Shown here one piece after another: positions 1-64,000 of a stretch of DNA of 64,000 nucleotides; positions within the stretch are counted from its first letter, which is position 1; each line of letters begins with the position of its first letter. The DNA lies in the NCBI GenBank assembly GCA_949291515.1, contig CASEVY010000008.1, positions 1 through 64,000 of the forward strand. Reading direction: 5' to 3'. Both the position numbers and the translations under genes were made by a program. Below the pieces are notes generated by a model. That model was not told the origin of the DNA and searched no databases. It worked only from the letters and a program-made list of their open reading frames with translations. The stretch is from an uncultured bacterium (lineage in GTDB: Bacteria > Elusimicrobiota > Elusimicrobia > Elusimicrobiales > Elusimicrobiaceae).

Positions 1-63
1 AAGTTCGCTCTATCGCAGGGCAAATGTGGGATTCCCCGACGGGGAACGCCTTATGCGTTCCAA

Positions 64-90
64 TAAAAAACCACGCTTTTGCGTGGTTTT
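64..90 (-). terminator. Rho-independent terminator of tRNA-Arg
   Basis: Read on the minus strand, the stem CCACGC/GCGTGG with an AAAA loop is followed by a run of Ts. It lies 4 bases beyond the CCA end of the minus-strand tRNA, which fits termination of that transcript. Confidence 0.75.
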
Positions 91-93
91 AAA

Positions 94-168
94 TGGTGCG
101 CCCAACAGGAATCGAACTTGTATCCCCAGCTCCGCAGGCTGGTGCTCTATCCATTGAGCTATGGGCGC
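94..168 (-). tRNA. tRNA-Arg (anticodon GCG), CCA encoded
   Basis: The minus strand folds into a full cloverleaf. The acceptor stem is GCGCCCA/TGGGCGC, the D stem GCTC/GAGC, the anticodon stem CCAGC/GCTGG with loop CTGCGGA, and the T loop TTCGATT, followed by discriminator A and encoded CCA. The anticodon at loop positions 34-36 is GCG, which decodes CGC and by wobble CGU. Most bacteria instead use an ACG tRNA edited to ICG by TadA, so this is a less common choice. The T stem contains one A-C mismatch. Confidence 0.93.
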
Positions 169-177
169 TTTCAAATC

Positions 178-205
178 TTTATATATTTTACTATATTCAC
201 ATCAA
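178..205 (-). promoter_or_regulatory. Promoter of tRNA-Arg
   Basis: On the minus strand a -35-like TTGATG (200-205) and a -10-like TATAAA (178-183) are 16 bp apart. The start would fall within a few bases of the tRNA 5' end at 168. Inferred from sequence only. Confidence 0.5.
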
Positions 206-352
206 CTTTCGCCAGAGTTTTTATATTTTTATACTCTATTTTTCTTGAATTTCCCAAAAACGGCAATATTGTGGAAATCAAGACTAATTACGTCCCTCTG
301 CCAACGGCGCGGCTGCCTGGTAAAGCTAAAAACCTAAAAGCACCTCGCTTCA

Positions 353-430
353 CCTTAAAACCTTCTCCCCGCCACTTTTCCAATCTTATTTCTATCATTG
401 TTTTTACAGGACTTCTTTGCTAAACTATTT
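353..430 (+). repeat. Direct repeat, copy 1, upstream of ankyrin gene 1
   Basis: This stretch of about 78 bp is nearly identical to 1506-1583, starting CCTTAAAACCTTCTCCCC and ending GCTAAACTATTT. Each copy lies upstream of an exported ankyrin-repeat gene, so promoter and gene were probably duplicated together. Confidence 0.85.
398..426 (+). promoter_or_regulatory. Candidate promoter of ankyrin gene 1
   Basis: TTGTTT (398-403) and TAAACT (421-426) are separated by exactly 17 bp, inside the duplicated 78-bp cassette. The same boxes and spacing recur before the second ankyrin gene, which supports function. Confidence 0.5.
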
Positions 431-494
431 GCGAGGCAATACATTACAACCAGTTTATAGACATAATGCCTCAATATCAAACAGGAGATAGTAA

Positions 495-1271
495 ATGAGA
501 AAACTTTTATTTCTTGTAATATATTTTTCATCCTTTTTTTTGTTTTCGCCAGCATCATCTTTTGCAGCTGAAACAGAAAACGCGGCCGACTTCAATTCCG
601 TAAATTGGAAGACCGTTACCGTAGCCGAAATACAAGAACTAATCAAAAACGGTGCCGACATCAACGCAAAAGACGCCGCCGGATGGACAGCTTTGGCAAG
701 CGCGGCAAGAAACAGCTTGGCCCCCCAAACAATTGACGTCTTAATTCAAAACGGAGCCAACGTCAATGAAAAATATACCGACGGTTCTACACCTCTTATG
801 TTGGCGGCGGGGTTCAATATCTCCGAAAAAATACTCTCCGCCTTGCTGCGAAACGGAGCGGACATTAACGCCAAATCCAATGAAGGCTGGACTGCTTTGA
901 CTTGGGCCGCTTGGAATAATCCCAACCCCGAGATTATAAACACCTTAGTCAAAAACGGCGCCAATGTTAATCAAACGGAGGAAGACGGCACCACCCCGTT
1001 AATGACGGCCTCTTCTAGTCAAAATAAAGAAGTGATCTCCGCCTTAATTAAAAACGGGGCTGACGTCAACGCCAAAAACTCTTTGGGTTGGACGCCGCTG
1101 ATACTGGCGGCGGGCAACAACAAAAATCCCGAAGTCATCGCTCTGCTGATTGAAAGCGGAGCAGATATCAACGCCAAAGACTCCGCCGAAAATACCGCCC
1201 TCGATTATGCCAAAAAGAATAAAAACAAGGCGGCGGTAAAAATCTTGAAAAAAGCAAGAAAACAAAAATAA
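495..1271 (+). CDS. Exported ankyrin-repeat protein 1
   Basis: The 258-residue product has an N-terminal signal peptide (basic MRK, hydrophobic core to about residue 24, cleavage near SFAAE). About six ankyrin repeats follow from residue 30 on, shown by the recurring pattern IKNGADINAKDAAGWTALA and the L-I-x-N-G-A-x-V-N turns. The tail is Lys-rich. A ribosome site (AGGAGAT) precedes the ATG. Ankyrin repeats bind proteins, and export to the periplasm or beyond is implied by the signal peptide. The partner is unknown. It is a close paralogue of the gene at 1655 (same FNSVNW start of the mature region) and shares its upstream cassette. A terminator follows at 1290. Confidence 0.9.
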   Translation: MRKLLFLVIYFSSFFLFSPASSFAAETENAADFNSVNWKTVTVAEIQELIKNGADINAKDAAGWTALASAARNSLAPQTIDVLIQNGANVNEKYTDGSTPLMLAAGFNISEKILSALLRNGADINAKSNEGWTALTWAAWNNPNPEIINTLVKNGANVNQTEEDGTTPLMTASSSQNKEVISALIKNGADVNAKNSLGWTPLILAAGNNKNPEVIALLIESGADINAKDSAENTALDYAKKNKNKAAVKILKKARKQK

Positions 1272-1289
1272 AACATATAAGGAATAAAC

Positions 1290-1325
1290 AACGCGGCGCC
1301 TAAATATTAGGCCGCCGCGTTTTCT
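1290..1325 (+). terminator. Terminator after ankyrin gene 1
   Basis: A GC-rich stem (CGCGGCG-CCTAA / TTAGG-C-CGCCGCG, with one bulge) is followed by TTTTCTT, 19 bases after the stop codon. Confidence 0.8.
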
Positions 1326-1505
1326 TATATTTAAAATATTCTTTATTGCACTAAGACAATGCATAAAAAACTCTATAAAACCCACTCCGCCTATCTGCAC
1401 CCCTCCTTGGGAAATAGCTTAAATAAAAATCCTTAAAAGGCCTAAACAAAGCAAAACTTTATATTTAAGCTATTTAAAAAGTGTAAAACAGACTTTTTGC
1501 ACTCT

Positions 1506-1583
1506 CCTTAAAACCTTCTCCCCCCACTTTTTCTGAACTTATTTCTATCATTGTTTTTACAGAACTTCTTTGCTAAACTATTT
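1506..1583 (+). repeat. Direct repeat, copy 2, upstream of ankyrin gene 2
   Basis: Second copy of the 78-bp cassette at 353-430, with only scattered substitutions. It ends about 70 bp before the second ankyrin gene, the same arrangement as copy 1. Confidence 0.85.
1551..1579 (+). promoter_or_regulatory. Candidate promoter of ankyrin gene 2
   Basis: TTGTTT (1551-1556), a 17-bp spacer and TAAACT (1574-1579) match the promoter of the upstream paralogue in both boxes and spacing. Confidence 0.5.
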
Positions 1584-1654
1584 ACGGCACTATTTCTTAA
1601 ATGAGCAATATATAGCAACCAGCCTGCAAACCCAAGGCAAAAAGGAGCTGCGAA

Positions 1655-2917
1655 ATGAAAGAAAATCTGCTTTTAGCCGTATTTGTTTTATTCTTTTCTT
1701 TGGTTACGACGCCATTATGTTTCGCAGGTGAAGCGAAAAAACAAGCTAATTTCAATTCCGTAAATTGGGAAAACGTTACCTTATCCGAAATACAAAAACT
1801 AATCAAAAACGGGGCTGACGTCAACGCTGACGTAGAACAAACACTTGAAGATACTTATCTAAGTTACGGTTGGACACCTCTAATGTATGCGGTAGTCTCA
1901 TTTAGCATAAATATAAAAATAATTGAAACTTTAATCAAACACGGTGCGCATATTAACACTACAGACTTTAACAATTGGACACCCCTGATGTACGCCGCAC
2001 GATATAGCCCAAATCCCGAAACAATTGAACTTTTAATCAAATACGGCGCCGATATTCGCGCAAAAGATTCTGCTGATTTTACGCCTCTGGTGTTAGCCAC
2101 ACGATATAATTCAAATCCCAAGGTGGTTGAAACTTTAATCAAATACAGCACTGATCTTAACTTGGAAGGGGAATACGGCAGAACGCTGCTGAAACACACG
2201 GTCGGATTCAACACCAATCCCGAAATGATTAACACTTTAATCAAATACGGCGCCGATATTAACGAAAACGCGGCTTCAGATTCAACTTTACTAACTTGGG
2301 CTGCAAGACACAACTCAAATCCTGAGGTAATTAAAGCCTTAATCAAATACGGCGCCGATGTTAACGCAAAAGACAAAAACGGCTGGAGCCCGATAATATT
2401 CGCAGCTTATCAAAACAGCAATAAAGGGATAATTGAAACCTTAATCGAACACGGCGGCGATGTTAATCTGGAAGACAAAGACGGTTTGACACCGCTGCTA
2501 TATGCCGCCTCAAACAATGACAGCCACGAGGTAGTTGAAACCTTAATAAAACACGGGGCAGACATAAGCAAAACAGACAAAAACGGCATGACACCTCTGA
2601 TGCTGGCAGCTTACAAAAACAGAAATCCAAAAATAATTGACACTTTAATCAAATACGGCGCCGACGTTAACAAAAAAGACAAAAACGGCTGGACGCCGCT
2701 GATGCTGGCAGCTTACAAAAACAGAAATCCCGAAATAATTGTAACTTTGATCGAACACGGCTCCGATGTTAACGCCAAGAACTCTTTTGGCTGGACGCCG
2801 CTGATGCTGGCTATCTATTTTAACCCCAATCCCGAAATCAAAAGAGCTTTAATCATACTTGGCGCCAATACTAAAATAAGAAACAACATAATGGATACAT
2901 CACTGATACACGCCTAG
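1655..2917 (+). CDS. Exported ankyrin-repeat protein 2, possibly C-terminally truncated
   Basis: The 420-residue product has a signal peptide (MKENLLLAVFVLFF..., cleavage near CFAGEA) and about ten to eleven ankyrin repeats of 33-37 residues, many with the signature GWTPLMLAAYKNRNPEII. A ribosome site (AAAGGAG) precedes the ATG. It is a longer paralogue of the protein at 495. The stop is an in-frame TAG at 2915-2917. Beyond it the same frame reads TAKILKSKK, which resembles the C-terminal AAVKILKKARKQK of the paralogue, so the original end was probably lost to a nonsense change. Repeat number differs from gene 1, as expected from internal repeat expansion. Function unknown beyond likely protein binding outside the cytoplasm. 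Confidence 0.9.
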   Translation: MKENLLLAVFVLFFSLVTTPLCFAGEAKKQANFNSVNWENVTLSEIQKLIKNGADVNADVEQTLEDTYLSYGWTPLMYAVVSFSINIKIIETLIKHGAHINTTDFNNWTPLMYAARYSPNPETIELLIKYGADIRAKDSADFTPLVLATRYNSNPKVVETLIKYSTDLNLEGEYGRTLLKHTVGFNTNPEMINTLIKYGADINENAASDSTLLTWAARHNSNPEVIKALIKYGADVNAKDKNGWSPIIFAAYQNSNKGIIETLIEHGGDVNLEDKDGLTPLLYAASNNDSHEVVETLIKHGADISKTDKNGMTPLMLAAYKNRNPKIIDTLIKYGADVNKKDKNGWTPLMLAAYKNRNPEIIVTLIEHGSDVNAKNSFGWTPLMLAIYFNPNPEIKRALIILGANTKIRNNIMDTSLIHA

Positions 2918-2963
2918 ACGGCAAAAATTTTGAAAAGCAAAAAAGTAAACCCTTGTAAACAAA

Positions 2964-3000
2964 TAACGCGGAGCCAATACAACTCCGCGTTAATTTTTTA
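2964..3000 (+). terminator. Terminator after ankyrin gene 2
   Basis: A perfect 10-bp stem TAACGCGGAG/CTCCGCGTTA with a 9-base loop is followed by ATTTTTTA. Confidence 0.85.
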
Positions 3001-3032
3001 TATCGTTTTGCCCAAAACTGTTTATCCTATGA

Positions 3033-3389
3033 CTAAGGCAATACCGAAGGAGGATCAATCAGTTCTCCGGTGCATTTGCCCTGCTCGCATTTGGGCGTTA
3101 TTTCTACATAGCACATCTGCAAAGTACACGGAACAAAAGCGCAGCGTTCGCTCTTGGATTGATTAAACGCTTTGGCATATTTCTTGTTTATCGCCACTTT
3201 CCCGTCGCATAAACAACAATCTTTTAGTACGGATACGCAATCGGAATCGGACGAACATTTGTAAATTTCCGCATTATCCAAAGTCAGGGCGGCTAACTTT
3301 TCCGCTTTCTTTTCGCCCGAAGAGGCACAGCCCGCCGCAATTATCATACACCCCAAAATCATACTTATAAAGACCAGTTTCCTTTTCAT
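3033..3389 (-). CDS. Cys-rich lipoprotein
   Basis: The 118-residue product starts at MKRKLVF, chosen because GGGAGGAAAT lies just upstream. A longer reading from 3449 has no ribosome site and would bury the signal peptide. It has a type II signal peptide ending in a lipobox (IIAAGC), so it is probably lipidated. The mature part holds about ten cysteines in the order CSSDSDC, DCCLCDG, C, C, C, C, GKC, and contains an AINKKYAKAF segment. The spacing suggests a small disulfide-stabilised domain. No enzyme motif is visible and the function is unknown. It converges on the terminator of the ankyrin gene. Confidence 0.8.
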   Translation of the reverse strand: MKRKLVFISMILGCMIIAAGCASSGEKKAEKLAALTLDNAEIYKCSSDSDCVSVLKDCCLCDGKVAINKKYAKAFNQSKSERCAFVPCTLQMCYVEITPKCEQGKCTGELIDPPSVLP

Positions 3390-3471
3390 TTTTATTTCCT
3401 CCCAAAGTATTCTAATATCTAATATAACATAAAGCAAAAAATCAAGCACCTTCTTTTCCTTTTACAATAAG

Positions 3472-3544
3472 ATTGGCTTTTGCGTTCCGAGCTATCCCCG
3501 ACGATATACTTCGTCTGCAAACAACCCGATACACAAAAGCCAAT
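3472..3544. other. Long inverted repeat, possible structured element
   Basis: The 11-bp arms ATTGGCTTTTG (3472-3482) and CAAAAGCCAAT (3534-3544) are perfectly complementary. They enclose a smaller hairpin GACGA-N-TCGTC (about 3511-3526). It lies between two minus-strand genes. No T-run follows on either strand, so it is not a standard terminator. It could be a structured RNA, a processing site or a remnant of a repeat. Confidence 0.35.
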
Positions 3545-3589
3545 TCTTTATGCGGTTAATGATAACCGCGGTCCTGCCCTTACCCCAAA

Positions 3590-3724
3590 TCAATCGCTTT
3601 CGTCATACAGCTCAAAGGTAACTATCTGCCATTCCTCCTCGTCCAAATCGTCCAAAAGCGCTTTGAAGGCCGGCGTCAAATTATCTATTTTTCGTTTAAG
3701 AACCTTTCGCTTATCGTTTGACAT
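3590..3724 (-). CDS. Small acidic hypothetical protein (44 aa)
   Basis: A short minus-strand frame starts MSNDKRKVLKRKIDNLTPAF and ends in an acidic stretch (DDLDEEEWQIVTFELYDESD). Composition is protein-like: a basic N-terminus, an amphipathic middle and an acidic end. No clear ribosome site is seen. I do not recognise the family. It is listed because the stretch between 3.45 and 3.92 kb has no other gene and the translation looks non-random. Confidence 0.4.
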   Translation of the reverse strand: MSNDKRKVLKRKIDNLTPAFKALLDDLDEEEWQIVTFELYDESD

Positions 3725-3910
3725 ATTACAAAATTGTATTTCTAACCGTTTTTTAAATTATTTGTAATCTTTTTTAATTATACTATAAATAAAATAGATT
3801 ATTTTTATTTTACTAAAAATATCCATAATAACGGGTTTTTTGGATAAGATTTTTCTTTACTTTTCCATTATGAAGCTGCAGCCGTATTATATGAGTACGA
3901 TTTTATTTAG

Positions 3911-3916
3911 TAGAAT
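3911..3916 (+). promoter_or_regulatory. -10 box placing the start at the rnhB ATG
   Basis: TAGAAT ends 6 bp before the rnhB ATG (3923). There is no ribosome site between, so transcription probably starts at or next to the A of ATG, giving a leaderless mRNA. No good -35 box is visible. Confidence 0.4.
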
Positions 3917-3922
3917 TATTTA

Positions 3923-4576
3923 ATGAGTTTAACCGAATTTGACATTCAAATATCGCAAGAATTTCCATTTTCCAAGATAATCGGCGTCGACGAAGCCGGC
4001 CGCGGCCCTTTGGCCGGCCCGGTTACAGCGGCGGCGTGTTATATACCGCCCGAGCTTTACGGCCACCCAGTAATGGAAAAGATAAATGACAGTAAAAAGC
4101 TCTCCCCCGCCAAACGCGAAAAAATATTTGAGGAACTTATAACCCTTCCGATATTATGGCGTACCGGTTATGCCTCTGCCGCAGAAATCGACAAACACAA
4201 TATCCTTCAGGCTACTTTTATGGCTATGCGCCGCGCTTTGGCATTTTTCGAGGAGGAGAACGCCGTCGTTCTAGTGGACGGGAATCGTCTTATCCCCTTT
4301 GTTCATCATCAACAGCGCAGCATAATAGGCGGCGACGCCAAATCTCTCGCGGTAGCGGCAGCCAGTATAATAGCCAAAGTTTCGCGCGACAGATTTATGG
4401 ATATTTTGGACGACAAATTCCCCCTCTACGATTTTGCGGGCCATAAAGGCTACGGCACAAAAAGCCATATAGCTTCCATAAGGGAATACGGCCCCTGCCC
4501 CCAGCACAGAATGACTTTTGAACCCTTGCTGTCGATGTACGGCGGGCTGTTTGGCGCGGTCGGCAAAAATGTTTAG
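3923..4576 (+). CDS. rnhB: Ribonuclease HII
   Basis: This 217-residue cytoplasmic endonuclease cuts the RNA strand of RNA-DNA hybrids and removes single ribonucleotides from DNA. The type 2 RNase H signature GVDEAGRGPLAGPV is at residues 21-34, with catalytic Asp23 and Glu24. A DGN motif lies near residue 117, an AKVSRDRFM helix follows, and the end carries the usual H-x-G-Y-G-T element. Length is normal. The start lacks a ribosome site and sits 6 bp after a -10-like box. It heads a + operon and overlaps yraN by 8 bp. Confidence 0.97.
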   Translation: MSLTEFDIQISQEFPFSKIIGVDEAGRGPLAGPVTAAACYIPPELYGHPVMEKINDSKKLSPAKREKIFEELITLPILWRTGYASAAEIDKHNILQATFMAMRRALAFFEEENAVVLVDGNRLIPFVHHQQRSIIGGDAKSLAVAAASIIAKVSRDRFMDILDDKFPLYDFAGHKGYGTKSHIASIREYGPCPQHRMTFEPLLSMYGGLFGAVGKNV

Positions 4577-4934
4577 TTTTTTGCGAAGGCAGGGCAATAA
4601 AGCCGAAGATCGCGCCGCGAAATATCTCCAAGACAACGGCTATAAGATTTTATGCAGGAATTATCTCTGCCCTTTGGGCGAAGTCGATATAATAGCCCAA
4701 AAAGACGAAACTATCGTTTTTGTCGAGGTTAAGCAGCGATCTTCGGACGCTTTCGGAGGCCCGATCGCCGCGGTGACAAAAAGCAAACAGCAAAAAATAG
4801 CCAAAGCCGCCGTAGCCTATCTCAAGCAAGAAAATCCGTCTTACAACGCGCTTTTGTTTGATATAATAGCCATAACGGGCGACAGACTTGAACATATAAA
4901 AAACGCTTTTACGCCAAGCGGATTGTTTTTATAA
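4569..4934 (+). CDS. yraN: YraN/UPF0102 family nuclease-like protein
   Basis: The start at MFSFLRRQG gives 121 residues, the normal family length. An earlier start at 4518 would lie deep in rnhB. The PD-(D/E)xK-like core is visible: GEVDIIAQKDETIVFVEVKQR, with conserved E-V-D and E-V-K residues, preceded by the typical RRQGNKAEDRAAKYL helix and NY. The family is a predicted endonuclease fold of unsettled function. It regularly follows rnhB, as here, with overlapping ATG/TAG. Confidence 0.95.
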   Translation: MFSFLRRQGNKAEDRAAKYLQDNGYKILCRNYLCPLGEVDIIAQKDETIVFVEVKQRSSDAFGGPIAAVTKSKQQKIAKAAVAYLKQENPSYNALLFDIIAITGDRLEHIKNAFTPSGLFL

Positions 4935-4944
4935 GGAGAAAGCC

Positions 4945-5766
4945 ATGACACAACTTCAAACAGTAAAGAAAGCGGCAGCATACATAAACAAAAAAACAAA
5001 AAACTTCAAACCCGAAACGGCCCTCATAACGGGCAGCGGGCTGGCCAATTCAGTGCCGCCGCTGGATAAAAAGATAGTTATTCCATACTCCCAAATACCC
5101 GGCTTTTTGAGGAGTACCGTCGCGGGGCACAGCGGCAATCTGATTTTCGGCGAGTATAAAGGCAAAAAGATAGCAGTAATGCAGGGGCGCTTCCATTATT
5201 ACGAAGGCCACCCGATGAAAGATATCGCCATCGCCATACGCACATTATGGATGCTGGGCGTAAAAACTTTATTGGTATCGGCGGCGGTCGGCTCCATCAA
5301 CGCCAAGCTAAAACCGGGCAGCCTATGCGTACTTAAAGATCATATCAACCTTATGGCCAATAATCCGCTTATCGGCAATTACGATCCCGCCTTCGGCCCG
5401 ATGTTCTGCGATATGACCGACACCTACGATAAAGACATCGCCAAGAAAACCCTCGCCATCGCAAAGAAGCATAAAATCAACGCTTTGCCGGGCGTATATT
5501 TGGCGGTTACGGGCCCCAATTTCGAAACGCCGGCAGAAATACAGGCTTTTAAGAAACTGGGCGCGGACGTCGTCGGTATGTCTACCGTGCCGGAGGTAAT
5601 AACGGCAAGGCAGCTCGGCCTTAAAATATGCGGGCTCAGCTGGGTAACGAACCTGGCGAGCGGAATATCCAAAACTCCGCTAAGCCATAAAGAAACTTTG
5701 GAAGAAACAAAAAAGATTGAAGGCAAATTCGCAAAAATACTGCAGGACTTGCTTACAAAAATATAA
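4945..5766 (+). CDS. punA: Purine nucleoside phosphorylase, trimeric class
   Basis: This 273-residue cytoplasmic enzyme splits purine (deoxy)nucleosides with phosphate for base salvage. Visible motifs are the phosphate loop TGSGLA (29-34), His62 in AGHSGN, GRFHYYEGH (81-89), the base-binding GPNFETPAEI and GMSTVPEVI, and the late TNLASGIS. The usual N-A-A-G-G segment reads SAAVGS. Some other positions also differ, but the catalytic frame is intact. The ribosome site AAGGAG precedes ATG. It lies in the rnhB operon. guaC elsewhere in the window fits purine salvage. MTAP-like substrate preference cannot be excluded. Confidence 0.9.
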   Translation: MTQLQTVKKAAAYINKKTKNFKPETALITGSGLANSVPPLDKKIVIPYSQIPGFLRSTVAGHSGNLIFGEYKGKKIAVMQGRFHYYEGHPMKDIAIAIRTLWMLGVKTLLVSAAVGSINAKLKPGSLCVLKDHINLMANNPLIGNYDPAFGPMFCDMTDTYDKDIAKKTLAIAKKHKINALPGVYLAVTGPNFETPAEIQAFKKLGADVVGMSTVPEVITARQLGLKICGLSWVTNLASGISKTPLSHKETLEETKKIEGKFAKILQDLLTKI

Positions 5767-5778
5767 TTAACGGCAAAA

Positions 5779-7212
5779 ATGATTGATAAAGTTAAAAGGC
5801 TGGGCAAAGAGACTTTAATCTATGGCACTTCAACCATAGTTGCCCGCCTTTTTAACTTTTTTCTGGTGCCGGTATACACTTATTATTTGGCGACATCGCA
5901 ATACGGCGTGATAGCGACCGTATTCGCGTTTATGGCGCTGTTTAATATTCTGTATCAATACGGTATGGATCAGGCATACTTGCGCTTCGCGCAGGACCAT
6001 AAAAACAAAAACGTTTTCTCCACTCCATTCAACGCAGTAGTAATGACCTCGATAGCGCTTTCCCTGCTGATATACGCCTTAAGCCCATATATAGCGGTGG
6101 GGTTGGGCATAGGCCAAGAAAACGCTTACCTTATAAAATACTGCTGTTTTATCCTGGCTTTGGACGCTTTGAATATTATTCCATTCGCAAAGCTGCGTTT
6201 TGAACACCGCTCTTGGCATTTTGTCATCATAAGGACGGTTTCCATAATGGTGAACGTGGCGGGCAATCTTTTGGCTTTGGCTTATTTTAAGACGGGCGTA
6301 GACGGTATTTTTATGGCGGGGATAGCGGCGTCTTTGGCTTCGCTGATATTATTGCTGCCGGTGATAAGGGAAGATTTCAAACTCGTCTTTGACACAAAAC
6401 TCTTTAAAGCGATGTTCGCCTTTTCCTGGCCGTTTATACCAGCGGGTATGGCGAGCATTATGGTAAACGTGATAGACAAGCCGCTTCTGTCGCATTTGGC
6501 GGGGCTTAGCGAAGTGGGCATATACCAAGCCAATTTCAAAATCGGCGTATTTATGATGTTGGCGGTATCGATGTTTGACCAAGCCTGGCGGCCGTTTTTC
6601 ATACAGGCTTCGGCAAAACCCGACTGCAAGGAACTGTTCGCCGAGATTTTTACCTATTTCGCCGCCGCGGCCAGCTGGCTGTTTTTGGGGCTTTCCCTGC
6701 TTATCCCCACGATAATACAAACCAAATTTCTCGGCTTTAATCTGATACACGAAAGTTACTGGTCCGGCCTGAACATAATTCCGCTGGTGTTGGCGGGCTA
6801 TTTATTCTACGGGTTTTACATCAATTTTATGGTCGCGCCCGTACTTACAAAAAAAACGAAAGTGCTGATGTTTATAACTTTAGCGGGCGCGGCGGCGAGC
6901 GTGGCAACGAATATCATTCTCGTGCCGATTATCGGGATAGTGGGCGCGGGCTGGGCGATATTCGTAAGCTACGCAGTAATGGCATTGGCGCTGTTCGTTT
7001 TTTTACAGAGGAATTATCCTATAAATTACCACTACAAGAAGCTCAGTCTTATGGCCTGCGCCGTATTGCTGGTGCTTATGGGAAATATGTTTGCCGCGCA
7101 AATGCCGCAAATACACGCCTTGATTTTAAGGATTATAATGCTGTGCATCTATCCAGTTTTGGCGCTGTTGATAATATTGAAAGTGAAAACGAGAACGGAA
7201 CTGCCGGCATAG
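5779..7212 (+). CDS. Wzx-type polysaccharide flippase (MATE/MOP superfamily)
   Basis: This 477-residue membrane protein has about 14 hydrophobic segments. The N-terminus shows the typical family opening (GKETLIYGTSTIVARLFNFFLVPVYTYYL) in which a short basic start is followed by the first helix, then YGVIATVFAF. Members move lipid-linked oligosaccharides across the inner membrane. It starts 12 bp after punA. With the TagO/WecA-like transferase 700 bp downstream it suggests envelope polysaccharide or O-antigen assembly. The exact substrate is not deducible. Confidence 0.88.
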   Translation: MIDKVKRLGKETLIYGTSTIVARLFNFFLVPVYTYYLATSQYGVIATVFAFMALFNILYQYGMDQAYLRFAQDHKNKNVFSTPFNAVVMTSIALSLLIYALSPYIAVGLGIGQENAYLIKYCCFILALDALNIIPFAKLRFEHRSWHFVIIRTVSIMVNVAGNLLALAYFKTGVDGIFMAGIAASLASLILLLPVIREDFKLVFDTKLFKAMFAFSWPFIPAGMASIMVNVIDKPLLSHLAGLSEVGIYQANFKIGVFMMLAVSMFDQAWRPFFIQASAKPDCKELFAEIFTYFAAAASWLFLGLSLLIPTIIQTKFLGFNLIHESYWSGLNIIPLVLAGYLFYGFYINFMVAPVLTKKTKVLMFITLAGAAASVATNIILVPIIGIVGAGWAIFVSYAVMALALFVFLQRNYPINYHYKKLSLMACAVLLVLMGNMFAAQMPQIHALILRIIMLCIYPVLALLIILKVKTRTELPA

Positions 7213-7266
7213 CTTGCGACGCCAAAACGCCCGCTCGGCAAGATCGCAAACAGACAAATGATGAAA

Positions 7267-7893
7267 TTACTTTATGCTGAGTAAAGTCAAAACGATTTCG
7301 GCGCGTTCTTTTTGGTCCTTAAAAACCACTTGGTAAGGCAGAGGCCTGTCGCCAAACACTCTGTAATCGTTAAATTCAACCGTTTTGTTTATGCGGCCTT
7401 TGCTCTGCTTCATCGCGTAAGGATAGCTTAAACCCCGCTTAAAGTAGTAGGAATTAAGAAAGGAGCCGCTTTTAAAAACGATTACCCCCGCTTCACCGTC
7501 GGAGGTATAGCCCTGATAATCAGCCGGTTTTAGCAGAAGTATTCTTATAATATCCTCAAAAACAGCCTTGGAGGTTTTGTTGAAAAGCTCCTTAAGCGTA
7601 TAATTATAGCTGAAATTATCTTTGACGTAGTCGGCGTTGAGCAGTACGGCTGAATAATCGCCCAATATTTTTATTTGGAAGTCCGCGTATTTGCGTTTGT
7701 TTATAACAAGCAAGAAATTGTTTTGATAATCGCCCGCCTTAAATTCTGCCTTGAACACAGCGGAAGTTTCCCACCCCGTAAGGAAAACCGGATAGCTGCG
7801 TACGGGTTCTTCGCCTTTATTCAAGACCGGCTTTGCTGCGCACGCGCAGAGAAAAAACAAAATCGGTAAAATCAGTAATTTTATTTTGCTCAT
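7267..7893 (-). CDS. Putative outer-membrane lipoprotein
   Basis: The 208-residue product has a lipoprotein signal (MSKIKLLILPILFFLCAC, with the lipobox giving an acylated Cys). AGGAAC precedes the ATG. The mature part is beta-rich with alternating hydrophobic residues (YADFQIKILGDYSAVL, AGVIVFKSGSF, VVFKDQKERAEIVLTLLS), reminiscent of the LolA/LolB half-barrel fold, with a final segment typical of a closing strand pair. The LolB assignment is a guess. It is convergent with the flippase and divergent from the TagO-like gene. Confidence 0.8.
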   Translation of the reverse strand: MSKIKLLILPILFFLCACAAKPVLNKGEEPVRSYPVFLTGWETSAVFKAEFKAGDYQNNFLLVINKRKYADFQIKILGDYSAVLLNADYVKDNFSYNYTLKELFNKTSKAVFEDIIRILLLKPADYQGYTSDGEAGVIVFKSGSFLNSYYFKRGLSYPYAMKQSKGRINKTVEFNDYRVFGDRPLPYQVVFKDQKERAEIVLTLLSIK

Positions 7894-7912
7894 ATTTTTG
7901 TTCCTTATTTTA

Positions 7913-7918
7913 TATTAT
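7913..7918 (+). promoter_or_regulatory. -10 box for the TagO-like gene, probable leaderless start
   Basis: TATTAT ends 6 bp before the ATG at 7925, in a region of only A and T with no ribosome site. The overlapping TATATT at 7911-7916 is an alternative. No strong -35 box is seen. Confidence 0.35.
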
Positions 7919-7924
7919 ATTATT

Positions 7925-8950
7925 ATGCAAAGTTTAAAGCCGTATTTGTTGGATTTTCTGTGCGCCGCTTTGATAACGGCGTTTTCTTTGCCGTTTTTAA
8001 GAAAACTTACCGCCAAATATCTTAAGGACAAACCCACTGCGATAAAAACGCATAAGGGCGTAATATCCACGGCAGGGGGCACCGCTTTGGCTTTGGGGTT
8101 CTTTTCCGCTTTGGCGGCGGTAAGATTTACTACGGATTTCCCAAGCGGGACCTTACGCAATTTAAGGGGCATATTTATAGGCGGAACGATAATTTATCTG
8201 CTTGGCTTAATCGACGACGTCAAAAAACCGCTCGGTCTAAGTCCGTATATCCGCCTTGTTATACAGGCCTTAGCGGCCGCCGCACTGATACATTACGGCA
8301 TATCGGTACAATTTACCGCCCAGCCCTTGGGATATATTTTGACGGTTCTTTGGGTGGTCGGGGTAACCAACGCTTTTAACCTTATAGACATTATGGACGG
8401 CCTTGCGATAAGCCAAGCCTTATTGGCGGCTTTGGCTTTTACGGTAATTTCATTGCCGTCGGAATATATTTACGTAAACTTCGCGGCCTGCGCTTTATTG
8501 GGCGCGGCGGCGGCGTTTTGGCCGTATAACCATTCAAAGCGGCTAAAGACTTTTTTGGGCGACAGCGGCAGCACTTTGCTGGGCTTTTTGCTTGCCGCGC
8601 TTTCTCTGGGGACGAGCTACTCAGCCCATAATCCGCTCGCCGTTTACGCACCGCTCTTGATACTTGCCGTACCTGTATTTAACACCGCGTTTGTTTCCGT
8701 TATAAGAATATCAAAAGGTATAAATCCGCTAAGCGCCACGCCGGACCACTTCCCGCTGCGTTTAAAAAGCATCGGGCTAAACGGTGGAAGCATACTTCTA
8801 ATATCGGCGGGCGCGGCTCTGTTACTGGACGCCGCCGCTTTGTATGTAACAAAAAGCGGGGCTCAAGCATCTTTAACAATATATGCGGCGGCGGCGCTTT
8901 TGCTCGCGGGCGCGGCGATATTTCTGGCGAGGATAAAAAATGCCTGTTAA
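7925..8950 (+). CDS. Undecaprenyl-phosphate sugar-1-phosphate transferase (TagO/WecA/MraY family)
   Basis: This 341-residue multi-spanning inner-membrane enzyme (about 11 helices) transfers a HexNAc-1-phosphate from a UDP-sugar to undecaprenyl phosphate, the first step of O-antigen, teichoic-acid-like or capsule synthesis. The family motifs are present: LIDDVKK (Mg-binding Asp pair), TNAFNLIDIMDGLA (N-x-x-N-x-x-D-x-x-D-G) and the cytosolic loop TPDHFPLRL carrying the His motif. The start at MQSLKPY was chosen over 7886, which would overlap the divergent lipoprotein gene. It overlaps the next gene by 11 bp. Confidence 0.93.
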   Translation: MQSLKPYLLDFLCAALITAFSLPFLRKLTAKYLKDKPTAIKTHKGVISTAGGTALALGFFSALAAVRFTTDFPSGTLRNLRGIFIGGTIIYLLGLIDDVKKPLGLSPYIRLVIQALAAAALIHYGISVQFTAQPLGYILTVLWVVGVTNAFNLIDIMDGLAISQALLAALAFTVISLPSEYIYVNFAACALLGAAAAFWPYNHSKRLKTFLGDSGSTLLGFLLAALSLGTSYSAHNPLAVYAPLLILAVPVFNTAFVSVIRISKGINPLSATPDHFPLRLKSIGLNGGSILLISAGAALLLDAAALYVTKSGAQASLTIYAAAALLLAGAAIFLARIKNAC

Positions 8951-10241
8951 AATAAAGATTATCGGTGCGGGCATCAGCGGACTGGCCTGCGCCTATTACC
9001 TGAAAAAATACCGTTCCAAAGCCGAAACGGCCATATACGAGGCCGAAGAGAAAATAGGCGGGCTCTGCGGCTCTTACGCGGAAAAAGGCTTCACTTTCGA
9101 TTACAGCGGACATTTGCTGCACCTTTCGACAAGGAACGGCAAAACTTTGGCGCGGAAACTGCTGGGGCAAAACCAAACGCAAATCAAGAGAAACGCTTTC
9201 GTGTTTTTCAAAGATAAGAAGATAGAATTTCCGTTCCAAAACAATCTGTTTCGCCTGGATAAAAATGATATTACTTTTTGCGTAAGCGAGGCGATAAAAG
9301 CCTACGGCGCGAAAGCCGCAGCTAAAAATTCATTCAAGGATTGGGCTTTGGCTTTATACGGCAAAGGAATTTGCGGATATTTTATGTTCCCCTACAACTC
9401 AAAATTGTGGAAGTTCCCGCTTGAAAAGTTAACTTCCCAATGGTGCGGCAAGTTTATCCCAGCTTACACTCTTGAGGATATTATCAAAGGCGCCTACTTA
9501 AAAAGAAACAAAAGAACCGGCTATAACAGTACTTTTTATTATCCAAAGAGCGGCGGCTGCGGCGCGATATGCTCGGCCTTGGCGCAAGGATTGGACAACA
9601 TCAATTTAAATTCCGCCGTAACAGCCATAGATTTTAAAAATAAAACTTTCAAGGCGGGCGGCAAAAACGTAAAATACGACACACTTATAAGCACAATGCC
9701 GCTGCCCGCTTTGGGCAAAGCGCTAAAAGGATTGCCCACCGATATAAAAAAGGCTTTCAAAGAACTTAAACACAACAGCCTTTACGTGCTTAATATAGCT
9801 TTTAAAGGCAAAGCGCCGAAAGGACATTGGTTCTATTTTCCCGAAGACAAATATCCGTTTTACAGGGTGGGCGTACAATCCTCTTTTTCAAAAAACTCCG
9901 CGCCAAAAGGCTGCTTCAGCCTTTATGTGGAATTTTCCCTAAAGCAAAACGGCAAGGCCGATTTGGCGGAACTTAAAAAACAGACTTTATCGCGCTTGAA
10001 AGAGCTTGCCTTCATAAATGATAAGACCGAAATTATAACCGAAAAATGGCACCATATCCGTTACGGCTACCCGATATACGACGGCAAATACGCCAAAGCC
10101 AGGGCTATTATCCTTGATTATCTGGCTAAACAAGATATATACTTACTTGGCAGGTACGGCGCTTGGGAGTATTCGTTTATGGAGAAATCCCTGCTTGACG
10201 CCGCCGCATTAGCCAAAACGATAGCGAAGGTATCAAAATGA
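8940..10241 (+). CDS. FAD-dependent amine-oxidase-like oxidoreductase
   Basis: The 433-residue product has an N-terminal Rossmann dinucleotide site GAGISGLACAYYL (9-21), the acidic residue of EAEEKIGG, and the following GGLCGSY loop typical of the amine oxidase/protoporphyrinogen oxidase superfamily. The His/Phe-rich FDYSGHLLHLS stretch and the PYNSKLWKFPLEKL region resemble the UDP-galactopyranose mutase-like branch found in polysaccharide clusters. The C-terminal motif LGRYGAWEY holds the last FAD-binding turn. The substrate is unknown. Placement after a TagO-like gene suggests a sugar-nucleotide or lipid-carrier-linked role. It overlaps the next gene by ATGA. Confidence 0.85.
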   Translation: MPVKIKIIGAGISGLACAYYLKKYRSKAETAIYEAEEKIGGLCGSYAEKGFTFDYSGHLLHLSTRNGKTLARKLLGQNQTQIKRNAFVFFKDKKIEFPFQNNLFRLDKNDITFCVSEAIKAYGAKAAAKNSFKDWALALYGKGICGYFMFPYNSKLWKFPLEKLTSQWCGKFIPAYTLEDIIKGAYLKRNKRTGYNSTFYYPKSGGCGAICSALAQGLDNINLNSAVTAIDFKNKTFKAGGKNVKYDTLISTMPLPALGKALKGLPTDIKKAFKELKHNSLYVLNIAFKGKAPKGHWFYFPEDKYPFYRVGVQSSFSKNSAPKGCFSLYVEFSLKQNGKADLAELKKQTLSRLKELAFINDKTEIITEKWHHIRYGYPIYDGKYAKARAIILDYLAKQDIYLLGRYGAWEYSFMEKSLLDAAALAKTIAKVSK

Positions 10242-11368
10242 AGATTCTTATATACGGCGGCAGTTTCGACCCCGTCCACAAAGGGCATTACGCGATTTTA
10301 AAGGCGGCCATAAAACAGATACAGCCAGATAAGACGCATATATTTACGGCCTATCAATCGCCGTTCAAGGCGGCGCCGGCACTGCCGTTCAAACTAAGGA
10401 CGAAGATGGCGCGCGAGGCCTTGGGCGGTTTGGACGAGAATATAATTTTCGACGATTTCGAAAATCGGAACGGCCGGGTAACCTATACTTGGGAAACGAT
10501 AAAACGAGTAAAAGAACTCTATCCCGGGGCAAAAATTTATTTGCTTGTCGGGACGGACTGCCTAAACGATTTGCACAACTGGAAGAACAGCGCCTATATT
10601 TTCGACAATGCAATAATAGCCGCGGGCAAGCGCAAAGGCGTACAATTTGACACGAAAAAATTCGATTATATACTTTTGGACGGTACATTCCCGCTGGTTT
10701 CTTCCACACAGATAAGAATAGCCATACTTTGCAACGGCCTTCTGCCCAACAATATATTGCCGCAGACGGCCAAAGCTATAGAGGATCAAAACCTATACGG
10801 CCTAAAGATACACAAATGGCTGCAGGAAAATCTGCGCCCCAACAGATATTTACACGTAAAGATGGTGGCGCAGGGCGCGGTGGAACTTTCAAAAATATAC
10901 GGCGCAAAAGCCGAAGATATGGCGCTGGCGGCGATACTGCACGATTCGGCAAAATGTATGAGCAATCAAGAACTGGCCGATTATGCCGTAAAAAACAGAC
11001 TGAAGGTCGAGGGGCTTAAGGACATTGTCAAATACAGCCCGGCCTTGCTCCACGCAGACGTTTCGGCCGATTTGGCTAAAAAAATATTCAAAATAAGAAA
11101 GGCGGAAGTGCTAAACGCCATAAAATTCCATACTCTGGGCCGCCTTAATATGAGCTTGGAAGAAAAAATACTTTTTATAGCCGATATGTCCAGCAAGGAC
11201 AGAAGATACGCCGAAGCCAGAAAAGTTTATCAGGAAGCGCAAAAATCTTTGGACGAAGGCCTAAAAGAGGCTTTGCGGGTAAAATTGCTTTTTACCATAG
11301 GTACGGACAAATGGCTTGCGGGCGCGGGTATTAAATTATGGAACGAGATTATCTCAAAAAGCAACTGA
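10238..11368 (+). CDS. nadD: Bifunctional NadD-YqeK fusion: nicotinate-mononucleotide adenylyltransferase plus HD hydrolase
   Basis: Of 376 residues, 1-190 form the nucleotidyltransferase with GGSFDPVHKGH (7-17) and the late SSTQIR signature. It makes deamido-NAD from NaMN and ATP. Residues about 200-376 form a YqeK-type HD domain. A conserved H sits in RYLHVKMVAQGA, the H-D pair in AAILHDSAK (near 235), then LLHADVSA and the KFHTLG and IADMSSKDR motifs. YqeK proteins hydrolyse diadenosine tetraphosphate symmetrically. In most genomes nadD and yqeK are adjacent separate genes. Here they are in one frame without interruption. ATGA overlap with the upstream gene and 31-bp overlap with the next. 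Confidence 0.93.
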   Translation: MKILIYGGSFDPVHKGHYAILKAAIKQIQPDKTHIFTAYQSPFKAAPALPFKLRTKMAREALGGLDENIIFDDFENRNGRVTYTWETIKRVKELYPGAKIYLLVGTDCLNDLHNWKNSAYIFDNAIIAAGKRKGVQFDTKKFDYILLDGTFPLVSSTQIRIAILCNGLLPNNILPQTAKAIEDQNLYGLKIHKWLQENLRPNRYLHVKMVAQGAVELSKIYGAKAEDMALAAILHDSAKCMSNQELADYAVKNRLKVEGLKDIVKYSPALLHADVSADLAKKIFKIRKAEVLNAIKFHTLGRLNMSLEEKILFIADMSSKDRRYAEARKVYQEAQKSLDEGLKEALRVKLLFTIGTDKWLAGAGIKLWNEIISKSN

Positions 11369-12243
11369 AGTTAAGGCTCGTAATATACTGCGCCTTCGCC
11401 ATATTGTTATACGGCGCGGCGGCGCAATTCAACACCTCAGCTGGCGGGCTAATAACGAGAAGCGACGAACCTGTCAAAGTACTGCTTTTGTCTTCCCCGC
11501 CGATATTTATAGCATATAACCCCAAATTCAAAAAAGCGGTGGTAAACAATCTGCCCAATACAAAAAAAACGCTAAGCGCGGAGGAAATACTGCGGCAAGC
11601 GAAAATAAATCAAGATAAAGTCATTATCGTAGATATCCGCCCGCAAAAAAGAATAGAATTTTGGGATAAATTTAAAAACAATCTGCAATCCTGGCAGAAG
11701 AAGCCGTATATAATATTCCAATATATTTACGCATACGTTAAGCTGAAATGCAAGGCAAAGACGGATTTGTCTTTTGGGGATTTTGTTCTCATCAGCACTG
11801 AACTTTCGACCTTGCAGCCTTCAGACTTCGCCGTTCAAAATCCTTTGGTCGACAAAATAATAAAAGGCCGCAAACAACAGGAAACGACAATAAACATAAC
11901 TACCGACATCAAGCCCAACCAAACGGCGAAAGGCCCGCTGATAATAGAGGTTTTAAACGCCTCCGGTAAAAACGGTCTGGCCGGTGAAGTTACAAAGTTC
12001 CTAAGAGAAAAAAATAACGGCGGGATATTGAACGTCGACGTAATAAATTATGGCAATTATCCCGAACTGTTGGAAAGAAGCCAAATCTTGGACAACAGTT
12101 CCCGCCTGTTGGACATACAGCAAACGGCCTATCAGTTGGGGCTGGAAAACCACGAAATATTTACACATCGGGACAAAAACTCGATATCCGATGTAAAAAT
12201 AGTGTTGGGAAAAGATTTCGTATTGCCAAAACGATATAAATAA
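11338..12243 (+). CDS. Membrane-anchored LytR C-terminal-domain protein
   Basis: The 301-residue product has one N-terminal membrane helix (LVIYCAFAILLYGAAAQF, about 14-31), a middle region of unknown fold, and a LytR_C-like domain from about 200 to 300 (IIEVLNASGKNGLAGEVTKFL, then NYGNYPE, DNSS and VKIVLGKDF). The catalytic LytR/CpsA/Psr phosphotransferase domain is absent. In other bacteria such LytR_C proteins also lie between nadD/yqeK and rsfS, as here. The role is probably in the envelope and is unproven. The start overlaps the NadD-YqeK end, and no clear ribosome site could be assigned. Confidence 0.8.
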   Translation: MERDYLKKQLKLRLVIYCAFAILLYGAAAQFNTSAGGLITRSDEPVKVLLLSSPPIFIAYNPKFKKAVVNNLPNTKKTLSAEEILRQAKINQDKVIIVDIRPQKRIEFWDKFKNNLQSWQKKPYIIFQYIYAYVKLKCKAKTDLSFGDFVLISTELSTLQPSDFAVQNPLVDKIIKGRKQQETTINITTDIKPNQTAKGPLIIEVLNASGKNGLAGEVTKFLREKNNGGILNVDVINYGNYPELLERSQILDNSSRLLDIQQTAYQLGLENHEIFTHRDKNSISDVKIVLGKDFVLPKRYK

Positions 12244-12290
12244 ATGCTAAACTCTATGGTGTGTATTAGAAAATAATAAGGAAAGCGAGT

Positions 12291-12869
12291 ATGGATAAAA
12301 AACAAGCCAAAGAACTGGTAATAAAAACCGCCCGTTTTATAGACGACAAAAAAGCGGAAGAAGTAAAAGTATACGATTTATGCGGGCTTTCGAGCCTGTG
12401 CGACTATATGATAATAGGTACGGCTACCTCTACGCCGCATCTGGACGCTTTGGATATGGACGCGGGTACAGAACTGAAGAAAGACGGCCTTTACAAAAAC
12501 AACCGCGACGGCGGACAAACCACTACTTGGCGGGTGTCGGACTACGGCGCTTTTATGATGCATATAATGACGAGGGCGGCAAGGGAATTTTACGCGCTTG
12601 ACAAAATCTTCAGCTTCGGCAAGGAAGTAAAATGGCAAAAGCCGAAAAAGACAGCCGAAAAATCCGCAAAGAAAACGGCCAAAAAAAGCGCAAAAAAAGC
12701 CGAAGCCCAAAAAACCGTAAAAACCGCGGCCAAAAAGACGGCTAAGAAAACAGTAAAGAAAGCGGCCGCCAAAACAGTAAAAAAGGCCTCAAAAACGGCT
12801 GTAAAGAAAACTGCAAAAACAGCGGCGAAAAAGGCAGTAAAGAAAACCGCAAAAAAATCCACTAAGTAG
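12291..12869 (+). CDS. rsfS: Ribosomal silencing factor RsfS with a Lys/Ala-rich tail
   Basis: Residues 1-115 are the RsfS/DUF143 domain (CDYMIIGTATST, TTTWRVSDYGAFMMHIMTRAAREFY), which binds ribosomal protein uL14 and blocks subunit joining in nutrient stress. Residues about 116-192 are an added tail made almost only of Lys, Ala and Thr in repeats like KKTAKKSAKKA, as in histone H1 or bacterial H1-like proteins. Family members are normally 105-130 residues. AAGGAAAG lies before the ATG. It stands in the usual nadD-rsfS neighbourhood. The tail may bind rRNA or DNA (inference). Confidence 0.93.
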   Translation: MDKKQAKELVIKTARFIDDKKAEEVKVYDLCGLSSLCDYMIIGTATSTPHLDALDMDAGTELKKDGLYKNNRDGGQTTTWRVSDYGAFMMHIMTRAAREFYALDKIFSFGKEVKWQKPKKTAEKSAKKTAKKSAKKAEAQKTVKTAAKKTAKKTVKKAAAKTVKKASKTAVKKTAKTAAKKAVKKTAKKSTK

Positions 12870-12881
12870 AAGGGAAAGAGA

Positions 12882-14477
12882 ATGCTCAGCAATTTAAGAA
12901 ACAAAATACAAGACAGATTGACGAAAGATCCTTACTTTGCGGAATTTGAAATTTTGCCGCAAGTGGAATTCGCCCCCCCTCCCAGCCATATCGATGCGGA
13001 CATCTCCCTTGTTTGGGCGATGGCCTGCGCCAAACAAATGAAAAAAAACCCTTTGGACATCGCCAAAAAAGCGGTAAAGGTTATTGAGCAACTCGAAGAA
13101 GTGGCGCAGTGCGATTTTTTGGCGCCGGGTTTTATCAATATAAAACTAAGCGACGCTTTCTTGGTGGAAGCCGCACGCGACAGACGCCTTAAAAACAGGG
13201 AAGCGGCAGGAACGCAAAGCAAAGAAAAAATACTTATAGAATTCGTTTCCGCCAATCCTACCGGGCCGCTGCACGTAGCCAGCGGGCGCGGCGCCAGCTT
13301 AGGCGACAGTTTGGTAAAAATACACCGCGCATTGGGCATAGCCTGCGACGCGGAGTATTACATTAACGACGCCGGCAATCAGGCTCAGCTGCTGGGCGAA
13401 TCTTTGAAAGCCAGAGCCCAAGGCAAAGAGCCTCCCGAAAACGGATATCACGGAGAATATCTTATCGACCTTGCAAAACGAATACCCGAAGGCCTGCCCG
13501 AAAGCGAATACGGCCGTTTCGCGATGGAAGAAATAATCAAAACCCAGCAGGAGGATATGAAAGCCTTCGACGTCGAATTTACACGCTGGTTCAGGGAAAG
13601 CGAACTGCATAAAGAGAAAGCCCTCGACAAAATTTTGGATTTGCTAAAAAAACAAAACAAAGTCTACGAAAAAGACGGAGCGGTATGGCTCGGCACCAGC
13701 GCCGACCACGACGATAAAGACCGCGTCTTGGTACGCGCCGACGGCAGACCGACTTATTTCCTGGCGGATATAGCCTACCATAAAAACAAATACGACAGAG
13801 GCTACACAAAACTGATAGACATCTTGGGCGCGGACCATCACGGTTACGTACCCAGAATGGAGGCGGCGGTAAAAGCCTTGGGCAAAGAGCCGCAGTCTTT
13901 TAAGGCGATAATACATCAGCTGGTACACCTTATAGAAAACGGCGAGAAGGTGAAAATGTCCAAAAGGGCCGGGACTTTCATCACTTTAAGGGATTTAACG
14001 CAAGACGTAGGACGCGACGCGTGCAGGTTTTTCTTTGCGGGCAGAACCCCAAACGCGCACCTTAACTTTGATCTGAACATAGCAAAGAAACGTACCAACG
14101 AAAACCCGGTATTTTACGTACAATACGTACACGCGAGAATATGTTCCATATTCAATACAGCCAAAGAAAAGGGCTTTGAACCCCTCGCAATGACCGAGCC
14201 GGAACATATATCCAAGCAGGAAAGAGCTCTGTTAAGCAAAATGCTGTGGTTCAAAAAGACTCTGGAAACCTGCGTAAAAGATTTAAGCCCGCATCATCTT
14301 ACTTCTTATCTTACTGAGCTGGCATCGCTGTTCCACGCATTCTACGACTCCAGCAGAGTAATAGACGAAGCCGACGAAAAAACTTCTCGTTCTCGTCTGT
14401 TTACCTGCCAACTGGTACAGGAACGCATAGCTAAAGGGCTTGAACTTATCGGGGTAAGCGCGCCGAAACATATGTAA
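12882..14477 (+). CDS. argS: Arginyl-tRNA synthetase
   Basis: This 531-residue class I synthetase charges tRNA-Arg. The N-terminal Arg-specific domain runs to about 110, followed by the signature SANPTGPLHVASGRGASLGD, the catalytic core with DAGNQAQLL, a clear KMSKRAGTF motif near 360, and the C-terminal anticodon-binding DALR domain ending with the usual GLELIGV segment. The second His of the HIGH motif is replaced (H-V-A-S). Ribosome site AAGGGAAAG before ATG. The gene starts 12 bp after rsfS and is probably co-transcribed. Confidence 0.96.
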   Translation: MLSNLRNKIQDRLTKDPYFAEFEILPQVEFAPPPSHIDADISLVWAMACAKQMKKNPLDIAKKAVKVIEQLEEVAQCDFLAPGFINIKLSDAFLVEAARDRRLKNREAAGTQSKEKILIEFVSANPTGPLHVASGRGASLGDSLVKIHRALGIACDAEYYINDAGNQAQLLGESLKARAQGKEPPENGYHGEYLIDLAKRIPEGLPESEYGRFAMEEIIKTQQEDMKAFDVEFTRWFRESELHKEKALDKILDLLKKQNKVYEKDGAVWLGTSADHDDKDRVLVRADGRPTYFLADIAYHKNKYDRGYTKLIDILGADHHGYVPRMEAAVKALGKEPQSFKAIIHQLVHLIENGEKVKMSKRAGTFITLRDLTQDVGRDACRFFFAGRTPNAHLNFDLNIAKKRTNENPVFYVQYVHARICSIFNTAKEKGFEPLAMTEPEHISKQERALLSKMLWFKKTLETCVKDLSPHHLTSYLTELASLFHAFYDSSRVIDEADEKTSRSRLFTCQLVQERIAKGLELIGVSAPKHM

Positions 14478-14543
14478 AAAGCGCAAACGATAAGCAGTTA
14501 ATTTGTAAGTGTTTTGTTAGTGTTTAAAATTATAGGAGAGATA

Positions 14544-17500
14544 ATGAGAAAACATCTAATTCTTTTTACCGCCTTGATAACGGCGGTTTTGGCTGTTTTT
14601 GCAACGGCTCCAGCTCTAAGAGCGCAAGCTCAGGAAGGAGAGCCGAAGGGGATCGAAATAGCCAATAAATACTTCGAAGACCGCTTGTATTCCAAAGCGA
14701 TCGAGGCTTATAAGCCGTTTCTGCAGTCTAAAGACAAGGACCTCAAATACGAGGCCGAACTAAAGACGGCAATAGCCTATGAGTACCAAAATAAATACGA
14801 TACTGCACTTAAACAAATATATTCCTATAAAGTGCCGACGGACAATCTGTGGAAGGCAAGATATTATTTGGTAAAACTTGCGATTCTCAACAACAATATC
14901 TATGAGGCGCCGGAAAACCAAGAAACCACCAACGACCCGACCAAATTCACTTTGGCTCAGAAAGAAAACGAGAAAACAAATATTCTTTCCAAACTGTGGG
15001 ATATGCGCAAAAAACTCGCCGATATGTCTTACGAAGACAGTAAAGATTATGTATTGAATTCATTCAGATACTACTCTTACGGCAATATACCTCAGACGGC
15101 GATTTCCCCCACTTTGTTTGATTATCTGGTCAATATATGGAAGCAATACGAAACAAAACCGCTGGAAGAAATCTACGAGCAAGCCTATAAAATAAAAGGC
15201 AAAGACCGCGCCACCGCCGCCGAGTTATGGCGTTTGGAACGCGTGGAAATGATACCCGTAGACTCAAGCGAATTCATCACTTTAAAAGCCAACTGGATGC
15301 AATATATATCCGGTATGACAAAAACCTATACCGACGCTTACGGCGTAAAGAAGTATATTTTCCAAGCGCAGGAGACTTTGCCTAAAACCAAAGCCGCCTA
15401 TGCCGCGGCGCAAGCCTTCAATAATTTGGAAATGTACGAAGACGCGGTAAAGACCTTGGACTACTGCACAACTTTGCCTCTCAATATCATTACGGACGCT
15501 TGTAAAAGCCTTAAAGAAGAAATTGCAGCCCCGCGCTTAGACTTCGGGGAAAATAAAATCAACGCCGCGCCCAATCAAGAATACGACCTTCAAGTCTATA
15601 CCAGAAATTTGGAAAAATTCTATATTCACATATTCCAAATTAATCCGACAAGAATAAAAAAACTTATCAGCGGCAAAGAAAAAGTCTATATCAAAGCAGC
15701 CGTTTTTAACGAATTGCTCTCCAGCAAACCGCTGCGCACGCTTGGCATATCCGTATCATATGACAAAAAATACGCCATACATGCCAGCAACATCGTGCTG
15801 CCAAAAGAAAAAAGCGGCTTTTACGTCATAACTCTCAGCGATGAAAAGCAATATTCCGTGGACAAATCGAAAAAAGAGGCAAACATTACTGATTTTATGC
15901 TTGTCAACTATACCGATTTGGCCCTTGCCAGCACAAGCTACGCCAAAGCCAAAAACCTTAAGGCTCAAACCAGCTTGGGCAACTTCTACAATATTTACGC
16001 TTTAGACGCAAAAACAGGCTTGCCCAAACAAGGCGTCAAACTGGAACCTAACACGGGCAAAGCGGTATATACCGGCAAAGACGGTTTAAGAACTTTTGCC
16101 CAAAACAATAAAGTAAAAGATTATAATCCTTTATCGATTTTTGCCAGCAAAAACGGCAATTACGCGATGCTCGACAGCTTATGGTTCGAAAAGCCAGAGC
16201 CCCAAAAGAATTATTTGGCTTTGAATACCAGCATGTCCATCTATAAAGCAGGCGATACCATAAAAGCCCAAATAACCGCGGCGGAATTGAAAGGCGCTTC
16301 GGGCTATCTTTTGGCCTCGGACAAAAACGTAAAGATATCTTTAAGAAGCCCCAATTATACCCTGTTGGAAGAAAAAACATTAAAGTTGGACGATATGGGA
16401 TCGGCCTCCTACACCTACCGCCTGCCCAAAGACGCAATGCTGGGCAATTATAATATCCAAGCGCAAATGGAAAACGCTTATGCCTCAAAGGGCGTCAGCG
16501 TGGAGGCTTTCAAAACGCCGACTTTTGAAGTCAACTTGCTGGACAATAAAGAAGCCGTCAAATTCGGCAATTCTTTCGAAGTAAAGGGTAATGCGGTATA
16601 TTATTACGGGCTTTATACGGCCGACGCTAAAGTCTCTTATACCGTAACGAAGGAAAACTTCTTTCCTATATTCTGGCGCGCTTCAAAACCGTTCAGTCCA
16701 AGGGAAGAGATAAAGGAAGGCACAACAACCACCGACAAAAACGGTGAATTTAAAATAACATTTACGCCGCAAAAAGACGATACCGCGGCTTTAAACCAAG
16801 CAATACCGGTAAGATATACCGTAAGCGTATACGTTACCGACAAAGCGGGTAATACTATACATAGCGAAAAGTCATATATAGCCAGCGCAAAAGAGAAATT
16901 CTTTGACATTCAATTAAGCAAGAACTTCTTACGCAGCGCGACGCAAAATCCGATAACGGTAAAGATGACCAATGTAAACGGCGAACCTTTAAAAGGAACA
17001 GCAACCGCGAGACTCTTTGAAGCGCAAGCGCCGGAAAAGTGGAACAAATACTCTGCCGACTTTGACAATCAGGTTAAAAAAGGCGAAATTATAAAAATAG
17101 ACAAGGTCGAATTTAAAGACGGCAATCCGGTACAATATATGGTTCCGCCTTTAAAAGAAGGCTTCTACATCCTTGAATTTACGCCGCAAGGCAGCGAGGA
17201 CAATGTATCGCAAAACGATACGATAACATTCCTGGTGGTTAATATGGATAATCCCTCCATATCGCTGCCGGAAAACACGACTCTGCCGGAAAACGACACT
17301 TATTATCCGGGAGAAACCGCCTATGTGCTTGTGTCCTCGCCAAAAGCACAGAGTAATAAATATATCGAGATTTACAAGGACGCTTTCTTGCTTAGCTCCA
17401 AAACTTTGACTAAGAAAGGCCCCGCGATATTGCAACTCCCGATAACTAAGGATTATCAAGGCGGAATTGCTCTCAGATGGTTCTCCGTATACGACTACAA

Positions 17501-20186
17501 TATATACTCCGGCACGACAAATATAAAAGTGCCTTACGTAAACTCCAAACTCAGTTTGGAACTTTCCGGAACGGAGTTCTCTTTGCCGGGCGCCAACAAA
17601 ACCCTCAGCCTGACAGTTCTGGACGAAAATAAAGCAAAAGTAAACGCCAGAGCTTTGGTAACGGTATACAACAAAGCATTGGATTATTACAGGGAACACT
17701 CCTTCACCACTTTAGCGCCTTACGCGGAAGATGAAGACAGGAGTTTTAACGGTTTTGACTCCTCTTTGGACTATTCTCAGCCCTACCCGATGCCGCTGAT
17801 GTTCAATTCCGCCATGCCAAAAATGGCAATGGCTACAATGAGAAGCGCCGGCGCCCTTAAATCCGCAGAGGGAGCCGCTTTCAGCGCGGACACAGTAGCC
17901 GAGGCAGAGCAAGCCCAAGGAGGAAGCGACAGCGTAAGTTTCAGAACGGATTTCGCGACCAATGCTTTATGGCTGCCGAACTTGAACGTAAAGGACGGAT
18001 TCTCGGAATTTACCTTTAAACTGCCGCAGAGCGCCAGCGAGTGGAAAGTTCTTGCCGCGGCGTTTACCAAAGACGTAAAAACCGGCAAAACGGACTTCAG
18101 CTTTATCACAAGAAAAGACCTTATGATAAACTTGGAAGCCCCCCGTTTCTTAAGAAACGGAGACGAAATACAACTGCAGGCAATGGTAAGCAACACTACC
18201 AACGAGGCCATGCCGGCTGAGGTAAATTTAACCGTAAATTACGATTGTTCGCAGCAGCTCGACAGCTGTAAAACTTTGGAATATGAAGCCAAAAACATAT
18301 TGATTGCCGCTAAAGGGCAAAACTTGGTAACGTGGTCCTTTAAGGCTCCGCAGGAAGGAAGCGAGGTAATGTTCTCGGCTTCCGCCAAGAACGCTTCCTT
18401 AAGCGACGGCGAAATAAAAACCGTTCCGTTGCTGCCCAGCGTGCAGCAGTTAAGTTCCAGCAGGACGGTGGTATTGAAGAAAGGCACAAACAAGTTGTTC
18501 TTGGGCGGGGTCGACAAAGACGCCAAAATAGAGGCGGCCCATATCACGATTTCCCCCTCTTTGTTAATGCCGGTACTCAATGCAATGCCGCTGCTGACGA
18601 AAACCAGCAGGACTTCGGCCACTTCAGCGGCAAACGCTTACTTTACTTTGGCGATATTCAATAAACTTTATAACGACTATCCCCAATTAAAGGAAGCCGC
18701 AGCCAAACTGCCAAAACGCGGCAGCGTATCGCCCGCTTGGAGCGCAAATGAGGAACTCCTCTTAAATGATGTCGCTCAAAGCCCGTGGTATCTGTTGTCT
18801 AAAGGTTATAATCAGCAACAGGCGGTTATAGATCTGTTTGACGCTCAACTTGTGGAAAAACAAAAACAGGAAGCGGAACAAGACTTGGCCAAATTCCAAA
18901 ATCCGGACGGCGGTTATCCTTGGGTAAAAGGCGGAACGAGCAATATGTTCATAACGCTCAGCGTCCTTAACGACTTCGCCCAAGCCTATGCCCACGGCGT
19001 GAAAATAGACGAAACAACGGCCAAAAAAGCCCTGAACTACCTGGTGAAGAATTATTCCGACAAGGACATAAATGTAGGCGTATATACCGCTTATATTTTG
19101 ACGGCTTTCCCCAAAGAATGGAACACAAAGAGTTATGCTTTGGCTTCGAAAGCGATGGCCGAGTTTGAGAAAAATCCTCTTCAAACTCCGCTCGCCTATG
19201 CTTATGCCGCCTCAATATACAAACGCTTGGGCGATATGGATAAGGCGAAGCTGCAAATAGAGAGATTGTTTGATACTTCAAATGCCTCAGACGTTACGGG
19301 CATATCCTGGACGATGGAAGATCGCTCTTGGCAGTGGTTTGAAGACGGCGTAACCCTGCACGCGGCGGCCATACAGGCTTTAAGCGAAGTCGCGCCCGAA
19401 GACGACAGAATAGACGGGCTTGTAAAATGGCTTATCTTCAACGAGAAAGCGCAAGCCTGGGGCAGCCCGCAAAGCGCCGCTAAAGCCGTTTACGCGCTTA
19501 TGGGCATAATGCTAAAAGACAATATCCTTGACCAAACCAAGATATTTACCACCGAGTGGAACGGCAAAACGACAAAAATTACCGTAGAACCTTATGACTT
19601 GGATTCTTCTTCCTTAACGACAAGCGTCTACGGTGACGAAATAACGCCCGATGTCTTCAAGGCGGCGATAAACAAAGCCGTGCTCACTATGGAAAAACCC
19701 GCCGCCGACTTTGACGACTACGCTACGATAAGCGCGCTGTTTACCACCTCAGCGCCGATTCAAGCCTCCAAAGACGGGCTTGTCAGCGTCGAAAAAGAAT
19801 ACTATCTGATAAAAGACGGCAAGGCTTCCAAACTTAAGGAGGGCGATGAGCTTCAGCAAGGCGACGAAGTCGAAGTGCGCCTTACCGTCAAGAGTCAGTC
19901 GGCATTCGATTTCGTGGTGTTAAGCGATCCCAAACCCGCAGCTTTCGAAACCGACGAGCTTTTATCCGGCTGGAAATACGACGGACAGCTTGCCAGGTAT
20001 GAAGAATTGAAAGACAATGTAACAAACTTCTTCCTGCAAGAACTGCCCAAAGGCACTTACGAACTTAAATACACGATGCGTCCGACCGACGGCGGAACAT
20101 TTACATCGGGCGCGGCCCAAATGCAAAGTATGTATATGCCGGAAATAACGGCGCACAGCGCGGGTTTTAAAGTAAAAGTAAAATAG
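14544..20186 (+). CDS. Large alpha-2-macroglobulin-like protein without thioester motif
   Basis: The start at MRKHLILFTALI (1880 residues) was chosen because TAGGAGAG precedes it, and it gives a clean signal peptide (cleavage near LRAQAQE). The N-terminal 350 residues look TPR-like (IEIANKYFEDRLYSKAIEAY). MG-type beta domains follow, then an Ala/Met-rich bait-like stretch near 1065-1130, the A2M core (TDFATNALWLPNL near 1132, then ASEWKVLAAAFT) and a C-terminal helical toroid and receptor-like domain. Bacterial A2Ms are periplasmic or secreted protease traps. The CxEQ thioester expected near 1350 is absent: the region reads TSRTSATSAANAYF. No pbpC neighbour is present. It is monocistronic, followed by a terminator. 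Confidence 0.9.
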   Translation: MRKHLILFTALITAVLAVFATAPALRAQAQEGEPKGIEIANKYFEDRLYSKAIEAYKPFLQSKDKDLKYEAELKTAIAYEYQNKYDTALKQIYSYKVPTDNLWKARYYLVKLAILNNNIYEAPENQETTNDPTKFTLAQKENEKTNILSKLWDMRKKLADMSYEDSKDYVLNSFRYYSYGNIPQTAISPTLFDYLVNIWKQYETKPLEEIYEQAYKIKGKDRATAAELWRLERVEMIPVDSSEFITLKANWMQYISGMTKTYTDAYGVKKYIFQAQETLPKTKAAYAAAQAFNNLEMYEDAVKTLDYCTTLPLNIITDACKSLKEEIAAPRLDFGENKINAAPNQEYDLQVYTRNLEKFYIHIFQINPTRIKKLISGKEKVYIKAAVFNELLSSKPLRTLGISVSYDKKYAIHASNIVLPKEKSGFYVITLSDEKQYSVDKSKKEANITDFMLVNYTDLALASTSYAKAKNLKAQTSLGNFYNIYALDAKTGLPKQGVKLEPNTGKAVYTGKDGLRTFAQNNKVKDYNPLSIFASKNGNYAMLDSLWFEKPEPQKNYLALNTSMSIYKAGDTIKAQITAAELKGASGYLLASDKNVKISLRSPNYTLLEEKTLKLDDMGSASYTYRLPKDAMLGNYNIQAQMENAYASKGVSVEAFKTPTFEVNLLDNKEAVKFGNSFEVKGNAVYYYGLYTADAKVSYTVTKENFFPIFWRASKPFSPREEIKEGTTTTDKNGEFKITFTPQKDDTAALNQAIPVRYTVSVYVTDKAGNTIHSEKSYIASAKEKFFDIQLSKNFLRSATQNPITVKMTNVNGEPLKGTATARLFEAQAPEKWNKYSADFDNQVKKGEIIKIDKVEFKDGNPVQYMVPPLKEGFYILEFTPQGSEDNVSQNDTITFLVVNMDNPSISLPENTTLPENDTYYPGETAYVLVSSPKAQSNKYIEIYKDAFLLSSKTLTKKGPAILQLPITKDYQGGIALRWFSVYDYNIYSGTTNIKVPYVNSKLSLELSGTEFSLPGANKTLSLTVLDENKAKVNARALVTVYNKALDYYREHSFTTLAPYAEDEDRSFNGFDSSLDYSQPYPMPLMFNSAMPKMAMATMRSAGALKSAEGAAFSADTVAEAEQAQGGSDSVSFRTDFATNALWLPNLNVKDGFSEFTFKLPQSASEWKVLAAAFTKDVKTGKTDFSFITRKDLMINLEAPRFLRNGDEIQLQAMVSNTTNEAMPAEVNLTVNYDCSQQLDSCKTLEYEAKNILIAAKGQNLVTWSFKAPQEGSEVMFSASAKNASLSDGEIKTVPLLPSVQQLSSSRTVVLKKGTNKLFLGGVDKDAKIEAAHITISPSLLMPVLNAMPLLTKTSRTSATSAANAYFTLAIFNKLYNDYPQLKEAAAKLPKRGSVSPAWSANEELLLNDVAQSPWYLLSKGYNQQQAVIDLFDAQLVEKQKQEAEQDLAKFQNPDGGYPWVKGGTSNMFITLSVLNDFAQAYAHGVKIDETTAKKALNYLVKNYSDKDINVGVYTAYILTAFPKEWNTKSYALASKAMAEFEKNPLQTPLAYAYAASIYKRLGDMDKAKLQIERLFDTSNASDVTGISWTMEDRSWQWFEDGVTLHAAAIQALSEVAPEDDRIDGLVKWLIFNEKAQAWGSPQSAAKAVYALMGIMLKDNILDQTKIFTTEWNGKTTKITVEPYDLDSSSLTTSVYGDEITPDVFKAAINKAVLTMEKPAADFDDYATISALFTTSAPIQASKDGLVSVEKEYYLIKDGKASKLKEGDELQQGDEVEVRLTVKSQSAFDFVVLSDPKPAAFETDELLSGWKYDGQLARYEELKDNVTNFFLQELPKGTYELKYTMRPTDGGTFTSGAAQMQSMYMPEITAHSAGFKVKVK

Positions 20187-20204
20187 TCTTATAAATCCAA
20201 ACGA

Positions 20205-20237
20205 AACCGCCCGTATCCAATACGGGCGGTTTTTTTG
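20205..20237 (+). terminator. Terminator after alpha-2-macroglobulin gene
   Basis: The stem AACCGCCCGTAT/ATACGGGCGGTT with a CCA loop is followed by seven or more Ts. Confidence 0.9.
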
Positions 20238-20398
20238 TTTCCTATCCGAAAGCCCGCTGCCTGACTGCCCCCCAAAAAAAGAGAGCGAGAGAGAAAAAAC
20301 TTCTTTACTCCGGTGGGAACTTATGTTCCGACAAAACGGAAAATATCCCCCTCAAAAATATAAAATTAAAAGCAAAGCGCAGTCGCACAAATAGGATA

Positions 20399-20425
20399 TT
20401 GAAAGCAGGTAAAATTTAATATAAT
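20399..20425 (+). promoter_or_regulatory. plsY promoter, probable leaderless start
   Basis: TTGAAA (20399-20404) and a perfect TATAAT (20420-20425) are 15 bp apart, a short spacer. The -10 box ends 6 bp before the plsY ATG, so the transcript probably begins at the start codon. No ribosome site is present. Confidence 0.55.
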
Positions 20426-20431
20426 AAGAAT

Positions 20432-21046
20432 ATGACGAATTTAATACTTTTGCTTGCAAGTTATTTGATAGGTGGCATACCCTCGGGCTATCTTATAACA
20501 AAGAAACTTAAAGGGTTTGACATCAGGAACTACGGATCCGGCAATCCCGGCGCGGCAAATGTCTACAGAACGGTAGGCAAATGGGCCGGCGTAAGCACGT
20601 TTTTATGCGACGCTTTTAAAGGTGCATTGGCGGTCGAAATGGCGAAATACTTCGCCCCTTCCTCCGAATATATGCCCCTAATATGCGGTTTTGTGGCGAT
20701 ATGCGGACATATGTGGACGATATATCTAAAATTCCGCGGAGGCAAAGGCGTGGCGACTTCAGCCGGAGTATTCGGGGCATTGTTGCCGATACCTACGGCC
20801 ATAGCTTTCGCCTCGTTCGTCATAGTGGTATGGAAGACGGGCAGGATTTCGCCCGGATCCATTTTGGCGGCGGTGATATTGCCGCTTACCAGCTTTTTTA
20901 TAGGGGATTACCCTTTAGGCTACAGCATAGTATGCACCGTAGTCGGTATAATAGTAATCTACAAACATATACCCAACATTAAGCGTATGCTTAACAAAAG
21001 CGAACTCGCTTTTGAAGACGGGGCCAAAAAAAATGCAAATAAATAA
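20432..21046 (+). CDS. plsY: Glycerol-3-phosphate acyltransferase PlsY
   Basis: This 204-residue inner-membrane enzyme acylates glycerol-3-phosphate from acyl-phosphate, the first step in phospholipid synthesis. Motif 1 reads SYLIGGIPSGYL, motif 2 GSGNPGAANVYRT, and motif 3 FRGGKGVATSAG, with about five membrane helices. Length is normal. It overlaps gpsA by 14 bp, so the enzyme that makes glycerol-3-phosphate and the one that uses it are coupled. Confidence 0.97.
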   Translation: MTNLILLLASYLIGGIPSGYLITKKLKGFDIRNYGSGNPGAANVYRTVGKWAGVSTFLCDAFKGALAVEMAKYFAPSSEYMPLICGFVAICGHMWTIYLKFRGGKGVATSAGVFGALLPIPTAIAFASFVIVVWKTGRISPGSILAAVILPLTSFFIGDYPLGYSIVCTVVGIIVIYKHIPNIKRMLNKSELAFEDGAKKNANK

Positions 21047-22019
21047 AATAACGGTTTTAGGCGCGGGCGTCTGGGGCAGCGTTATAGCCCAGCACATAGC
21101 CAATATAGGCTATAAAGTAACGGTGTGGGAATATTCCGAAAAGCTGTTGGGCGACATAAAAAACAGCGGCGGACGCCACCCCAATATACCTGATTTTAAA
21201 TTTCACGAGAATATAACGCTTACCGGCAGCGAGGAAGAAGCGGTAAAAGACAGCGATATGCTGGTATTTGTAATATCATCAAAAGCGATAAGATCTTTCT
21301 GCGCCAAAATCAAACCGATTTTAAACGGACGGGTTATTCCCGTAATAAGCGCGTCGAAAGGGTTGGAAGACAAAACCTTCAAGACGATGTGCGAAATTAT
21401 AGAGGAAGAATTGCCCCAGCTTAAAGACTATGTTTTTGCCTTCAGCGGGCCGAGCTTCGCCTTGGAAGTGGCAAGGAATATACCCACCAAAATAATTTTG
21501 GCGGGCCATAACGGCCTATTGATGAGCGAACTTAAAGAGAAATTAAGCGCTCCGCCCGTTATACTCGAAACCTCTTTTGACAGGCGCGGCGCGGAATATG
21601 GCGGCGCAATCAAAAACGTGGTGGCGATAGGCTGCGGGCTTCTTGACGGTATAGGCGACGGGGCCAATACAAAAGCCGCGCTTCTTACGCAAGCTATGCA
21701 GGAGCTTAATGCGATAATGCTAAGCCAAGGCTGCACCACGGAAGCGGTGTACGGCTTATGCGGCCTGGGCGACGCGGTGCTGACCGGTATGTCGGCCATA
21801 TCCAGAAACAGAAGACTAGGCGAAAAGCTGGGACAAGGCTTGACTTTGGAACAGGCCAAAGAACAAGTGGGAACAATAGCAGAAGGCGCCAATTCCGTAC
21901 AAAGCGTATACGATTTAATACATAAAAACAAACTCAACTGTCCGGTAATAACGGCTATTTGGAAAATTGTAATAAAAGGCGAAAAGCCGTCAGTACTGAT
22001 ACACGCGTTGGGTTTTTAA
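21033..22019 (+). CDS. gpsA: Glycerol-3-phosphate dehydrogenase (NAD(P)+)
   Basis: This 328-residue cytoplasmic enzyme reduces dihydroxyacetone phosphate to sn-glycerol-3-phosphate. The nucleotide-binding loop GAGVWGS (9-15), VISSKAIR, SGPSFALEV, catalytic KNVVAIGCGLLDG and the late GLCGLGD...RNRRLG region are all present. The ATG at 21033 was preferred over a TTG at 21012 because the former starts directly at the first strand (MQINKITVLGAG). It overlaps the end of plsY. Confidence 0.97.
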   Translation: MQINKITVLGAGVWGSVIAQHIANIGYKVTVWEYSEKLLGDIKNSGGRHPNIPDFKFHENITLTGSEEEAVKDSDMLVFVISSKAIRSFCAKIKPILNGRVIPVISASKGLEDKTFKTMCEIIEEELPQLKDYVFAFSGPSFALEVARNIPTKIILAGHNGLLMSELKEKLSAPPVILETSFDRRGAEYGGAIKNVVAIGCGLLDGIGDGANTKAALLTQAMQELNAIMLSQGCTTEAVYGLCGLGDAVLTGMSAISRNRRLGEKLGQGLTLEQAKEQVGTIAEGANSVQSVYDLIHKNKLNCPVITAIWKIVIKGEKPSVLIHALGF

Positions 22020-22049
22020 ACGAATTTTACATATAGGGAGGAAACTCAC

Positions 22050-22310
22050 ATGAACAAGGAAGATATTATACAGGAACTCTCAAAACACCTTTTTGACAAA
22101 AAACAGGCCAAAGCGGCGGTAGAAAGCACCATAAAAATAATGAAAGACGCCCTAAAAAAAGGCGACAAAGTGGTTTTGTCTAATTTCGGCACTTTTAAAA
22201 CTAAGGAAAGCAAACCTATAAGTTTAAAGAACCCCAAAACGGGCAAAGAAATACCCGTTCCGGCCAAGACGCGCATAAGATTTAAAGCGTCAGAAAATAT
22301 CCTAAAGTAG
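22050..22310 (+). CDS. HU/IHF-family DNA-binding protein
   Basis: The product has 86 residues with the HU pattern: an N-terminal helical dimer part (MNKEDIIQELSKHL...), then VVLSNFGTFKTKE, the arm KNPKTGKEIPVPAKTRIRFKAS and a short C-terminal helix. It bends and compacts DNA as a dimer. A strong ribosome site (GGGAGGAAA) precedes ATG. It lies directly before a MerR-type gene, the common bacterial order of IHF-like and MerR genes. HU versus IHF cannot be settled from sequence alone. Confidence 0.95.
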   Translation: MNKEDIIQELSKHLFDKKQAKAAVESTIKIMKDALKKGDKVVLSNFGTFKTKESKPISLKNPKTGKEIPVPAKTRIRFKASENILK

Positions 22311-22314
22311 AAAT

Positions 22315-22668
22315 ATGAATATCGAGGAACTGCAGAATAAGGAATATTTTACCATAGGCGAAGTATCCAAACTTTGCGGTATCCCCGAATATACCATAAG
22401 ATATTGGGAAAAGAGCTTCAACTTGATACGGCCGATACGCAAAGAAAGCAGACATCGCCGTTATACCAGGAGCGATATCAATACGATATCGAAAATAAAG
22501 GAGCTTACCCAGCGCCATAAAATGACTTTGGAGGGTGCGAAGAAGCATCTAAGCAAGTATATGGCTTTGGGCGCCAAATCTAAGGAAAACAGGAGCTCTT
22601 ATACTGTAAAAGACGTTAAATTTTTAAAGGAAATAAAAGAAACCCTTTCACAAATCATTAAAGAATGA
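22315..22668 (+). CDS. MerR-family transcriptional regulator
   Basis: The 117-residue product has an N-terminal winged helix-turn-helix with the family signature YFTIGEVSKLCGIPEYTIRYWE (residues about 9-30), then RRYTRSDINTI and a helical linker (KMTLEGAKKHL). No metal-binding cysteine cluster or drug-binding domain follows, so it is a short MerR type often paired with HU/IHF genes. It starts 4 bp after the HU gene. The effector is unknown. Confidence 0.92.
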   Translation: MNIEELQNKEYFTIGEVSKLCGIPEYTIRYWEKSFNLIRPIRKESRHRRYTRSDINTISKIKELTQRHKMTLEGAKKHLSKYMALGAKSKENRSSYTVKDVKFLKEIKETLSQIIKE

Positions 22669-22728
22669 TAAAATATAAGGGTAAGGTAAAATGAGCACCA
22701 GTTTTTACCTATAAAAGAGTAAAACAAT

Positions 22729-22803
22729 CGGGGAGTGGCTTAGTGGTATAGCGCTCGCTTGGGGTGCGAGAGGTCCCGAGTTCGATTCTCGGCTCCCCGA
22801 CCA
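22729..22803 (+). tRNA. tRNA-Pro (anticodon GGG), CCA encoded
   Basis: The acceptor CGGGGAG/CTCCCCG begins with the C1 typical of tRNA-Pro. The anticodon stem CTCGC/GCGAG encloses loop TTGGGGT with anticodon GGG, and the T loop is TTCGATT. The encoded ACCA end is present. It reads CCC and CCU. Confidence 0.95.
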
Positions 22804-22831
22804 TTTAAAATATTTAAATACAGACAATAAA

Positions 22832-22907
22832 CGGGGCGTAGCGCAGCTGGTAGCGCGCACGGTTCGGGACCGTGAGGTCGTGGGTTCAAATCCCGCCGCC
22901 CCGACCA
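22832..22907 (+). tRNA. tRNA-Pro (anticodon CGG), CCA encoded
   Basis: The acceptor is CGGGGCG/CGCCCCG, the anticodon stem CACGG/CCGTG with loop TTCGGGA (anticodon CGG), the T loop TTCAAAT, and the encoded ACCA end follows. It lies 28 bp after the GGG isoacceptor and is probably co-transcribed with it. Confidence 0.95.
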
Positions 22908-22928
22908 TTTAGAAAAATATTTGTTATA

Positions 22929-22955
22929 GGTACTTCTTAAGAAGTGCCTTTTTTA
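22929..22955 (+). terminator. Terminator after the tRNA-Pro pair
   Basis: The stem GGTACTTC/GAAGTGCC (one G-T pair) with loop TTAA is followed by TTTTTTAT, 21 bases after the second tRNA. Confidence 0.75.
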
Positions 22956-23184
22956 TTGCCTTATTACCGCCAATTTGTTTGGACAATTATGAAATACTAG
23001 ATTATGAGGCTATATTTATTCTCCTATCAAACCCAAAAGCACCTCTATAATGGATTATCCCATTTATTATACGCCCCCGCTATTTTGACAGAGAATTTCA
23101 ATACAAAACACATAGACATTGGCGGATAAATTTAATACCATTAAAACAAACAGATTGTGTTGATATTATACAAAGGAGACTACT

Positions 23185-23877
23185 ATGAAGAAACTATTTT
23201 TCTTTATGTTGTGTTTTTTATTGACCTTAACAGGCTGCGTCATAGTTGAAGAAAACTTCCCCGAACTTTCTGAAACTAATACGCAAATGTATGACGAATG
23301 GAAAGATATTACCTTTAAAAGCCTTACAGGAAACGAAAATTTGATTATCAGCCGCGATTTCCAAAACAGAGACGGTATAAATATTTTAACGCCCGACTAT
23401 AATCAAGACTTTTTGGCAGTCGTATTGCTTGAAACAAATTGTGAAAAGTCTAAATCAATGGCGCCGTATCTTAATGAAATGGCGACTCGTATTATCCCCA
23501 AAGCGCACGCTATGAATTATGTACCGATATTTTTGGATATTTATCAAGATTCTCAAAATAAAAATGTACCCTGGATAAGCGATCTGTCCAATATAGATTT
23601 TTTTATGAACGCCGCTACCGTATGCTCGGATAATGCCTGTCAGGATGTTTTTCTCCCGAAGGGGGCCAACCCTTCAACCGCGACTATTTACGTGGTAGAT
23701 ACTCATAATATTACAAGAACCAGAAAAGTCTATTCTTGGAATTTAACGGAGGATCCTCAGACGCAATCTAGGAAAATGGAAAACGCGCTGGCTGCGGCCT
23801 TGGGTTTAGAAGTAATAACCTTTGACCCAAGCGTAGATGATTGGAACGACGCAGATGTAAGCGGTTCCAATATATAA
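23185..23877 (+). CDS. Lipoprotein with thioredoxin-fold-like features
   Basis: The 230-residue product has a type II signal peptide (MKKLFFFMLCFLLTLTGC, lipobox LTGC). AAGGAG precedes the ATG. A segment FLAVVLLETNCEKSKSMAPYLNEMATR has the strand-then-helix layout of a thioredoxin active site, with C-x-x-S in place of CxxC, and a later TATIYVVDTHN could be the cis-Pro strand region lacking the Pro. So it is at best a degenerate redox fold. A C-x(4)-C pair follows in VCSDNACQDVF. Function unknown. It stands alone between terminators in an AT-rich stretch. Confidence 0.8.
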   Translation: MKKLFFFMLCFLLTLTGCVIVEENFPELSETNTQMYDEWKDITFKSLTGNENLIISRDFQNRDGINILTPDYNQDFLAVVLLETNCEKSKSMAPYLNEMATRIIPKAHAMNYVPIFLDIYQDSQNKNVPWISDLSNIDFFMNAATVCSDNACQDVFLPKGANPSTATIYVVDTHNITRTRKVYSWNLTEDPQTQSRKMENALAAALGLEVITFDPSVDDWNDADVSGSNI

Positions 23878-23899
23878 TTTATAAAGCCACAAACATTTA

Positions 23900-23934
23900 G
23901 AAAGCCGCTTTAAACTAAGCGGCTTTCTTTTTTC
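23900..23934 (+). terminator. Terminator after the lipoprotein gene
   Basis: The stem GAAAGCCGCTT/AAGCGGCTTTC with a short loop is followed by TTTTTTCTT. Confidence 0.9.
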
Positions 23935-24756
23935 TTCCTAAAGAAACCTCAAGATTTGATAACATTGGCTCATATCTAGCCGCAGGACGCTTTATCTCTG
24001 AAACAAGCTATTCAATATTTAAATCTTTTATTCTCCCAAAGAACGGAAATCGCAACATTTACTTCAAAGTAGCAGCTCTATTTTCAACTCACTCTATGCA
24101 AAATAAAAGCGGCAGGCAAATTACCGCTAAAATTTCTTTTTTGACAAAGAAACAATTCCTCCCCCAATTGCCCCCCAAAAAATAATATACTCATATTCCA
24201 ACAAAGGGAAAATATTTCTAAAGTTTAGCCAAATATGTGGGGGGTTTATATTTACGAAAATGGATTATACAAGATAACTCTCCGAAAACCTCTCTTAGTG
24301 TCTTACAGCTCTTATTTACAAACTTATGTACAGCATACCATTAAGGCTTTAAGTACAGAGGAAGAAGAGTAAGACTTTATTAAGTTTAAGCGTCCTTTGA
24401 CGGCTCGCAGAGCGCAGACAATCAATTACTCGGAAATTCTCAATAATGCAGTAAACTTAGCGCATAAAAATTCGCGCATACTTCTTTATCTGTTCAAGCG
24501 TCATATGTATATTATGCCGCCAATAGATAATATGCTTTGTAAAATATTTTAAGAGTACAGGGCGTGAAACTACGCAGGCCTAGCCCAACCATTTAAAAAA
24601 TACCTTGCGAAAGATGTTTTTTATTATTTTAGTACTCTAGACCCCGCTGGAGGCTTCCCGTTATTGTTATTTATCTTCGTGCTAGAGAGATTCTGAAAAT
24701 ATACTGAATGCCCCAAACAGAACTTTTTCTATAACCACCAACCGGCTATGACAACG
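23935..24756. other. AT-rich intergenic region with no intact gene
   Basis: About 820 bp without a convincing gene. It holds one interrupted frame (24235-24552, listed separately) and a word TGCCCCCCAAAAAA near 24170 that also occurs at about 20265, each followed by a TTCC-ACAAA-GGAAAATAT-like stretch. No tRNA, repeat array or mobile-element end was recognised. Confidence 0.5.
24235..24552 (+). pseudogene. Possible degraded gene with one in-frame stop
   Basis: A frame from ATG (24235) reads MWGVYIYENGLYKITLRKPL and on for 45 codons to a TAA at 24370-24372. It then continues open for another 59 codons (DFIKFKRPLTARRAQ...) to 24552. The two halves have protein-like composition. No ribosome site is seen and I do not recognise a family. 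It may be chance. Confidence 0.22.
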
Positions 24757-26043
24757 TTAAGAGTTAGTTTTTTGACTCTTCTCTATACTAGCAAGCAATT
24801 TAGCATACTGTTTGGGAGCAAAACCGAGATTCTTGCCGGCAAGAGCTAAACGCTTAGCCAAATCATAATTTTTATCTGTCAGGCACAACTCAGCAGCTTT
24901 GCCTAAAAGCCCTTGATCTGTGCTATATGCAAACGATATCGTTTTATCATTCAACTTTGCCAAAACTTGTTCGTATATCTCAAAAGCCTTCTTTAGATGA
25001 TGTAATTGATGGTTACAAAGTCCCGTCTGAAGAAACGATGCCGCTTCTGTTTCATTTCTTTGTTGCGCTCGCTTAAAAAAGTCCAATGCTTTTTTCCATT
25101 GTTTCTTACGCTTATAGGAAAACCCGATATTGTACAAAAGATCCCTATCATATGGATTCTTTTTCAATTCTTTAAGTTCTATCCGCAGGGTTTTATCATA
25201 CTGCTTCATATTGTTGTATAATTGAGCCAACGAGCTATATGCTGAAATATAATCGGGATTTCTTTTTAACGCCGTTAACAAATCCTTCTCAGCTTGTTTG
25301 TAACGTTTCAGGGCACAATAAGTCCGCCCGCGCTCCCTGTAACACCAAGTAAGCACGTTTTCCTCCAGTTGCTTCTTTTTACGCAACGCTATATTAAAGT
25401 CTTTTAAAGCCGCCTTGTATTTTCTAAGGTTATATAAAGCAAATCCCCGATTATAAAAATCCTCAGCGTCAATTGCTCTTTTCTTCAAACACACTAGCAC
25501 TTTCTTACTGTGCGCCTCGATCCATTTATCTTCACCTGATACTATTTTTTCTAAATAAACAGATAGAAACGGATATTTCGATTTTTGGGAAAATTCTTTA
25601 TTGGCACCGACATACTTAGGATTACAAGCCAAATCGGAAATTACACCATACAATTCTTTAATAAATTCTAAATAATCCGCTTTAAAATGGGCATAAATCT
25701 TCTTTCGTGATATCCATTCTTCTTTTTGAAACTCCGTACGCCAGCCGAATTCGGTGATAAAGATATCTTCTCTTGTATCTTTTTTATCCACATTGGATTG
25801 TATAATAATTTCCCGCGCACTCCTCTTGGTTCCATAAATGCTGATACTGCTGGTATCAGTATAACTTAAATTTCCATTCATATTTTTACAAGCGTAACGA
25901 ATCGATGTCCATGAATTTTTCTTATCGTCCCAAAATACCGCACAATTCTCTTTCCCTTGAGAAAAATACAATTTAATATTTTGAGTAACAGTATTCAATT
26001 TGTATTTTATTTTTAGCGGCGTATCTTTTATCTCTTGTGGCAT
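24757..26043 (-). CDS. TPR-repeat protein
   Basis: The start at MPQEIKDTPLKI was chosen because AGGAGG lies just before it, giving 428 residues with no signal peptide. The N-terminal 190 residues are an unrecognised mixed domain (FWDDKKNSWTSIRYACKNM). From about 195 tetratricopeptide repeats appear: EDFYNRGFALYNLRKYKAAL, CYRERGRTYCALKRYKQAEK, ISAYSSLAQLYNNMKQYDKT, LLYNIGFSYKRKKQWKKALD. A C-terminal helical part closes the array. TPRs mediate protein contacts. The partner is unknown. It lies in a gene-poor AT-rich stretch, as often seen for accessory genes. Confidence 0.85.
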   Translation of the reverse strand: MPQEIKDTPLKIKYKLNTVTQNIKLYFSQGKENCAVFWDDKKNSWTSIRYACKNMNGNLSYTDTSSISIYGTKRSAREIIIQSNVDKKDTREDIFITEFGWRTEFQKEEWISRKKIYAHFKADYLEFIKELYGVISDLACNPKYVGANKEFSQKSKYPFLSVYLEKIVSGEDKWIEAHSKKVLVCLKKRAIDAEDFYNRGFALYNLRKYKAALKDFNIALRKKKQLEENVLTWCYRERGRTYCALKRYKQAEKDLLTALKRNPDYISAYSSLAQLYNNMKQYDKTLRIELKELKKNPYDRDLLYNIGFSYKRKKQWKKALDFFKRAQQRNETEAASFLQTGLCNHQLHHLKKAFEIYEQVLAKLNDKTISFAYSTDQGLLGKAAELCLTDKNYDLAKRLALAGKNLGFAPKQYAKLLASIEKSQKTNS

Positions 26044-26295
26044 AAATCCTCCTAGAGTCATTATAATTATTATAAATAATACTGCGACAACATATTGTCG
26101 TTTTCATTTGGCAATTTGCTTTCCCAGTGCTCAAATTCCTTTTTTACTCCACCAAACTCATCAGTGCCTTAAGGCTCATATTTTAGGGATTTTGCTATTA
26201 TGAAATACGCCGATATCTTAGGCAATCAACAGGCTAAACTTAAATATGGGACAAATGTTTGCTTCTTCAACCCGCGGCGTTTTCCAGTCAACGCT

Positions 26296-26323
26296 TTGCC
26301 GAAACGTATTTATCGGCTATAAT
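26296..26323 (+). promoter_or_regulatory. Promoter of the pentapeptide-repeat gene, probable leaderless start
   Basis: TTGCCG (26296-26301) and a perfect TATAAT (26318-26323) are 16 bp apart. The -10 box ends 6 bp before the ATG at 26330, which places the transcript start at the start codon. Confidence 0.6.
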
Positions 26324-26329
26324 ATTTCT

Positions 26330-26944
26330 ATGCTGAGAGACATTGTTAAAGAATCAAAAGAAAAAGAATGGGCTATCGAGCGGGAAACATTTCACGATGA
26401 AGAATTGCCAGGAATCGATCTCTCACGATTGGAGTTTACCAAAATCCATTTCCGCAGCTGTAAGTTCTCCGACTGCGACTTTACAAAAGCCAATTTCCTA
26501 AACTGCGGCTTTGAAGAATGTGATTTCTCAAATTGTAATTTTACAGACGGCTATTTCAAAAAAATAAAATTTACAAACTGCAAAGGGACGGGAGCCGACT
26601 TCTCAAAAGGAGTATTTAAGGACAGCGTCATATCGGACTCTTTGTTCGACTACGCCAATTTTTCTCAGTCTCTTTGGCAGAACTGCAAAGCGGAAAACTC
26701 CTCTTTTAAAGAAGCGTCCCTGAGTGAAGTGTCTTTCAAGAAAACGATTTTCGATAAAGTCGACTTTTCAAGAGCGGATTTCTTTAAAACTATGCTGAAA
26801 GATGTTGATATGTCATCAAGCGTAATAAGCGGGATAATTTTATCCGATTCGCACCGGGAACTCCTAGGCTGTAAAATAAATCCTTTTCAAGCGGCTGATA
26901 TCGCCCATCTTTTGGGGGTAATCCTCGTGCCGTATAAACAATAA
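26330..26944 (+). CDS. Pentapeptide-repeat protein
   Basis: The start at MLRDIVKESKEKEW gives 204 residues. A longer frame from 26246 would place the consensus promoter inside the gene. Residues about 35-160 are pentapeptide repeats of the A(D/N)LXX or CXF type: FRSCKFSDCDFTKANFLNCG, CDFSNCNFTDG, GADFSKGVFKDS, ANFSQS, VDFSRADFFK. Such repeats fold into a right-handed quadrilateral beta helix. Some relatives (Qnr, MfpA) mimic DNA and protect gyrase, but most are uncharacterised. A weak terminator follows. Confidence 0.9.
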   Translation: MLRDIVKESKEKEWAIERETFHDEELPGIDLSRLEFTKIHFRSCKFSDCDFTKANFLNCGFEECDFSNCNFTDGYFKKIKFTNCKGTGADFSKGVFKDSVISDSLFDYANFSQSLWQNCKAENSSFKEASLSEVSFKKTIFDKVDFSRADFFKTMLKDVDMSSSVISGIILSDSHRELLGCKINPFQAADIAHLLGVILVPYKQ

Positions 26945-26973
26945 AAGAACACTTCTAAAAACGGGTTCTTTTT
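26943..26973 (+). terminator. Weak terminator after the pentapeptide-repeat gene
   Basis: The stem AAAGAAC/GTTCTTT encloses a 14-base loop and is followed by Ts. It sits just ahead of the next gene's -10 box. Confidence 0.45.
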
Positions 26974-26975
26974 GT

Positions 26976-26981
26976 TATTAT
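26976..26981 (+). promoter_or_regulatory. -10 box of the tandem protease operon, probable leaderless start
   Basis: TATTAT ends exactly 6 bp before the ATG at 26988. There is no ribosome site. No convincing -35 box. Confidence 0.4.
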
Positions 26982-26987
26982 ATTTTT

Positions 26988-27929
26988 ATGAGAGTACTCT
27001 TAATCGCAATTTTATATTTATCCCTATCTATCTGCGCGGCCGCGCCGGCCCAAGCGCAGAAGTATATGGACGTCCGCCAGTATAACAATACCTACGAAAT
27101 AAACGTTCATAAACCGGGCGACAATCAGGAATCCAAATGTCAGGCGGTAAGGCTGAACAAGGAATGGTTTATCACCGCTGCGCATTGTTTGGTACCGGTA
27201 TGCAATGCGGAATGCACTATAAAAGCCAAACTGGCCAATACGAAAGATTATGAAATGGAAATGAACACCACGCACAACGGTATTTCAAAGGCGGCCTATC
27301 TCCACACTAAATCTAAGGAAGACCAAGTATCCTACGATATCGCCCTGATAAGATTTAGCCCCGCAAACACTTCTTATATATTCAAAGACAAAAAGAATAT
27401 GCGCCTTATGGAAAAAGACGAGCTGTTCAAGCAGTTAAACGCATCCCAAAAAGCGGAATTTAACCAGGCGATAGAAGGCGTAAACTTCCCGGTAGTACTG
27501 GCTTTAAAAACACAGACGCCGAAAATTCTTAACCGAGCATTGGCTGTAGCATCGGTATGGGATTACGACAAGGAAATTTTAAGCTCGGAAGATTATGTGT
27601 TTTTCTCTCCGAAACACAACTTCCTTTACACCTCCAACTTCGGCATAAGGCAAGGGATATCGGGTTCGGGCGTAATAACGAGTAGCGGCGAACTCGTCGC
27701 CGTAGTTTCAGCAGTTGCGCATACCCGCAGGACTTTAACTACAGACGGCGGCTCCAAGATAAAAAATATAGATTTTTCAATGTTTTCCACCTTCGACAAT
27801 TCCGTATTGTCTTTCTTAAAAAGCCATGTGCCGGGATTGGAAATTAAACAAGCGGGTTTTAACTATTTCGCCGTCGTACCCGACGAGTACAGAGCTTTAA
27901 CCCAGAATATGGAGGAAATGGATTTATGA
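26988..27929 (+). CDS. Exported trypsin-like serine protease 1
   Basis: The 313-residue product has a signal peptide ending near AQAQ. It belongs to the S1 chymotrypsin fold: His66 in WFITAAHC, Asp117 in SYDIALI, and Ser225 in GISGSG. Conserved cysteines flank the His (C51, C67, C71, C76). The residue before the nucleophile is Ile, not the usual Asp of GDSGG, so the zymogen-type activation salt bridge cannot form. This is seen in some bacterial and viral relatives. Substrates unknown. It overlaps the paralogous next gene by ATGA, so the two are translationally coupled. Confidence 0.92.
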   Translation: MRVLLIAILYLSLSICAAAPAQAQKYMDVRQYNNTYEINVHKPGDNQESKCQAVRLNKEWFITAAHCLVPVCNAECTIKAKLANTKDYEMEMNTTHNGISKAAYLHTKSKEDQVSYDIALIRFSPANTSYIFKDKKNMRLMEKDELFKQLNASQKAEFNQAIEGVNFPVVLALKTQTPKILNRALAVASVWDYDKEILSSEDYVFFSPKHNFLYTSNFGIRQGISGSGVITSSGELVAVVSAVAHTRRTLTTDGGSKIKNIDFSMFSTFDNSVLSFLKSHVPGLEIKQAGFNYFAVVPDEYRALTQNMEEMDL

Positions 27930-28891
27930 AACCGTTTTTTCTCTTTTTTGCAGGGCTGTTCTTATTTTCGCAGCAGGCGGCGGCGGACGTAAGTTTCATT
28001 ACCGTAAGCGACGAATCCTCCTACAACGAAGTGGAAGATTTCAGCAATACTTATGAGATCAATTTTAACCGCCACGGCGAGAAGAACATCAACAAATGCC
28101 AAGCGGTACGCTTAGACGAATACTGGTTTCTTACCGCAGCGCATTGTGTGGAAAATGCCTGTAGGGACAACTGCAGTTTCCAAGCTCGTCTCATAGTAGG
28201 CCCAAACTATGAAGCCGATATGACCGTAACCCATACGCCGCAATCGCCGAAAATATTCAAGCACAAAAAAGCCAAACTTGACAAACGTTCTTCTTCCTAT
28301 GACTTGGCTTTGCTTTACTTTAAACCTTCGGAAACGAAAGTGGTTTATAAAGATATGTCCATAAGAAGAGCCCTTACGGAAGATCAGTTCTTGCAAAGAA
28401 TACCAAACGAATCGCTTTACTATAAAGCGGTAAAGGGTACCAATATCCCCAATTTGCTAATCGCAAACGAAAAAGAAGGCAAAAAGCTAGATAGAGATAT
28501 CTCCGTCATTTCGATATGGGACGGGAAACGAAAAGTGCTTGATGCAAAAGACTCGTTGATCTACTCTCCGCGGCAGAAACTTTTCTTTACGGAGAACTTC
28601 GGCATAATCAAAGGGATTTCAGGCTCTGGCGTAATGACCAATACCGGCGAATTGGTCGCGATAGTGTCGGCGATAGGATCCGTAGGGATATACAACAAAA
28701 AGACAAAGAAGTATGACCCTGTCGGCATAGTTTACCTAAGCGCCTTTGATCAAGAAGTCGTAGACTTCATACACGAGCATGTCGGCAGCTTCGGATATAT
28801 AGAAGCTACGCCGGAATATTGGGCGCCGCTCAACTCCAAACAAAAAGAATTGCTAAATCTTTTGGATACGGTCAATTTAGGCAAGAAGTAG
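27926..28891 (+). CDS. Exported trypsin-like serine protase 2 (paralogue)
   Basis: The 321-residue product has a signal peptide (MKPFFLFFAGLFLFSQQAAA). Triad: His73 in WFLTAAHC, Asp126 in SYDLALL, Ser232 in GISGSG. It shares NTYEINFNRHGEKN..KCQAVRL and the whole layout with the upstream protein, a tandem duplication. The GISGSG variant is kept in both, which suggests selected function. Its 3' end overlaps the convergent hflX by 15 bp. Two similar secreted proteases in one operon may act together or on related substrates (inference). Confidence 0.92.
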   Translation: MKPFFLFFAGLFLFSQQAAADVSFITVSDESSYNEVEDFSNTYEINFNRHGEKNINKCQAVRLDEYWFLTAAHCVENACRDNCSFQARLIVGPNYEADMTVTHTPQSPKIFKHKKAKLDKRSSSYDLALLYFKPSETKVVYKDMSIRRALTEDQFLQRIPNESLYYKAVKGTNIPNLLIANEKEGKKLDRDISVISIWDGKRKVLDAKDSLIYSPRQKLFFTENFGIIKGISGSGVMTNTGELVAIVSAIGSVGIYNKKTKKYDPVGIVYLSAFDQEVVDFIHEHVGSFGYIEATPEYWAPLNSKQKELLNLLDTVNLGKK

Positions 28892-30118
28892 TTTCTTCCT
28901 TACGGATTGCCAATTGCCTTCGGTCGCCATAAAACAAAGCTCGGTACCCTCGTGCAAATCTTTACGCGAAAGCACTAATCCGCGGGCATATACTTCTTTT
29001 ATCAGATAATTTTTGTCATAAGGTATTTTCACGAGGCGTTTCTTCCACTTGCGTGCGATTATATCCCCCACCCGCTCGAAGAGTTCTCCAAAGCCTTCAC
29101 CCGTCTTTGCGGATATAAACACCGCGCCGGGAAAGCGTTTTTTTAGAGCGTTCAATTTAAACGGAGTAAGCTCATCGCATTTGTTGAAAACTCGCAATAT
29201 CTCGCCGCCTTCGGGGTTTATTTCGTTCAAAATACTCATTACGGTAGCGGAGTGTTCCTCAATTTCGTCTGATGAAGCATCGGCCACATGCAGCACCAAA
29301 TCGGCGAATTTAGTTTCCTCCAAAGTCGCCCTGAACGCCGACACCAGCCCATGGGGCAGTTTTTGGATAAAACCGACAGTATCTGTAAACACCATATTTA
29401 TTCCGCTTGGGAAGCGTACTTTTCGGCTTGTCGGATCCAAAGTGGCAAACAGTTTATCGTCGGCATAAGCGGCTTCCTTTTTGGTAAGAGCATTAAGCAA
29501 AGTGCTTTTGCCGGCATTCGTATATCCCGCCAAAGCCACCTGGGGTACGGGTACGGCCGTCCGCTGAGAGCGCCTTACGCCGCGCTCGCGCTGGACGGCT
29601 TCTATATCTTGTTCCAATTTGGCTATTCTCTTGCGGATTTTGCGTCGATCATATTCCAATTTACGTTCACCCGGCCCGCGCATACCGATACCGCCCTTCT
29701 GCTGCATCATCGCCGCGCCGCGTCCGCTAAGGCGCGGCAATATGTAATTGAGCTGAGCCAATTCCACCTGCAAACGCCCTTCCTTTGTACGTGCACGCTG
29801 GGCGAATATATCCAATATTAAGCGGGTTCTGTCTATGATTTTGCAAGGTATGGCATCTTCCAAATTTTTCTGCTGGGCGGGCGTTATATCCTCGTTGAAG
29901 ACTACGGCGTCTATCCCGTTTTCCGCCACGTATTGGCCGATCTCCTCGGCTTTGCCGCTGCCGATGCACATCGCGGGATTATAGTTTTCCATACGCACGT
30001 TAAAACATTCCGATACCTCGCACCCCGCAGTATCGCAAAGCCTTATCAGTTCTTCAAGAGAACTGTCCTTCCCGAAATCGCTTTTCAATCTTACGCTTAC
30101 AGTTACCGCTCTTTCCAT
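28877..30118 (-). CDS. hflX: GTPase HflX
   Basis: This 413-residue ribosome-associated GTPase splits or rescues stalled ribosomes. The N-terminal HflX domain carries the GSGKAEEIG and VVFNEDITPAQQKNLE motifs, the glycine-rich coiled linker has GRGAAMMQQKGGIGMRGPGERKLEYDRR, and the G domain shows GYTNAGKST (G1), DTVGF (G3) and NKCD (G4). A C-terminal extension of about 50 residues follows. It overlaps miaA by 16 bp. The miaA-hflX pair is a common bacterial arrangement. Confidence 0.96.
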   Translation of the reverse strand: MERAVTVSVRLKSDFGKDSSLEELIRLCDTAGCEVSECFNVRMENYNPAMCIGSGKAEEIGQYVAENGIDAVVFNEDITPAQQKNLEDAIPCKIIDRTRLILDIFAQRARTKEGRLQVELAQLNYILPRLSGRGAAMMQQKGGIGMRGPGERKLEYDRRKIRKRIAKLEQDIEAVQRERGVRRSQRTAVPVPQVALAGYTNAGKSTLLNALTKKEAAYADDKLFATLDPTSRKVRFPSGINMVFTDTVGFIQKLPHGLVSAFRATLEETKFADLVLHVADASSDEIEEHSATVMSILNEINPEGGEILRVFNKCDELTPFKLNALKKRFPGAVFISAKTGEGFGELFERVGDIIARKWKKRLVKIPYDKNYLIKEVYARGLVLSRKDLHEGTELCFMATEGNWQSVRKKLLLA

Positions 30119-31047
30119 AATAAAATTTCTTTGGCGACATCAATACCGCTTTTCTCGTACGAACATTTTATCCTTATCATATCATTATAACGCCTGAACC
30201 AAGTACGCTGACGCTTAGCGTATTGCCTGGTAAGCGTAATTATTCTGGCAACGGCTTCGTCCTTGCTTATATTGCCGTCCATATATTCCAAAGCCTCTCG
30301 GTATCCCAAACTTCTAAGGCCGGGGCAATCCCGCTTATAGCCCATCTTCAAAACGGATTGCGTTTCCTCTACCATAGGGCCAAAAATAGCTTCCGTTCTT
30401 GTTGCTATGCGTTTATCCAGGTCTTCCTTATCCCAATCCAGATAAAAAGACAAAACCTTTTCTTTCGGGAATTCGGCTTTATATCTGCCAGTCCTCAAAA
30501 CGGAAGCGGGCTTGCCCGTAAGCCTGTAAATCTCTATCGCCCTTATAACGCGGTGTATGTTGCCCGCTGGTATGGCCGACGCGCTTGCCTCGTCGAAAGA
30601 GGACAATATCTTATGCAGATACTCCCGCCCTTTTTCCCGCGCCAAAGCGGAAAGTTCCGCCCTAATTGCAGGATCTCCTTCGGGCAATTTGTCCATACCC
30701 GAAAAATAGCCCTGCATATACATTCCCGTACCGCCGGCAAAAATAAATTGAGTGTTTTCTTTATACTTTGTTATCCCTTCGGCCGCGCGGCAAAACCTGG
30801 AAACGTCAAAATTCTCGTTTAAATCCAAAAAATCCACCAAATGATAATTTATTCCTTCTACTTTATAAAACCCGTCTTGCCACTCGCCTTCCGGCGCGGC
30901 GGTGCCCGCATTAATAAATTTATATACCTGCCTGGAATCTACCGATATTATCTCCCCTCCGCACAGCTTCGCCAGCGCCAAAGCCGCGCCGGTTTTACCG
31001 CTTGCCGTCGGGCCCGCTATTATTATCGGCAGATTTTTCTTATCCAT
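30103..31047 (-). CDS. miaA: tRNA dimethylallyltransferase
   Basis: This 314-residue cytoplasmic enzyme adds a dimethylallyl group to A37 of tRNAs reading UNN codons. The P-loop GPTASGKT (11-18), DSRQVYKF, GGTGMY, the RVIRAIEIYRLTG segment and the late TRQYAKRQRTWFRR motif are all present. AAGGGA lies before the ATG. The methylthiolating partner miaB is encoded 550 bp upstream, beyond the PilZ gene. Confidence 0.97.
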   Translation of the reverse strand: MDKKNLPIIIAGPTASGKTGAALALAKLCGGEIISVDSRQVYKFINAGTAAPEGEWQDGFYKVEGINYHLVDFLDLNENFDVSRFCRAAEGITKYKENTQFIFAGGTGMYMQGYFSGMDKLPEGDPAIRAELSALAREKGREYLHKILSSFDEASASAIPAGNIHRVIRAIEIYRLTGKPASVLRTGRYKAEFPKEKVLSFYLDWDKEDLDKRIATRTEAIFGPMVEETQSVLKMGYKRDCPGLRSLGYREALEYMDGNISKDEAVARIITLTRQYAKRQRTWFRRYNDMIRIKCSYEKSGIDVAKEILLWKER

Positions 31048-31065
31048 AAACTATCCCTTATCAAA

Positions 31066-31094
31066 CAAAACACCGTTTTAAAAACGGTGTTTTG
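31066..31094 (-). terminator. Terminator between the PilZ gene and miaA
   Basis: A symmetric stem CAAAACACCGTTTT/AAAACGGTGTTTTG ends in Ts on either strand. It lies downstream of the minus-strand PilZ gene and marks the end of the long operon that begins at 44926. miaA then needs readthrough or its own promoter. Confidence 0.75.
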
Positions 31095-31118
31095 CAAATA
31101 CATTACGCGCTTTAAAAG

Positions 31119-31586
31119 CTAATTATGCAAAGTTAGATCCTTATGCAATTTACTGCACACCAGCGCGCATTTGCAATTCGGCACGCACACCTCCGGCAGC
31201 TTAAGCAAAATTCTGGTATTGCAATCGGCATAATCGTTGGCCATGGCTTCTATCTTGGCCGCCACCGCCGGCGCTATCTTTATAAATTGTATGCCTATGG
31301 TATATACGGGCCCTTTCTGCCTTATCCAAGAAGTTTTCGCCTCCACCTCAAACTTCCCGATAAACGGCAGCTGCATTCTTATTTGCATATTGCCCGATAC
31401 CGGCGCCTTTAAAAAAGAGACTATCCTCATACCGCTCGAGGATAAATCCGCCAATACCGCCGCCACTTCCACCTTTTCGCCGGTGGCGTCGTCGGTATAT
31501 ATCAAATCTATCGGTTCCACTATATTGTTGATTACGGGAACTCTTTGGTGTTTCCTGCGTTCCACAAATTTCTTATCTTCTGCCAT
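31119..31586 (-). CDS. PilZ-domain protein (putative cyclic-di-GMP receptor)
   Basis: The 155-residue product has the PilZ c-di-GMP-binding signature: RRKHQRVPV (R-x-x-x-R at about residues 10-15) and DLSSSGM near 47-53. A beta barrel runs to about 110. The C-terminus holds a Cys cluster (C-N-T..., C-V-P-N-C-K-C-A-L-V-C) not usual for PilZ, perhaps a metal site. Located between miaB and miaA, with a terminator behind it. Binding is inferred from the family. The target is unknown. Confidence 0.88.
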   Translation of the reverse strand: MAEDKKFVERRKHQRVPVINNIVEPIDLIYTDDATGEKVEVAAVLADLSSSGMRIVSFLKAPVSGNMQIRMQLPFIGKFEVEAKTSWIRQKGPVYTIGIQFIKIAPAVAAKIEAMANDYADCNTRILLKLPEVCVPNCKCALVCSKLHKDLTLHN

Positions 31587-31595
31587 AGCGCCCCC

Positions 31596-32822
31596 TTACG
31601 CCAATAATATACTTTCCTGCGCCTTCTTTACGGTTAAAGTTACGACATCGCCCGCTTTATATGCGGCTTCCGTCTTAACCCAAAAATTGCTTAAAGTACG
31701 CCCGTTGTGCGGATCTTCCATAAGAACCCGCTCAACCCGCCCTTCCTGCGCTTTATAGGCGGATTTGGCGCTTTCCTTTACCTTATTTAACAAAATATCA
31801 AGCCGTTTTTCCACTTCATCTTTAGGCAGTTCCTTAAGCGCAAAAGCCGGAGTGCCGAGCCTGGGCGAGAATTTAAAACAATACGCCCCGCCGAATTTAC
31901 ATTCCTCTACAAGACTCAATGTCAGTTTGAAATCCTCTTCAGTTTCCGTAGGATAACCCACTATTATATCCGTAGTGACGTTTATCCCACCGCTCCTCAA
32001 CAGAGCTATTTTCCCCAAAAACTCGCCGCGCCCGTAACCGCGCCTCATATCTTTTAAGACTTTGTCGCTTCCGCTTTGGACCGGCAAATGCAAATGCTTT
32101 GACATCTTCGGCTCCGAGGCCATTATTTCCGCCACTTCCTCCGTTATAAAAAGAGGGTGGGGACTCAAATAGCGCAGTCTGTCCAATCCGTTCAGCTTCA
32201 AAGCCGCTCTTAACAAGTCCGCAAAATTCTTGCCCTTATAATTATATGCGTTTACCGTCTGTCCCAATAAGACGATTTCTTTTGCCCCTAAGGCAAGTTT
32301 TGTTTCTATTTCTTTAAGCACTGCGTCAAAATCCAGTGAAAAAGCCTCTCCTCTTACGTAGGGAACTATGCAATAAGAACATTTGCAGCTGCAGCCCCTC
32401 ATTATGTTTACCAAAGCTATCGGGGAATTTAAACCCGCAGACCCGCAGTCGCCGCCGGCCGGCCCGAAAAGGCCCGATCCGTCCAGAATTTTATCAAAAT
32501 CGTCTATACTTTTTGCCCCGCAAACAATATCCACATGCGGGAATTTCCCGCGCACACCCGCGCCCAAACGCTGGGCCGCGCAGCCGGCAAATATTATTAT
32601 CCGCCCCGCTTTAGCGTCTTTCCACTTGCGAAGCCGCCCCAGCAACGATAATGCCTTATGCTCAGCATGCTCCCTTATCGTGCAGGTATTGATAAGGACT
32701 ATATCCGCCTTATTTAAATTGTCGCAAATAATACAACCTCTGGCCGCCAGAGCCAGCATCATCTCTTCGGAGTCGGCCGTATTCATCTGGCAGCCAAAGG
32801 TTTGTATGTATACGAGTTTCAA
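31596..32822 (-). CDS. miaB: tRNA-2-methylthio-N6-dimethylallyladenosine synthase
   Basis: This radical-SAM methylthiotransferase acts after MiaA on A37. The start is taken as TTG at 32820-32822 (MKLVYIQTFGCQMN), with AGGA 6 bp before it. The longer frame to 32975 would run into the upstream gene. The product is 408 residues. N-terminal MTTase domain with the first cysteine in FGCQMN and others in NTCTIREHA and FAGCAAQR, then the radical SAM CxxxCxxC (SCKCSYCIVPY), and a C-terminal TRAM domain (VLMEDPHNGRTLSN...). Length is slightly short of the usual 430-450. Confidence 0.95.
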   Translation of the reverse strand: MKLVYIQTFGCQMNTADSEEMMLALAARGCIICDNLNKADIVLINTCTIREHAEHKALSLLGRLRKWKDAKAGRIIIFAGCAAQRLGAGVRGKFPHVDIVCGAKSIDDFDKILDGSGLFGPAGGDCGSAGLNSPIALVNIMRGCSCKCSYCIVPYVRGEAFSLDFDAVLKEIETKLALGAKEIVLLGQTVNAYNYKGKNFADLLRAALKLNGLDRLRYLSPHPLFITEEVAEIMASEPKMSKHLHLPVQSGSDKVLKDMRRGYGRGEFLGKIALLRSGGINVTTDIIVGYPTETEEDFKLTLSLVEECKFGGAYCFKFSPRLGTPAFALKELPKDEVEKRLDILLNKVKESAKSAYKAQEGRVERVLMEDPHNGRTLSNFWVKTEAAYKAGDVVTLTVKKAQESILLA

Positions 32823-32830
32823 GTTATGTC

Positions 32831-33259
32831 CTATAAAGTAACTTTGAATTTCCGTTTGGCCGTCTTTACAGTCTTGCCGTCTATCTCGGAGCAGGCCTCC
32901 GCCGTAAAGCTGCCTGTCTGGAAATTCCACCAGTCGAACCACCAATATCCGTTGGCCCTTCTGCATTCCTGCCACGGACCGCCGTTTATTGATATGCGCA
33001 TATAAGGTACATCTCTTAAACTGCCAAGCCTAAAGCAATAATGCCCGCAGAATACGGTATCGTTGCTCATAGGATAATCTATGCAAATATCCTTGCTTGT
33101 TTTTACTTTCTCTTCGGCCGCCGCCTTTACCGCTTTGGTCGAGTTAGACTTATCGCTCGCGCAGCTCTTCTTACTTGCACTTGTCGTTTTCTTTTTCAGA
33201 AGAGTTTTGCCCTTGCCGATAGTCTCTTTTATTATTTTCTTCGTCTTTGCCATTACCAT
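32831..33259 (-). CDS. Hypothetical protein with Lys-rich N-terminus and an Ig-like C-terminal part
   Basis: The 142-residue product begins with a Lys/Ala/Ser-rich stretch of about 55 residues (KTKKIIKETIGKGKTLLKKK...), likely disordered and nucleic-acid binding. A compact Trp- and Cys-rich part follows (FCGHYCFRLGSLRDVPYMRI, then WQECRRANGYWWFDWWNFQTG), ending in strands typical of an Ig-like or carbohydrate-binding beta sandwich. A ribosome site (AGGGGAG) precedes the ATG. It lies 8 bp from the miaB start and 10 bp after pgi. I do not recognise the family. Confidence 0.8.
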   Translation of the reverse strand: MVMAKTKKIIKETIGKGKTLLKKKTTSASKKSCASDKSNSTKAVKAAAEEKVKTSKDICIDYPMSNDTVFCGHYCFRLGSLRDVPYMRISINGGPWQECRRANGYWWFDWWNFQTGSFTAEACSEIDGKTVKTAKRKFKVTL

Positions 33260-33269
33260 CTTACTCCCC

Positions 33270-34919
33270 TTACAACACTTCTTTTAACTTCTCAAGCCCC
33301 GCGAGTACCGGCTTCTTTACGTGTACTTTTATCACTCTTCTGCCCTTCTCCGCGAGCGCTTTGAAATCACCCAACGCCTGCGCGTTTACCAAATCTTTAA
33401 AACCATAGGCCGCGCCCGGTATCTTTACGTCGTTGTCAGCGTCGGCAGAGATTATCAAAAACACACCGTTGTTGCCGTCGCCTTTGTGCAGCTGGCCAGT
33501 TGAATGTAAATACCTGGGCCCGTATCCGAACAATACCGCGTGTTTGCTCTGCGTCAAAAAGCCGTCTCTTACCGAGGCGAAAAGCTCGTCTGCCGCCTTG
33601 CTGTTGTGGACATAAGGCAGTATCGCCAAATAATCATTGCCGCTTAAAACTTTCTTTATGTCCGCACCCAAAGTAGACAAATTGATTTTGCCTTTTAAAT
33701 TATCAGATACGATTATATCCAAATAAGTTTCCTCGGAAGTTTTTCCGGCCGACAAATCGTTTAACAAATTCTTCGCTATGGTCTTGGCCGCCTGCACATT
33801 GGGCTGGTCGAACGGGTCTATACCCATAAGCGCGCCGCAAGCCGCGGTAGCCACTTCCCACAACAGGAACATTGAACCTATGGCGTATTTGTCTTTCATT
33901 TGAACTTCAAAGAAAGGATGGGCGGATTTCTTAAGTTCTTCCTTCTCTTCCGCTATTGCCTTAGAACAAGCGCAGTCGCAAGATACACAGGCAAATATTC
34001 TGTCGGATTTATAATCAAAACCTTTATGCAGCTTCTCGCCCGCCACCGGCACTACGCCCTTGTCTTCCTTGCCGGTCGATTCCGCCACCAGCTGCTCTAC
34101 CCACAGACCAAAAACTTCTATAGAAGAGGGCATTACCAAAGTAAGTTTATCCTTGCCCTCGGCGTAAGCGCCGCCCATCAAGGCGCCCAATTTTACCGCC
34201 GCGCCGGCTTTGTCGTTTTTAAACTCCTCGCCCGCTTGTTTGGCGGAAAGCAAAATCTTTTCTACATCAATGCCGCTTAAAGCCGCAGGCACCATACCGA
34301 AAAACGACAAGGCCGAAAATCTGCCGCCGATGTCGGATTTGTTGATAAATATTTTTCTGAATTTCTTCTCCGTCGCCAAAGTTTCAAGCCCGGTGCCGGG
34401 ATCGGTTATCGCGATAAAATTATCGCCGGCATTTTGCTTCAATTTGCTTACTTCGTCATAGAAATACGCAAATTGAGAAGAAGGCTCCACCGTACCGCCG
34501 GATTTGCTGGCAAAAATGAATAAAGTCTTGGCGGGATCAATTTTGTTTCTTACGGACGATACCCAGTCGGGGTTGGTGCTGTCCAATACCAAAAGTTCGG
34601 GCCAGCCTTCGCTCTTGCCGAAAATTACCCTTAAGACTTCAGGCGCCAAACTGCTGCCGCCCATACCCATTAAAACTACGTGATTAAATTCCTTTTTTGC
34701 ATCTTCGGCGAAGTTCTTTATCTCAGGAAGTCTTTGTAAAGTCCAGTCGTAAACTTCCGTCCAGCCGAGAGAATTGTTTATTATCTTTGTATGCGCTTCT
34801 TCGCTCTTCCATAAAGAAGCGTCATGATTATACAAACGCGCAGTAAAATCCGCGCTTTCCAATTTTGCCAAACCTTTATTTATTATTTCCTCAGCCGATT
34901 TATTGTAACTGACTTGCAT
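33270..34919 (-). CDS. pgi: Glucose-6-phosphate isomerase
   Basis: This 549-residue enzyme interconverts glucose-6-phosphate and fructose-6-phosphate. It has the SIS-domain pattern GMGGSSLAPEV (near 70) and FASKSGGTVEP (about 135), and a second SIS half with the K-x-x-x HAVLFGYGPRYLHSTGQLHKG motif. The sequence resembles the Pgi part of transaldolase-Pgi fusion proteins more than classic E. coli Pgi, but no transaldolase domain is attached. GAGGG lies before the ATG. The following genes rpiB and gmhA also act on sugar phosphates. Confidence 0.93.
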   Translation of the reverse strand: MQVSYNKSAEEIINKGLAKLESADFTARLYNHDASLWKSEEAHTKIINNSLGWTEVYDWTLQRLPEIKNFAEDAKKEFNHVVLMGMGGSSLAPEVLRVIFGKSEGWPELLVLDSTNPDWVSSVRNKIDPAKTLFIFASKSGGTVEPSSQFAYFYDEVSKLKQNAGDNFIAITDPGTGLETLATEKKFRKIFINKSDIGGRFSALSFFGMVPAALSGIDVEKILLSAKQAGEEFKNDKAGAAVKLGALMGGAYAEGKDKLTLVMPSSIEVFGLWVEQLVAESTGKEDKGVVPVAGEKLHKGFDYKSDRIFACVSCDCACSKAIAEEKEELKKSAHPFFEVQMKDKYAIGSMFLLWEVATAACGALMGIDPFDQPNVQAAKTIAKNLLNDLSAGKTSEETYLDIIVSDNLKGKINLSTLGADIKKVLSGNDYLAILPYVHNSKAADELFASVRDGFLTQSKHAVLFGYGPRYLHSTGQLHKGDGNNGVFLIISADADNDVKIPGAAYGFKDLVNAQALGDFKALAEKGRRVIKVHVKKPVLAGLEKLKEVL

Positions 34920-34940
34920 ATTTTCCCTCTTTAAAATAAT

Positions 34941-35405
34941 TTATTTAAAATTTTCGCTCTCGAACGCCTTCACCTTGCCGATACGCCGCTCGTGGCGTTG
35001 CTCGCCTTTGCAGAAATGCGCCCCTACAAAAGCCTTTACCAACTGCGGAACAAGCTCTTTGGCAGACGCGCCCAAAACCCGCGCGCCAAGGCATAATACG
35101 TTCATATCATCGTGCTCTACGCCCTGCGCCGCGCTGTATACGTCATGCGCGATAGACGCCCTTATCCCTTTAAACTTGCTCGCAGCTATACATATCCCTA
35201 TCCCGCTGCCGCAAATAAGTATGCCTCTTTGAGCTTTGCCTTGCTCAATGTCCAACGCGACCTTCTTTGCATAATCGGGATAGTCCGTACTTTCGCGGGA
35301 AAAAGTCCCCTCGTCTAATACTTCGTGCCCCAAACTCTTTAGAGTTTCAAGCACCAAATCTTTTATTTCAAAACCAGCGTGATCGCAACCCAAAGACACT
35401 ATCAT
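34941..35405 (-). CDS. rpiB: Ribose-5-phosphate isomerase B
   Basis: This 154-residue enzyme interconverts ribose-5-phosphate and ribulose-5-phosphate. Motifs: SLGCDHAGFEIK (D-H-A-G at the N-terminus), DYPDYA, the catalytic Cys in ILICGSGIGICIAASK, and the HDDMNVLCLGAR segment. Length is normal (about 145-155). It starts a few bases after gmhA and is co-directional with pgi. Confidence 0.97.
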   Translation of the reverse strand: MIVSLGCDHAGFEIKDLVLETLKSLGHEVLDEGTFSRESTDYPDYAKKVALDIEQGKAQRGILICGSGIGICIAASKFKGIRASIAHDVYSAAQGVEHDDMNVLCLGARVLGASAKELVPQLVKAFVGAHFCKGEQRHERRIGKVKAFESENFK

Positions 35406-35408
35406 AAG

Positions 35409-35966
35409 TTATATTTCCTTTTCCACCAACTCGCATAAAGTGTGCCCTATAAATATATGGCATTCCTGTATGCGCGGAGTATTGTTGCTCTTTACTATAA
35501 TCGGCAAGTCCGCCACATTCTTAATCGTACCGCCGTCCTTACCCAAAAAAGCCGCAGTATAGCAGCCTTTTAGTTTCGCCACTTCCAAAGCCTTGTGCAC
35601 GTTCTCGCTGTTGCCTGACGTCGATATGCCTATTACAACGTCTTCCTTCTTGGCAAAACCTTCTACCTGGCGAGAAAACGTTACGTCGTAACCGTAATCG
35701 TTGCCTATCGCCGTAATCGTAGAAGTATTAGTATTTAAAGCCAATGCCGGATAAGAACGCCTTTCCTTTTTGTATCGCCCCACAAATTCAGCCGCTATAT
35801 GCTGAGCATCGCCCGCACTGCCGCCGTTGCCCATTAAAATTACTTTGCCGCCGTTGCGGAAACTCTCCACTATCTTGACCGCCAATTCATTTATCTGAGG
35901 ACCCAAATTGTCGCCTACATATCTCAATACTTCTATCAGCTCGTTGCTCTCGTTCTTAGTGAACAT
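35409..35966 (-). CDS. gmhA: Phosphoheptose isomerase
   Basis: This 185-residue SIS-domain enzyme converts sedoheptulose-7-phosphate to D-glycero-heptose-7-phosphate for LPS inner core. Visible: GNGGSAGDAQHIAAEFVGR (active-site His and Glu), LALNTNTSTITAIGNDYGYD, GISTSGNSENV and QECHIFIGHTLCELVE. This supports a Gram-negative envelope. AGGAG precedes ATG. Lies between the Bat operon and rpiB. Confidence 0.95.
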   Translation of the reverse strand: MFTKNESNELIEVLRYVGDNLGPQINELAVKIVESFRNGGKVILMGNGGSAGDAQHIAAEFVGRYKKERRSYPALALNTNTSTITAIGNDYGYDVTFSRQVEGFAKKEDVVIGISTSGNSENVHKALEVAKLKGCYTAAFLGKDGGTIKNVADLPIIVKSNNTPRIQECHIFIGHTLCELVEKEI

Positions 35967-35969
35967 AAA

Positions 35970-36701
35970 TCAAATCTCCTCTATAGACTTGCTTAACACC
36001 CAACCCGAAGAATTGGTGTCTTTTATACTTACTTTATCCCATTCGCCTTTTCCGTCTTCAATCAAAAGCAAGTGCGCGCGCGGAACGGTTACGCTTACGG
36101 GAAAATTATCGCCGGGGCCGCTTCTAAGCTCCGCCCTGGGAACCGTAACTACCGCCACCCTTTGCGTATCGGACGGATATCTCGCCGCAAACCATACTCC
36201 CGATAAAACAAATATTCCCCCGCATATCAAAGCCGCAGTCTTGATTTTCCCGTTCTTCCCGCCAAAAAGATAGACCGCCAACAATATCGCGCCCAACCAA
36301 GCGAAAAACGCGCAAAGCCCTTTCAGTTCCGATACCGAATAGTAATGATATAAGTTAAAAACCATATCCGGTATGCCGTCGGGAACAAGTTTCTGACCAG
36401 TAGACTGCAAAGCAAACGCCAAATTATGCCTTATATCGCCGTCGCGCGGCAATATCTTAAAAGCGCGGAAGTAATAAACCAATGCCTTATCGCCGTCGCC
36501 TGCTTTAAAATAACTGTTTGCCAAATTGTACAAAACATAAGGATTGTCCGGCTCGGCTTCAGCCTCCCGCTGATAAAGCTCTACCGCGCCCAAATAATCG
36601 CCGGAATTATATTTTTCCGCCGCAGTCTGCGCGCCGCCATTGTCACCAGCCGTAAGCGGCATCGCAAAAAATAACAACACCGCCATTATAAATCCGCGCA
36701 T
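35970..36701 (-). CDS. batE: BatE-like TPR and SH3 protein
   Basis: The 243-residue product has a signal peptide, TPR motifs (AAEKYNSGDYLGAVELYQRE, YVLYNLANSYFKAGDGDKAL) at about 28-105, two membrane helices (residues 130-170) and a C-terminal bacterial SH3 domain (VVTVPRAELRSGPGDNFPV... GWVLSKSI). This is the domain layout of BatE in the Bacteroides aerotolerance operon. Envelope-located, probably assisting BatA/BatB. Starts on the TAATG overlap with batD, with GGAGG upstream. Confidence 0.85.
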   Translation of the reverse strand: MRGFIMAVLLFFAMPLTAGDNGGAQTAAEKYNSGDYLGAVELYQREAEAEPDNPYVLYNLANSYFKAGDGDKALVYYFRAFKILPRDGDIRHNLAFALQSTGQKLVPDGIPDMVFNLYHYYSVSELKGLCAFFAWLGAILLAVYLFGGKNGKIKTAALICGGIFVLSGVWFAARYPSDTQRVAVVTVPRAELRSGPGDNFPVSVTVPRAHLLLIEDGKGEWDKVSIKDTNSSGWVLSKSIEEI

Positions 36702-38494
36702 TATTTTACCTCCTTTTCCATTTCCTGTATCAGGCTCAAAGTCTTGCCCGCCGCCTCTTCCGCGGCTACCGTACTGTTGAGCGAACTGGAAGGAGCGTAT
36801 TTCAACATTTCAAATTCCTGCCAAAGCGTCTCCAAAGAGTACGCCGTCTGACTCTCCAATTTAAGCTGACGCGCACATTCCGATATCGACCTTATACCTA
36901 TCGGCTTGCCCAATTTCATCTCTATATATTTCGTCAAAATCTGCGATACTTCCGCCACCGTCTTGGCTTTAAGCAAGGCTTTCTTCGCCGTAAGAAACGC
37001 CTTCTTCTTGGAAAACAGCGGTATTTCGCTGTTTAATAAAACGTAAACCAACCCGCTAGCCGCAAGCAATACGAATATCAAATAGTGCCATTTGCCCAAT
37101 GCGCCGAAACCGCTCGCAAATGCGCTGAAAAGCGATATATCGCCCTCTTTTATATATCTTATGTCTTGAAGTATCTGCTCTACTCCGCCGTTGGGGCTCT
37201 GCGCCGAAGCGCTGGAAAAAGATATCGGCGAAGCGGACGCATTGGACGAAGGGCTCACTTCCAAATCTATTGCGTTTGATTTTATCGTTTTGTAACGCTT
37301 ATCCTTAACGTCAAAATAGCTGAACTCTATAGGCGGTATCGCAAATACGCCCGAAGCGCGTGGAACTATTACCGTCTTATATACTTTGGTCCCGCCCAAT
37401 ATATTGCCCGTTACCTTGCTGGTGAAAGAAGACGTGGTATCATAAACCCTGAAACTCTTGCCCAAATCCGGGACCGGAACATCGCCAACAGCACGCATAT
37501 TGCCCTGCCCTTTCACCGTTATAGTAAGAGTTATCGGCTCGCCTGCCTGCGGAGTTTGATTGTCCACCGACGCCTTTATGCTATAATCGCTGCCTACGGC
37601 ATTATAAAAAGACTTCGGCCTGCCCTCCATAGGTAAAGGCAATATGTTTATCCCTATAGGTTTGCTGCTTACTTTCTTCACCTCGCTCTTGGAAGACGAA
37701 AAGAAAGAATAGAACGGATCAAATATATCGCCCACAGTCCTGTATTCTACTGTGGCCGGCCCTATCGTCGCCTTGCCGGGCAATATGCCGAATACCGCCA
37801 AATCAAACTGGGTATATACATACTGCCTGCCGTTTATAACTTCAAACTCCTGCTTGGATCCCAACTCCTCAAAAACCAAGCCTTCCATCTTCGGCCTGTC
37901 GTACATCGGGCTGCCGGTTGTGCTCTGAGATTGGTAAAACCGTACTTTAAGATTTATTTGTTCGTTTATATAGGCGCTGTTCTTATCTACGGAAGCCGTC
38001 ATAAAAAACGCGGGTTTATCGTCTTTGGAAGCCGGCGAACTGGGCTTTAATTTAATTTCCTTGGTGCTCTTTGAGGAATCGTTCTTCTTCATCAAAGAGG
38101 CTTCTGCATTACCCGTCTGCGTGCGCGACACCTCTACCGTTATAGGCTCGGTAAGATAATTCTTCCCGTCTACCGTTACCGTAAAAGCGTCTATTTCCGA
38201 TTTGCCCGCAAAACGCGGTATCAATATATAATTAAACTGCTGAGTGGCGTTTATCTTGCCGTTTATCATACTGATATTACGGCTCTGCCCCGAAGAATAT
38301 ATATTAAAATTCGGCAAAGACGGCATCTGTGACACTTCCACTTCCGTAGAAGAAGACTTTACCGTTATGGTAAGCTGTATCTCCTCAGAAAGGTCTATAT
38401 TGGTCTTATCGGCATAGACGTCTATATCCACCTGGCCGAAGCCCATCGCCGCCGTCAACAGAAAAACACAAATTATAAAAAATCTCTTTAGCAT
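36701..38494 (-). CDS. batD: BatD-like oxygen-tolerance protein
   Basis: The 597-residue product has a signal peptide (cleavage near MGFGQVD) and a periplasmic set of beta domains typical of BatD. The repeated pattern is VDIDVYADKTNIDLSEEIQL, FFMTASVDKNSAYINEQINL and YSIKASVDNQTPQAGEPITL. One membrane helix follows near residue 475 (WHYLIFVLLAASGLVYVLL), then a cytoplasmic C-terminus. Proposed to sit in the inner membrane beside the BatA/B VWA proteins. The biochemical role is not established in the family. Abuts batE (TAATG) and batC. Confidence 0.9.
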   Translation of the reverse strand: MLKRFFIICVFLLTAAMGFGQVDIDVYADKTNIDLSEEIQLTITVKSSSTEVEVSQMPSLPNFNIYSSGQSRNISMINGKINATQQFNYILIPRFAGKSEIDAFTVTVDGKNYLTEPITVEVSRTQTGNAEASLMKKNDSSKSTKEIKLKPSSPASKDDKPAFFMTASVDKNSAYINEQINLKVRFYQSQSTTGSPMYDRPKMEGLVFEELGSKQEFEVINGRQYVYTQFDLAVFGILPGKATIGPATVEYRTVGDIFDPFYSFFSSSKSEVKKVSSKPIGINILPLPMEGRPKSFYNAVGSDYSIKASVDNQTPQAGEPITLTITVKGQGNMRAVGDVPVPDLGKSFRVYDTTSSFTSKVTGNILGGTKVYKTVIVPRASGVFAIPPIEFSYFDVKDKRYKTIKSNAIDLEVSPSSNASASPISFSSASAQSPNGGVEQILQDIRYIKEGDISLFSAFASGFGALGKWHYLIFVLLAASGLVYVLLNSEIPLFSKKKAFLTAKKALLKAKTVAEVSQILTKYIEMKLGKPIGIRSISECARQLKLESQTAYSLETLWQEFEMLKYAPSSSLNSTVAAEEAAGKTLSLIQEMEKEVK

Positions 38495-38495
38495 A

Positions 38496-39170
38496 CTACC
38501 AATCCTTTTCCACTTCGCTCGCGCCGCCCGCCGCGGACATATTTCTCTTATCCTGATTCACGTGCTCCTTGCTCATTTGAAGGATATTATCGGCTTCGGA
38601 CTGAGATAGTTTCCGTTCGGAATCGTTCTCGCCTTCTTGGCTTTGGTCCTGTTCTTCTTTATTGCCGCTTTTATCGTTATTGTCGGAATTGTCCTGTTTA
38701 TCCTGCTGCTGCTTGTTATCGCCCTGATTGTCGTTCTTGTCCTGTTGATCCTTTTGGTTTTGCTGTTCCTGCAAAATAAACTGTAAATTGTGCAAAGCCT
38801 CTTTGTCGTCCCTGTTGAGAAGCAAAGCCGACCTCAAACTTTTAACCGCCGCTTCGCTGTCGCCGCGGTTATAGTACGCGTTAGCCGCATTGTAATAGGC
38901 GTCCTGCTTAAATTCTTCGCTGTCTTTTAAAGCGTCATAGGCCTGCAAAGCGCCGTCGTAATCCTGCAAGCGGTAAAGCGCAGCGCCGGAGTTATAAAAA
39001 CCTTTTTCCGGCTCGCCGTTCTCCACCGCTTTATTGTAATATTCGAACGCCTCGCCGTACTTTTCCTTATCGTAGGCTTTGTTGCCTTTGCGCAAATCGC
39101 TGCTGCCGCCCGCATTTGCCGCGGCGGCCGAAACTGCCAAAAAGCATATCAAAACAAACAATTTACGCAT
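38496..39170 (-). CDS. batC: BatC-like TPR protein
   Basis: The 224-residue product has a signal peptide (MRKLFVLICFLAVSAAAANAG), three TPRs (LRKGNKAYDKEKYGEAFEYY, GFYNSGAALYRLQDYDGAL, AYYNAANAYYNRGDSEAAVK) and a highly polar Gln/Asp/Asn/Lys-rich stretch (QQNQKDQQDKNDNQGDNKQQ...) before a short C-terminal part, the usual BatC form. Probably a periplasmic scaffold for the complex. Confidence 0.88.
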   Translation of the reverse strand: MRKLFVLICFLAVSAAAANAGGSSDLRKGNKAYDKEKYGEAFEYYNKAVENGEPEKGFYNSGAALYRLQDYDGALQAYDALKDSEEFKQDAYYNAANAYYNRGDSEAAVKSLRSALLLNRDDKEALHNLQFILQEQQNQKDQQDKNDNQGDNKQQQDKQDNSDNNDKSGNKEEQDQSQEGENDSERKLSQSEADNILQMSKEHVNQDKRNMSAAGGASEVEKDW

Positions 39171-39176
39171 ATATCC

Positions 39177-40178
39177 TTATTTTACCTTTCTTAAAGCAAT
39201 AAGTATAGAGCTCAACACCAATACAAAACCTATAAAAAGCGGGATCTGATACCTGTTCTTGTACAGTATGCTGCCATTTACCAAAGAAGAGCTTTTATCC
39301 AACATCAGCATTTGGCGGTAAACCTCTTCCGCCGTCTGCTGAGGGCCGTTAAACTTTATATACGCCCCGCCGGTGGACGAAGCCAAGTTTATCAAACTTT
39401 GCTCGTCTAGCTTGGTAAGGACGGTTTTGCCGTTCTTATCCTTCTTGTAGCCTTTGACGCCGTTCTCTTTTATGGGGATAAGTTCGCCGTCCGTACTGCC
39501 TATACCCACGGCTATTATCTTTATATCGTTGTCGCGCGCCGTTTTTAAGGCCGCCTGCAAATCCTTGGGGTTATGATCTTCTCCGTCAGTCACAAGCACA
39601 AGCGCCTTGCTGCCGGGATACGGAGAAAGCATTTTAGCCGCCAAATTTACAGCGGGCGAGAGCTCCGTACCTGGCATAGGCAGCATATTGACGCTTAACC
39701 CCTGCGCCAGAACCTTTAAAGCGCCGACATCGCTCGTAACCGGGCTTTGCATAAAAGCCTTGGACGTAAACGCCACTATCCCCACACGCTCGCGCGCCAA
39801 GTTGTCTATTAACATAGAAAGCATAGTCTTTGCGCCGTCCATTCTGTTGGGTTTGACGTCCTCGGCCAACATAGAAAGCGACACGTCTACCGCTATTACC
39901 GCCTGGGAATAGCTGGCCTCCACGTCTATCTTCTGACGCCCCCACTGCGGACCGGCCAAAGCAAGAAAAAAGAAAAACAATCCGCTCAAAAACAATATGT
40001 CTTTCAATTTCCTGCGGAATTTCAATTCCTGCGGTATCAATTTGGAGTAATTCTCCGCACTGAAAAGCGCGCGTTTTATCTTTTCCCCTCGTACCGCGCC
40101 CAAATACCACAGCGCGCCCAACAGCGCCGCCGTGAATACCATATAGATGAATATTGAAGGACTATTAAACAGTTCCAT
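39177..40178 (-). CDS. batB: BatB-like VWA membrane protein
   Basis: The 333-residue product has two N-terminal membrane helices and one at the C-terminus enclosing a von Willebrand A domain. The MIDAS motif reads DVSLSM (D-x-S-x-S) near residue 94, with TDGEDHN as the third metal loop. The VWA domain faces the periplasm or cytoplasm and is thought to recruit MoxR or substrate. Follows batA within 5 bp. Confidence 0.92.
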   Translation of the reverse strand: MELFNSPSIFIYMVFTAALLGALWYLGAVRGEKIKRALFSAENYSKLIPQELKFRRKLKDILFLSGLFFFFLALAGPQWGRQKIDVEASYSQAVIAVDVSLSMLAEDVKPNRMDGAKTMLSMLIDNLARERVGIVAFTSKAFMQSPVTSDVGALKVLAQGLSVNMLPMPGTELSPAVNLAAKMLSPYPGSKALVLVTDGEDHNPKDLQAALKTARDNDIKIIAVGIGSTDGELIPIKENGVKGYKKDKNGKTVLTKLDEQSLINLASSTGGAYIKFNGPQQTAEEVYRQMLMLDKSSSLVNGSILYKNRYQIPLFIGFVLVLSSILIALRKVK

Positions 40179-40182
40179 ATTA

Positions 40183-41289
40183 TTAAGGTATCTTTATAAA
40201 TATAAACTTATCCGCTATGAAAGCCGCTATCAACAACAATATGGCAGCGACTAAAGCGGGCTTGTAATTATCCGTATAGTTAAGCTGTAAAGATGCATCG
40301 AACTCCGTCTTTTCCAACTCGTTTATCCGCGTATATATATTCTGCAGTTCCGCATTGTTCTTGGCCCTAAAGAAATCCCCGCCAGTTTCCTTGGCTATCT
40401 GCATTAAAGCAGCCTCTGATTCGGGCGAAGGCGGAGGAAGCTGCGTCATCGTAGATACCGGCCCGAATATACTCTGCGTATTTACCTTCATATCGGCCGG
40501 ATCGCCGCTGGCTATAGAAATAGTATATATCTTTATACCGTGCGCGGCCGCCGCTTTCGCCGCCGCTATAGGATCGACCATTCCCGTATTATTCTCTCCG
40601 TCGGTAAGAAGTATTATGGTCTTGCTTTTTGCGATACTGTCCTTTAAGTGCTTGGCCGAGACGGCTATCGCATCGCCTATCGCCGTACCCAGTTGATCGG
40701 AAAGCATATCTATATTGATCAGATCTATATATTCCTTAACCGCGAAATAATCCAATGTCAACGGGCACTGCAGCATCGCCGAACCCGCAAATACTACCAC
40801 GCCTATGCGGTCAGTAGCCCTCTTATCCACGAATTCGGACGCAGTACTCTTGGCTGCGGCCATTCTGTCGGGCTTGAAATCCAATGCCGCCATACTGCCT
40901 GAGGTATCTATCGTCAACATTATATCCACACCTTTGGCAGGAGGAAGAACGCTCTTTCCCTCTTTTCGGGGGCGGCTTAAAGCCAATACGCTCAAAAATA
41001 ATGCGGTTATACATAAACCCAAAGGCAGCCATTTGGCCAATTTGACCAATGGCGAATCTTCAAATTTTACGCCTTTGCCCAAAGGATATTTTACCGCAGG
41101 CGCAAAAAATTTCCGCACCAGCACCGCCGATATGCCCGCGCACAACAGTATTATCATAAGCAACATAAAATACGGACTGCCCAAACTGCTGCCGCCTATA
41201 AATATCAACGCCAAAAGCAATAACGCCACCACCCCGCCTATGGCGGCCAGCACGTTATAGATAACAGGCATTAAATTATCTTTGCGCAT
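40183..41289 (-). CDS. batA: BatA-like VWA membrane protein
   Basis: The 368-residue product has N-terminal membrane helices (residues about 13-50 and 90-107), a VWA domain with intact MIDAS DTSGSMAALDF and LTDGENNTG, and a C-terminal helix. Paralogue of batB. The ATG at 41289 was kept. A second ATG six codons on is possible. Confidence 0.92.
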   Translation of the reverse strand: MRKDNLMPVIYNVLAAIGGVVALLLLALIFIGGSSLGSPYFMLLMIILLCAGISAVLVRKFFAPAVKYPLGKGVKFEDSPLVKLAKWLPLGLCITALFLSVLALSRPRKEGKSVLPPAKGVDIMLTIDTSGSMAALDFKPDRMAAAKSTASEFVDKRATDRIGVVVFAGSAMLQCPLTLDYFAVKEYIDLINIDMLSDQLGTAIGDAIAVSAKHLKDSIAKSKTIILLTDGENNTGMVDPIAAAKAAAAHGIKIYTISIASGDPADMKVNTQSIFGPVSTMTQLPPPSPESEAALMQIAKETGGDFFRAKNNAELQNIYTRINELEKTEFDASLQLNYTDNYKPALVAAILLLIAAFIADKFIFIKIP

Positions 41290-41291
41290 AT

Positions 41292-42344
41292 TTACAGTTC
41301 AACCTCTTTTATTTCGTCTTTGGAGCCGCCCTCCAACCTGGGCGGACGCGTATCTATTATTATGCTGCGCATATTGCTTATGTCGCAGTCGCGCTGCGCT
41401 TGCGTGGGTTCGACTTTGGCAAATTTTACGTAGTCGGCCGAACGCTGCAATTCGTCAAGCTGCCTGATATCGCCTTTAAACTCGGGCGTTTTCTTTAATA
41501 TCCTAAGCAAATCCCTGCTGGTATAATTGTGCGCCTGCACGTCGAACCTAAGCGTAAGATAATCGCGGAGTATATCTATCATATTAACGTAAAAAGCCTT
41601 ATATTCACCCTCATTCCACAAATTGCCGGCAAGAAGATGATCCAATCTGTCCAGCGCGATTATATCCAAAGGACGTTTGTCTTCCTCAAAGGCTTTCAAA
41701 AGCGCGGCCTTGTCGTAAGGGCGGCGGCGCATATATGCCATATATCCGCCAGCCAAAAGCGCGGCTATAGTCAAAAACCAAAAAATATTCCAATAGTTAA
41801 AAGGACGATACGGCGAGCGAATGTCCAACAATTTCTTGTCTTTTATTCCCGTATCCACCGCTTTAACTTCCGCGTTTACCGCCTTGCTTACATAACGAGT
41901 ACCGTCTTGAGCGGTAAAAGTAAGCGCCGTAAAAGTAGATATCCCCAAAGAAAACGGTACGGCCTTTATTTCTATATTAAGCCCGCTCTCGTCCGAATCA
42001 GCAGAAAGTATCTCAAAATCTTTTTGGCTGTAAGACTCTTTATCCAAAACCGCGCGCTGCGGCAAAGTGATATAGGCCGAAAAATCCCCCGCCAGCGACA
42101 ATTCCTTGGGGAAAGAACTAAATTCAATCTCTTCGATTTCAGCCTCTTCGGAACCTTTATCGGCCAGCTCCTCGCCAGGCGCTTCGTCTTGAACGGCGCC
42201 GCCATTTTCGGCGCTGTCTGTAACGACAGCCGCTTCAACCGGAAGCTCCTCGCCGGAAACGCCTTCTGGAACTGATTCCTGCGCAAAAAGAGGCAATGCC
42301 CCCATTAACAAAATTATTGCGGCAGTATTAATAATTTTCCTCAT
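41292..42344 (-). CDS. Bat-operon accessory membrane protein (DUF4381-like)
   Basis: The start at MRKIINTAAIILLMG gives a clean signal peptide (cleavage near LFAQE) and a TAATG overlap with the upstream DUF58 gene. 350 residues. A low-complexity acidic stretch (GEELPVEAAVV...EEAEIEEIEF) leads to a beta-rich periplasmic domain, a membrane helix near 215 (WNIFWFLTIAALLAGGYMAYM), and a cytoplasmic helical domain (LDHLLAGNLWNEGEYKAFYV, ILRDYLTLRFDVQAHNYTSR) typical of proteins between DUF58 and BatA. Function unknown. Confidence 0.8.
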   Translation of the reverse strand: MRKIINTAAIILLMGALPLFAQESVPEGVSGEELPVEAAVVTDSAENGGAVQDEAPGEELADKGSEEAEIEEIEFSSFPKELSLAGDFSAYITLPQRAVLDKESYSQKDFEILSADSDESGLNIEIKAVPFSLGISTFTALTFTAQDGTRYVSKAVNAEVKAVDTGIKDKKLLDIRSPYRPFNYWNIFWFLTIAALLAGGYMAYMRRRPYDKAALLKAFEEDKRPLDIIALDRLDHLLAGNLWNEGEYKAFYVNMIDILRDYLTLRFDVQAHNYTSRDLLRILKKTPEFKGDIRQLDELQRSADYVKFAKVEPTQAQRDCDISNMRSIIIDTRPPRLEGGSKDEIKEVEL

Positions 42345-43225
42345 TATCGCCTCAACTTCTTCGCGCGCTGTTTGAAAAATTTGATTACGGGTTCTATTAC
42401 GTCGCCTTCCGCCTCTACCTGTATATACTGGCACCCCGTAAGATAAAACAGTCTCAGCGCGGCATCGTTCTTATACTGTTTGTCGGCAGTTATATAGCCC
42501 GCCTGTCTAGACGACAAATACACCATCGCCCTGCTCCCGTTTTCCAAGGCTTCAAGCTCTATAAATCCGGGCAGGGACGGAAATTCGTCCTCCAGCCGGT
42601 CGCGTACAACTACCGGTATCAAGTCGAACTTGCGCGCCGCCAATTTGAAAGATTTCTCGTAATCTGAAGCAAAAAAATCCGAAAGCAGCAACAATATGCC
42701 TTTGCGTTTTATCATTCGGTTTAAGCTGTCTAAACACAAAGATATATTCGTGCCCTTGCTCTTAGGTTTAAACGCCAAAAGCTCCCTTATTATCCTAAGG
42801 ACATGCCTCTTGCCCTTCTTAGGCGGGATATACAACTCGATTTGATCGGAAAAAAGAAGCAGCCCGACCTTATCATTGTTCTTTATAGCGGAAAAAGCGA
42901 ATATCGCCCCCAATTCCGCCACCACATCGCTCTTAAACTTGCCAGTAGAGCCGAAATACTGCGAACCGGATACGTCGCACGCTATTATCAAGCTCAGTTC
43001 GCGTTCTTCGTTAAATTTCTTTACGAACGTGCCGCCAGTTCTGGCCGATACGTTCCAGTCTATAGAGCGCACGTCATCGCCGGGTATATATTGCCTAACT
43101 TCCGCAAATTCTATACCCTGCCCTTTGAAAACGCTTAAGTATTCGCCGGCGAAAGTTTCGCTGACCAACTTGCCGGTTTCTATTTCTATCCGGCGAACAC
43201 GTTTCAATATGTCTGAGGTCTGCAT
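42344..43225 (-). CDS. DUF58 protein (VWA-like partner of MoxR)
   Basis: The 293-residue product has the DUF58 signature GDDVRSIDWNVSART with F-V-K-K-F-N-E-E-R-E-L directly after, and a degenerate VWA-like fold (IIACDVSGSQYF). DUF58 proteins are the constant neighbours of MoxR ATPases and probably act as the bridge to their targets. Overlaps moxR and the next gene by TAATG junctions, indicating tight translational coupling. Confidence 0.95.
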   Translation of the reverse strand: MQTSDILKRVRRIEIETGKLVSETFAGEYLSVFKGQGIEFAEVRQYIPGDDVRSIDWNVSARTGGTFVKKFNEERELSLIIACDVSGSQYFGSTGKFKSDVVAELGAIFAFSAIKNNDKVGLLLFSDQIELYIPPKKGKRHVLRIIRELLAFKPKSKGTNISLCLDSLNRMIKRKGILLLLSDFFASDYEKSFKLAARKFDLIPVVVRDRLEDEFPSLPGFIELEALENGSRAMVYLSSRQAGYITADKQYKNDAALRLFYLTGCQYIQVEAEGDVIEPVIKFFKQRAKKLRR

Positions 43226-44208
43226 TATGGTACTTCAACCGTAGCGAAAATTTTCTTTATTATATCTTCCGTACTTACGTTTTCCGCTTCCGCTTCGTAA
43301 GTCAGCAATATCCTGTGGCGAAGCACATCGGGCCCCATTTCCTTTACGTCTTCCGGCGTTACATATCCGCGTCCGTCCAAAAACGCGTATGCCTTTACCG
43401 CCTGCGTAAGATATATCGACGCCCTAGGGCTCGCACCGTACATTATATAGGAGGATAAATCCTCAAGTTTGTACTCCTGAGGACGCCTCGTCGCAAAAAC
43501 CAAATCCACTATATAATTCTTCACTTTGTCGTCTACATATATGGAATCGGCCGCTTCGCGCGCTTTCAGTATCTGCTCCACCTTTACGCTTGAGTTGACC
43601 TGAGGTTTATGCGACAAGCTCATTCTCTCGAGTATTATTTTCTCTTCCTCTTTGCTAGGATAATCCACCTTCAGTTTCAGCATAAATCTGTCCACCTGCG
43701 CCTCGGGCAGAGGATAAGTCCCCTCCTGTTCGACAGGATTCTGCGTCGCCAGCACCATAAAAGGTTCGGGCAGTTTATAAGTTTCCGCGCCTATAGTTAC
43801 CTGCCGCTCCTGCATAGCTTCCAACAGAGCGCTTTGGACCTTGGCGGGCGAGCGGTTAATTTCGTCGGCCAACACCAGGTTGGCGAACACCGGGCCTTGG
43901 CGAGGAGTAAAAGTGCCTTCTTTGGGATTAAATATCAGCGTACCGGTAATATCGGCCGGCAGCAAATCCGGCGTAAATTGTATGCGCTGGAAGCTGGCGC
44001 TTAACGCTTGAGCCAAAGTTTTTACCGTCAATGTCTTAGCCAAACCGGGAACGCCCTCTATCAATATATGTCCGTCTGCTATTAAAGCGACGAGCATCTT
44101 CTCGATAAGATCTTCCTGCCCGACTATCACTTTTGATATTTCGTGCCGCAAATCCTGAAGGAAAAGACTCTCATCTTGGACCTTCTTGTTTATCTCGCTT
44201 ATATTCAC
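43225..44208 (-). CDS. moxR: MoxR-family AAA+ ATPase
   Basis: The 327-residue product shows Walker A GVPGLAKT (near 55-62), Walker B VLADEINR, the sensor-1 segment FMVLATQNP and the family string EQEGTYPLPEAQVDRFMLK. MoxR chaperones activate or insert metal into VWA-containing partners. Here DUF58, BatA and BatB are encoded directly downstream. Ribosome site AAGGTG. Confidence 0.97.
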   Translation of the reverse strand: MNISEINKKVQDESLFLQDLRHEISKVIVGQEDLIEKMLVALIADGHILIEGVPGLAKTLTVKTLAQALSASFQRIQFTPDLLPADITGTLIFNPKEGTFTPRQGPVFANLVLADEINRSPAKVQSALLEAMQERQVTIGAETYKLPEPFMVLATQNPVEQEGTYPLPEAQVDRFMLKLKVDYPSKEEEKIILERMSLSHKPQVNSSVKVEQILKAREAADSIYVDDKVKNYIVDLVFATRRPQEYKLEDLSSYIMYGASPRASIYLTQAVKAYAFLDGRGYVTPEDVKEMGPDVLRHRILLTYEAEAENVSTEDIIKKIFATVEVP

Positions 44209-44209
44209 C

Positions 44210-44926
44210 TTACAGCTCCCCCTTATTGCTTTGATTAGGATTATTCATTAAAGTGGCTATTCTGTGCGAAGCCAACTGTTTATCGCCCGTACCTATTTTA
44301 CCCGCCGACGGCTGCGCGCCGGTGTACCACGACTGCGTTATCATTTCCGAATAGATATTCTGCGCCTCGTCGCGCACCGGCGAAGACGGATTGTCGGCTA
44401 TACTCTTTATAACCGCCAAAGCCTCCTTATTTCGATACTCGGATATCTTTTTAAGAAGCATACTTCTGGAAAATACGCCCCTCTTCAAAAAATCCTCCAA
44501 TATTTTAAGGCTTTGCTTGTCTTTATACTTAGTTACCAAGGGAAGAATTTTATTCTTGTCCTCCGGCAAGGTAAACGTCGACAAGTATTTGTTTATAACC
44601 TTCGGAGCGGAGGCGGAACCGGACGCGTAAATCATCTCCGTATAGGCAAAGCAGACGTCGGTATCATAAGTGTTAAAAACGGTTGTTTCCACCAATCTCA
44701 TATTAGCCGCATTCATTTTAAGGCCGCTCTCGCGTTCGGGCGCGATTTCCGGCAACTCGCTCGACGTCTTAGTCACGCCGGCAATAGTGCCGCCTGTAGC
44801 CTCTTTTACTTCCTCCACAAAATCTTTGGGATCCAAATTGGCTTTCTTCATAACATCCGCCAAACCGTGCGTATATAAATAGTAGCCCCCTCCTATAATC
44901 AACAACAAAACTATAATCTGTTTCAT
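44210..44926 (-). CDS. Membrane-anchored hypothetical protein at the head of the Bat operon
   Basis: The 238-residue product has one N-terminal membrane helix (QIIVLLLIIGGGYYLYTHG) and no lipobox. The rest is helical with repeated short motifs suggestive of HEAT-like or armadillo-like pairs (LVTKYKDKQSLKILEDFLKR, YRNKEALAVIKSIADNPSS). GGAGGA precedes the ATG. It stands 1 bp before moxR and is the first gene of the 16-gene minus-strand run. Family not recognised. Confidence 0.75.
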   Translation of the reverse strand: MKQIIVLLLIIGGGYYLYTHGLADVMKKANLDPKDFVEEVKEATGGTIAGVTKTSSELPEIAPERESGLKMNAANMRLVETTVFNTYDTDVCFAYTEMIYASGSASAPKVINKYLSTFTLPEDKNKILPLVTKYKDKQSLKILEDFLKRGVFSRSMLLKKISEYRNKEALAVIKSIADNPSSPVRDEAQNIYSEMITQSWYTGAQPSAGKIGTGDKQLASHRIATLMNNPNQSNKGEL

Positions 44927-45100
44927 ATAATCCTCCGTTTCGTATATCTTATAGAATTTTGCCGCTTATGTCCACTACCTATATCCCACGTAAATTATAA
45001 ACGAGAAATCTTGCTTTTCAAGCCTTAGCTTTTAAATCACAAAATTTTATATCATATCAAAGGGCTGATTACCCCACTTTCTTTATTTAACGGAGTTTTT

Positions 45101-46204
45101 ATGAGAATTTACGACGATATCCAATTGGATTATCAGGACGTTTTGCTTAGGCCTAAACGTTCCACTTTGGCCTCGCGCTCGCAGGTGGACATTATAAGAG
45201 AATATAATTTCAAATGGGCGCCTTCATCGATAAAGGGGACGGGTATTATTGCCGCCAATATGGCTACGACTGGAACTTTCGAAATGGCGAAGTCACTCCA
45301 AAAGCACAATCTCTTCTGTGCTCTTCACAAACATTATGACGCAAAAGAGCTTATAGCCTTTCTGAAAGAGAACAAAAGACAATTTAAGAACAATGACCTT
45401 ATTTTCATCAGCAGCGGCGTGGGGCAAAACGACTACGACAAACTTACCGAAGTTATGGCCTCGAAATTAGCAAACAATATCTGTATAGACGTCGCCAACG
45501 GCTATTCCCCATATTTGATCCAATATGTGCAGAAAGTAAGAAAACAATTCCCAAAAGCGCTGATAATGGCCGGCAATGTCGTTACGGGCGATATGACGGA
45601 GGACCTTATCCTTAACGGAGTGGACGTGGTAAAAGTCGGAATCGGGCCCGGTTCCGTATGCACCACACGTAAATTGACCGGCGTAGGCAGGCCGCAGTTT
45701 TCGACCGTAATAGAATGCGCCGACGCCGCACACGGAGTCGGCGGAATGATCTGCGCCGACGGCGGCTGTACCGTTCCCGGCGACGTATGCAAAAGCCTGT
45801 GTGCGGGGGCGGACTTCGTAATGCTGGGAGGAATGCTCGCAGGCCATGAAGAAAGCGGCGGCGAAATTTCCAAAAAACTATACGAAACCGACGAACTCAT
45901 TGCCGGAGATAACGGCGAATTATCGCGCATAGTGCAGGAAAAAATGTTCAAAAAATTCTACGGTATGAGTTCGGATTACGCCCAGGAAAAATTCTACGGC
46001 GGAATGAAAAATTACCGCGCCAGCGAAGGCAAAGTCGTCGAAATCCCCTTCCGCGGCAATATAGAACATACCGTCTTGGCCATTTTGGGCGGGATAAGAA
46101 GCGCAATGACTTACATCGGAGCAAAACGCATCAAAGATATGCCCAAATGCGCCACTTTCTACCGAGTAAACAGACAGCTGAACAATATTTTCGGCGCGGA
46201 GTAA
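45101..46204 (+). CDS. guaC: GMP reductase
   Basis: This 367-residue enzyme reduces GMP to IMP with NADPH. It has the IMPDH/GMPR barrel start (IQLDYQDVLLRPKRST), the catalytic loop GIGPGSVCTTR, the phosphate-binding ICADGGCTVPGDV and the GGMLAGHEES element. No CBS pair is present, which separates it from IMP dehydrogenase. With the PNP gene it allows purine salvage and interconversion. CGGAG lies before the ATG. Followed by a strong terminator. Confidence 0.94.
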   Translation: MRIYDDIQLDYQDVLLRPKRSTLASRSQVDIIREYNFKWAPSSIKGTGIIAANMATTGTFEMAKSLQKHNLFCALHKHYDAKELIAFLKENKRQFKNNDLIFISSGVGQNDYDKLTEVMASKLANNICIDVANGYSPYLIQYVQKVRKQFPKALIMAGNVVTGDMTEDLILNGVDVVKVGIGPGSVCTTRKLTGVGRPQFSTVIECADAAHGVGGMICADGGCTVPGDVCKSLCAGADFVMLGGMLAGHEESGGEISKKLYETDELIAGDNGELSRIVQEKMFKKFYGMSSDYAQEKFYGGMKNYRASEGKVVEIPFRGNIEHTVLAILGGIRSAMTYIGAKRIKDMPKCATFYRVNRQLNNIFGAE

Positions 46205-46221
46205 AATTAAATCTCTCACAC

Positions 46222-46253
46222 AAATAACCCGCGGCAAAAGCCGCGGGTTATTT
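46222..46253 (+). terminator. Terminator after guaC
   Basis: The stem AATAACCCGCGGC/GCCGCGGGTTATT with an AAAA loop is followed by TTGTTTGTT. Confidence 0.85.
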
Positions 46254-46331
46254 GTTTGTTGCGCTATTTAAATACGGTTAATCAAAAGTATTCCTGCAAT
46301 ATGGCAGACAATACAAATCCTTAAATAAAAA

Positions 46332-47069
46332 TTACTTTATCTGCTCTATTGCCACTTCCTTATCGCCGGCCGGTATTATAATATACGGCGCACGACCGTC
46401 GCGCTTATCCGCTCCGAATATGTTTACGCGATATTTTACGGTTAGTTTCTCGGGACCGTCCTCATAATCCGACACCTCGAAAAAACCGTTTGAAAGCGCG
46501 CTGTCAGACTCCACGAAAACTATCCGTTCCTTCTTAAAATCGACCGACGGATATTCGCCTTTATTCTCAGCTTTATATTTTTTATAATCCGCAGCGGAAG
46601 ATACAACGGTAAATCTTGCCGGCGCTCTTATCATTGTAATTCTGTTGGGCAGGTCCGTAGAATCGGCCTGGGCAAGGCCCTGCTCGGAAGATATGTCTTC
46701 GGGATTCATAACAGGACTGTCATTATCCAAAATTATCTTCGTCGTCTTAGGCGCGGGGCGCGAGGCCTGCTCGAAAAAATCTGGCTGACGGTTCGCGGTA
46801 CTGTGGAAATCAAACTCCTCTTCCTCGCCGGAAGAATTATTGATGATGTCGTTCTTAAATTCAGCACCCTGCCCGTAGTCTTTAAACAACACCTCCCCTT
46901 CTATTTCCGCTGTAGCCTCGTTAAGCGCGGCTATATCCGCCCGCGCTATTGCCGACATTACTTCCTCGTCGCCCATCTTTATCTGATATTTCGGCTTCAA
47001 ATAGTATTCCCACAAAAGCCCCGCGACGAAAATACCCAATAAAAGGGCAGTTATATTCCTATATTTCAT
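46332..47069 (-). CDS. Membrane-anchored PrcB-like domain protein
   Basis: The start at MKYRNITALLLG (ATGA overlap with the queF stop) gives 245 residues. One N-terminal membrane helix, a charged linker, and a C-terminal domain (APARFTVVSSAADYKKYK, VDFKKERIVFVESD, SNGFFEVSDYED, YIIIPAGDKEVAIEQI) with the pattern of the PrcB C-terminal domain found in protease-associated proteins. Function unknown. Last gene of the ileS-lspA-queF operon. Confidence 0.75.
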   Translation of the reverse strand: MKYRNITALLLGIFVAGLLWEYYLKPKYQIKMGDEEVMSAIARADIAALNEATAEIEGEVLFKDYGQGAEFKNDIINNSSGEEEEFDFHSTANRQPDFFEQASRPAPKTTKIILDNDSPVMNPEDISSEQGLAQADSTDLPNRITMIRAPARFTVVSSAADYKKYKAENKGEYPSVDFKKERIVFVESDSALSNGFFEVSDYEDGPEKLTVKYRVNIFGADKRDGRAPYIIIPAGDKEVAIEQIK

Positions 47070-47476
47070 TTTACCGTCCACTTACCATATTCGGCCACTA
47101 TCACGGATTTAAGCCCCCCGCGCGGCGTAAACTCGCCGGTTATTCGCGCCGCTTTCGGCTTGCAAGCCTTAACGACATCGTCTAATATCTTGTTTGCTAT
47201 ATTCTCCATAAAAATACCCATATCGCGGTATTCAAGCAAATAATATTTTAAAGATTTAAGCTCCAAGCACAGCTTCGCAGGGATATATTCTATCGTTATA
47301 ACCCCGAAATCGGGAAGGCCTGTCTTAGGACATACCGAAGTAAACTCGGGCAAACTTATCTTTACAAGATAATCCCTTTTGTACTGATTTTCCCAGCATT
47401 GTATCGCCGGGAGTTTAGTATTTGCGCCTTTGCGCGCGTGATCTTTGGTGTATCCGAAATCTATATCCTTATCCAT
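47066..47476 (-). CDS. queF: NADPH-dependent 7-cyano-7-deazaguanine reductase
   Basis: This 136-residue short-type QueF reduces preQ0 to preQ1 for queuosine in tRNA. Catalytic Cys49 and Asp56 in FTSVCPKTGLPDFG, with the NADPH-binding ELKSLKYYLLEYR and the IEYIP strand. Length fits the unimodular class. Overlaps the end of the P-type ATPase gene by 8 bp. No preQ1 riboswitch is visible because it sits inside the operon. Confidence 0.96.
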   Translation of the reverse strand: MDKDIDFGYTKDHARKGANTKLPAIQCWENQYKRDYLVKISLPEFTSVCPKTGLPDFGVITIEYIPAKLCLELKSLKYYLLEYRDMGIFMENIANKILDDVVKACKPKAARITGEFTPRGGLKSVIVAEYGKWTVK

Positions 47477-49385
47477 GTTTTATCCTCGCTGAATTAACGA
47501 CTATTACAAGTATCGTCAAAAACATAATTAATATCAAATCGTACCACGACAATATGTCGCATTCCGTAAAAATCCGCCAAAACATAAATACGCCCGAAAA
47601 AACCGAAACGTATATGTTTTGCCTTATAACTTCGCGGCGGCTTTGCTCCAGTTCAAAAACTCTTTTAAAAGCGGCGAAATCCCTGTCCTTGATTATAATA
47701 TCCACCCAGCTGGAAAATATATTACTTGCCGAACTGAACGCCACGCCCGCGCCAGCCTGCAGCAAAGCCAATATATCGTTAAAACCGTCGCCAAGCATTA
47801 TAGTCTTTTCGCCGATATTGCAGGAGGCCGCTATCTTCGCCGCTTTATCCTGCGGGTACATCGCCGCGCAAAAATCTTCTATCCCCGCGGCTTTGGCCGC
47901 CGCGCTTACCGCGCCTTCATTATCGCCCGAAAGCAGACATATCTTTTTGCCCAACCCTTTTAAAAAAGAGACTGTAGCCTTGGCATTGGCTCTAAGCCTG
48001 TCCTTAAAATAAACCGCACCGATATATTTGCCGTTCTTGGCTACATAAAACACCGTTCTTTTTGTGTCTTCGCAAGAGGGCAGTCCTTCAATACCCTTGC
48101 CTTCCAGCCATACTTTGCGCCCCGCTATTATCGTGTTTTTGCCTTCTTTCACCACCGTACCGAAACTGGGATGCAGTTCCACAGAACTTAATTTGTGCGC
48201 GGTGAACTTATGTTTCCTGCCGTATTCTTTTAAAGCGCAGGCAAAAATATTATCCGCTCCGCTTTGAGCCGTATACGCCGCCTTTAGTACGTCCTCTTCC
48301 TTCACGCCTTCCGCCGCAGCGGCGCCGGCCACTTCAAGACGGCCGGTAGTCAATGTGCCGGTCTTGTCTATATAGATTATGCCGCTCTCGCGCAACAGTT
48401 CCAGCGCAGGTACATTCTGTATATAAATTCCGCTTTTCTTGCCGTTGCGCACGCAAAACCACACCGGTATCAATACCGCCGCCATATACGTTACGGGCCC
48501 GCTTAATACTATTATGAATAAAGAAACCAACAGCCAATATAAAATATTTTCCCGTTCCAAAACCGCACCAGCGCCAAATTGTATCAGAGCCAATATCAGA
48601 AAGAAAAGAAACACATTCAAAGCGTAAGTCTCCAACAGGCTGGGAAAAATCATTTTCTTGTTTTCGCTCTTCTTTACCTCTTCCAAAATGCGCGCTATTC
48701 TGGAGCTGTTCTTGAGGCTCACCGCTTCCGCCTGTACGGCCGAACCCTTATTGACGCTGCCGGCAAAAAGCATATCGCCGCTCTGCTTAGCCGCCAAAGT
48801 CACGTTGCCGGTAAGCAGGCTCTCGTCAACTATCGTAGAACCTTTGACTATCTTACAGTCCAGTGCGACGCGCTCCCCGTTCTTTATAAGCAGTATATCG
48901 CCCATTTCCGCTTCCGACACGAAAATCTTTTTTGTCTCGCCGTTGTCCCGAACCTTGAAAACGGACTTGGATATAAAACCGTCCAAACTCTCTATAAATT
49001 TTCTGCTGTTGCCTATCTGTTTAAGTTCAAAATATTTGATAAAATTCGCCGCGATAAAAATAAACGGCAGCAGTGCGCCCGCGCCCGATATCGGCAATAT
49101 CGGCTCCTCGTGCAAATGGTTAAGTACGGCAAACAGAAAAGCCGCCCCGCCGCTGGCTACGGCATAAGCGTTAAAACCGATATAAAATTGTTTCAGTTCC
49201 AGGATAGCCCCTCTTAAGAACAGTTCGCCGCCCCAAAAAAACGCAAGCAGTATTATCAGGAATTTGCTCGTATCGGAAAAGCCTGCCATATATGCCATAA
49301 AGAGCAGCGCGGCCGCAAATACGCTTACCCACCCGCGAACCAAATACGAAGAAGGCGCAAAAAGAATTATCTTCCTCTTTTGCAT
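47469..49385 (-). CDS. Atypical heavy-metal-type P-type ATPase
   Basis: The 638-residue inner-membrane protein has the P-type phosphorylation motif DKTGTLT (Asp340), the HP of VELHPSFG and the hinge GDGFND. The topology is P1B-like, with no N-terminal metal-binding domain. The transmembrane ion motif that is CPC, SPC or CPH in P1B pumps reads SGP at 295-297 (VLSGPVTYM). The actuator motif TGE reads TGN at 192-194, so the Glu needed for dephosphorylation is missing. Either a divergent transporter or one that no longer cycles normally. Lies between a TPR lipoprotein and queF. Confidence 0.85.
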   Translation of the reverse strand: MQKRKIILFAPSSYLVRGWVSVFAAALLFMAYMAGFSDTSKFLIILLAFFWGGELFLRGAILELKQFYIGFNAYAVASGGAAFLFAVLNHLHEEPILPISGAGALLPFIFIAANFIKYFELKQIGNSRKFIESLDGFISKSVFKVRDNGETKKIFVSEAEMGDILLIKNGERVALDCKIVKGSTIVDESLLTGNVTLAAKQSGDMLFAGSVNKGSAVQAEAVSLKNSSRIARILEEVKKSENKKMIFPSLLETYALNVFLFFLILALIQFGAGAVLERENILYWLLVSLFIIVLSGPVTYMAAVLIPVWFCVRNGKKSGIYIQNVPALELLRESGIIYIDKTGTLTTGRLEVAGAAAAEGVKEEDVLKAAYTAQSGADNIFACALKEYGRKHKFTAHKLSSVELHPSFGTVVKEGKNTIIAGRKVWLEGKGIEGLPSCEDTKRTVFYVAKNGKYIGAVYFKDRLRANAKATVSFLKGLGKKICLLSGDNEGAVSAAAKAAGIEDFCAAMYPQDKAAKIAASCNIGEKTIMLGDGFNDILALLQAGAGVAFSSASNIFSSWVDIIIKDRDFAAFKRVFELEQSRREVIRQNIYVSVFSGVFMFWRIFTECDILSWYDLILIMFLTILVIVVNSARIKHG

Positions 49386-49397
49386 CGCGCAAGCCTC

Positions 49398-50357
49398 TTA
49401 GATATCGTCCACCGCTCTTGTTATTACCTTCCTGCGGCCGGCATCGGTGCGCATTAAAGCTATTTTGGCGTTATAACGGCGATAATTTTCCGGATCCAAC
49501 CTCTTGGCCACCATATAGTTGGAAGTCGCGGTTACAGGATCCTCTATCGCCATAATGTCGCCGGTAAATTCATATGCAGGCACATATTTGTTGTCTATCG
49601 TCTTTATCTTATTCAAATCGGCCAAAGCGGATTGATAATCCCCGCTCTTAAACTGCAGCTGCGCCCGCGCGTACAGCGCAGGTATATACGAAGGCTTTAA
49701 ATTTACCGCCATATTGAAGTCCGCCAAAGCGTTCCCGTATCTGCCGGAATACTGAAACGCCTTGCCGCGTCTGTAAAAGTTCTGGGCGTTCTTAGGGTCG
49801 TTATACAAAGCGTGGGTATAGCCCTCGATAGCATCGTCGTAATGGAACATATTGTAATCCAAAATGGCTTTGTTAACTATCGCCAACTGATTGTCAGGCG
49901 CCAAAACCAACGCCGCTTCCAAATCTTCCAAAGCGCGCTGATTGTAACCCAAGGATTGATAAGCGGCCGCGCGGTTTACCAAAGCCAAAAAATTATTGGG
50001 ATCGATTTCCAATGCCACGTTGAAATTGCTTAAAGCGTCCAAAGGATTATTTTGATTAAGATAAAAAGAACCCAAATTGGTAAGAACATTGGGATGATAC
50101 GGATTTAACTCAGCCGCTCTTCTGTAATCGGCTTCCGCCCTGGAAGTATCGCCCAGCTTCTCCAACAGTATGGCGCGGTTAATCAAAGCCGAAAGATAAT
50201 CGGGATCGTCTTTCAAAATTTTGTTGTACGCGTTTAAAGCCGCTTCCGTCTTGCCAGCTTTGGCGTATGCTACGCCCTTTTTAAACAGTCTGTCGTTCCT
50301 GCTGCAGCCGGCGAAAATAAAACTTAAAGCCAGTGCAAATAAAAGATATTTTTTCAT
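49398..50357 (-). CDS. TPR-repeat lipoprotein
   Basis: The 319-residue product has a lipobox (LSFIFAGC) and about eight TPRs from residue 28 on: KGVAYAKAGKTEAALNAYNK, SALINRAILLEKLGDTSRAE, NVLTNLGSFYLNQNNPLDAL, FLALVNRAAAYQSLGYNQRA, FYRRGKAFQYSGRYGNALAD. The cleaved lipoprotein needs LspA, which is encoded just upstream and overlaps it by 4 bp. Probably anchored in the envelope as a scaffold. Confidence 0.92.
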   Translation of the reverse strand: MKKYLLFALALSFIFAGCSRNDRLFKKGVAYAKAGKTEAALNAYNKILKDDPDYLSALINRAILLEKLGDTSRAEADYRRAAELNPYHPNVLTNLGSFYLNQNNPLDALSNFNVALEIDPNNFLALVNRAAAYQSLGYNQRALEDLEAALVLAPDNQLAIVNKAILDYNMFHYDDAIEGYTHALYNDPKNAQNFYRRGKAFQYSGRYGNALADFNMAVNLKPSYIPALYARAQLQFKSGDYQSALADLNKIKTIDNKYVPAYEFTGDIMAIEDPVTATSNYMVAKRLDPENYRRYNAKIALMRTDAGRRKVITRAVDDI

Positions 50358-50845
50358 TTTGCCTCCGATTTCTTTCTTCTCCAGTCTTTAAAAATGTCCA
50401 GCATTATCAGGCCCGCCCCTATACATATAAAAGAATCGGCCACGTTAAAGACCGGCCATACGATAAAATCAAAATAGTCAACCACAAACCCCAAAGCCAG
50501 CCGATCATACATATTGCCCAGCGCGCCCGCTACTATGAAAATAAAACCCAAAGAAGCGCAGCGCCCCAATCTGTCTACTTCGGCCTTCCACTTAAACATC
50601 ATAAACAAAACGGCGACGGAAATCAACGCCAAATACAAATTGCCGTTCCTAAAACTGCCGAAAGCCGCGCCCGTATTCTCCACATAAGTCAGACGGAAAA
50701 AGGGCGTCACTTCGACAGATCCCACAGAAGTCAAATATTTAAGCGCAAGAAGTTTGCTTATCCTGTCCGCCGCGAAAATAAGAGCCGTTATTATAAAAAG
50801 GCTCTTATTTCGCGCGAGGAAATTCTTAAGCCGCGACGTCGACAT
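50354..50845 (-). CDS. lspA: Lipoprotein signal peptidase
   Basis: This 163-residue inner-membrane aspartyl peptidase cleaves prolipoprotein signal peptides. Four membrane segments and the motifs ENTGAAFG, GALGNMYDRLALGFVVDYFDF and FNVADSFICIG hold the two catalytic Asp residues. Starts inside the end of ileS (20-bp overlap). The ileS-lspA order is common. Many lipoprotein genes occur in this window. Confidence 0.97.
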   Translation of the reverse strand: MSTSRLKNFLARNKSLFIITALIFAADRISKLLALKYLTSVGSVEVTPFFRLTYVENTGAAFGSFRNGNLYLALISVAVLFMMFKWKAEVDRLGRCASLGFIFIVAGALGNMYDRLALGFVVDYFDFIVWPVFNVADSFICIGAGLIMLDIFKDWRRKKSEAK

Positions 50846-53642
50846 TTATCTTTTCTTCTTCCAGCACTTTCGCGCAGCGGCCGCACAAATCGGCATACTT
50901 CCCATTTTGGCCGATGTCTTTGCGCCACTGCCAGCAGCGCGGGCATTTTTGGCCCTCGGCGTGTTCAACCTTAACTTCCAATTTATCAGAACATTCGCCT
51001 TCGCTTACTTCGGCCTGCGACACTATCGCAACCTCCGGCCACAGCGGCAAGGTTTCCTTTAGAAATGACTTGGTCTCGGCGTCACTTGAGTTGAAGATTA
51101 TCTTCGCCTCCAAAGGCGCTCCTATCAAACCCTGCTGACGAGCTTCTTCCAAGGATTTAAGCACCGCGGCCCTTATCCCGCGGATACGGTCCCACTTCTC
51201 CTCAACCTCTTTGGAAGCGGCAAAACTTGCACCCTGCGGCATATCGGAGAGGAATATGCTCTCTTCCAAACCTTTGCCGCAAGGCAGTTTCTTTATCTCC
51301 TGCCACGCCTCTTCACAGGTAAAACATAGTATCGGGGCCAAAAGCCTAAGCAAGGCCGTAACTATCTCAAACAAAGCCGTCTGGGCGGACCTTCTGGCGT
51401 GCGAAGACGCGCCAAGCGTATAAAGCCGGTCTTTTGAAGCGTCCAGCATTAAAGACGATAAATCCAAAATACAAAAATCGGTTATCGCTCTGGCCGCTTT
51501 TCTGAAACGGAAATTCTTGTAATCTTCCCTTACCCCTTTTATAAGCTCGTCCAGCCTTTTGAGCATATATTGGTCAAGTTCCGTCATATCCGGGCCGGCA
51601 ACTTTATGTTCCTGCGGGATATAATCCGACAAATTGCCCAAAGCGTATCTTACCGTATTTCTTATCTTGCGGTAAGAGTCTATCGGGCCTTCCAATATCT
51701 CCGAAGACAATCTGACGTCTTCGGAATAGTCGGTAAAACTCACCCACAGCCTTAAAATATCGGCGCCGAATTTTTCGGTAATGTCTTCCGGCTCCACGCT
51801 GTTGCCCGCGGATTTGTGCATCGCTTTGCCCTGTTGATCCAATATCATACCGTGCGTGATTACGTTCTTAAACGGGGCTTTGCCTTCCAATACCGTGGCC
51901 GCTATCAGAGAGGTTTGGAACCAGCCTCTGTGCTGGTCGGATCCTTCCAAATAAACTTCGGCGGGGAAGCCCAATCCTCTGTACTGCAAGACTTCCTCCC
52001 ACGATACGCCAGAATCGAACCAAACGTCCAAGATGTCTTTTTCCTTTTCGAATTCTTCGCCGCCGCATTCGCATTTGTAGCCTTGCGGCAAAATGTCTTT
52101 GGCGTCGCATTCGAACCAGAAATCGCTGCCTTCTTTCATAGCGCGCGCCTTGACATGCTCGAAAAGATCGTGGTTTATCTGCACTTTACCGCATTTCTTG
52201 CAATAAAACACCATCAGCGGAACGCCCCAGAAGCGCTGGCGGCTCAAACACCAGTCCGGGCGCTGCTCCACCATAGATTTTATCCTGTTTTCGCCTATCG
52301 CAGGATACCATTTTGTTTGCTCTATTTGTTCGACGAGGCGTTTCCTCAAATCGAATTTATCCACGCCCAAAAACCACTGTTCCGTCGCGCGGAAAATAAT
52401 CGGCTTCTTGCATCTCCAGCAATGCGGATAGCTGTGGCTTATGTCGGCCTGTTTTATCAAAGAACCCAATTCCTTCAACCTTTCTATGATTACGGGATTG
52501 GCCTTAAATATACTTTGCCCTTCAAATTCGCCCGCCTCTTTGGTAAAAACGCCTTTTTCGTTGACGGGGCAGAAAGCGGGGATATCCCATTTAAGGCCGG
52601 CGTGAAAGTCCTCCTCGCCGTGGCCCGGCGCTATATGAACTATGCCGACGCCCGCGTCCATCGTAACGAAATCCGTATATATTACGGGATTAAGCCGCCC
52701 GTTTAACGGGTGTTCGTATTTTATGCCGACCAATTCTTCCCCTTTCACTTTGGCTGCGGCTTTTGAATCAAAGCCGCATTCCGAAGCGAAAGCGTCGGCA
52801 AGTTTGTCGGCCGCTATTATATAGCTGCCGTCGTTTAGAGTCATCACGCGGTAATCCTCGTCGAAGTTGACCGCCGCGGCCATATTGGCCGGTATCGTCC
52901 AAGGGGTAGTCGTCCAAACGGCTAAATAAATGTCTTTGGATTTATCCAAACCATCAAAAAGACCGGCCTTATGCTCCTTTATTTTAAAACGCAGGTAAAT
53001 GGAGGTGGAAGTCTTATCGTGGTATTCCGTTTCCGCATCGGCAAGAGCCGTCTCGCAATTGGGGCACCAATAAATGGCCTTCTTGCCTTTGTAGACATAG
53101 CCCTTTTCCAAAGCCTCGAAGAAAGCCCCTACGGTAAGGCCTTCATATACGTTTGACATCGTAAGATACGGATTATCCCAGTCGCCGGTAATGCCCAGCC
53201 TTTTAAAACCCTCTTTCTGAATTTCGACAAAATTCTGCGCGAAAGCGCGAGCCTTCTTCCTGAAGGCGGGAATATCTTTTATTTCCTTCTTGTCGATTTT
53301 CATTTCCTTGATAAGCGCCTGTTCTATCGGCAGGCCGTGGCAGTCCCACCCCGGCACATAAGGCGAATAATAACCCATCATAGAATGAGATTTATTGACA
53401 ATATCTTTCAAAACCTTGTTTAAGGCATGGCCCATATGTATACGTCCGTTGGCGTAAGGGGGGCCGTCGGCCAAAATGAATTTTTCTTTGCCGCTGGCTT
53501 TTGCCATCATTTTTTTGTAGAGTTCCATATCCTGCCAGAACTTGAGGAGAACGGGTTCCTTCTTGGGGAGGCCCGCCCTCATAGGAAAATCAGTTTTAGG
53601 AAGTAAAACCGTAGCTGAGTATTTATTCTTATTATCTTTCAT
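50826..53642 (-). CDS. ileS: Isoleucyl-tRNA synthetase
   Basis: The start at MKDNKNKYSATVLLPKTDF was chosen because AGGA lies before it and an upstream reading to 53708 has no support. 938 residues, normal length. The HIGH motif is GRIHMGHALNK, the editing domain holds TTPWTIPANM and the KMSKS region reads KAMHKSAGNS. A C-terminal zinc finger has CPRCW and CGRCAKV. No T-box leader is visible. An AT-rich divergent promoter region precedes it. Confidence 0.97.
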   Translation of the reverse strand: MKDNKNKYSATVLLPKTDFPMRAGLPKKEPVLLKFWQDMELYKKMMAKASGKEKFILADGPPYANGRIHMGHALNKVLKDIVNKSHSMMGYYSPYVPGWDCHGLPIEQALIKEMKIDKKEIKDIPAFRKKARAFAQNFVEIQKEGFKRLGITGDWDNPYLTMSNVYEGLTVGAFFEALEKGYVYKGKKAIYWCPNCETALADAETEYHDKTSTSIYLRFKIKEHKAGLFDGLDKSKDIYLAVWTTTPWTIPANMAAAVNFDEDYRVMTLNDGSYIIAADKLADAFASECGFDSKAAAKVKGEELVGIKYEHPLNGRLNPVIYTDFVTMDAGVGIVHIAPGHGEEDFHAGLKWDIPAFCPVNEKGVFTKEAGEFEGQSIFKANPVIIERLKELGSLIKQADISHSYPHCWRCKKPIIFRATEQWFLGVDKFDLRKRLVEQIEQTKWYPAIGENRIKSMVEQRPDWCLSRQRFWGVPLMVFYCKKCGKVQINHDLFEHVKARAMKEGSDFWFECDAKDILPQGYKCECGGEEFEKEKDILDVWFDSGVSWEEVLQYRGLGFPAEVYLEGSDQHRGWFQTSLIAATVLEGKAPFKNVITHGMILDQQGKAMHKSAGNSVEPEDITEKFGADILRLWVSFTDYSEDVRLSSEILEGPIDSYRKIRNTVRYALGNLSDYIPQEHKVAGPDMTELDQYMLKRLDELIKGVREDYKNFRFRKAARAITDFCILDLSSLMLDASKDRLYTLGASSHARRSAQTALFEIVTALLRLLAPILCFTCEEAWQEIKKLPCGKGLEESIFLSDMPQGASFAASKEVEEKWDRIRGIRAAVLKSLEEARQQGLIGAPLEAKIIFNSSDAETKSFLKETLPLWPEVAIVSQAEVSEGECSDKLEVKVEHAEGQKCPRCWQWRKDIGQNGKYADLCGRCAKVLEEEKINVDVAA

Positions 53643-53714
53643 CGTTACAATCCTGCGTTTAAGTATATATATTATTATATAATATGCGCGCGCCCCTTCC
53701 AAACGCAAAAACTC

Positions 53715-53745
53715 TTGACAGCGGCCCTAAAGTTAGGCAAACTAA
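53715..53745 (+). promoter_or_regulatory. Promoter and possible operator of the DtxR-family gene
   Basis: A perfect -35 TTGACA (53715-53720) is 17 bp from a weak -10 CAAACT (53738-53743) that ends 6 bp before the ATG, again a leaderless layout. The dyad TTAG-GCAAA-CTAA (53733-53745) covers the -10 and could be an autoregulatory site for the encoded repressor (inference). Confidence 0.45.
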
Positions 53746-53749
53746 TATT

Positions 53750-54145
53750 ATGAACGGCATAACAAGCAGTATGGAAGATTATCTTGAAGCCATATCAATC
53801 GCTTACGACGGCGACAAGGGCGCGCGCGTTACCGACATAAAAATACTTATGAACGTCAAAACGCCCAGCGTAAGCGGGGCATTAAAATCGCTTGAGGCAC
53901 GCGGATTGATAACCCACGAAAAATACGGCCGCGTCAAACTGACCAAAGACGGCCAAGCCATAGCGCGCGAAGTAAAGAAACGGCACTATATAATATCGGA
54001 ATTTTTAAGGGATATAGTCGGCGTAAGGCCCGCCACGGCGGAAATTGACGCCTGCAAGATAGAACATGTTCTGAGCAAAGAAACCTTCCTTAAACTTATG
54101 GAATTCGTCAACAAACACACCAAGGAAAATCCTCAGCAGAAATAA
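53750..54145 (+). CDS. DtxR/MntR-family metal-dependent regulator
   Basis: The start at MNGITSSMEDYLEAI gives 131 residues. An earlier frame from 53684 would swallow the promoter. The N-terminal winged helix (SMEDYLEAISIAY, TPSVSGALKSLEARGLITHE) and the dimerisation region (HYIISEFLRDIVGV, ACKIEHVLS) match DtxR/MntR, including Cys and His residues used for metal binding. No SH3-like third domain, so MntR-like length. Binds Fe(II) or Mn(II) in the family. Target genes are unknown. Divergent from ileS. Confidence 0.9.
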   Translation: MNGITSSMEDYLEAISIAYDGDKGARVTDIKILMNVKTPSVSGALKSLEARGLITHEKYGRVKLTKDGQAIAREVKKRHYIISEFLRDIVGVRPATAEIDACKIEHVLSKETFLKLMEFVNKHTKENPQQK

Positions 54146-54159
54146 ATTTTAATCCGACG

Positions 54160-54187
54160 AAAGGCCCCGCGTAAACGGGGCCTTTTA
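54160..54187 (+). terminator. Terminator after the DtxR-family gene
   Basis: AAAGGCCCCG/CGGGGCCTTTT with a CGTAAA loop is followed by TTTAAAT. Confidence 0.8.
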
Positions 54188-54267
54188 AATGTTCGGTTTT
54201 TAATGCGCGGGCAATAATTTATCGAACGGGCAAGGCCCGATCGCCACACTGCCGCCGAGAATTGTTT

Positions 54268-54516
54268 TCAGCTGTTATATTTGGCGTCGAACTCCTGGTC
54301 GGTCATCAACAAATAAAGTATTCCTTCTATAAAACCCACTATAGCGGGAATAATAGTCCAAGAAAACAACAAATATATAATACCGGCAAGTATCCTGCCG
54401 TTATAAAATTTGTGCAGGCCGAACCAACCGCCCATAATGGCGAGAATACCCGCGGCTATGCGGTCCTTTATCCTTTTTACCTCGCCGTCAACTTCAATAT
54501 AATGTTTTATCTGCAT
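54268..54516 (-). CDS. TM2-domain membrane protein
   Basis: The 82-residue product has the TM2 pattern: two hydrophobic hairpin helices with GWFGLHKFYNGRILAGIIYL between them, then IIPAIVGFIEGILYLL and the end motif D-x-x-F-x-x-K-Y (DQEFDAKY). Bacterial TM2 proteins are short membrane proteins of unknown function. A stand-alone gene between gdhA and the DtxR gene. Confidence 0.9.
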   Translation of the reverse strand: MQIKHYIEVDGEVKRIKDRIAAGILAIMGGWFGLHKFYNGRILAGIIYLLFSWTIIPAIVGFIEGILYLLMTDQEFDAKYNS

Positions 54517-54622
54517 ACGCCCCCCTTGATTGTTATATTATAGTATAAGATTATTGACTTTTACAGTGGGTTAATGTTATTCTCAGAATAAAGAAGTTTA
54601 TCACTTTAAGGGGAGCCTGACA

Positions 54623-55972
54623 ATGCAAACAAAAGAATACCTGCATAATCTTATGCAGAGCATCATTAAAAAAGATCCCGCCGAGAAGTTGTTTCATCAA
54701 GCGGCAAGCGAAGTTCTTACTTCTTTGGAACCCATATTGGACGCGGAACCCAAATACATAAAATACGCTGTGCTTGACAGATTGGTAGAGCCCGAGCGCG
54801 TAATATACTTCAGAGTTCCGTGGAACGACGACAAAGGCCTTACGCACGTCAACCGCGGTTTTCGCATACAATTTAACAGCGCTATAGGGCCGTTTAAAGG
54901 CGGAATAAGGTTTCACGAGAGCGTCACTTTAAGCTCCTTAAAGTTTTTGGCTTTCGAACAGACTTTTAAAAACAGTCTTACCGGCCTGCCTTTGGGCGGC
55001 GCGAAAGGCGGATCGGACTTCGACCCCAGAGGAAAAAGCGAAGGCGAAGTGATGCGCTTTTGCCAAGCCTTTATGGACGAACTTTACCGCCATATCGGCG
55101 AAAGGACCGACGTGCCGGCCGGCGATCTTGGCGTAGGGGCGAGAGAAGTGGGTTTTATGTTCGGGCACTATAAAAAGATAACAAACAAATTCGTCGGAGT
55201 ATTTACCGGCAAGGGGCCGTCTTTCGGCGGCAGTCTGATAAGGCCGGAAGCGACGGGATACGGAGTTGTTTTCTTCGCGGAAGAAATGCTCAAATGCAAG
55301 AGCGAAGGCATACGCGGCAAGACCTGCATAATATCGGGTACGGGCAATGTCGGCATACACACCGCGGAAAAGATATTGCAGATGGGCGGCAAAGTCGTCG
55401 GTTTTAACGATTACGACGGCGCCGTTTACGATAAAGAAGGACTAAACGCCGAGAAGCTGGCATTCCTGAAAGATTTGGTCTTTGTAAAAAGAGGCAGCAT
55501 TAAAGAGTACGCAAAAAAGTTTAAAACGGCGGAATTCCACGAAGGCAAAAAATCGTGGTTCATACCGTGTTACGCGGCTTTCCCGACCGCTTGCGAAAAC
55601 GAACTGCAGCTTGAAGACGCGAAAACTTTGGTAAAAAACGGCGTAAAAATAGTTTGCGAAGGCGCCAATATGCCATGCACACCGGAAGCCGTCGACCTGT
55701 TCCAAAATTCTGGCGTATTATATGCCCCGGGCAAAGCGGCAAATGCGGGCGGCGTGGCGGTATCGGGCCTTGAAATGACTCAAAACACCATTCGCCTTTC
55801 GTGGACGCGCGAAGAAGTGGAGATACAGCTTAAAAAAATTATGCAGAACATACACTCCGCATGTGTCAATGAAGCCTCCATCTACAACAGACCGGGCGAT
55901 TATGTACTCGGCGCGAATGTTGCCGGCTTTAAAAAAGTGGCCGACGCAATGATAGCGCAAGGCGTAATATAG
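54623..55972 (+). CDS. gdhA: Glutamate dehydrogenase (hexameric, NADP-type)
   Basis: This 449-residue cytoplasmic enzyme makes glutamate from 2-oxoglutarate and ammonia. Substrate pocket KGGIRFHESV and catalytic Lys in GLPLGGAKGGSDFDP, VPAGDLGVGAREVGFM, then the Rossmann GTGNVGIHTAEKI. C-terminal half has EGANMPCTPEA and GKAANAGGVAVSGLEM. AGGGGAG precedes the ATG. Followed by a terminator. Suggests ammonia assimilation or amino-acid fermentation. Confidence 0.96.
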   Translation: MQTKEYLHNLMQSIIKKDPAEKLFHQAASEVLTSLEPILDAEPKYIKYAVLDRLVEPERVIYFRVPWNDDKGLTHVNRGFRIQFNSAIGPFKGGIRFHESVTLSSLKFLAFEQTFKNSLTGLPLGGAKGGSDFDPRGKSEGEVMRFCQAFMDELYRHIGERTDVPAGDLGVGAREVGFMFGHYKKITNKFVGVFTGKGPSFGGSLIRPEATGYGVVFFAEEMLKCKSEGIRGKTCIISGTGNVGIHTAEKILQMGGKVVGFNDYDGAVYDKEGLNAEKLAFLKDLVFVKRGSIKEYAKKFKTAEFHEGKKSWFIPCYAAFPTACENELQLEDAKTLVKNGVKIVCEGANMPCTPEAVDLFQNSGVLYAPGKAANAGGVAVSGLEMTQNTIRLSWTREEVEIQLKKIMQNIHSACVNEASIYNRPGDYVLGANVAGFKKVADAMIAQGVI

Positions 55973-55999
55973 CAGTGCAAAACAACAAATCCGAAAATA

Positions 56000-56029
56000 A
56001 AAACCCGCCTTAAACAAGCGGGTTTTTTA
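56000..56029 (+). terminator. Terminator after gdhA
   Basis: AAAACCCGC/GCGGGTTTT stem with loop CTTAAACAA, followed by TTTTATT. Confidence 0.85.
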
Positions 56030-56251
56030 TTAAGCGCAAAAACAACTCCGCATACTGGATTTATCATATAATTACAGAAATATTTTACGGAAACGGATAA
56101 ATAGAAAAATACTTTCTTTAGAAAATATTTTCTCGTTCTTGCAAATTAACAGCAAAAGAGCCCGACCTTATCTCCCGAGCGATAAAACTGCGGCTAATAA
56201 TGCGCAAATATAGTTTTTAAACTTCAAGCAATAGAATAAACAAGTTTTTTA

Positions 56252-56281
56252 AAGACAATCCGCCCTCAAACTTTATATACT
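56252..56281 (+). promoter_or_regulatory. Promoter of the RNase HI gene, probable leaderless start
   Basis: AAGACA (56252-56257) and TATACT (56276-56281) are 18 bp apart. The -10 box ends 7 bp before the ATG at 56289 and no ribosome site intervenes. Confidence 0.5.
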
Positions 56282-56288
56282 TTAAAAT

Positions 56289-56852
56289 ATGCAATTGTTC
56301 ATCAACATAGACGGCGGAAGCCGCGGCAATCCCGGCCCAGGGGCAAGCGCGTGCGTAATAAAAGACAAGAAAGGAACTCTGCTTAAAGGAGAAGGCCTTT
56401 TTTGGCCGCAGTGCACAAATAATCAGGCGGAATTTAACGCTCTTAAACTGGCTTTGCAAAGAGCGCGGGAACTCGGCGGAACGGAACTTTACATAAGAGC
56501 GGATTCTCAACTGTTGGTAAAACAATTTTTGGGCGAATACAAAATAAAAAATCAGCAGCTAAAAGATTTGATGGCGGAAATAAAACAGCTTTGCTCCGCC
56601 TTTAAAAAAATAAATATCCAGCATATTCCGCGCGAACAAAACAAAGAGCCCGATCTTATCTGCAATCAGACGATGGATAAAGCCTTAAAAAAACCCGCCG
56701 CGCCGATACGGCCCTTATACAACCACTTGTCTTCCGCGCCAGAACAAGAGGGAAAGAAAGCGCAAGCAATTCCGCTCAAAAAGAACAAACCCGAAAAGAA
56801 AAAAAGACAAGACCCGATACAGCTTGAACTTTTCGACTTAAATAATTTATAA
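56289..56852 (+). CDS. Ribonuclease HI-family protein with a C-terminal clamp-binding-like motif
   Basis: The 187-residue product has an N-terminal RNase H domain to about 135: NIDGGSRGNPGPGA (first catalytic Asp), TNNQAEFNALKLAL (Glu), RADSQLLVKQFLGEYKIKN (Asp), then HIPREQNKEPD (final acid). It resembles the archaeal/RNase HI-like branch. Residues 140-177 are a Pro/Lys-rich linker. The tail QLELFDLNNL has QLELF at 178-182, matching the sliding-clamp-binding pentapeptide consensus (QL[SD]LF). Family members usually end at about 140-150. rnpB follows within 10 bp and its promoter lies in this gene. Confidence 0.9.
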   Translation: MQLFINIDGGSRGNPGPGASACVIKDKKGTLLKGEGLFWPQCTNNQAEFNALKLALQRARELGGTELYIRADSQLLVKQFLGEYKIKNQQLKDLMAEIKQLCSAFKKINIQHIPREQNKEPDLICNQTMDKALKKPAAPIRPLYNHLSSAPEQEGKKAQAIPLKKNKPEKKKRQDPIQLELFDLNNL

Positions 56853-56853
56853 A
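56824..56853 (+). promoter_or_regulatory. rnpB promoter inside the end of the RNase HI gene
   Basis: TTGAAC (56824-56829) and TATAAA (56848-56853) are 18 bp apart and point to a start near 56860, matching the 5' end of the P1 helix of RNase P RNA. The -35 box overlaps codons of the QLELF tail. Confidence 0.5.
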
Positions 56854-56860
56854 ATATAAG

Positions 56861-57178
56861 TACTGAACGGCAGACCGCCGCATAAAAGCGGAGGAACTTC
56901 CGGACTCCCAGGGCAGGGCGCCGCGCGAAAGCGCGGGAGGGCGGGGCCATATCCCCGTTCGACGGAAAGTGCAACAGAAAAAATACCGCCCGCAAGGGTA
57001 AGGGTGAAATGGTAAGGCAAGAGCTTACCGCGCAGACGGCAACGCCTGCGGCAAGGCAAACCCCGCTCGGAGCAAGGCCAAATATGCCGATATACGGCCC
57101 GTATGTTAAGGCAGAGTAGGCCGCATAGATAAATGGTCTGCGCGCGCAAGCGTACAGAATCCGGGGTATAGTTCAGCG
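56861..57178 (+). ncRNA. rnpB: RNase P RNA (bacterial class A)
   Basis: The conserved core is recognisable. P1 is CTGAAC (56863-56868) pairing with GTTCAG (57171-57176). P4/J strands are GAGGAACTTCCGGACTCC and ACAGAATCCGGGGTATA. The GGGTGAAATGGTAAGGCAAGAGCTTACC stretch, the GTGCAACAGAAA turn and GATAAATGGTCTGC match the consensus order. Length about 318 nt. It processes the 5' ends of tRNA precursors. Exact ends are estimated. Confidence 0.96.
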
Positions 57179-57206
57179 CGCCGCTTTCGCGGCGCTTTTT
57201 TCTTTT
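57178..57206 (+). terminator. Terminator of rnpB
   Basis: The stem GCGCCGC/GCGGCGC with loop TTTC is followed by TTTTTTCTTTT directly after the RNA. Confidence 0.9.
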
Positions 57207-57345
57207 CCAATACTTGCCACACTCTTGCTTGACATTTATCGTCTTCCATTTGAAAAACTGCTTATACACTCCTTAAAGGATTTCTAAACCCGTACCCAAA
57301 GACCCGCCTTATCTTTAAATGGAAAAGTCATTATCCTTATTACTC

Positions 57346-57377
57346 AAAAAAACCCCGCCGTTTTTTTAACGGCGGGG
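57346..57377 (-). terminator. Terminator of the Cys-rich exported protein gene
   Basis: On the minus strand the stem CCCCGCCGTT/AACGGCGGGG is followed by a 7-base T-run. It lies about 50 bp past the stop codon at 57429. Confidence 0.85.
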
Positions 57378-57428
57378 CGGTTAGTTAGAGAGAGTTTACT
57401 CTCTATAAAACTTATTTACGCACTTTAT

Positions 57429-58238
57429 TTATAACATCGGCAACAGTCCGCCTGAGGATCCGGGCCTTTGACATGAACAGGCATATTGCCAGCCGGTAGT
57501 TGTAATTTTCGATGTGGTCCTAGTTCCCCAACAACCGGGATAACCGTTGTTCATCAGTTTAGGGGTATCCTGCGGGCAACAACAAATACCGCTGCATGTT
57601 TTCGTAGACCATATGCCGTGCATACAACTATTAGCTTGTGAAGTCGTCAATCTCATACCCTGACAATAAACCATTCCGTTGCCTTCATTGGCACACTGGC
57701 AAGATGTGCTCCACTTACCTGAAGAAGTACATACCTGAACTTGTTTTGAATTACTGGGGCAAGTTCTAGTCTCCCCGGCTGTGCAATCGGGTGCAACACA
57801 AGTTCCCCAGTCTCCGGTTACCCATTCTCCGGTATCGCCGTCACAAGTTACGCTGCGAGTTTGCGTCCCCTTCTTCCCGTTGGAAGCTGTACAGCTCTGC
57901 GCAGTTGCCGGCTTTACGCCGTCGCAAGTCTTCGGGCAAGATTCCCCCCACCCGCTCCAGGTTTTGCCGCTGCAACATGTTCTGCTTGTAGTGCCGCAAG
58001 TTCCTGAAGGTTTGTACTGGATATCTCCCACCGTACAATTATCAACCCCGGGCAATATAAATCCGGAACAACTAACTATGCACAATTGTCCAGTATCTTT
58101 TACGCACTTTTCCACGCCGTTAACACAGCATTGTTTATAGCCGATACGACAGAATAAAGACATAGCTTCTGCTGCCGGAATAACTAATAATGCCAAAACA
58201 AATAAAAAGCATATAGCGATTCTTCTTAAACCAACCAT
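57429..58238 (-). CDS. Exported Cys-rich protein with thrombospondin-type-1-like segment
   Basis: The 269-residue product has a signal peptide (cleavage near AAEAM) and a very strong ribosome site (AGGAGG). The mature chain holds about 29 cysteines, including CC pairs and one CCC, so it is exported and disulfide-rich. A central part WSGWGESCPKTCDG ... TRSVTCDGDTGEWVTGDWGTC resembles a thrombospondin type 1 repeat (W-x-x-W-x-x-C-x-x-T-C-G). The rest has no recognised domain. Function unknown, perhaps adhesion or surface stalk. Terminator on its 3' side. Confidence 0.85.
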   Translation of the reverse strand: MVGLRRIAICFLFVLALLVIPAAEAMSLFCRIGYKQCCVNGVEKCVKDTGQLCIVSCSGFILPGVDNCTVGDIQYKPSGTCGTTSRTCCSGKTWSGWGESCPKTCDGVKPATAQSCTASNGKKGTQTRSVTCDGDTGEWVTGDWGTCVAPDCTAGETRTCPSNSKQVQVCTSSGKWSTSCQCANEGNGMVYCQGMRLTTSQANSCMHGIWSTKTCSGICCCPQDTPKLMNNGYPGCWGTRTTSKITTTGWQYACSCQRPGSSGGLLPML

Positions 58239-58523
58239 TTTTTCCTCCTTTCTCCCGTCAAACGTCTAGAAAAAACATTTTTGAGCATTTTACGGCAACC
58301 ATAGAAACGCCTGCCAAGAAGATGGATAAAATCTATCAAAAAAAAAAAAAACAGTCAAGCGTTTTTTAAACTCATGAAAGATACAAAAAACAGACTATAT
58401 CCGCATATACCCCACGCTACTACAGGCCGTCGCCGCAAAAGGTTATCCGTCATCGGCGGACGAAACGAGTTATAGAAAAAGTTTAAAATAGTTAATATAA
58501 TTTTCTGCCTAAATTTTCGCAAA

Positions 58524-58558
58524 CAAAAAAATCCCTCGGATTTCATCCGAGGGATTTT
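58524..58558 (-). terminator. Terminator after porV
   Basis: On the minus strand, AAATCCCTCGGAT/ATCCGAGGGATTT is followed by Ts. It lies just past the stop of the PorV-like gene at 58580. Confidence 0.85.
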
Positions 58559-58579
58559 AATATTTTTTATTGCAATAGA

Positions 58580-59683
58580 TTATTGGTATATCAAAGGATT
58601 GGAGTTGCGCTGAGCTCTTTCAAAAGCGCTTTCCTCCTGCTTCTTTTTGTACTCTTTATAATCGTTGCGATTGTCTTCCTTCGCGCTGTAAGAATCCTCT
58701 TTCTTAACGGGGAACTTATAGGCCAAACTCACCTGATAGACTTTATCGTCGTTAAGCTGAGGGTTCAATATGGTGCCCACGTCAATTTCAAAACCGAACA
58801 GCTTAAGGCCGAAACCTAGGCTCCATTCTTCACGTATTTCCTCCATCAGCTTTACGCCGCCGCGAACCGCCAATAAATCGAACAGATACATCTCCGTACC
58901 GATGCGGACTCTGTTCTCTTTCTCTTTTAAGTAAGCGATAAAATCGCCGCTGACGGCCCAATAAATATTTTCCACGTCTACCGGCACAAAGAACATACCG
59001 GCCGATAATGTCGCCGGCAGAGGATCGGATTCTTCTATATATTTTATATCCGTACCTATGTTCTTAAGCGCTACGCCGACGCCGAAATGTTTATCAAGCA
59101 CCGCCGTATAGCCCGCGTCGAACGCGAAAGCGTCGCCGGTAACATTGCCCTCGACCGGTTTGGCAAGTTCCGAACGCAAATATTTACCGGTAATACCGAA
59201 GTAATGTTCCAAATCGGCCGAAGAGCCGAATACTTCCCAAGGCGTCGTACCGATATGTTCGCCGATGCTGAACGTGAACGACCAGTCGTCACCGATGGAT
59301 CTGCTGTAAATGTCGTCCGTATTTCCTTTATCGAACATATAGCCGGAAACAGCGATATTTAAAGGATTGTTGCCGAATATGCTCAAAAACCCTACGGGGA
59401 AAGCCAAACCGCCGTAATGATATTTCATATCCAGCTGCGCTTCAGACACCGTACCCGCAAGCTGGAAGGATTCAACCATACCCAAAGCCGCAGGGTTATA
59501 GAAAGTCATACCGGTAACGTCGTCGGCATACGCCGTAGCCGCACCCGCCATACCATAGTAGCGCGCGCCCATATCCATTTTAAGGAAAGGCAAAGCCGTA
59601 CGGCCAGCCTCCTGTGCGTATGCGGAAGCCGCCAAAACGGCGGTAAAAACCAAGGAAACCAAATATATCTTTATATTTCTCAT
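58580..59683 (-). CDS. PorV-like outer-membrane beta-barrel protein
   Basis: The 367-residue product has a signal peptide (AYAQEAG). The mature N-terminus ALPFLKMDMGARYYGMAGAATAYADDVTGMTFYNPAALG carries the hallmark of the PorV/PorQ (UPF0164/FadL-like) family, and the chain ends in amphipathic strands (VSLAYKFP). A polar tail of about 40 residues follows the last strand. PorV shuttles type IX secretion cargo to the outer membrane. It starts 2 bp after the M4 protease gene ends, so the two are co-transcribed. Confidence 0.9.
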   Translation of the reverse strand: MRNIKIYLVSLVFTAVLAASAYAQEAGRTALPFLKMDMGARYYGMAGAATAYADDVTGMTFYNPAALGMVESFQLAGTVSEAQLDMKYHYGGLAFPVGFLSIFGNNPLNIAVSGYMFDKGNTDDIYSRSIGDDWSFTFSIGEHIGTTPWEVFGSSADLEHYFGITGKYLRSELAKPVEGNVTGDAFAFDAGYTAVLDKHFGVGVALKNIGTDIKYIEESDPLPATLSAGMFFVPVDVENIYWAVSGDFIAYLKEKENRVRIGTEMYLFDLLAVRGGVKLMEEIREEWSLGFGLKLFGFEIDVGTILNPQLNDDKVYQVSLAYKFPVKKEDSYSAKEDNRNDYKEYKKKQEESAFERAQRNSNPLIYQ

Positions 59684-59684
59684 A

Positions 59685-62600
59685 TTATTTCACCACCACT
59701 ATTTTCTTCAGCTTCCGGTCTATACCCGCTCCGTCTACGCGAAGCAGATAGACTCCGCTGGCAACTATATTGCCGCTGCCGTTTCGGCCGTCCCATTCGA
59801 TCACTTGCGTTATACCGTTTTGGACATCTCCGTCCTTTATCGTTTTAACAAGCAAGCCGTCTATGGTAAAGATCTGCACCTTTATGTTACCGTCGGATTT
59901 GGGGACGACCTCCATCTTTACCTTGCCGCCGGTCATCGGATTGAATACGGAATCCCTTATAAACACTTCCTGTCCGCTGGTCGATTTCGTAACTATCGGA
60001 TTTGATATGCCAAGTGATACCACTCCGTAGTCGTCGCGGTATTCCGCATTGGGCGCGTCCTGATTGGCCTTATTCGAACGCAGCTTGCCGAATATCTGCA
60101 AATACACCAAGTTGTATCCCAGCGCCGAAAACCCGTTCTGTATCGTTACTTCGCCGCTTAAAGTATTATTGTTTACCGACAAATTCCTGGGAATATCCAA
60201 ATAAGTGGCGTCCACGGTGCTTGCTCCTGGTATCGGGTTCATATCGGAATCCAACAATCTGGCGGAATGGAAGAATTCGTAAGAAGAAGGCGACCAGTCC
60301 CCCAGGCCCAAACCGTCCAAAGTGGTGCCGAGTCCGCTGTCTACGGTTGTGGCAAACGGAGCTGTGAAACTTATCTTCTGCCCATTGTCAAAACTGTCTA
60401 CCTGAGTCTGTACTCCTCCGATATTGCTGCCGGAAGCAAACGTGAAATTAAGTTTATACGCGCCTGTATCTTCCGTTACCGTCGAAGGATAGTACCCGTT
60501 AACCATTTTGTACACGCCCAATACATAGCGGCCAGTATTGCCGTTAAGCAAAGAAGGCGCGTTAAACGTCAATGTAGTGGTCTCGTAAGTTGTCGTTATG
60601 CCGGTAAGACCCTGTTGATCGTCCGGTACGTCGGGCGGGAGTATCAAATCCACCGCCGTTTGCATATCCGCGTCCAACAAGAGCATACCCAAAGGCATAT
60701 ACATATTTTCCTTTATCTTGGGCATGGTAAGAACTGCTTTAAATTCGCCTTCCGGCAACGATATGCTGTAATAGTCCATATCGCTGGCGGGATTTATCTT
60801 TGCCTGAAGTTCCTTCCTCGCGATAGAAGCTATATCCACGTCCGCCGCAGAACCGGGCCCGTTATTGGGCTCGTATATGTCGCCGTTGGCGGTTATGATA
60901 TTGTCATAAGTCAAGCCGTGCGCGTCAAACGCCGCCTCAACCGCGCTTACCAAAGCGCTGCCCGCGCCGCCTTTTACCGTAGCTACGGCTATCATAGCGT
61001 CCCTAAACTCAAGCAAGCTGTCGGGGAAGAACATCAAAGCGTTCCATACCAGGCTGTCGGCTTGATTGGATACGGAAGAACCGGTCTTCCTCAAATCCCA
61101 CAAAGCCTGGCTCAAGAATAAACTGTTTGTATGCTGGCCCATAGGCGCGCCGTTGGCCACCCATTTCTCGGCCGTATAGGAATCCGTACCGTCCAAATCA
61201 CGTGCCATACCCTCGCCCGCGCCGTTGACATAAGCGCCGATTATGGAGGTATACGGCTGGCCAGAAGCGTTCTTCAAAGAAGACAAAGCAAAGTAATCCG
61301 ATATAGCTTCGGATATCGCCGCGCCTTCGTCAAAGTATATTATCGGCCAAATCTTGTTTACGACCGCGTGGACATATTCGTGACGGACTATCGCGCTTTC
61401 AAGCGCGAAGTTTACGTATTGCCCCTTGCTGACGTCATAACGCCCCTGCCCTATCAGAATTACATTGGCATCCAAATCATAAAACGCGTTTTGCAAACCG
61501 TCGTCGTGGCTGCTGTACTTGGAACCCGACGCGTTTACCATTACCGGGATATGTTCGTTCAAATTAAAATTGCCGCCGGCCAAATCCACAAAGTAGGAAC
61601 GCATCGCGTTTAAATTGTAAAACGCGACCGCTTCCGGCGTTTGAATGTAGTCATTAGCCAAAGATACCGACAGCGTTGCCGTATTGGTAGAGGTATACCT
61701 GGAAGGAGTACTCGTCGGTACGCACAATTTCTTGAACGTCGTTATGGAATAATCGTTTACGCCAGGCGTATAATTCGCCGGATACGCGCCTATAGTCATA
61801 ATTTGGCTTGGCGTGTAGTTTGATATAAGCGGCCCGTTTAGAGAATTAAATCTGCCGATATAGGCGCCTAAAATTCTGCTCTCGGGCAGATTGCTGCCCA
61901 AGAAAAGGAATTTCTTGTCCGTTATGTCGCCGGAAGTATTCATCGAACCGATATTAAGATTGGTTATCAAAGGATATGAAAATACCGGATAATATCCCGC
62001 CGCGTCGCAGTCGCTGTAAGTCTGCCAGGTGGGGCCTTTGAAAAATTCCGTCCACAAATTATCGCTGAAAGTTTCGCCCGCGCCTTTTTCTACATAATAC
62101 TTCGTCAGGGAAGCCTCATTGGTAACCGTAAAATACGGCCCGGAAAAAGTAGCCCACATTCTGCCGCTGGTGGTTACCTGTCCGTTCTCGTCCGTAAGCT
62201 GCGGAGACTGAGGACTGCCAGACCCGTCGAAAGAATAAACGTACATATTTTCCAAAGGCAAAGTCTGCGTCGATATGCCCGGCGCCTTGGGATATACGGG
62301 GTTGATATTGATAGAGAACTGTGCGTTTCTCGCCGCGTATAACAGCTTGCTTATTCTGTTTAATACGGCTCCGTTTTGCGCGTCTACATAATAATCCCAT
62401 TTGGCAGGCGCGTTTTCACCGCCCTGTACAAGCACCTTCCAGGCAAGCCTGGCTTCACTCGTATTGGGGTTGACGTAAACGACCTTTTCCGCCGCGGATA
62501 AAGCCTTTCCGCCAGCGTCCTGCGCCGCTACGCCCGCCGCATTTGCCGCGGAGATTCCTTCCTTGGTATCTATGTCCAAATTAGGAATGTACGTAGACTG

Positions 62601-63083
62601 ATAGTTAAGCAATGCCCCGCTCTTGTCCACGTTTACTTTTACATAAGCGTTTTCTACGGGCAAATTCTTGTAGTATTGCCTAAAATAATAGTGCGTGCCC
62701 ACCTCGGACTTCAAGGGAGCCCTCAAAAGTTTAAGGTCGTCTTCGTCAACGCCCAAAAAATCTTTATTGCTCTTTATAAATTTTAAGGCGTTCTTCTCCG
62801 TAGAGCCGACCTTTACGCTCCGCCCGCCTACCAACGAACGCGGTTTCTTCGTCTTGGCATTCATTCTTATTTGCCAAGAGGAGTCCGTCTTTTTGTTAAA
62901 CTTCTCCAGTTTCTCCAATTCGGAACTTTCAAGTTTAACGGGCTCTTCGGAATCCGTTTTTACTACGGGGAAACGACGCGCATCCAAAGCCCGTGCCATG
63001 TCCAACGGCGATGCAAAAGCGCTTTGCTGCATTAAAAAAACTGCGGCTAAAAACGCACATAACTGCTTTTTGGATAAAAGCAT
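59685..63083 (-). CDS. Large M4 (thermolysin-family) metalloprotease with C-terminal sorting-like domain
   Basis: The start at MLLSKKQLCAFL was chosen because GGAGGA lies before it, and gives 1132 residues with a signal peptide ending near AFASP. A fungalysin/thermolysin propeptide with PepSY-like part fills about 50-260. The zinc site is H568-E569-Y-V-H572 with Glu592 24 residues after His568 (EGAAISEAISD), as in thermolysin. PKD-like or pre-peptidase beta domains follow from about 730. The last 85 residues (DGNIKVQIFTIDGLLVKTI ... ASGVYLLRVDGAGI...) form a FlgD-like/T9SS type A-like domain. Cargo for the adjacent PorV is plausible. Confidence 0.93.
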   Translation of the reverse strand: MLLSKKQLCAFLAAVFLMQQSAFASPLDMARALDARRFPVVKTDSEEPVKLESSELEKLEKFNKKTDSSWQIRMNAKTKKPRSLVGGRSVKVGSTEKNALKFIKSNKDFLGVDEDDLKLLRAPLKSEVGTHYYFRQYYKNLPVENAYVKVNVDKSGALLNYQSTYIPNLDIDTKEGISAANAAGVAAQDAGGKALSAAEKVVYVNPNTSEARLAWKVLVQGGENAPAKWDYYVDAQNGAVLNRISKLLYAARNAQFSININPVYPKAPGISTQTLPLENMYVYSFDGSGSPQSPQLTDENGQVTTSGRMWATFSGPYFTVTNEASLTKYYVEKGAGETFSDNLWTEFFKGPTWQTYSDCDAAGYYPVFSYPLITNLNIGSMNTSGDITDKKFLFLGSNLPESRILGAYIGRFNSLNGPLISNYTPSQIMTIGAYPANYTPGVNDYSITTFKKLCVPTSTPSRYTSTNTATLSVSLANDYIQTPEAVAFYNLNAMRSYFVDLAGGNFNLNEHIPVMVNASGSKYSSHDDGLQNAFYDLDANVILIGQGRYDVSKGQYVNFALESAIVRHEYVHAVVNKIWPIIYFDEGAAISEAISDYFALSSLKNASGQPYTSIIGAYVNGAGEGMARDLDGTDSYTAEKWVANGAPMGQHTNSLFLSQALWDLRKTGSSVSNQADSLVWNALMFFPDSLLEFRDAMIAVATVKGGAGSALVSAVEAAFDAHGLTYDNIITANGDIYEPNNGPGSAADVDIASIARKELQAKINPASDMDYYSISLPEGEFKAVLTMPKIKENMYMPLGMLLLDADMQTAVDLILPPDVPDDQQGLTGITTTYETTTLTFNAPSLLNGNTGRYVLGVYKMVNGYYPSTVTEDTGAYKLNFTFASGSNIGGVQTQVDSFDNGQKISFTAPFATTVDSGLGTTLDGLGLGDWSPSSYEFFHSARLLDSDMNPIPGASTVDATYLDIPRNLSVNNNTLSGEVTIQNGFSALGYNLVYLQIFGKLRSNKANQDAPNAEYRDDYGVVSLGISNPIVTKSTSGQEVFIRDSVFNPMTGGKVKMEVVPKSDGNIKVQIFTIDGLLVKTIKDGDVQNGITQVIEWDGRNGSGNIVASGVYLLRVDGAGIDRKLKKIVVVK

Positions 63084-63188
63084 CAACAGTCCTCCTGCAA
63101 GGATAAAATACAAAAATATATTTTTATTGTAGCATAAGATTAAATATTTGTATAATTTTTCATATTTTTTTCGTTTCTCGGAGGGATT

Positions 63189-63617
63189 ATGACAGCTCAT
63201 TATTGGATAATTTTGGGCATTATCCTGCTTATAGGCGAGATATTTACTATGGACTTTTCACTGACTTGTTTCGCCGCGGCCTGTTTCGTAGCCGCTATTT
63301 TAAGCTGGATAGGGTTGGGGACATATTGGCAGCTCGCGGCAGTGGCGGCGACGATATTTATCCTGCTGTTTACTCTTAGGCCGCTGGCGCTTAAATACCT
63401 CAACAAAAAAGGGCAGTCTTTCAAAAGCAATATGGAAGCCTTGCTCGGCAAAGAACTTACCGTAACGCAAAGCAATGCCCAAACCGGCAAATGCTATGCA
63501 AAAAACGACGGCGATTTATGGGAGCTCGCCTGCGAAGAAAAACTATCGCAGGGCGATATAGTCAAGGTTTATAAAGTAGACGGAATAAAACTTTTCGTAA
63601 AAAAGGAGCGTAAATAA
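63189..63617 (+). CDS. nfeD: NfeD-like membrane protein
   Basis: The 142-residue product has three membrane helices in the first 70 residues (WIILGIILLIGEIFTM, CFAAACFVAAILSWIG, ATIFILLFTLRPLALKYL) and a C-terminal OB-fold domain (MEALLGKELTVTQSNAQTGKCYAKNDGDLWELACEE). Short NfeD class. GGAGGG before the ATG. It overlaps the SPFH gene by TAATG, the classic nfeD-stomatin pair. Confidence 0.95.
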   Translation: MTAHYWIILGIILLIGEIFTMDFSLTCFAAACFVAAILSWIGLGTYWQLAAVAATIFILLFTLRPLALKYLNKKGQSFKSNMEALLGKELTVTQSNAQTGKCYAKNDGDLWELACEEKLSQGDIVKVYKVDGIKLFVKKERK

Positions 63618-64000
63618 TGGAAAGCGTACTTATAGCACTTGTAGTACTGGCCGTTATATTTTTCATATTCGGCATAAGAATAGTCCAACAGGCGGAAGTA
63701 ATGATCGTGGAAAGATTGGGCAAATATCATACCACTCTGACCTCGGGGCCGAACTTCATTATACCGCTGCTGGACAAACCCAGAAAAATAGAGTGGAAAT
63801 ACTCTCGCGATACCGCAGGAAGGCTGGTGTCTTATTTGGTTATGATAGACCGCATAGACCTTAGGGAAACAGTTTACGATTTCCCCCGCCAAGACGTTAT
63901 AACCAAAGACAACGTAAGCATACAAATAAACGCTTTGATATACTTCCAAATTACCGACCCGCTTAAAGCCGTTTATGAAGTCACTTCGCTGCCTACCGCG
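63617..64000 (+). CDS. SPFH/paraslipin-type protein (truncated by the window end)
   Basis: The first 128 residues are seen: one N-terminal membrane helix (VLIALVVLAVIFFIFGIRIV), then the SPFH domain (QQAEVMIVERLGKYHTTLTSG, PNFIIPLLDKPRKIEW, DLRETVYDFPRQDVITKDNV, INALIYFQITDPLKAVYEV). SPFH proteins form large membrane rings or rafts and often pair with NfeD. The C-terminal half lies beyond the window. QmcA/paraslipin-like is likely. Confidence 0.95.
   Translation, partial: MESVLIALVVLAVIFFIFGIRIVQQAEVMIVERLGKYHTTLTSGPNFIIPLLDKPRKIEWKYSRDTAGRLVSYLVMIDRIDLRETVYDFPRQDVITKDNVSIQINALIYFQITDPLKAVYEVTSLPTA

What the first reader, a model, noticed from the sequence alone, without database searches (positions are those of the whole stretch)
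12636..12869. RsfS carries a 77-residue histone H1-like Lys/Ala tail
The RsfS domain ends near residue 115. The remaining residues are almost only Lys, Ala and Thr in KKTAKK-type repeats. Typical RsfS has no such tail. A cationic tail on a factor that binds the large ribosomal subunit could add rRNA contact, or link ribosome silencing to nucleoid or condensation behaviour.
Basis: partly seen in the sequence, partly recalled or inferred. Interest (0 to 1): 0.5.

Follow-up and report, generated by a model that had tools for sequence, protein, structure and literature searches.

The report
Ribosome-silencing factor with lysine-rich tail
In a group of mostly uncultured bacteria, the small protein that keeps idle ribosomes apart carries a long, unstructured, lysine- and alanine-rich tail like that of histone H1, which probably helps it hold on to nucleic acid.

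Summary
Confirmed. RsfS (12291..12869, 192 aa) runs in frame into a 77-residue tail: 32 Lys, 19 Ala, 12 Thr, 2 acidic. Of 100 genomes of genus, family and order (own included; Elusimicrobiales by its nearest named relatives), 96 have RsfS and 95 of those 96 end in a basic tail (21-138 aa, net +8 or more); the exception has in-frame stops. Long Lys-rich tails (>=50 aa, K >=25%): 81 of 96 in the order, 0 of 41 sampled from other orders of the class, 5 of 19 from other classes (all one family), so probably two gains. Composition persists while sequence turns over: K/(K+R) 0.98 and 0.90 in the two families against 0.66 and 0.69 in the domain; KK pairs every 4-5 residues. AlphaFold: RsfS fold plus disordered tail. 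The uL14-contact residues are kept (one E to D). The same genome has Lys/Ala modules on IF-2 and a DksA-like protein and a stand-alone HC2-like protein; HU has none. Most likely an electrostatic anchor on 23S rRNA beside uL14 (inferred); DNA or condensate roles are not excluded. New variant of a known kind.

The parts
12291..12869 (+). rsfS, ribosome silencing factor, 192 aa, stop included
   Evidence: only RsfS match in the genome
12327..12611 (+). RsfS domain (residues 13-107); holds D73, W80, D84, R98, Y101, the counterparts of the uL14-contact or most-conserved residues E70, W77, D81, R95, Y98
   Evidence: mapping read from the ungapped alignment to E. coli RsfS and the residues named
12612..12635 (+). 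junction SFGKEVKW (residues 108-115)
   Evidence: alignment
12636..12866 (+). Lys/Ala/Thr tail, residues 116-192, 77 aa; 32 K and 2 E; predicted disordered
11338..12243 (+). upstream neighbour with a LytR_C domain
10238..11368 (+). upstream neighbour: cytidylyltransferase-like (NadD-type) domain fused to an HD domain
12882..14477 (+). downstream neighbour argS, starting 12 bases after the rsfS stop

Best explanation
A genuine RsfS whose folded domain docks on uL14 of the 50S subunit and blocks joining to the 30S (inferred from family and kept contact residues), with an intrinsically disordered Lys/Ala/Thr tail kept throughout the sampled order Elusimicrobiales (shown). The tail most likely works as a non-specific electrostatic anchor: tethered beside the uL14/bL19/H95 site, it lies on nearby 23S rRNA at the subunit interface, raising affinity or residence time of RsfS on 50S and perhaps screening the rRNA surface that the 30S would meet (inferred). 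Composition, not exact sequence or length, is what is kept (shown).
For: 95 of 96 RsfS in the order have a tail of 21-138 aa (counted from the residue after F107) with net charge +8 or more. K/(K+R) in tails is 0.98 (f1) and 0.90 (f2) against 0.66 and 0.69 in the domains, and 0.88 against 0.69 in the 25 loci with G+C above 0.55. KK pairs recur at 4-5 residues: P(K at i+lag, given K at i) is 0.56 and 0.62 at lags 4 and 5, 0.08 at lag 2. The own tail has no repeated 12-base word, against 2.1 expected from synonymous shuffles, so its repeat is of amino acids, not of DNA. AlphaFold (8 sequences, mean pLDDT 63.8, pTM 0.53): block pLDDT 79-88 in most of the domain (50-69 at residues 61-90), 38-52 in the tail; the model matches M. 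tuberculosis RsfS 4wcw (E 6.6e-07) and 50S-bound RsfS 6sj6 and 9ss4. W80, D84, R98, Y101 and D73 are invariant in 8 aligned sequences; uL14 of the same genome keeps the T-R, R and K of the RsfS contact face. RsfS in S. aureus sits in a cavity of uL14, bL19 and 23S H95, and Y98, near the end of the domain, is at the uL14 contact (passages of PMC7125091 and PMC9503621). Weak: residues 112-185 match the basic end of a protist ribosomal protein eS21 (E 0.0012), a likeness of composition.
Against: No binding data. Lys-rich, Arg-poor composition resembles DNA-binding H1-like tails as much as rRNA-binding tails. The Lys preference cannot be pinned on selection against G+C pressure alone: within the order the domain's K/(K+R) does not fall with G+C either (r -0.03; tail r -0.25, 95 loci). 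Similar modules in the same genome sit on a DksA-like protein and a stand-alone HC2-like protein, whose partners may be DNA or RNA polymerase. Over 84 long tails there is more DNA-level repetition than synonymous shuffles give (381 against 238), and 12 of 84 stand out singly, so replication slippage also shapes them. One relative (G011: L068, also held as L033) is frameshifted inside the tail and still open; G008 has two in-frame stops.
Confidence: 0.45

Rival explanations
1. The tail binds DNA as histone H1 or HC2 tails do, and ties RsfS, or RsfS-bound 50S subunits, to the nucleoid during growth arrest.
For: Composition is Lys over Arg, with KKxAKK and KKxxAKK motifs; Pfam HC2 matches RsfS tails in 31 of 100 genomes at E<=0.001; a stand-alone HC2-like protein (45.9 bits, cut-off 40) is in the same genome.
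Against: HC2 does not match the window's own tail at E<=0.1, and of the 31 matches only 4 pass the curated cut-off while many run on past the stop codon; the folded domain is that of a 50S binder; HU of the genome has no tail, so tails are not a general feature of its nucleoid proteins; IF-2, a ribosome factor, has the module too.
Confidence: 0.2
2. A general polyanion-binding, condensate-forming tail: RsfS, IF-2 and the DksA-like protein gather RNA and stalled ribosomal particles into a starvation body.
For: The same kind of module lies on RsfS, on IF-2 (own, L203, L207) and on a DksA-like protein. AlgP of Pseudomonas has a KPAA-rich H1-like C-terminus needed for even spacing of polyphosphate granules (PMC9239181, abstract and passages).
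Against: Polyphosphate is unlikely as partner: PPK1 (PF02503) was not found in the own genome and in only 4 of 100 genomes of the order (PPK2 not tested). The DksA-like N-terminal module is not constant: of 60 genomes the alignment begins at query residue 50 or below in 13, at 51-100 in 23, above 100 in 20, with no match in 4. No evidence of condensates.
Confidence: 0.15
3. The tail is a tolerated low-complexity extension kept open by chance and slippage, with no function beyond solubility or weak charge effects.
For: Length varies 21-138 aa; DNA-level repetition above expectation in sum and in 12 of 84 tails singly; frameshifted tail in G011.
Against: 95 of 96 keep it, across 16 genera and two families; Lys far outnumbers Arg in the tails, more than in the domains; long tails are also found in a separate class; other frames of the same DNA are mostly closed (frame 1 open in 9 of 84, frame 2 in 0 of 84; frame 0 is open by construction).
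Confidence: 0.15
4. Artefact: frameshift or misassembly joins RsfS to unrelated sequence.
For: A-rich homopolymer runs; one relative frameshifted, another with in-frame stops.
Against: The same junction is found in frame in relatives from other assemblies.
Confidence: 0.02

Closest known systems
RsfS / YbeB / Iojap family (PF02410, TIGR00090)
   Same: Fold, profile scores above cut-off, uL14-contact residues except E70 to D
   Different: E. coli RsfS 105 aa, solved non-mitochondrial chains 105-152 aa; here 192 aa with a 77-aa Lys/Ala tail
HC2 and H1-like bacterial nucleoproteins (PF07382, NF038052, NF038053), AlgP C-terminal domain
   Same: Lys/Ala-rich repeats such as KKxAKK; HC2 matches RsfS tails in 31 of 100 genomes of the order at E<=0.001
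   Different: A tail on a ribosome factor, not a nucleoprotein; HC2 does not match the window's own tail
Lys-rich low-complexity tails of ribosomal proteins (34 of 45 bacterial L21 low-complexity regions exceed 30% Lys, PMC6821194, passage) and the Lys/Ala N-terminus of IF-2
   Same: Basic low-complexity extension on a translation protein, at an end of the chain
   Different: The PMC searches made here showed no report of it on RsfS (listings seen, capped)
Lys/Ala C-termini of some valyl-tRNA synthetases and adenylate kinases (NF011492, NF010381)
   Same: The tail matches the far ends of these models, well below their cut-offs (20.9 of 1783 and 15.5 of 426 bits), which suggests the same kind of tail on other enzymes
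   Different: Unrelated domains; resemblance by composition only

Membership tests
RsfS (PF02410 / TIGR00090) | Profile score above the curated cut-off | tested here: met
   79.3 vs 21.6 bits; 79.5 vs 56.9 bits
RsfS (PF02410 / TIGR00090) | RsfS alpha/beta fold | tested here: met
   AlphaFold model against 4wcw_A, 9ss4, 6sj6: Foldseek E 6.6e-07, 6.0e-06, 3.5e-05, TMt 0.81, 0.83, 0.80; shallow alignment of 8 rows, pLDDT 50-69 at residues 61-90
RsfS (PF02410 / TIGR00090) | uL14-contact or most-conserved residues (E70, W77, D81, R95, Y98 of E. coli / S. aureus) | tested here: met
   W80, D84, R98, Y101 identical, E70 is D73; read by me from the ungapped alignment
RsfS (PF02410 / TIGR00090) | Binds 50S and blocks subunit joining | not testable with these tools
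   -
HC2 / H1-like nucleoprotein (PF07382) | HC2 profile match of the tail | tested here: not met
   No HC2 hit to the window protein at E<=0.1; the only HC2 match in the own genome is a different gene. Tails of 31 of 100 genomes do match at E<=0.001
HC2 / H1-like nucleoprotein (PF07382) | DNA binding and nucleoid location | not testable with these tools
   -
Polyphosphate-associated tail (AlgP-like) | Host makes polyphosphate (PPK1) | tested here: not met
   PF02503 not found in own genome, found in 4 of 100; PPK2 not searched

The most novel reading that the evidence does not exclude
Elusimicrobiales use an interchangeable H1-like Lys/Ala module as a shared address tag on stress and translation factors (RsfS, IF-2, in places a DksA-like protein, plus a free HC2-like protein), which brings silenced 50S subunits, initiation factor and RNA polymerase regulator onto a common polyanion scaffold (nucleoid or RNA body) during growth arrest.
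Probability: 0.12. Interest if true: 0.75.

Novelty: new variant of a known kind. Interest (0 to 1): 0.43.

Why it matters
[quoted passage not shown] coli is little more than its folded domain (105 aa). A clade that keeps a strongly basic disordered tail on it, and a second clade that seems to have gained one separately, offer a natural test of whether electrostatic tethering to rRNA or DNA tunes ribosome hibernation.

Tried and rejected
Frameshift or misassembly: rejected by the relatives. Polyphosphate anchor through PPK1: disfavoured. Simple DNA repeat expansion: Tandem Repeats Finder gives four loose rows of period 12-36 with 67-82% matches and one perfect 11-base row of 1.9 copies, and the own tail has no repeated 12-mer. 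Ribosomal slippage signal: KK codon pairs in tails follow codon use closely, AAA-AAA slightly below expectation (f1 388 against 428; f2 132 against 139), so no sign of a selected slippery site. Tail on HU: none. Tail on HPF: none at the C-terminus of the two relatives read (L211, L213); the own HPF was not read. The tail as a protein query finds no other gene in the own genome at E<=10 (its second row is the same place in another frame; BLAST is weak on low complexity). The DNA pattern KK[TA][AV]KK with one mismatch allowed gave 70 places against 51 for the reversed control, so only its exact hits were followed: 13 places, 5 of them in rsfS; the others include IF-2, DksA-like and HC2-like genes, and three frames without a Lys/Ala tract of this kind (L107, L108, L109). 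Sub-cut-off Pfam and NCBIfam hits to the tail (SLC52, Red1, a type III translocon model) were taken as chance.

Papers: nine searches, listings seen; one search listed 10 of 135 and one search listed 20 of 39. Passages read: PMC12977618 (its 'C-terminal extension' is that of LhpF, not RsfS), PMC9239181, PMC6821194, PMC13246957, PMC7125091, PMC9503621, PMC3400551. No paper was read whole. None of this showed a report of the tail.

Not done: a background of RsfS from other phyla. The search centred on E. coli failed, so the contrast outside the phylum rests on E. coli and solved chains. No tree was built.

Rows dropped: L032-L039 were left out of the counts as likely duplicates of G genomes; all eight carry tails (59-90 aa). 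The 60 loci outside the order were chosen by me to spread over families, not at random: 47 of the 50 genomes (G178, G253, G265 left out; of two hits in G186 one taken) plus 13 of the places listed, whose list was cut by the tool.

Full report
What is there. The window lies in a 1.50-Mb, 13-contig genome whose nearest named relatives are Elusimicrobiales metagenome assemblies (I take the order from those titles). The frame 12291..12869 encodes 192 residues. Residues 13-107 match Pfam RsfS (79.3 bits, cut-off 21.6) and NCBIfam rsfS_iojap_ybeB (79.5 bits, cut-off 56.9). Residues 116-192 (12636..12866) are 32 K, 19 A, 12 T, 5 V, 4 S, 2 Q, 2 E and 1 P. No other stop-to-stop frame of 100 aa or more in the window comes near this composition in a 77-aa stretch: 63 K+A+T against 36 for the next. 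Upstream lie a cytidylyltransferase-HD fusion (NadD-type) and a LytR_C protein, downstream argS.

Is the tail real and kept? In 100 genomes of the genus, family and order (own included), 96 have RsfS. I read all 96 genes. Counting residues after the equivalent of F107 at the domain end (so the 8-residue junction is included; the own count is 85), 95 of 96 carry 21-138 residues with net charge +8 or more, and 81 of 96 carry at least 50 residues with at least 25% Lys. The exception, G008, has in-frame stops in and just after the domain, although the frame beyond still reads as a basic tail up to argS. In G011 (L068, also held as L033) the frame shifts inside the tail; the product stays basic and runs past the usual stop. 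Four of the 100 genomes (G009, G013, G075, G088; 88-92% complete) show no RsfS, possibly through incompleteness.

How far does it reach? RsfS was found in 300 of 340 genomes of the phylum. Of 60 further loci that I chose to spread over families, long Lys-rich tails occur in 0 of 41 from other orders of the class and in 5 of 19 from other classes, all five in family f21, where 6 were sampled. Short or long basic ends (net +8 or more) occur in 10 of 41 and 10 of 19. A short basic end is therefore common in the phylum, and long tails look like two separate expansions (inference; no tree was built). Outside the phylum I have only E. coli RsfS, 105 aa, and the solved chains.

What kind of sequence is kept? 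Lys is preferred over Arg: K/(K+R) is 0.98 in f1 tails and 0.90 in f2 tails against 0.66 and 0.69 in the domains; in the 25 loci with G+C above 0.55 it is 0.88 against 0.69; but within the order the domain's ratio does not fall with G+C either (r -0.03, tail r -0.25), so G+C pressure is not a strong test. KK pairs recur at spacings of 4 and 5. The own tail has no repeated 12-base word (2.1 expected from synonymous shuffles); over 84 tails of 50 aa or more there are 381 repeats against 238 expected, with 12 tails standing out singly. Slippage therefore contributes in some lineages, but protein composition is what persists. In these 84 tails frame 1 is open in 9 and frame 2 in none; frame 0 is open by construction. 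AlphaFold with 8 sequences (mean pLDDT 63.8, pTM 0.53) gives a folded RsfS domain, less sure at residues 61-90, and a tail with block pLDDT 38-52; the model matches M. tuberculosis RsfS and 50S-bound RsfS of S. aureus and of E. coli (rimM-KO pre-50S).

Is it a working RsfS? Reading the ungapped alignment to E. coli RsfS, the residues named in PMC7125091, PMC9503621 and PMC3400551 (passages read) map to D73 (E70), W80 (W77), D84 (D81), R98 (R95) and Y101 (Y98); all five are invariant in the 8 aligned sequences. uL14 of the same genome keeps GTRVFGPVARELREKNFLK, the face with the Thr, Arg, Arg and Lys contacts. The HPF/RaiA family is present in 53 of 60 genomes, own included, in frames of 178 codons or more.

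Who else has such modules? A pattern for KK[TA][AV]KK in the own genome (with one mismatch 70 places against 51 for the reversed control, so I followed exact hits only) led to IF-2 (N-terminus), a DksA-like protein (N-terminus) and a 94-aa protein that passes the Pfam HC2 cut-off (45.9 against 40 bits). HC2 also matches the RsfS tail in 31 of 100 genomes at E<=0.001, 4 of them over the cut-off, many matches running past the stop; IF-2 N-termini in L203 and L207; and small Cys-containing Lys/Ala proteins in five further loci, L202, L204, L205, L206 and L208. In the DksA-like protein the extension varies: over 60 genomes the alignment begins at query residue 50 or below in 13, at 51-100 in 23 and above 100 in 20, with no match in 4. 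HU has no tail. HC2 does not match the window's own tail at E<=0.1, so I call it H1-like in composition and not a member of HC2.

How it probably works. RsfS in S. aureus binds a cavity of uL14, bL19 and 23S H95. The tail begins 15 residues after the uL14-contact tyrosine, so a disordered chain of 77 residues and +30 net charge is tethered at the subunit interface, surrounded by rRNA. The simplest mechanism is an electrostatic anchor that raises affinity or residence time on 50S. Shown: the tail, its keeping, its composition, its predicted disorder and the kept docking residues. Inferred: rRNA as partner and the gain in silencing. DNA tethering and condensate formation are live rivals; polyphosphate is disfavoured because PPK1 was not found in the own genome and in only 4 of 100 (PPK2 not searched).

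Literature. Searches for RsfS or ribosome silencing factor with C-terminal extension, lysine-rich, uL14, intrinsically disordered or histone, for Elusimicrobi* with ribosome silencing, lysine-rich or lysine repeats, and for H1-like tails with ribosome showed no report of this tail (open-licence PMC only, listings seen, capped). Lys-rich low-complexity ends of translation proteins are known in general (PMC6821194, passages).

Verdict. Observation confirmed and widened from one genome to an order. New variant of a known kind; interest moderate.

Noticed in passing
G000:C13:63906-64172 (L118, L200), outside the window: Stand-alone 94-aa Lys/Ala protein with Cys-Ala-Lys-Lys clusters, over the Pfam HC2 cut-off (45.9 bits); similar small Cys-containing proteins in L202, L204, L205, L206, L208.
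   Followed up: partly
G000:C13:16445-17152 (L117, L216), outside the window: DksA-like zinc-finger protein with an N-terminal H1-like Lys/Ala extension of roughly 120 residues; the extension varies among relatives.
   Followed up: partly
G000:C12 about 10804-10965 (L115, L116); L203; L207: IF-2 with a Lys/Ala/Thr-rich N-terminus resembling the RsfS tail.
   Followed up: partly
window 10238-11368: NadD-type cytidylyltransferase domain fused to an HD domain in one 376-aa frame; these are separate genes next to rsfS in some other bacteria (recalled: nadD-yqeK of Bacillus).
   Followed up: partly
L085 (G008): rsfS with two in-frame TAA, one at the conserved uL14-contact Tyr codon, yet an open basic tail beyond; pseudogene, sequencing error or recoding not decided.
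   Followed up: partly
L068 / L033 (G011): Frameshift inside the tail; the product stays basic and overlaps the start of argS.
   Followed up: partly
family f21 loci L151, L187, L189, L190: Another class of the phylum has RsfS tails of 120-175 aa, partly of a different, more helical-looking make-up (L187, L189; by eye).
   Followed up: no
window 22047-22304: HU-family protein of 86 aa without a Lys-rich tail.
   Followed up: yes

What the first reader, a model, noticed from the sequence alone, without database searches (positions are those of the whole stretch)
56811..56852. RNase HI with a C-terminal sliding-clamp-binding motif
The protein ends in QLELFDLNNL. QL-x-LF is the consensus by which polymerases, MutS, MutL and others bind the bacterial beta clamp, and it often sits at a flexible C-terminus. 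Here it follows a Pro/Lys linker of about 38 residues beyond the RNase H domain. This would tie hybrid or primer removal to replication, as PCNA does with archaeal and eukaryotic RNase H2.
Basis: partly seen in the sequence, partly recalled or inferred. Interest (0 to 1): 0.6.

Follow-up and report, generated by a model that had tools for sequence, protein, structure and literature searches.

The report
RNase HI with clamp-binding tail
In one order of gut and environmental bacteria (Elusimicrobiales), the enzyme that destroys RNA paired with DNA almost always ends in a short tag of the type other replication proteins use to hold the DNA sliding clamp, so it probably rides with the replication machinery, by a different attachment from the one known in E. 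coli.

Summary
The ORF at 56289-56852 (+) is a 187-residue RNase HI with all four catalytic acids; it ends in a disordered tail, QLELF-DLNNL. The host is an Elusimicrobiota MAG. Shuffled tails give a mean of 0.2 of 107, and other ORFs in the fetched DNA 2 of 773. The linker (11 to 109 residues) is not conserved and the motif codons vary synonymously, so selection acts on the peptide. A competing DNA-level reading, that the stretch is the promoter of the RNase P RNA gene 7 bp downstream, fails: the motif persists in 18 loci where Rfam finds no rnpB.

Supporting the clamp as partner: the genome's DnaN keeps 13 of 21 clamp-pocket residues identical, and Pol IV-type polymerases of the same family end in QLxFxF. 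Outside the order most relatives lack the tail (3 of 41 have it). No paper found in the held library reports a clamp motif on a bacterial RNase H; E. coli RNase HI is recruited through SSB. Binding itself is untested. New variant of a known kind.

The parts
56289..56852 (+). rnhA-like gene: RNase HI (RVT_3 branch), 187 aa plus stop
   Evidence: ORF; Pfam RVT_3 and RNase_H; catalytic D8, E48, D72, D122
56289..56687 (+). RNase H catalytic domain, residues 1-133
   Evidence: Aligned to PDB 3u3g and 3hst; AlphaFold strands and helices of the RNase H fold, block pLDDT mostly 77-96 for residues 20-120
56688..56819 (+). disordered Lys/Pro/Ala-rich linker, residues 134-177
   Evidence: pLDDT under 50 for residues 126-175; not conserved among relatives
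56820..56834 (+). QLELF putative beta-clamp-binding motif, residues 178-182
   Evidence: QxxLF kept in 103 of 107 order-level homologues; codons vary synonymously
56835..56852 (+). DLNNL extension and stop; relatives have 0-5 residues here, often starting with D, E or G
56859..57184 (+). rnpB, RNase P RNA class A: neighbouring gene, tested and rejected as the cause of the conservation
   Evidence: RF00010, 188.8 bits

Best explanation
The protein is an active-site-complete RNase HI whose flexible C-terminal tail ends in a beta-clamp-binding motif (QLELF; Q[L/P]xLF or QxxLF across the order). The motif probably inserts into the hydrophobic pocket of DnaN, so that the enzyme is tethered to clamps on newly made DNA while the long linker lets the RNase H domain reach nearby RNA:DNA hybrids: Okazaki primers behind the fork and R-loops it meets. 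Shown here: the sequence, its conservation under protein-level selection, the predicted disorder of the linker, the intact catalytic residues, the conserved DnaN pocket. Inferred: physical binding to DnaN, and the choice between primer removal and R-loop clearance.
For: QxxLF at the C-terminus in 103 of 107 homologues of the order; chance 0.2 by shuffling, 0.26% in other ORFs. Fixed Q, L, F with variable codons: CAA 51 / CAG 55, all six Leu codons, TTT 76 / TTC 30, 85 distinct codon sets among 106 motifs. Linker length 11-109 residues, median 47, unconserved. The motif persists in 18 loci in which Rfam finds no rnpB nearby. Own DnaN: R152, L155, T172, G174, R176, L177, P242, V247, N320, Y323, V360, M362, P363 identical to E. 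coli. DinB-type polymerases of the sister genus end in QLxF[D/N]F, the place of the E. coli Pol IV motif. DnaE of the family has an internal xxxLF. QxxLF is stated as the general clamp-motif consensus in PMC12309361 and QLxLF as the highest-affinity form in PMC11139829.
Against: No binding data. Most relatives have Pro at position 2 and some have E, D, K, S or G, whereas the reviewed consensus there is aliphatic. The replicative DnaE and MutS of this family lack Gln at position 1, so two established client proteins do not show the full motif here. DnaN differs from E. coli at pocket positions 175, 246, 278, 344, 346, 361, 364 and 365. A complex could not be modelled with these tools.
Confidence: 0.82

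Rival explanations
1. The conserved stretch is DNA-level: the 3' end of the gene carries promoter or processing signals of the RNase P RNA gene that starts 7 bp after the stop codon (TTGAAC, 18 bp, TATAAA overlaps the motif codons), and the peptide is a by-product.
For: rnpB follows at 56859 and follows the RNase HI gene in most relatives. A promoter-like TTGAAC-18-TATAAA can be read by eye at 56824-56853.
Against: The motif persists in 18 loci without rnpB nearby; motif codons vary freely at synonymous sites; 29 relatives that have the rnpB signature downstream lack the motif, 25 of them outside the order; the consensus scan did not list the promoter.
Confidence: 0.02
2. The tail is a genuine short linear motif but binds another partner (a clamp-loader subunit, SSB, RNase P protein or a clade-specific hub) instead of DnaN.
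For: DnaE and MutS of the family lack Gln at position 1, and Pro is commonest at position 2 of the RNase HI tails, so motif usage differs from the textbook consensus.
Against: Q, L and F at positions 1, 4 and 5 are the three key positions of clamp motifs; DnaN keeps its pocket; DinB tails keep QLxFxF.
Confidence: 0.14
3. The tail is a non-functional C-terminal extension whose similarity to a clamp motif is chance or recent shared ancestry.
For: Many of the homologues are close relatives and do not count independently; three members of family f2 and one of g2 lack the motif.
Against: The linker has diverged beyond alignment while QxxLF stayed; the tree needs only 8 changes against 37 for shuffled labels, with the motif throughout the order; chance rate 0.26%.
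Confidence: 0.02

Closest known systems
Archaeal RNase HII and eukaryotic RNase H2 with a PIP box (A. fulgidus RNase HII, Halobacterium RNase H2, human RNASEH2B)
   Same: RNase H carrying a sliding-clamp motif (PMC4176331; PMC4182655)
   Different: Those are type 2 enzymes and bind PCNA; here it is type 1 (RNase HI) with a bacterial beta-clamp motif, and the genome's own RNase HII has none
E. coli RNase HI (RnhA) recruited to forks by the SSB C-terminus
   Same: Bacterial RNase HI associated with the replisome (PMC11253446)
   Different: There the contact is to the SSB tail; here the enzyme carries its own putative clamp motif on an added tail
E. coli Pol IV (DinB) and Pol II, C-terminal clamp-binding motifs
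   Same: Motif in the C-terminal tail (PMC11139829)
   Different: Polymerases, not an RNase H
RNase H1 of PDB 3u3g and the Mycobacterium tuberculosis Rv2228c RNase H domain (3hst)
   Same: Closest solved RNase HI domains by sequence
   Different: 3u3g is a 140-residue chain whose matched region ends at residue 139, with no tail; for 3hst only a 141-residue domain is in the entry

Membership tests
RNase HI (type 1 RNase H) | RNase H domain by curated profile | tested here: met
   PF13456 and PF00075 over their cut-offs
RNase HI (type 1 RNase H) | Catalytic D-E-D-D | tested here: met
   D8, E48, D72, D122 in the contexts aligned with 3u3g
RNase HI (type 1 RNase H) | Cleaves RNA of RNA:DNA hybrids | not testable with these tools
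   Needs an enzyme assay
Beta-clamp-binding proteins | QxxLF or QLxLF pentapeptide in a flexible region | tested here: met
   QLELF in a tail predicted disordered; QxxLF kept in 103 of 107
Beta-clamp-binding proteins | Aliphatic residue at position 2 | tested here: inconclusive
   Leu in the window protein; Pro in most relatives, other residues in several
Beta-clamp-binding proteins | Cognate clamp with the binding pocket | tested here: met
   13 of 21 pocket residues identical to E. coli, including R152, L155, T172, L177, P242, M362, P363
Beta-clamp-binding proteins | Measured binding to DnaN | not testable with these tools
   No complex modelling or assay available
PIP-box RNase H2/HII | Type 2 RNase H fold | tested here: not met
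   It is type 1; the RNase HII is a separate gene at 3980-4522 without the motif

The most novel reading that the evidence does not exclude
A bacterial order has evolved direct clamp tethering of RNase HI, functionally convergent with PCNA-bound RNase H2 of archaea and eukaryotes. In the window protein and its nearest relatives the motif is closer to the high-affinity consensus than the internal motif of their own replicative polymerase, so RNase HI could compete for clamps left behind on Okazaki fragments and act as a principal primer remover.
Probability: 0.35. Interest if true: 0.7.

Novelty: new variant of a known kind. Interest (0 to 1): 0.52.

Why it matters
How RNase H enzymes reach their substrates in bacteria is only partly known: E. 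coli RNase HI uses SSB, E. coli RNase HII is reported not to bind the clamp and to ride with RNA polymerase (PMC11253446), and in B. subtilis substrate availability rather than protein contacts may be a major driver of recruitment (PMC11352351). An order-wide conserved clamp motif on RNase HI would be a third recruitment route and a convergence with PCNA-dependent RNase H2. It gives a short peptide that can be tested directly, and a clade in which primer removal may be coupled to the clamp.

Tried and rejected
Rejected: the rnpB-promoter reading; chance. Led nowhere: a viral-contig scan found no relatives; a PLSDB protein search found only distant RNase HI, and of three fetched loci the two whose ORFs were read are fusions or longer proteins without this tail. 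The search for terminal QxxLF-stop in the own genome found 28 places, no more than the reversed control pattern gives in scale (25), and no convincing gene. A first tree lost many rows through a faulty start pattern and was redone. Literature searches found no bacterial RNase H with a clamp motif; subscription papers are not held, so absence is not proof.

Full report
What is there. The ORF at 56289-56852 (+) encodes 187 residues ending ...KKKRQDPIQLELFDLNNL. Pfam gives RVT_3 (3.7e-20) and RNase_H (2e-10), residues 5-126. The closest solved chains are RNase HI enzymes, 3u3g and 3hst; the catalytic residues D8, E48, D72 and D122 are all present. It is the only match to the RNase_H family PF00075 found in the 1.5 Mb genome. 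The closest named relatives are MAGs labelled Elusimicrobiales or Elusimicrobium, so the window is from the phylum Elusimicrobiota. AlphaFold2 with a five-sequence alignment gives the RNase H fold to about residue 125 and pLDDT under 50 for 126-175; helix 128-132 is the last element. QLELF is therefore at the end of a tail predicted to be disordered.

Conservation. A search of 341 genomes of the phylum found matches in 185; 155 loci, including a few duplicates, were read. Of 148 distinct homologues with a complete C-terminus, 106 have QxxLF within the last 25 residues. By group, within the last 12 residues: genus g1 18/18, g2 58/59 (the exception reads PPSLF), g3 2/2, g4/g5 2/2, g6 1/1, family f2 22/25 (three end early), other families of the class 3/28, rest of the phylum 0/13. 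In the order the total is 103 of 107. Shuffling each tail 2000 times gave a mean of 0.2 and a maximum of 3; 773 other ORFs of at least 150 aa in the same DNA gave 2. These sequences are related, so the counts are not independent, but the linker between domain and motif ranges from 11 to 109 residues and is not conserved, whereas Q, L and F are fixed. A maximum-likelihood tree of the RNase H domain needs 8 changes of tail state against 37 for shuffled labels; my reading is one gain at or before the base of the order, scattered losses, and sporadic occurrence elsewhere (QAELF, QGLLF, QGELF). The tree has few columns and many open forks.

Protein or DNA level. The RNase P RNA gene (RF00010, 188.8 bits) starts at 56859, 7 bp after the stop codon, and a TTGAAC-18-TATAAA pair at 56824-56853 overlaps the motif codons. 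This is a serious alternative cause of conservation, so it was tested. Codons of the motif vary synonymously: CAA 51, CAG 55; Leu by all six codons; TTT 76, TTC 30; 85 distinct codon sets among 106. Of 20 motif-bearing loci without the rnpB signature within 260 bp, Rfam found rnpB in only 2, so 18 keep the motif without the neighbour in the stretch held. Conversely, outside the order 25 relatives have the rnpB signature downstream and no motif. Selection is on the peptide.

The partner. The bacterial clamp motif is given as QL[S/D]LF or more generally QxxLF (PMC12309361); Q at 1, L/M at 4 and F/L at 5 matter most, position 2 is preferably Leu, position 3 is free (PMC11139829). The own DnaN aligns end to end with E. 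coli beta; 13 of 21 pocket residues are identical, including R152, L155, T172, G174, R176, L177, P242, V247, M362 and P363. In the same family 15 DinB-type polymerases end in, or within about a dozen residues of, QLxF[D/N]F or a close variant (QLFDF), the position of the E. coli Pol IV motif. DnaE has an internal xxxLF lacking Gln at position 1, and MutS mostly xxDLF also lacking it; a variable first position is also reported for many DnaE3 proteins. So this clade's clamp is probably engaged by LF-type motifs, with Gln kept in tail motifs. The mismatch to the reviewed consensus is at position 2, where Pro predominates in genus g2 and family f2.

Mechanism. Most likely the tail docks in DnaN and tethers RNase HI to clamps on nascent DNA, the linker letting the domain reach hybrids. 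Whether primers or R-loops are the main substrate cannot be decided from sequence. In E. coli, RNase HI is brought to the fork by the SSB C-terminus, and RNase HII is said not to bind the clamp (PMC11253446); archaeal and eukaryotic RNase H2 carry PIP boxes (PMC4176331; PMC4182655). The RNase HII of this genome, at 3980-4522, has no such motif.

Novelty and limits. Ten literature searches gave no bacterial RNase H with a clamp motif, but subscription papers are missing and other phyla were not surveyed. I file it as a new variant of a known kind: a known enzyme with a known type of recruitment motif in a combination I could not find described. No binding has been measured or modelled.

Noticed in passing
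56289-57184: The RNase HI gene lies directly upstream of rnpB (RNase P RNA, class A), 7 bp apart. The same order is seen in most Elusimicrobiota relatives, with or without the tail, and in the actinomycete Nonomuraea gerenzanensis (L300, rnpB about 150 bp after an ORF that starts with an RNase HI domain), so the neighbourhood recurs across phyla.
   Followed up: partly
L301:2483-3760: In Acetoanaerobium noterae the homologous RNase HI domain is the N-terminal part of a 425-aa ORF whose second half looks like an ATP-pyrophosphatase of the LarE type (by eye, not searched).
   Followed up: no
L248-L277 (DnaE), L218-L247 (MutS): The internal clamp motif of DnaE in this family is xxxLF without Gln at position 1 (e.g. 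ASTLF, TASLF), and MutS mostly has xxDLF; the clade seems to have relaxed position 1 in these clients.
   Followed up: partly
L298 (G000:C7:442003-442560): The own genome's UmuC/DinB-like gene reads with an internal TGA stop, so it may be broken or frameshifted; 68 of 90 family genomes had no match to PF00817.
   Followed up: no
L094, L095, L127 (family f2, genus g18): Three RNase HI genes lack the terminal motif, ending a short way before rnpB; they would be natural comparisons for a loss of clamp tethering.
   Followed up: partly
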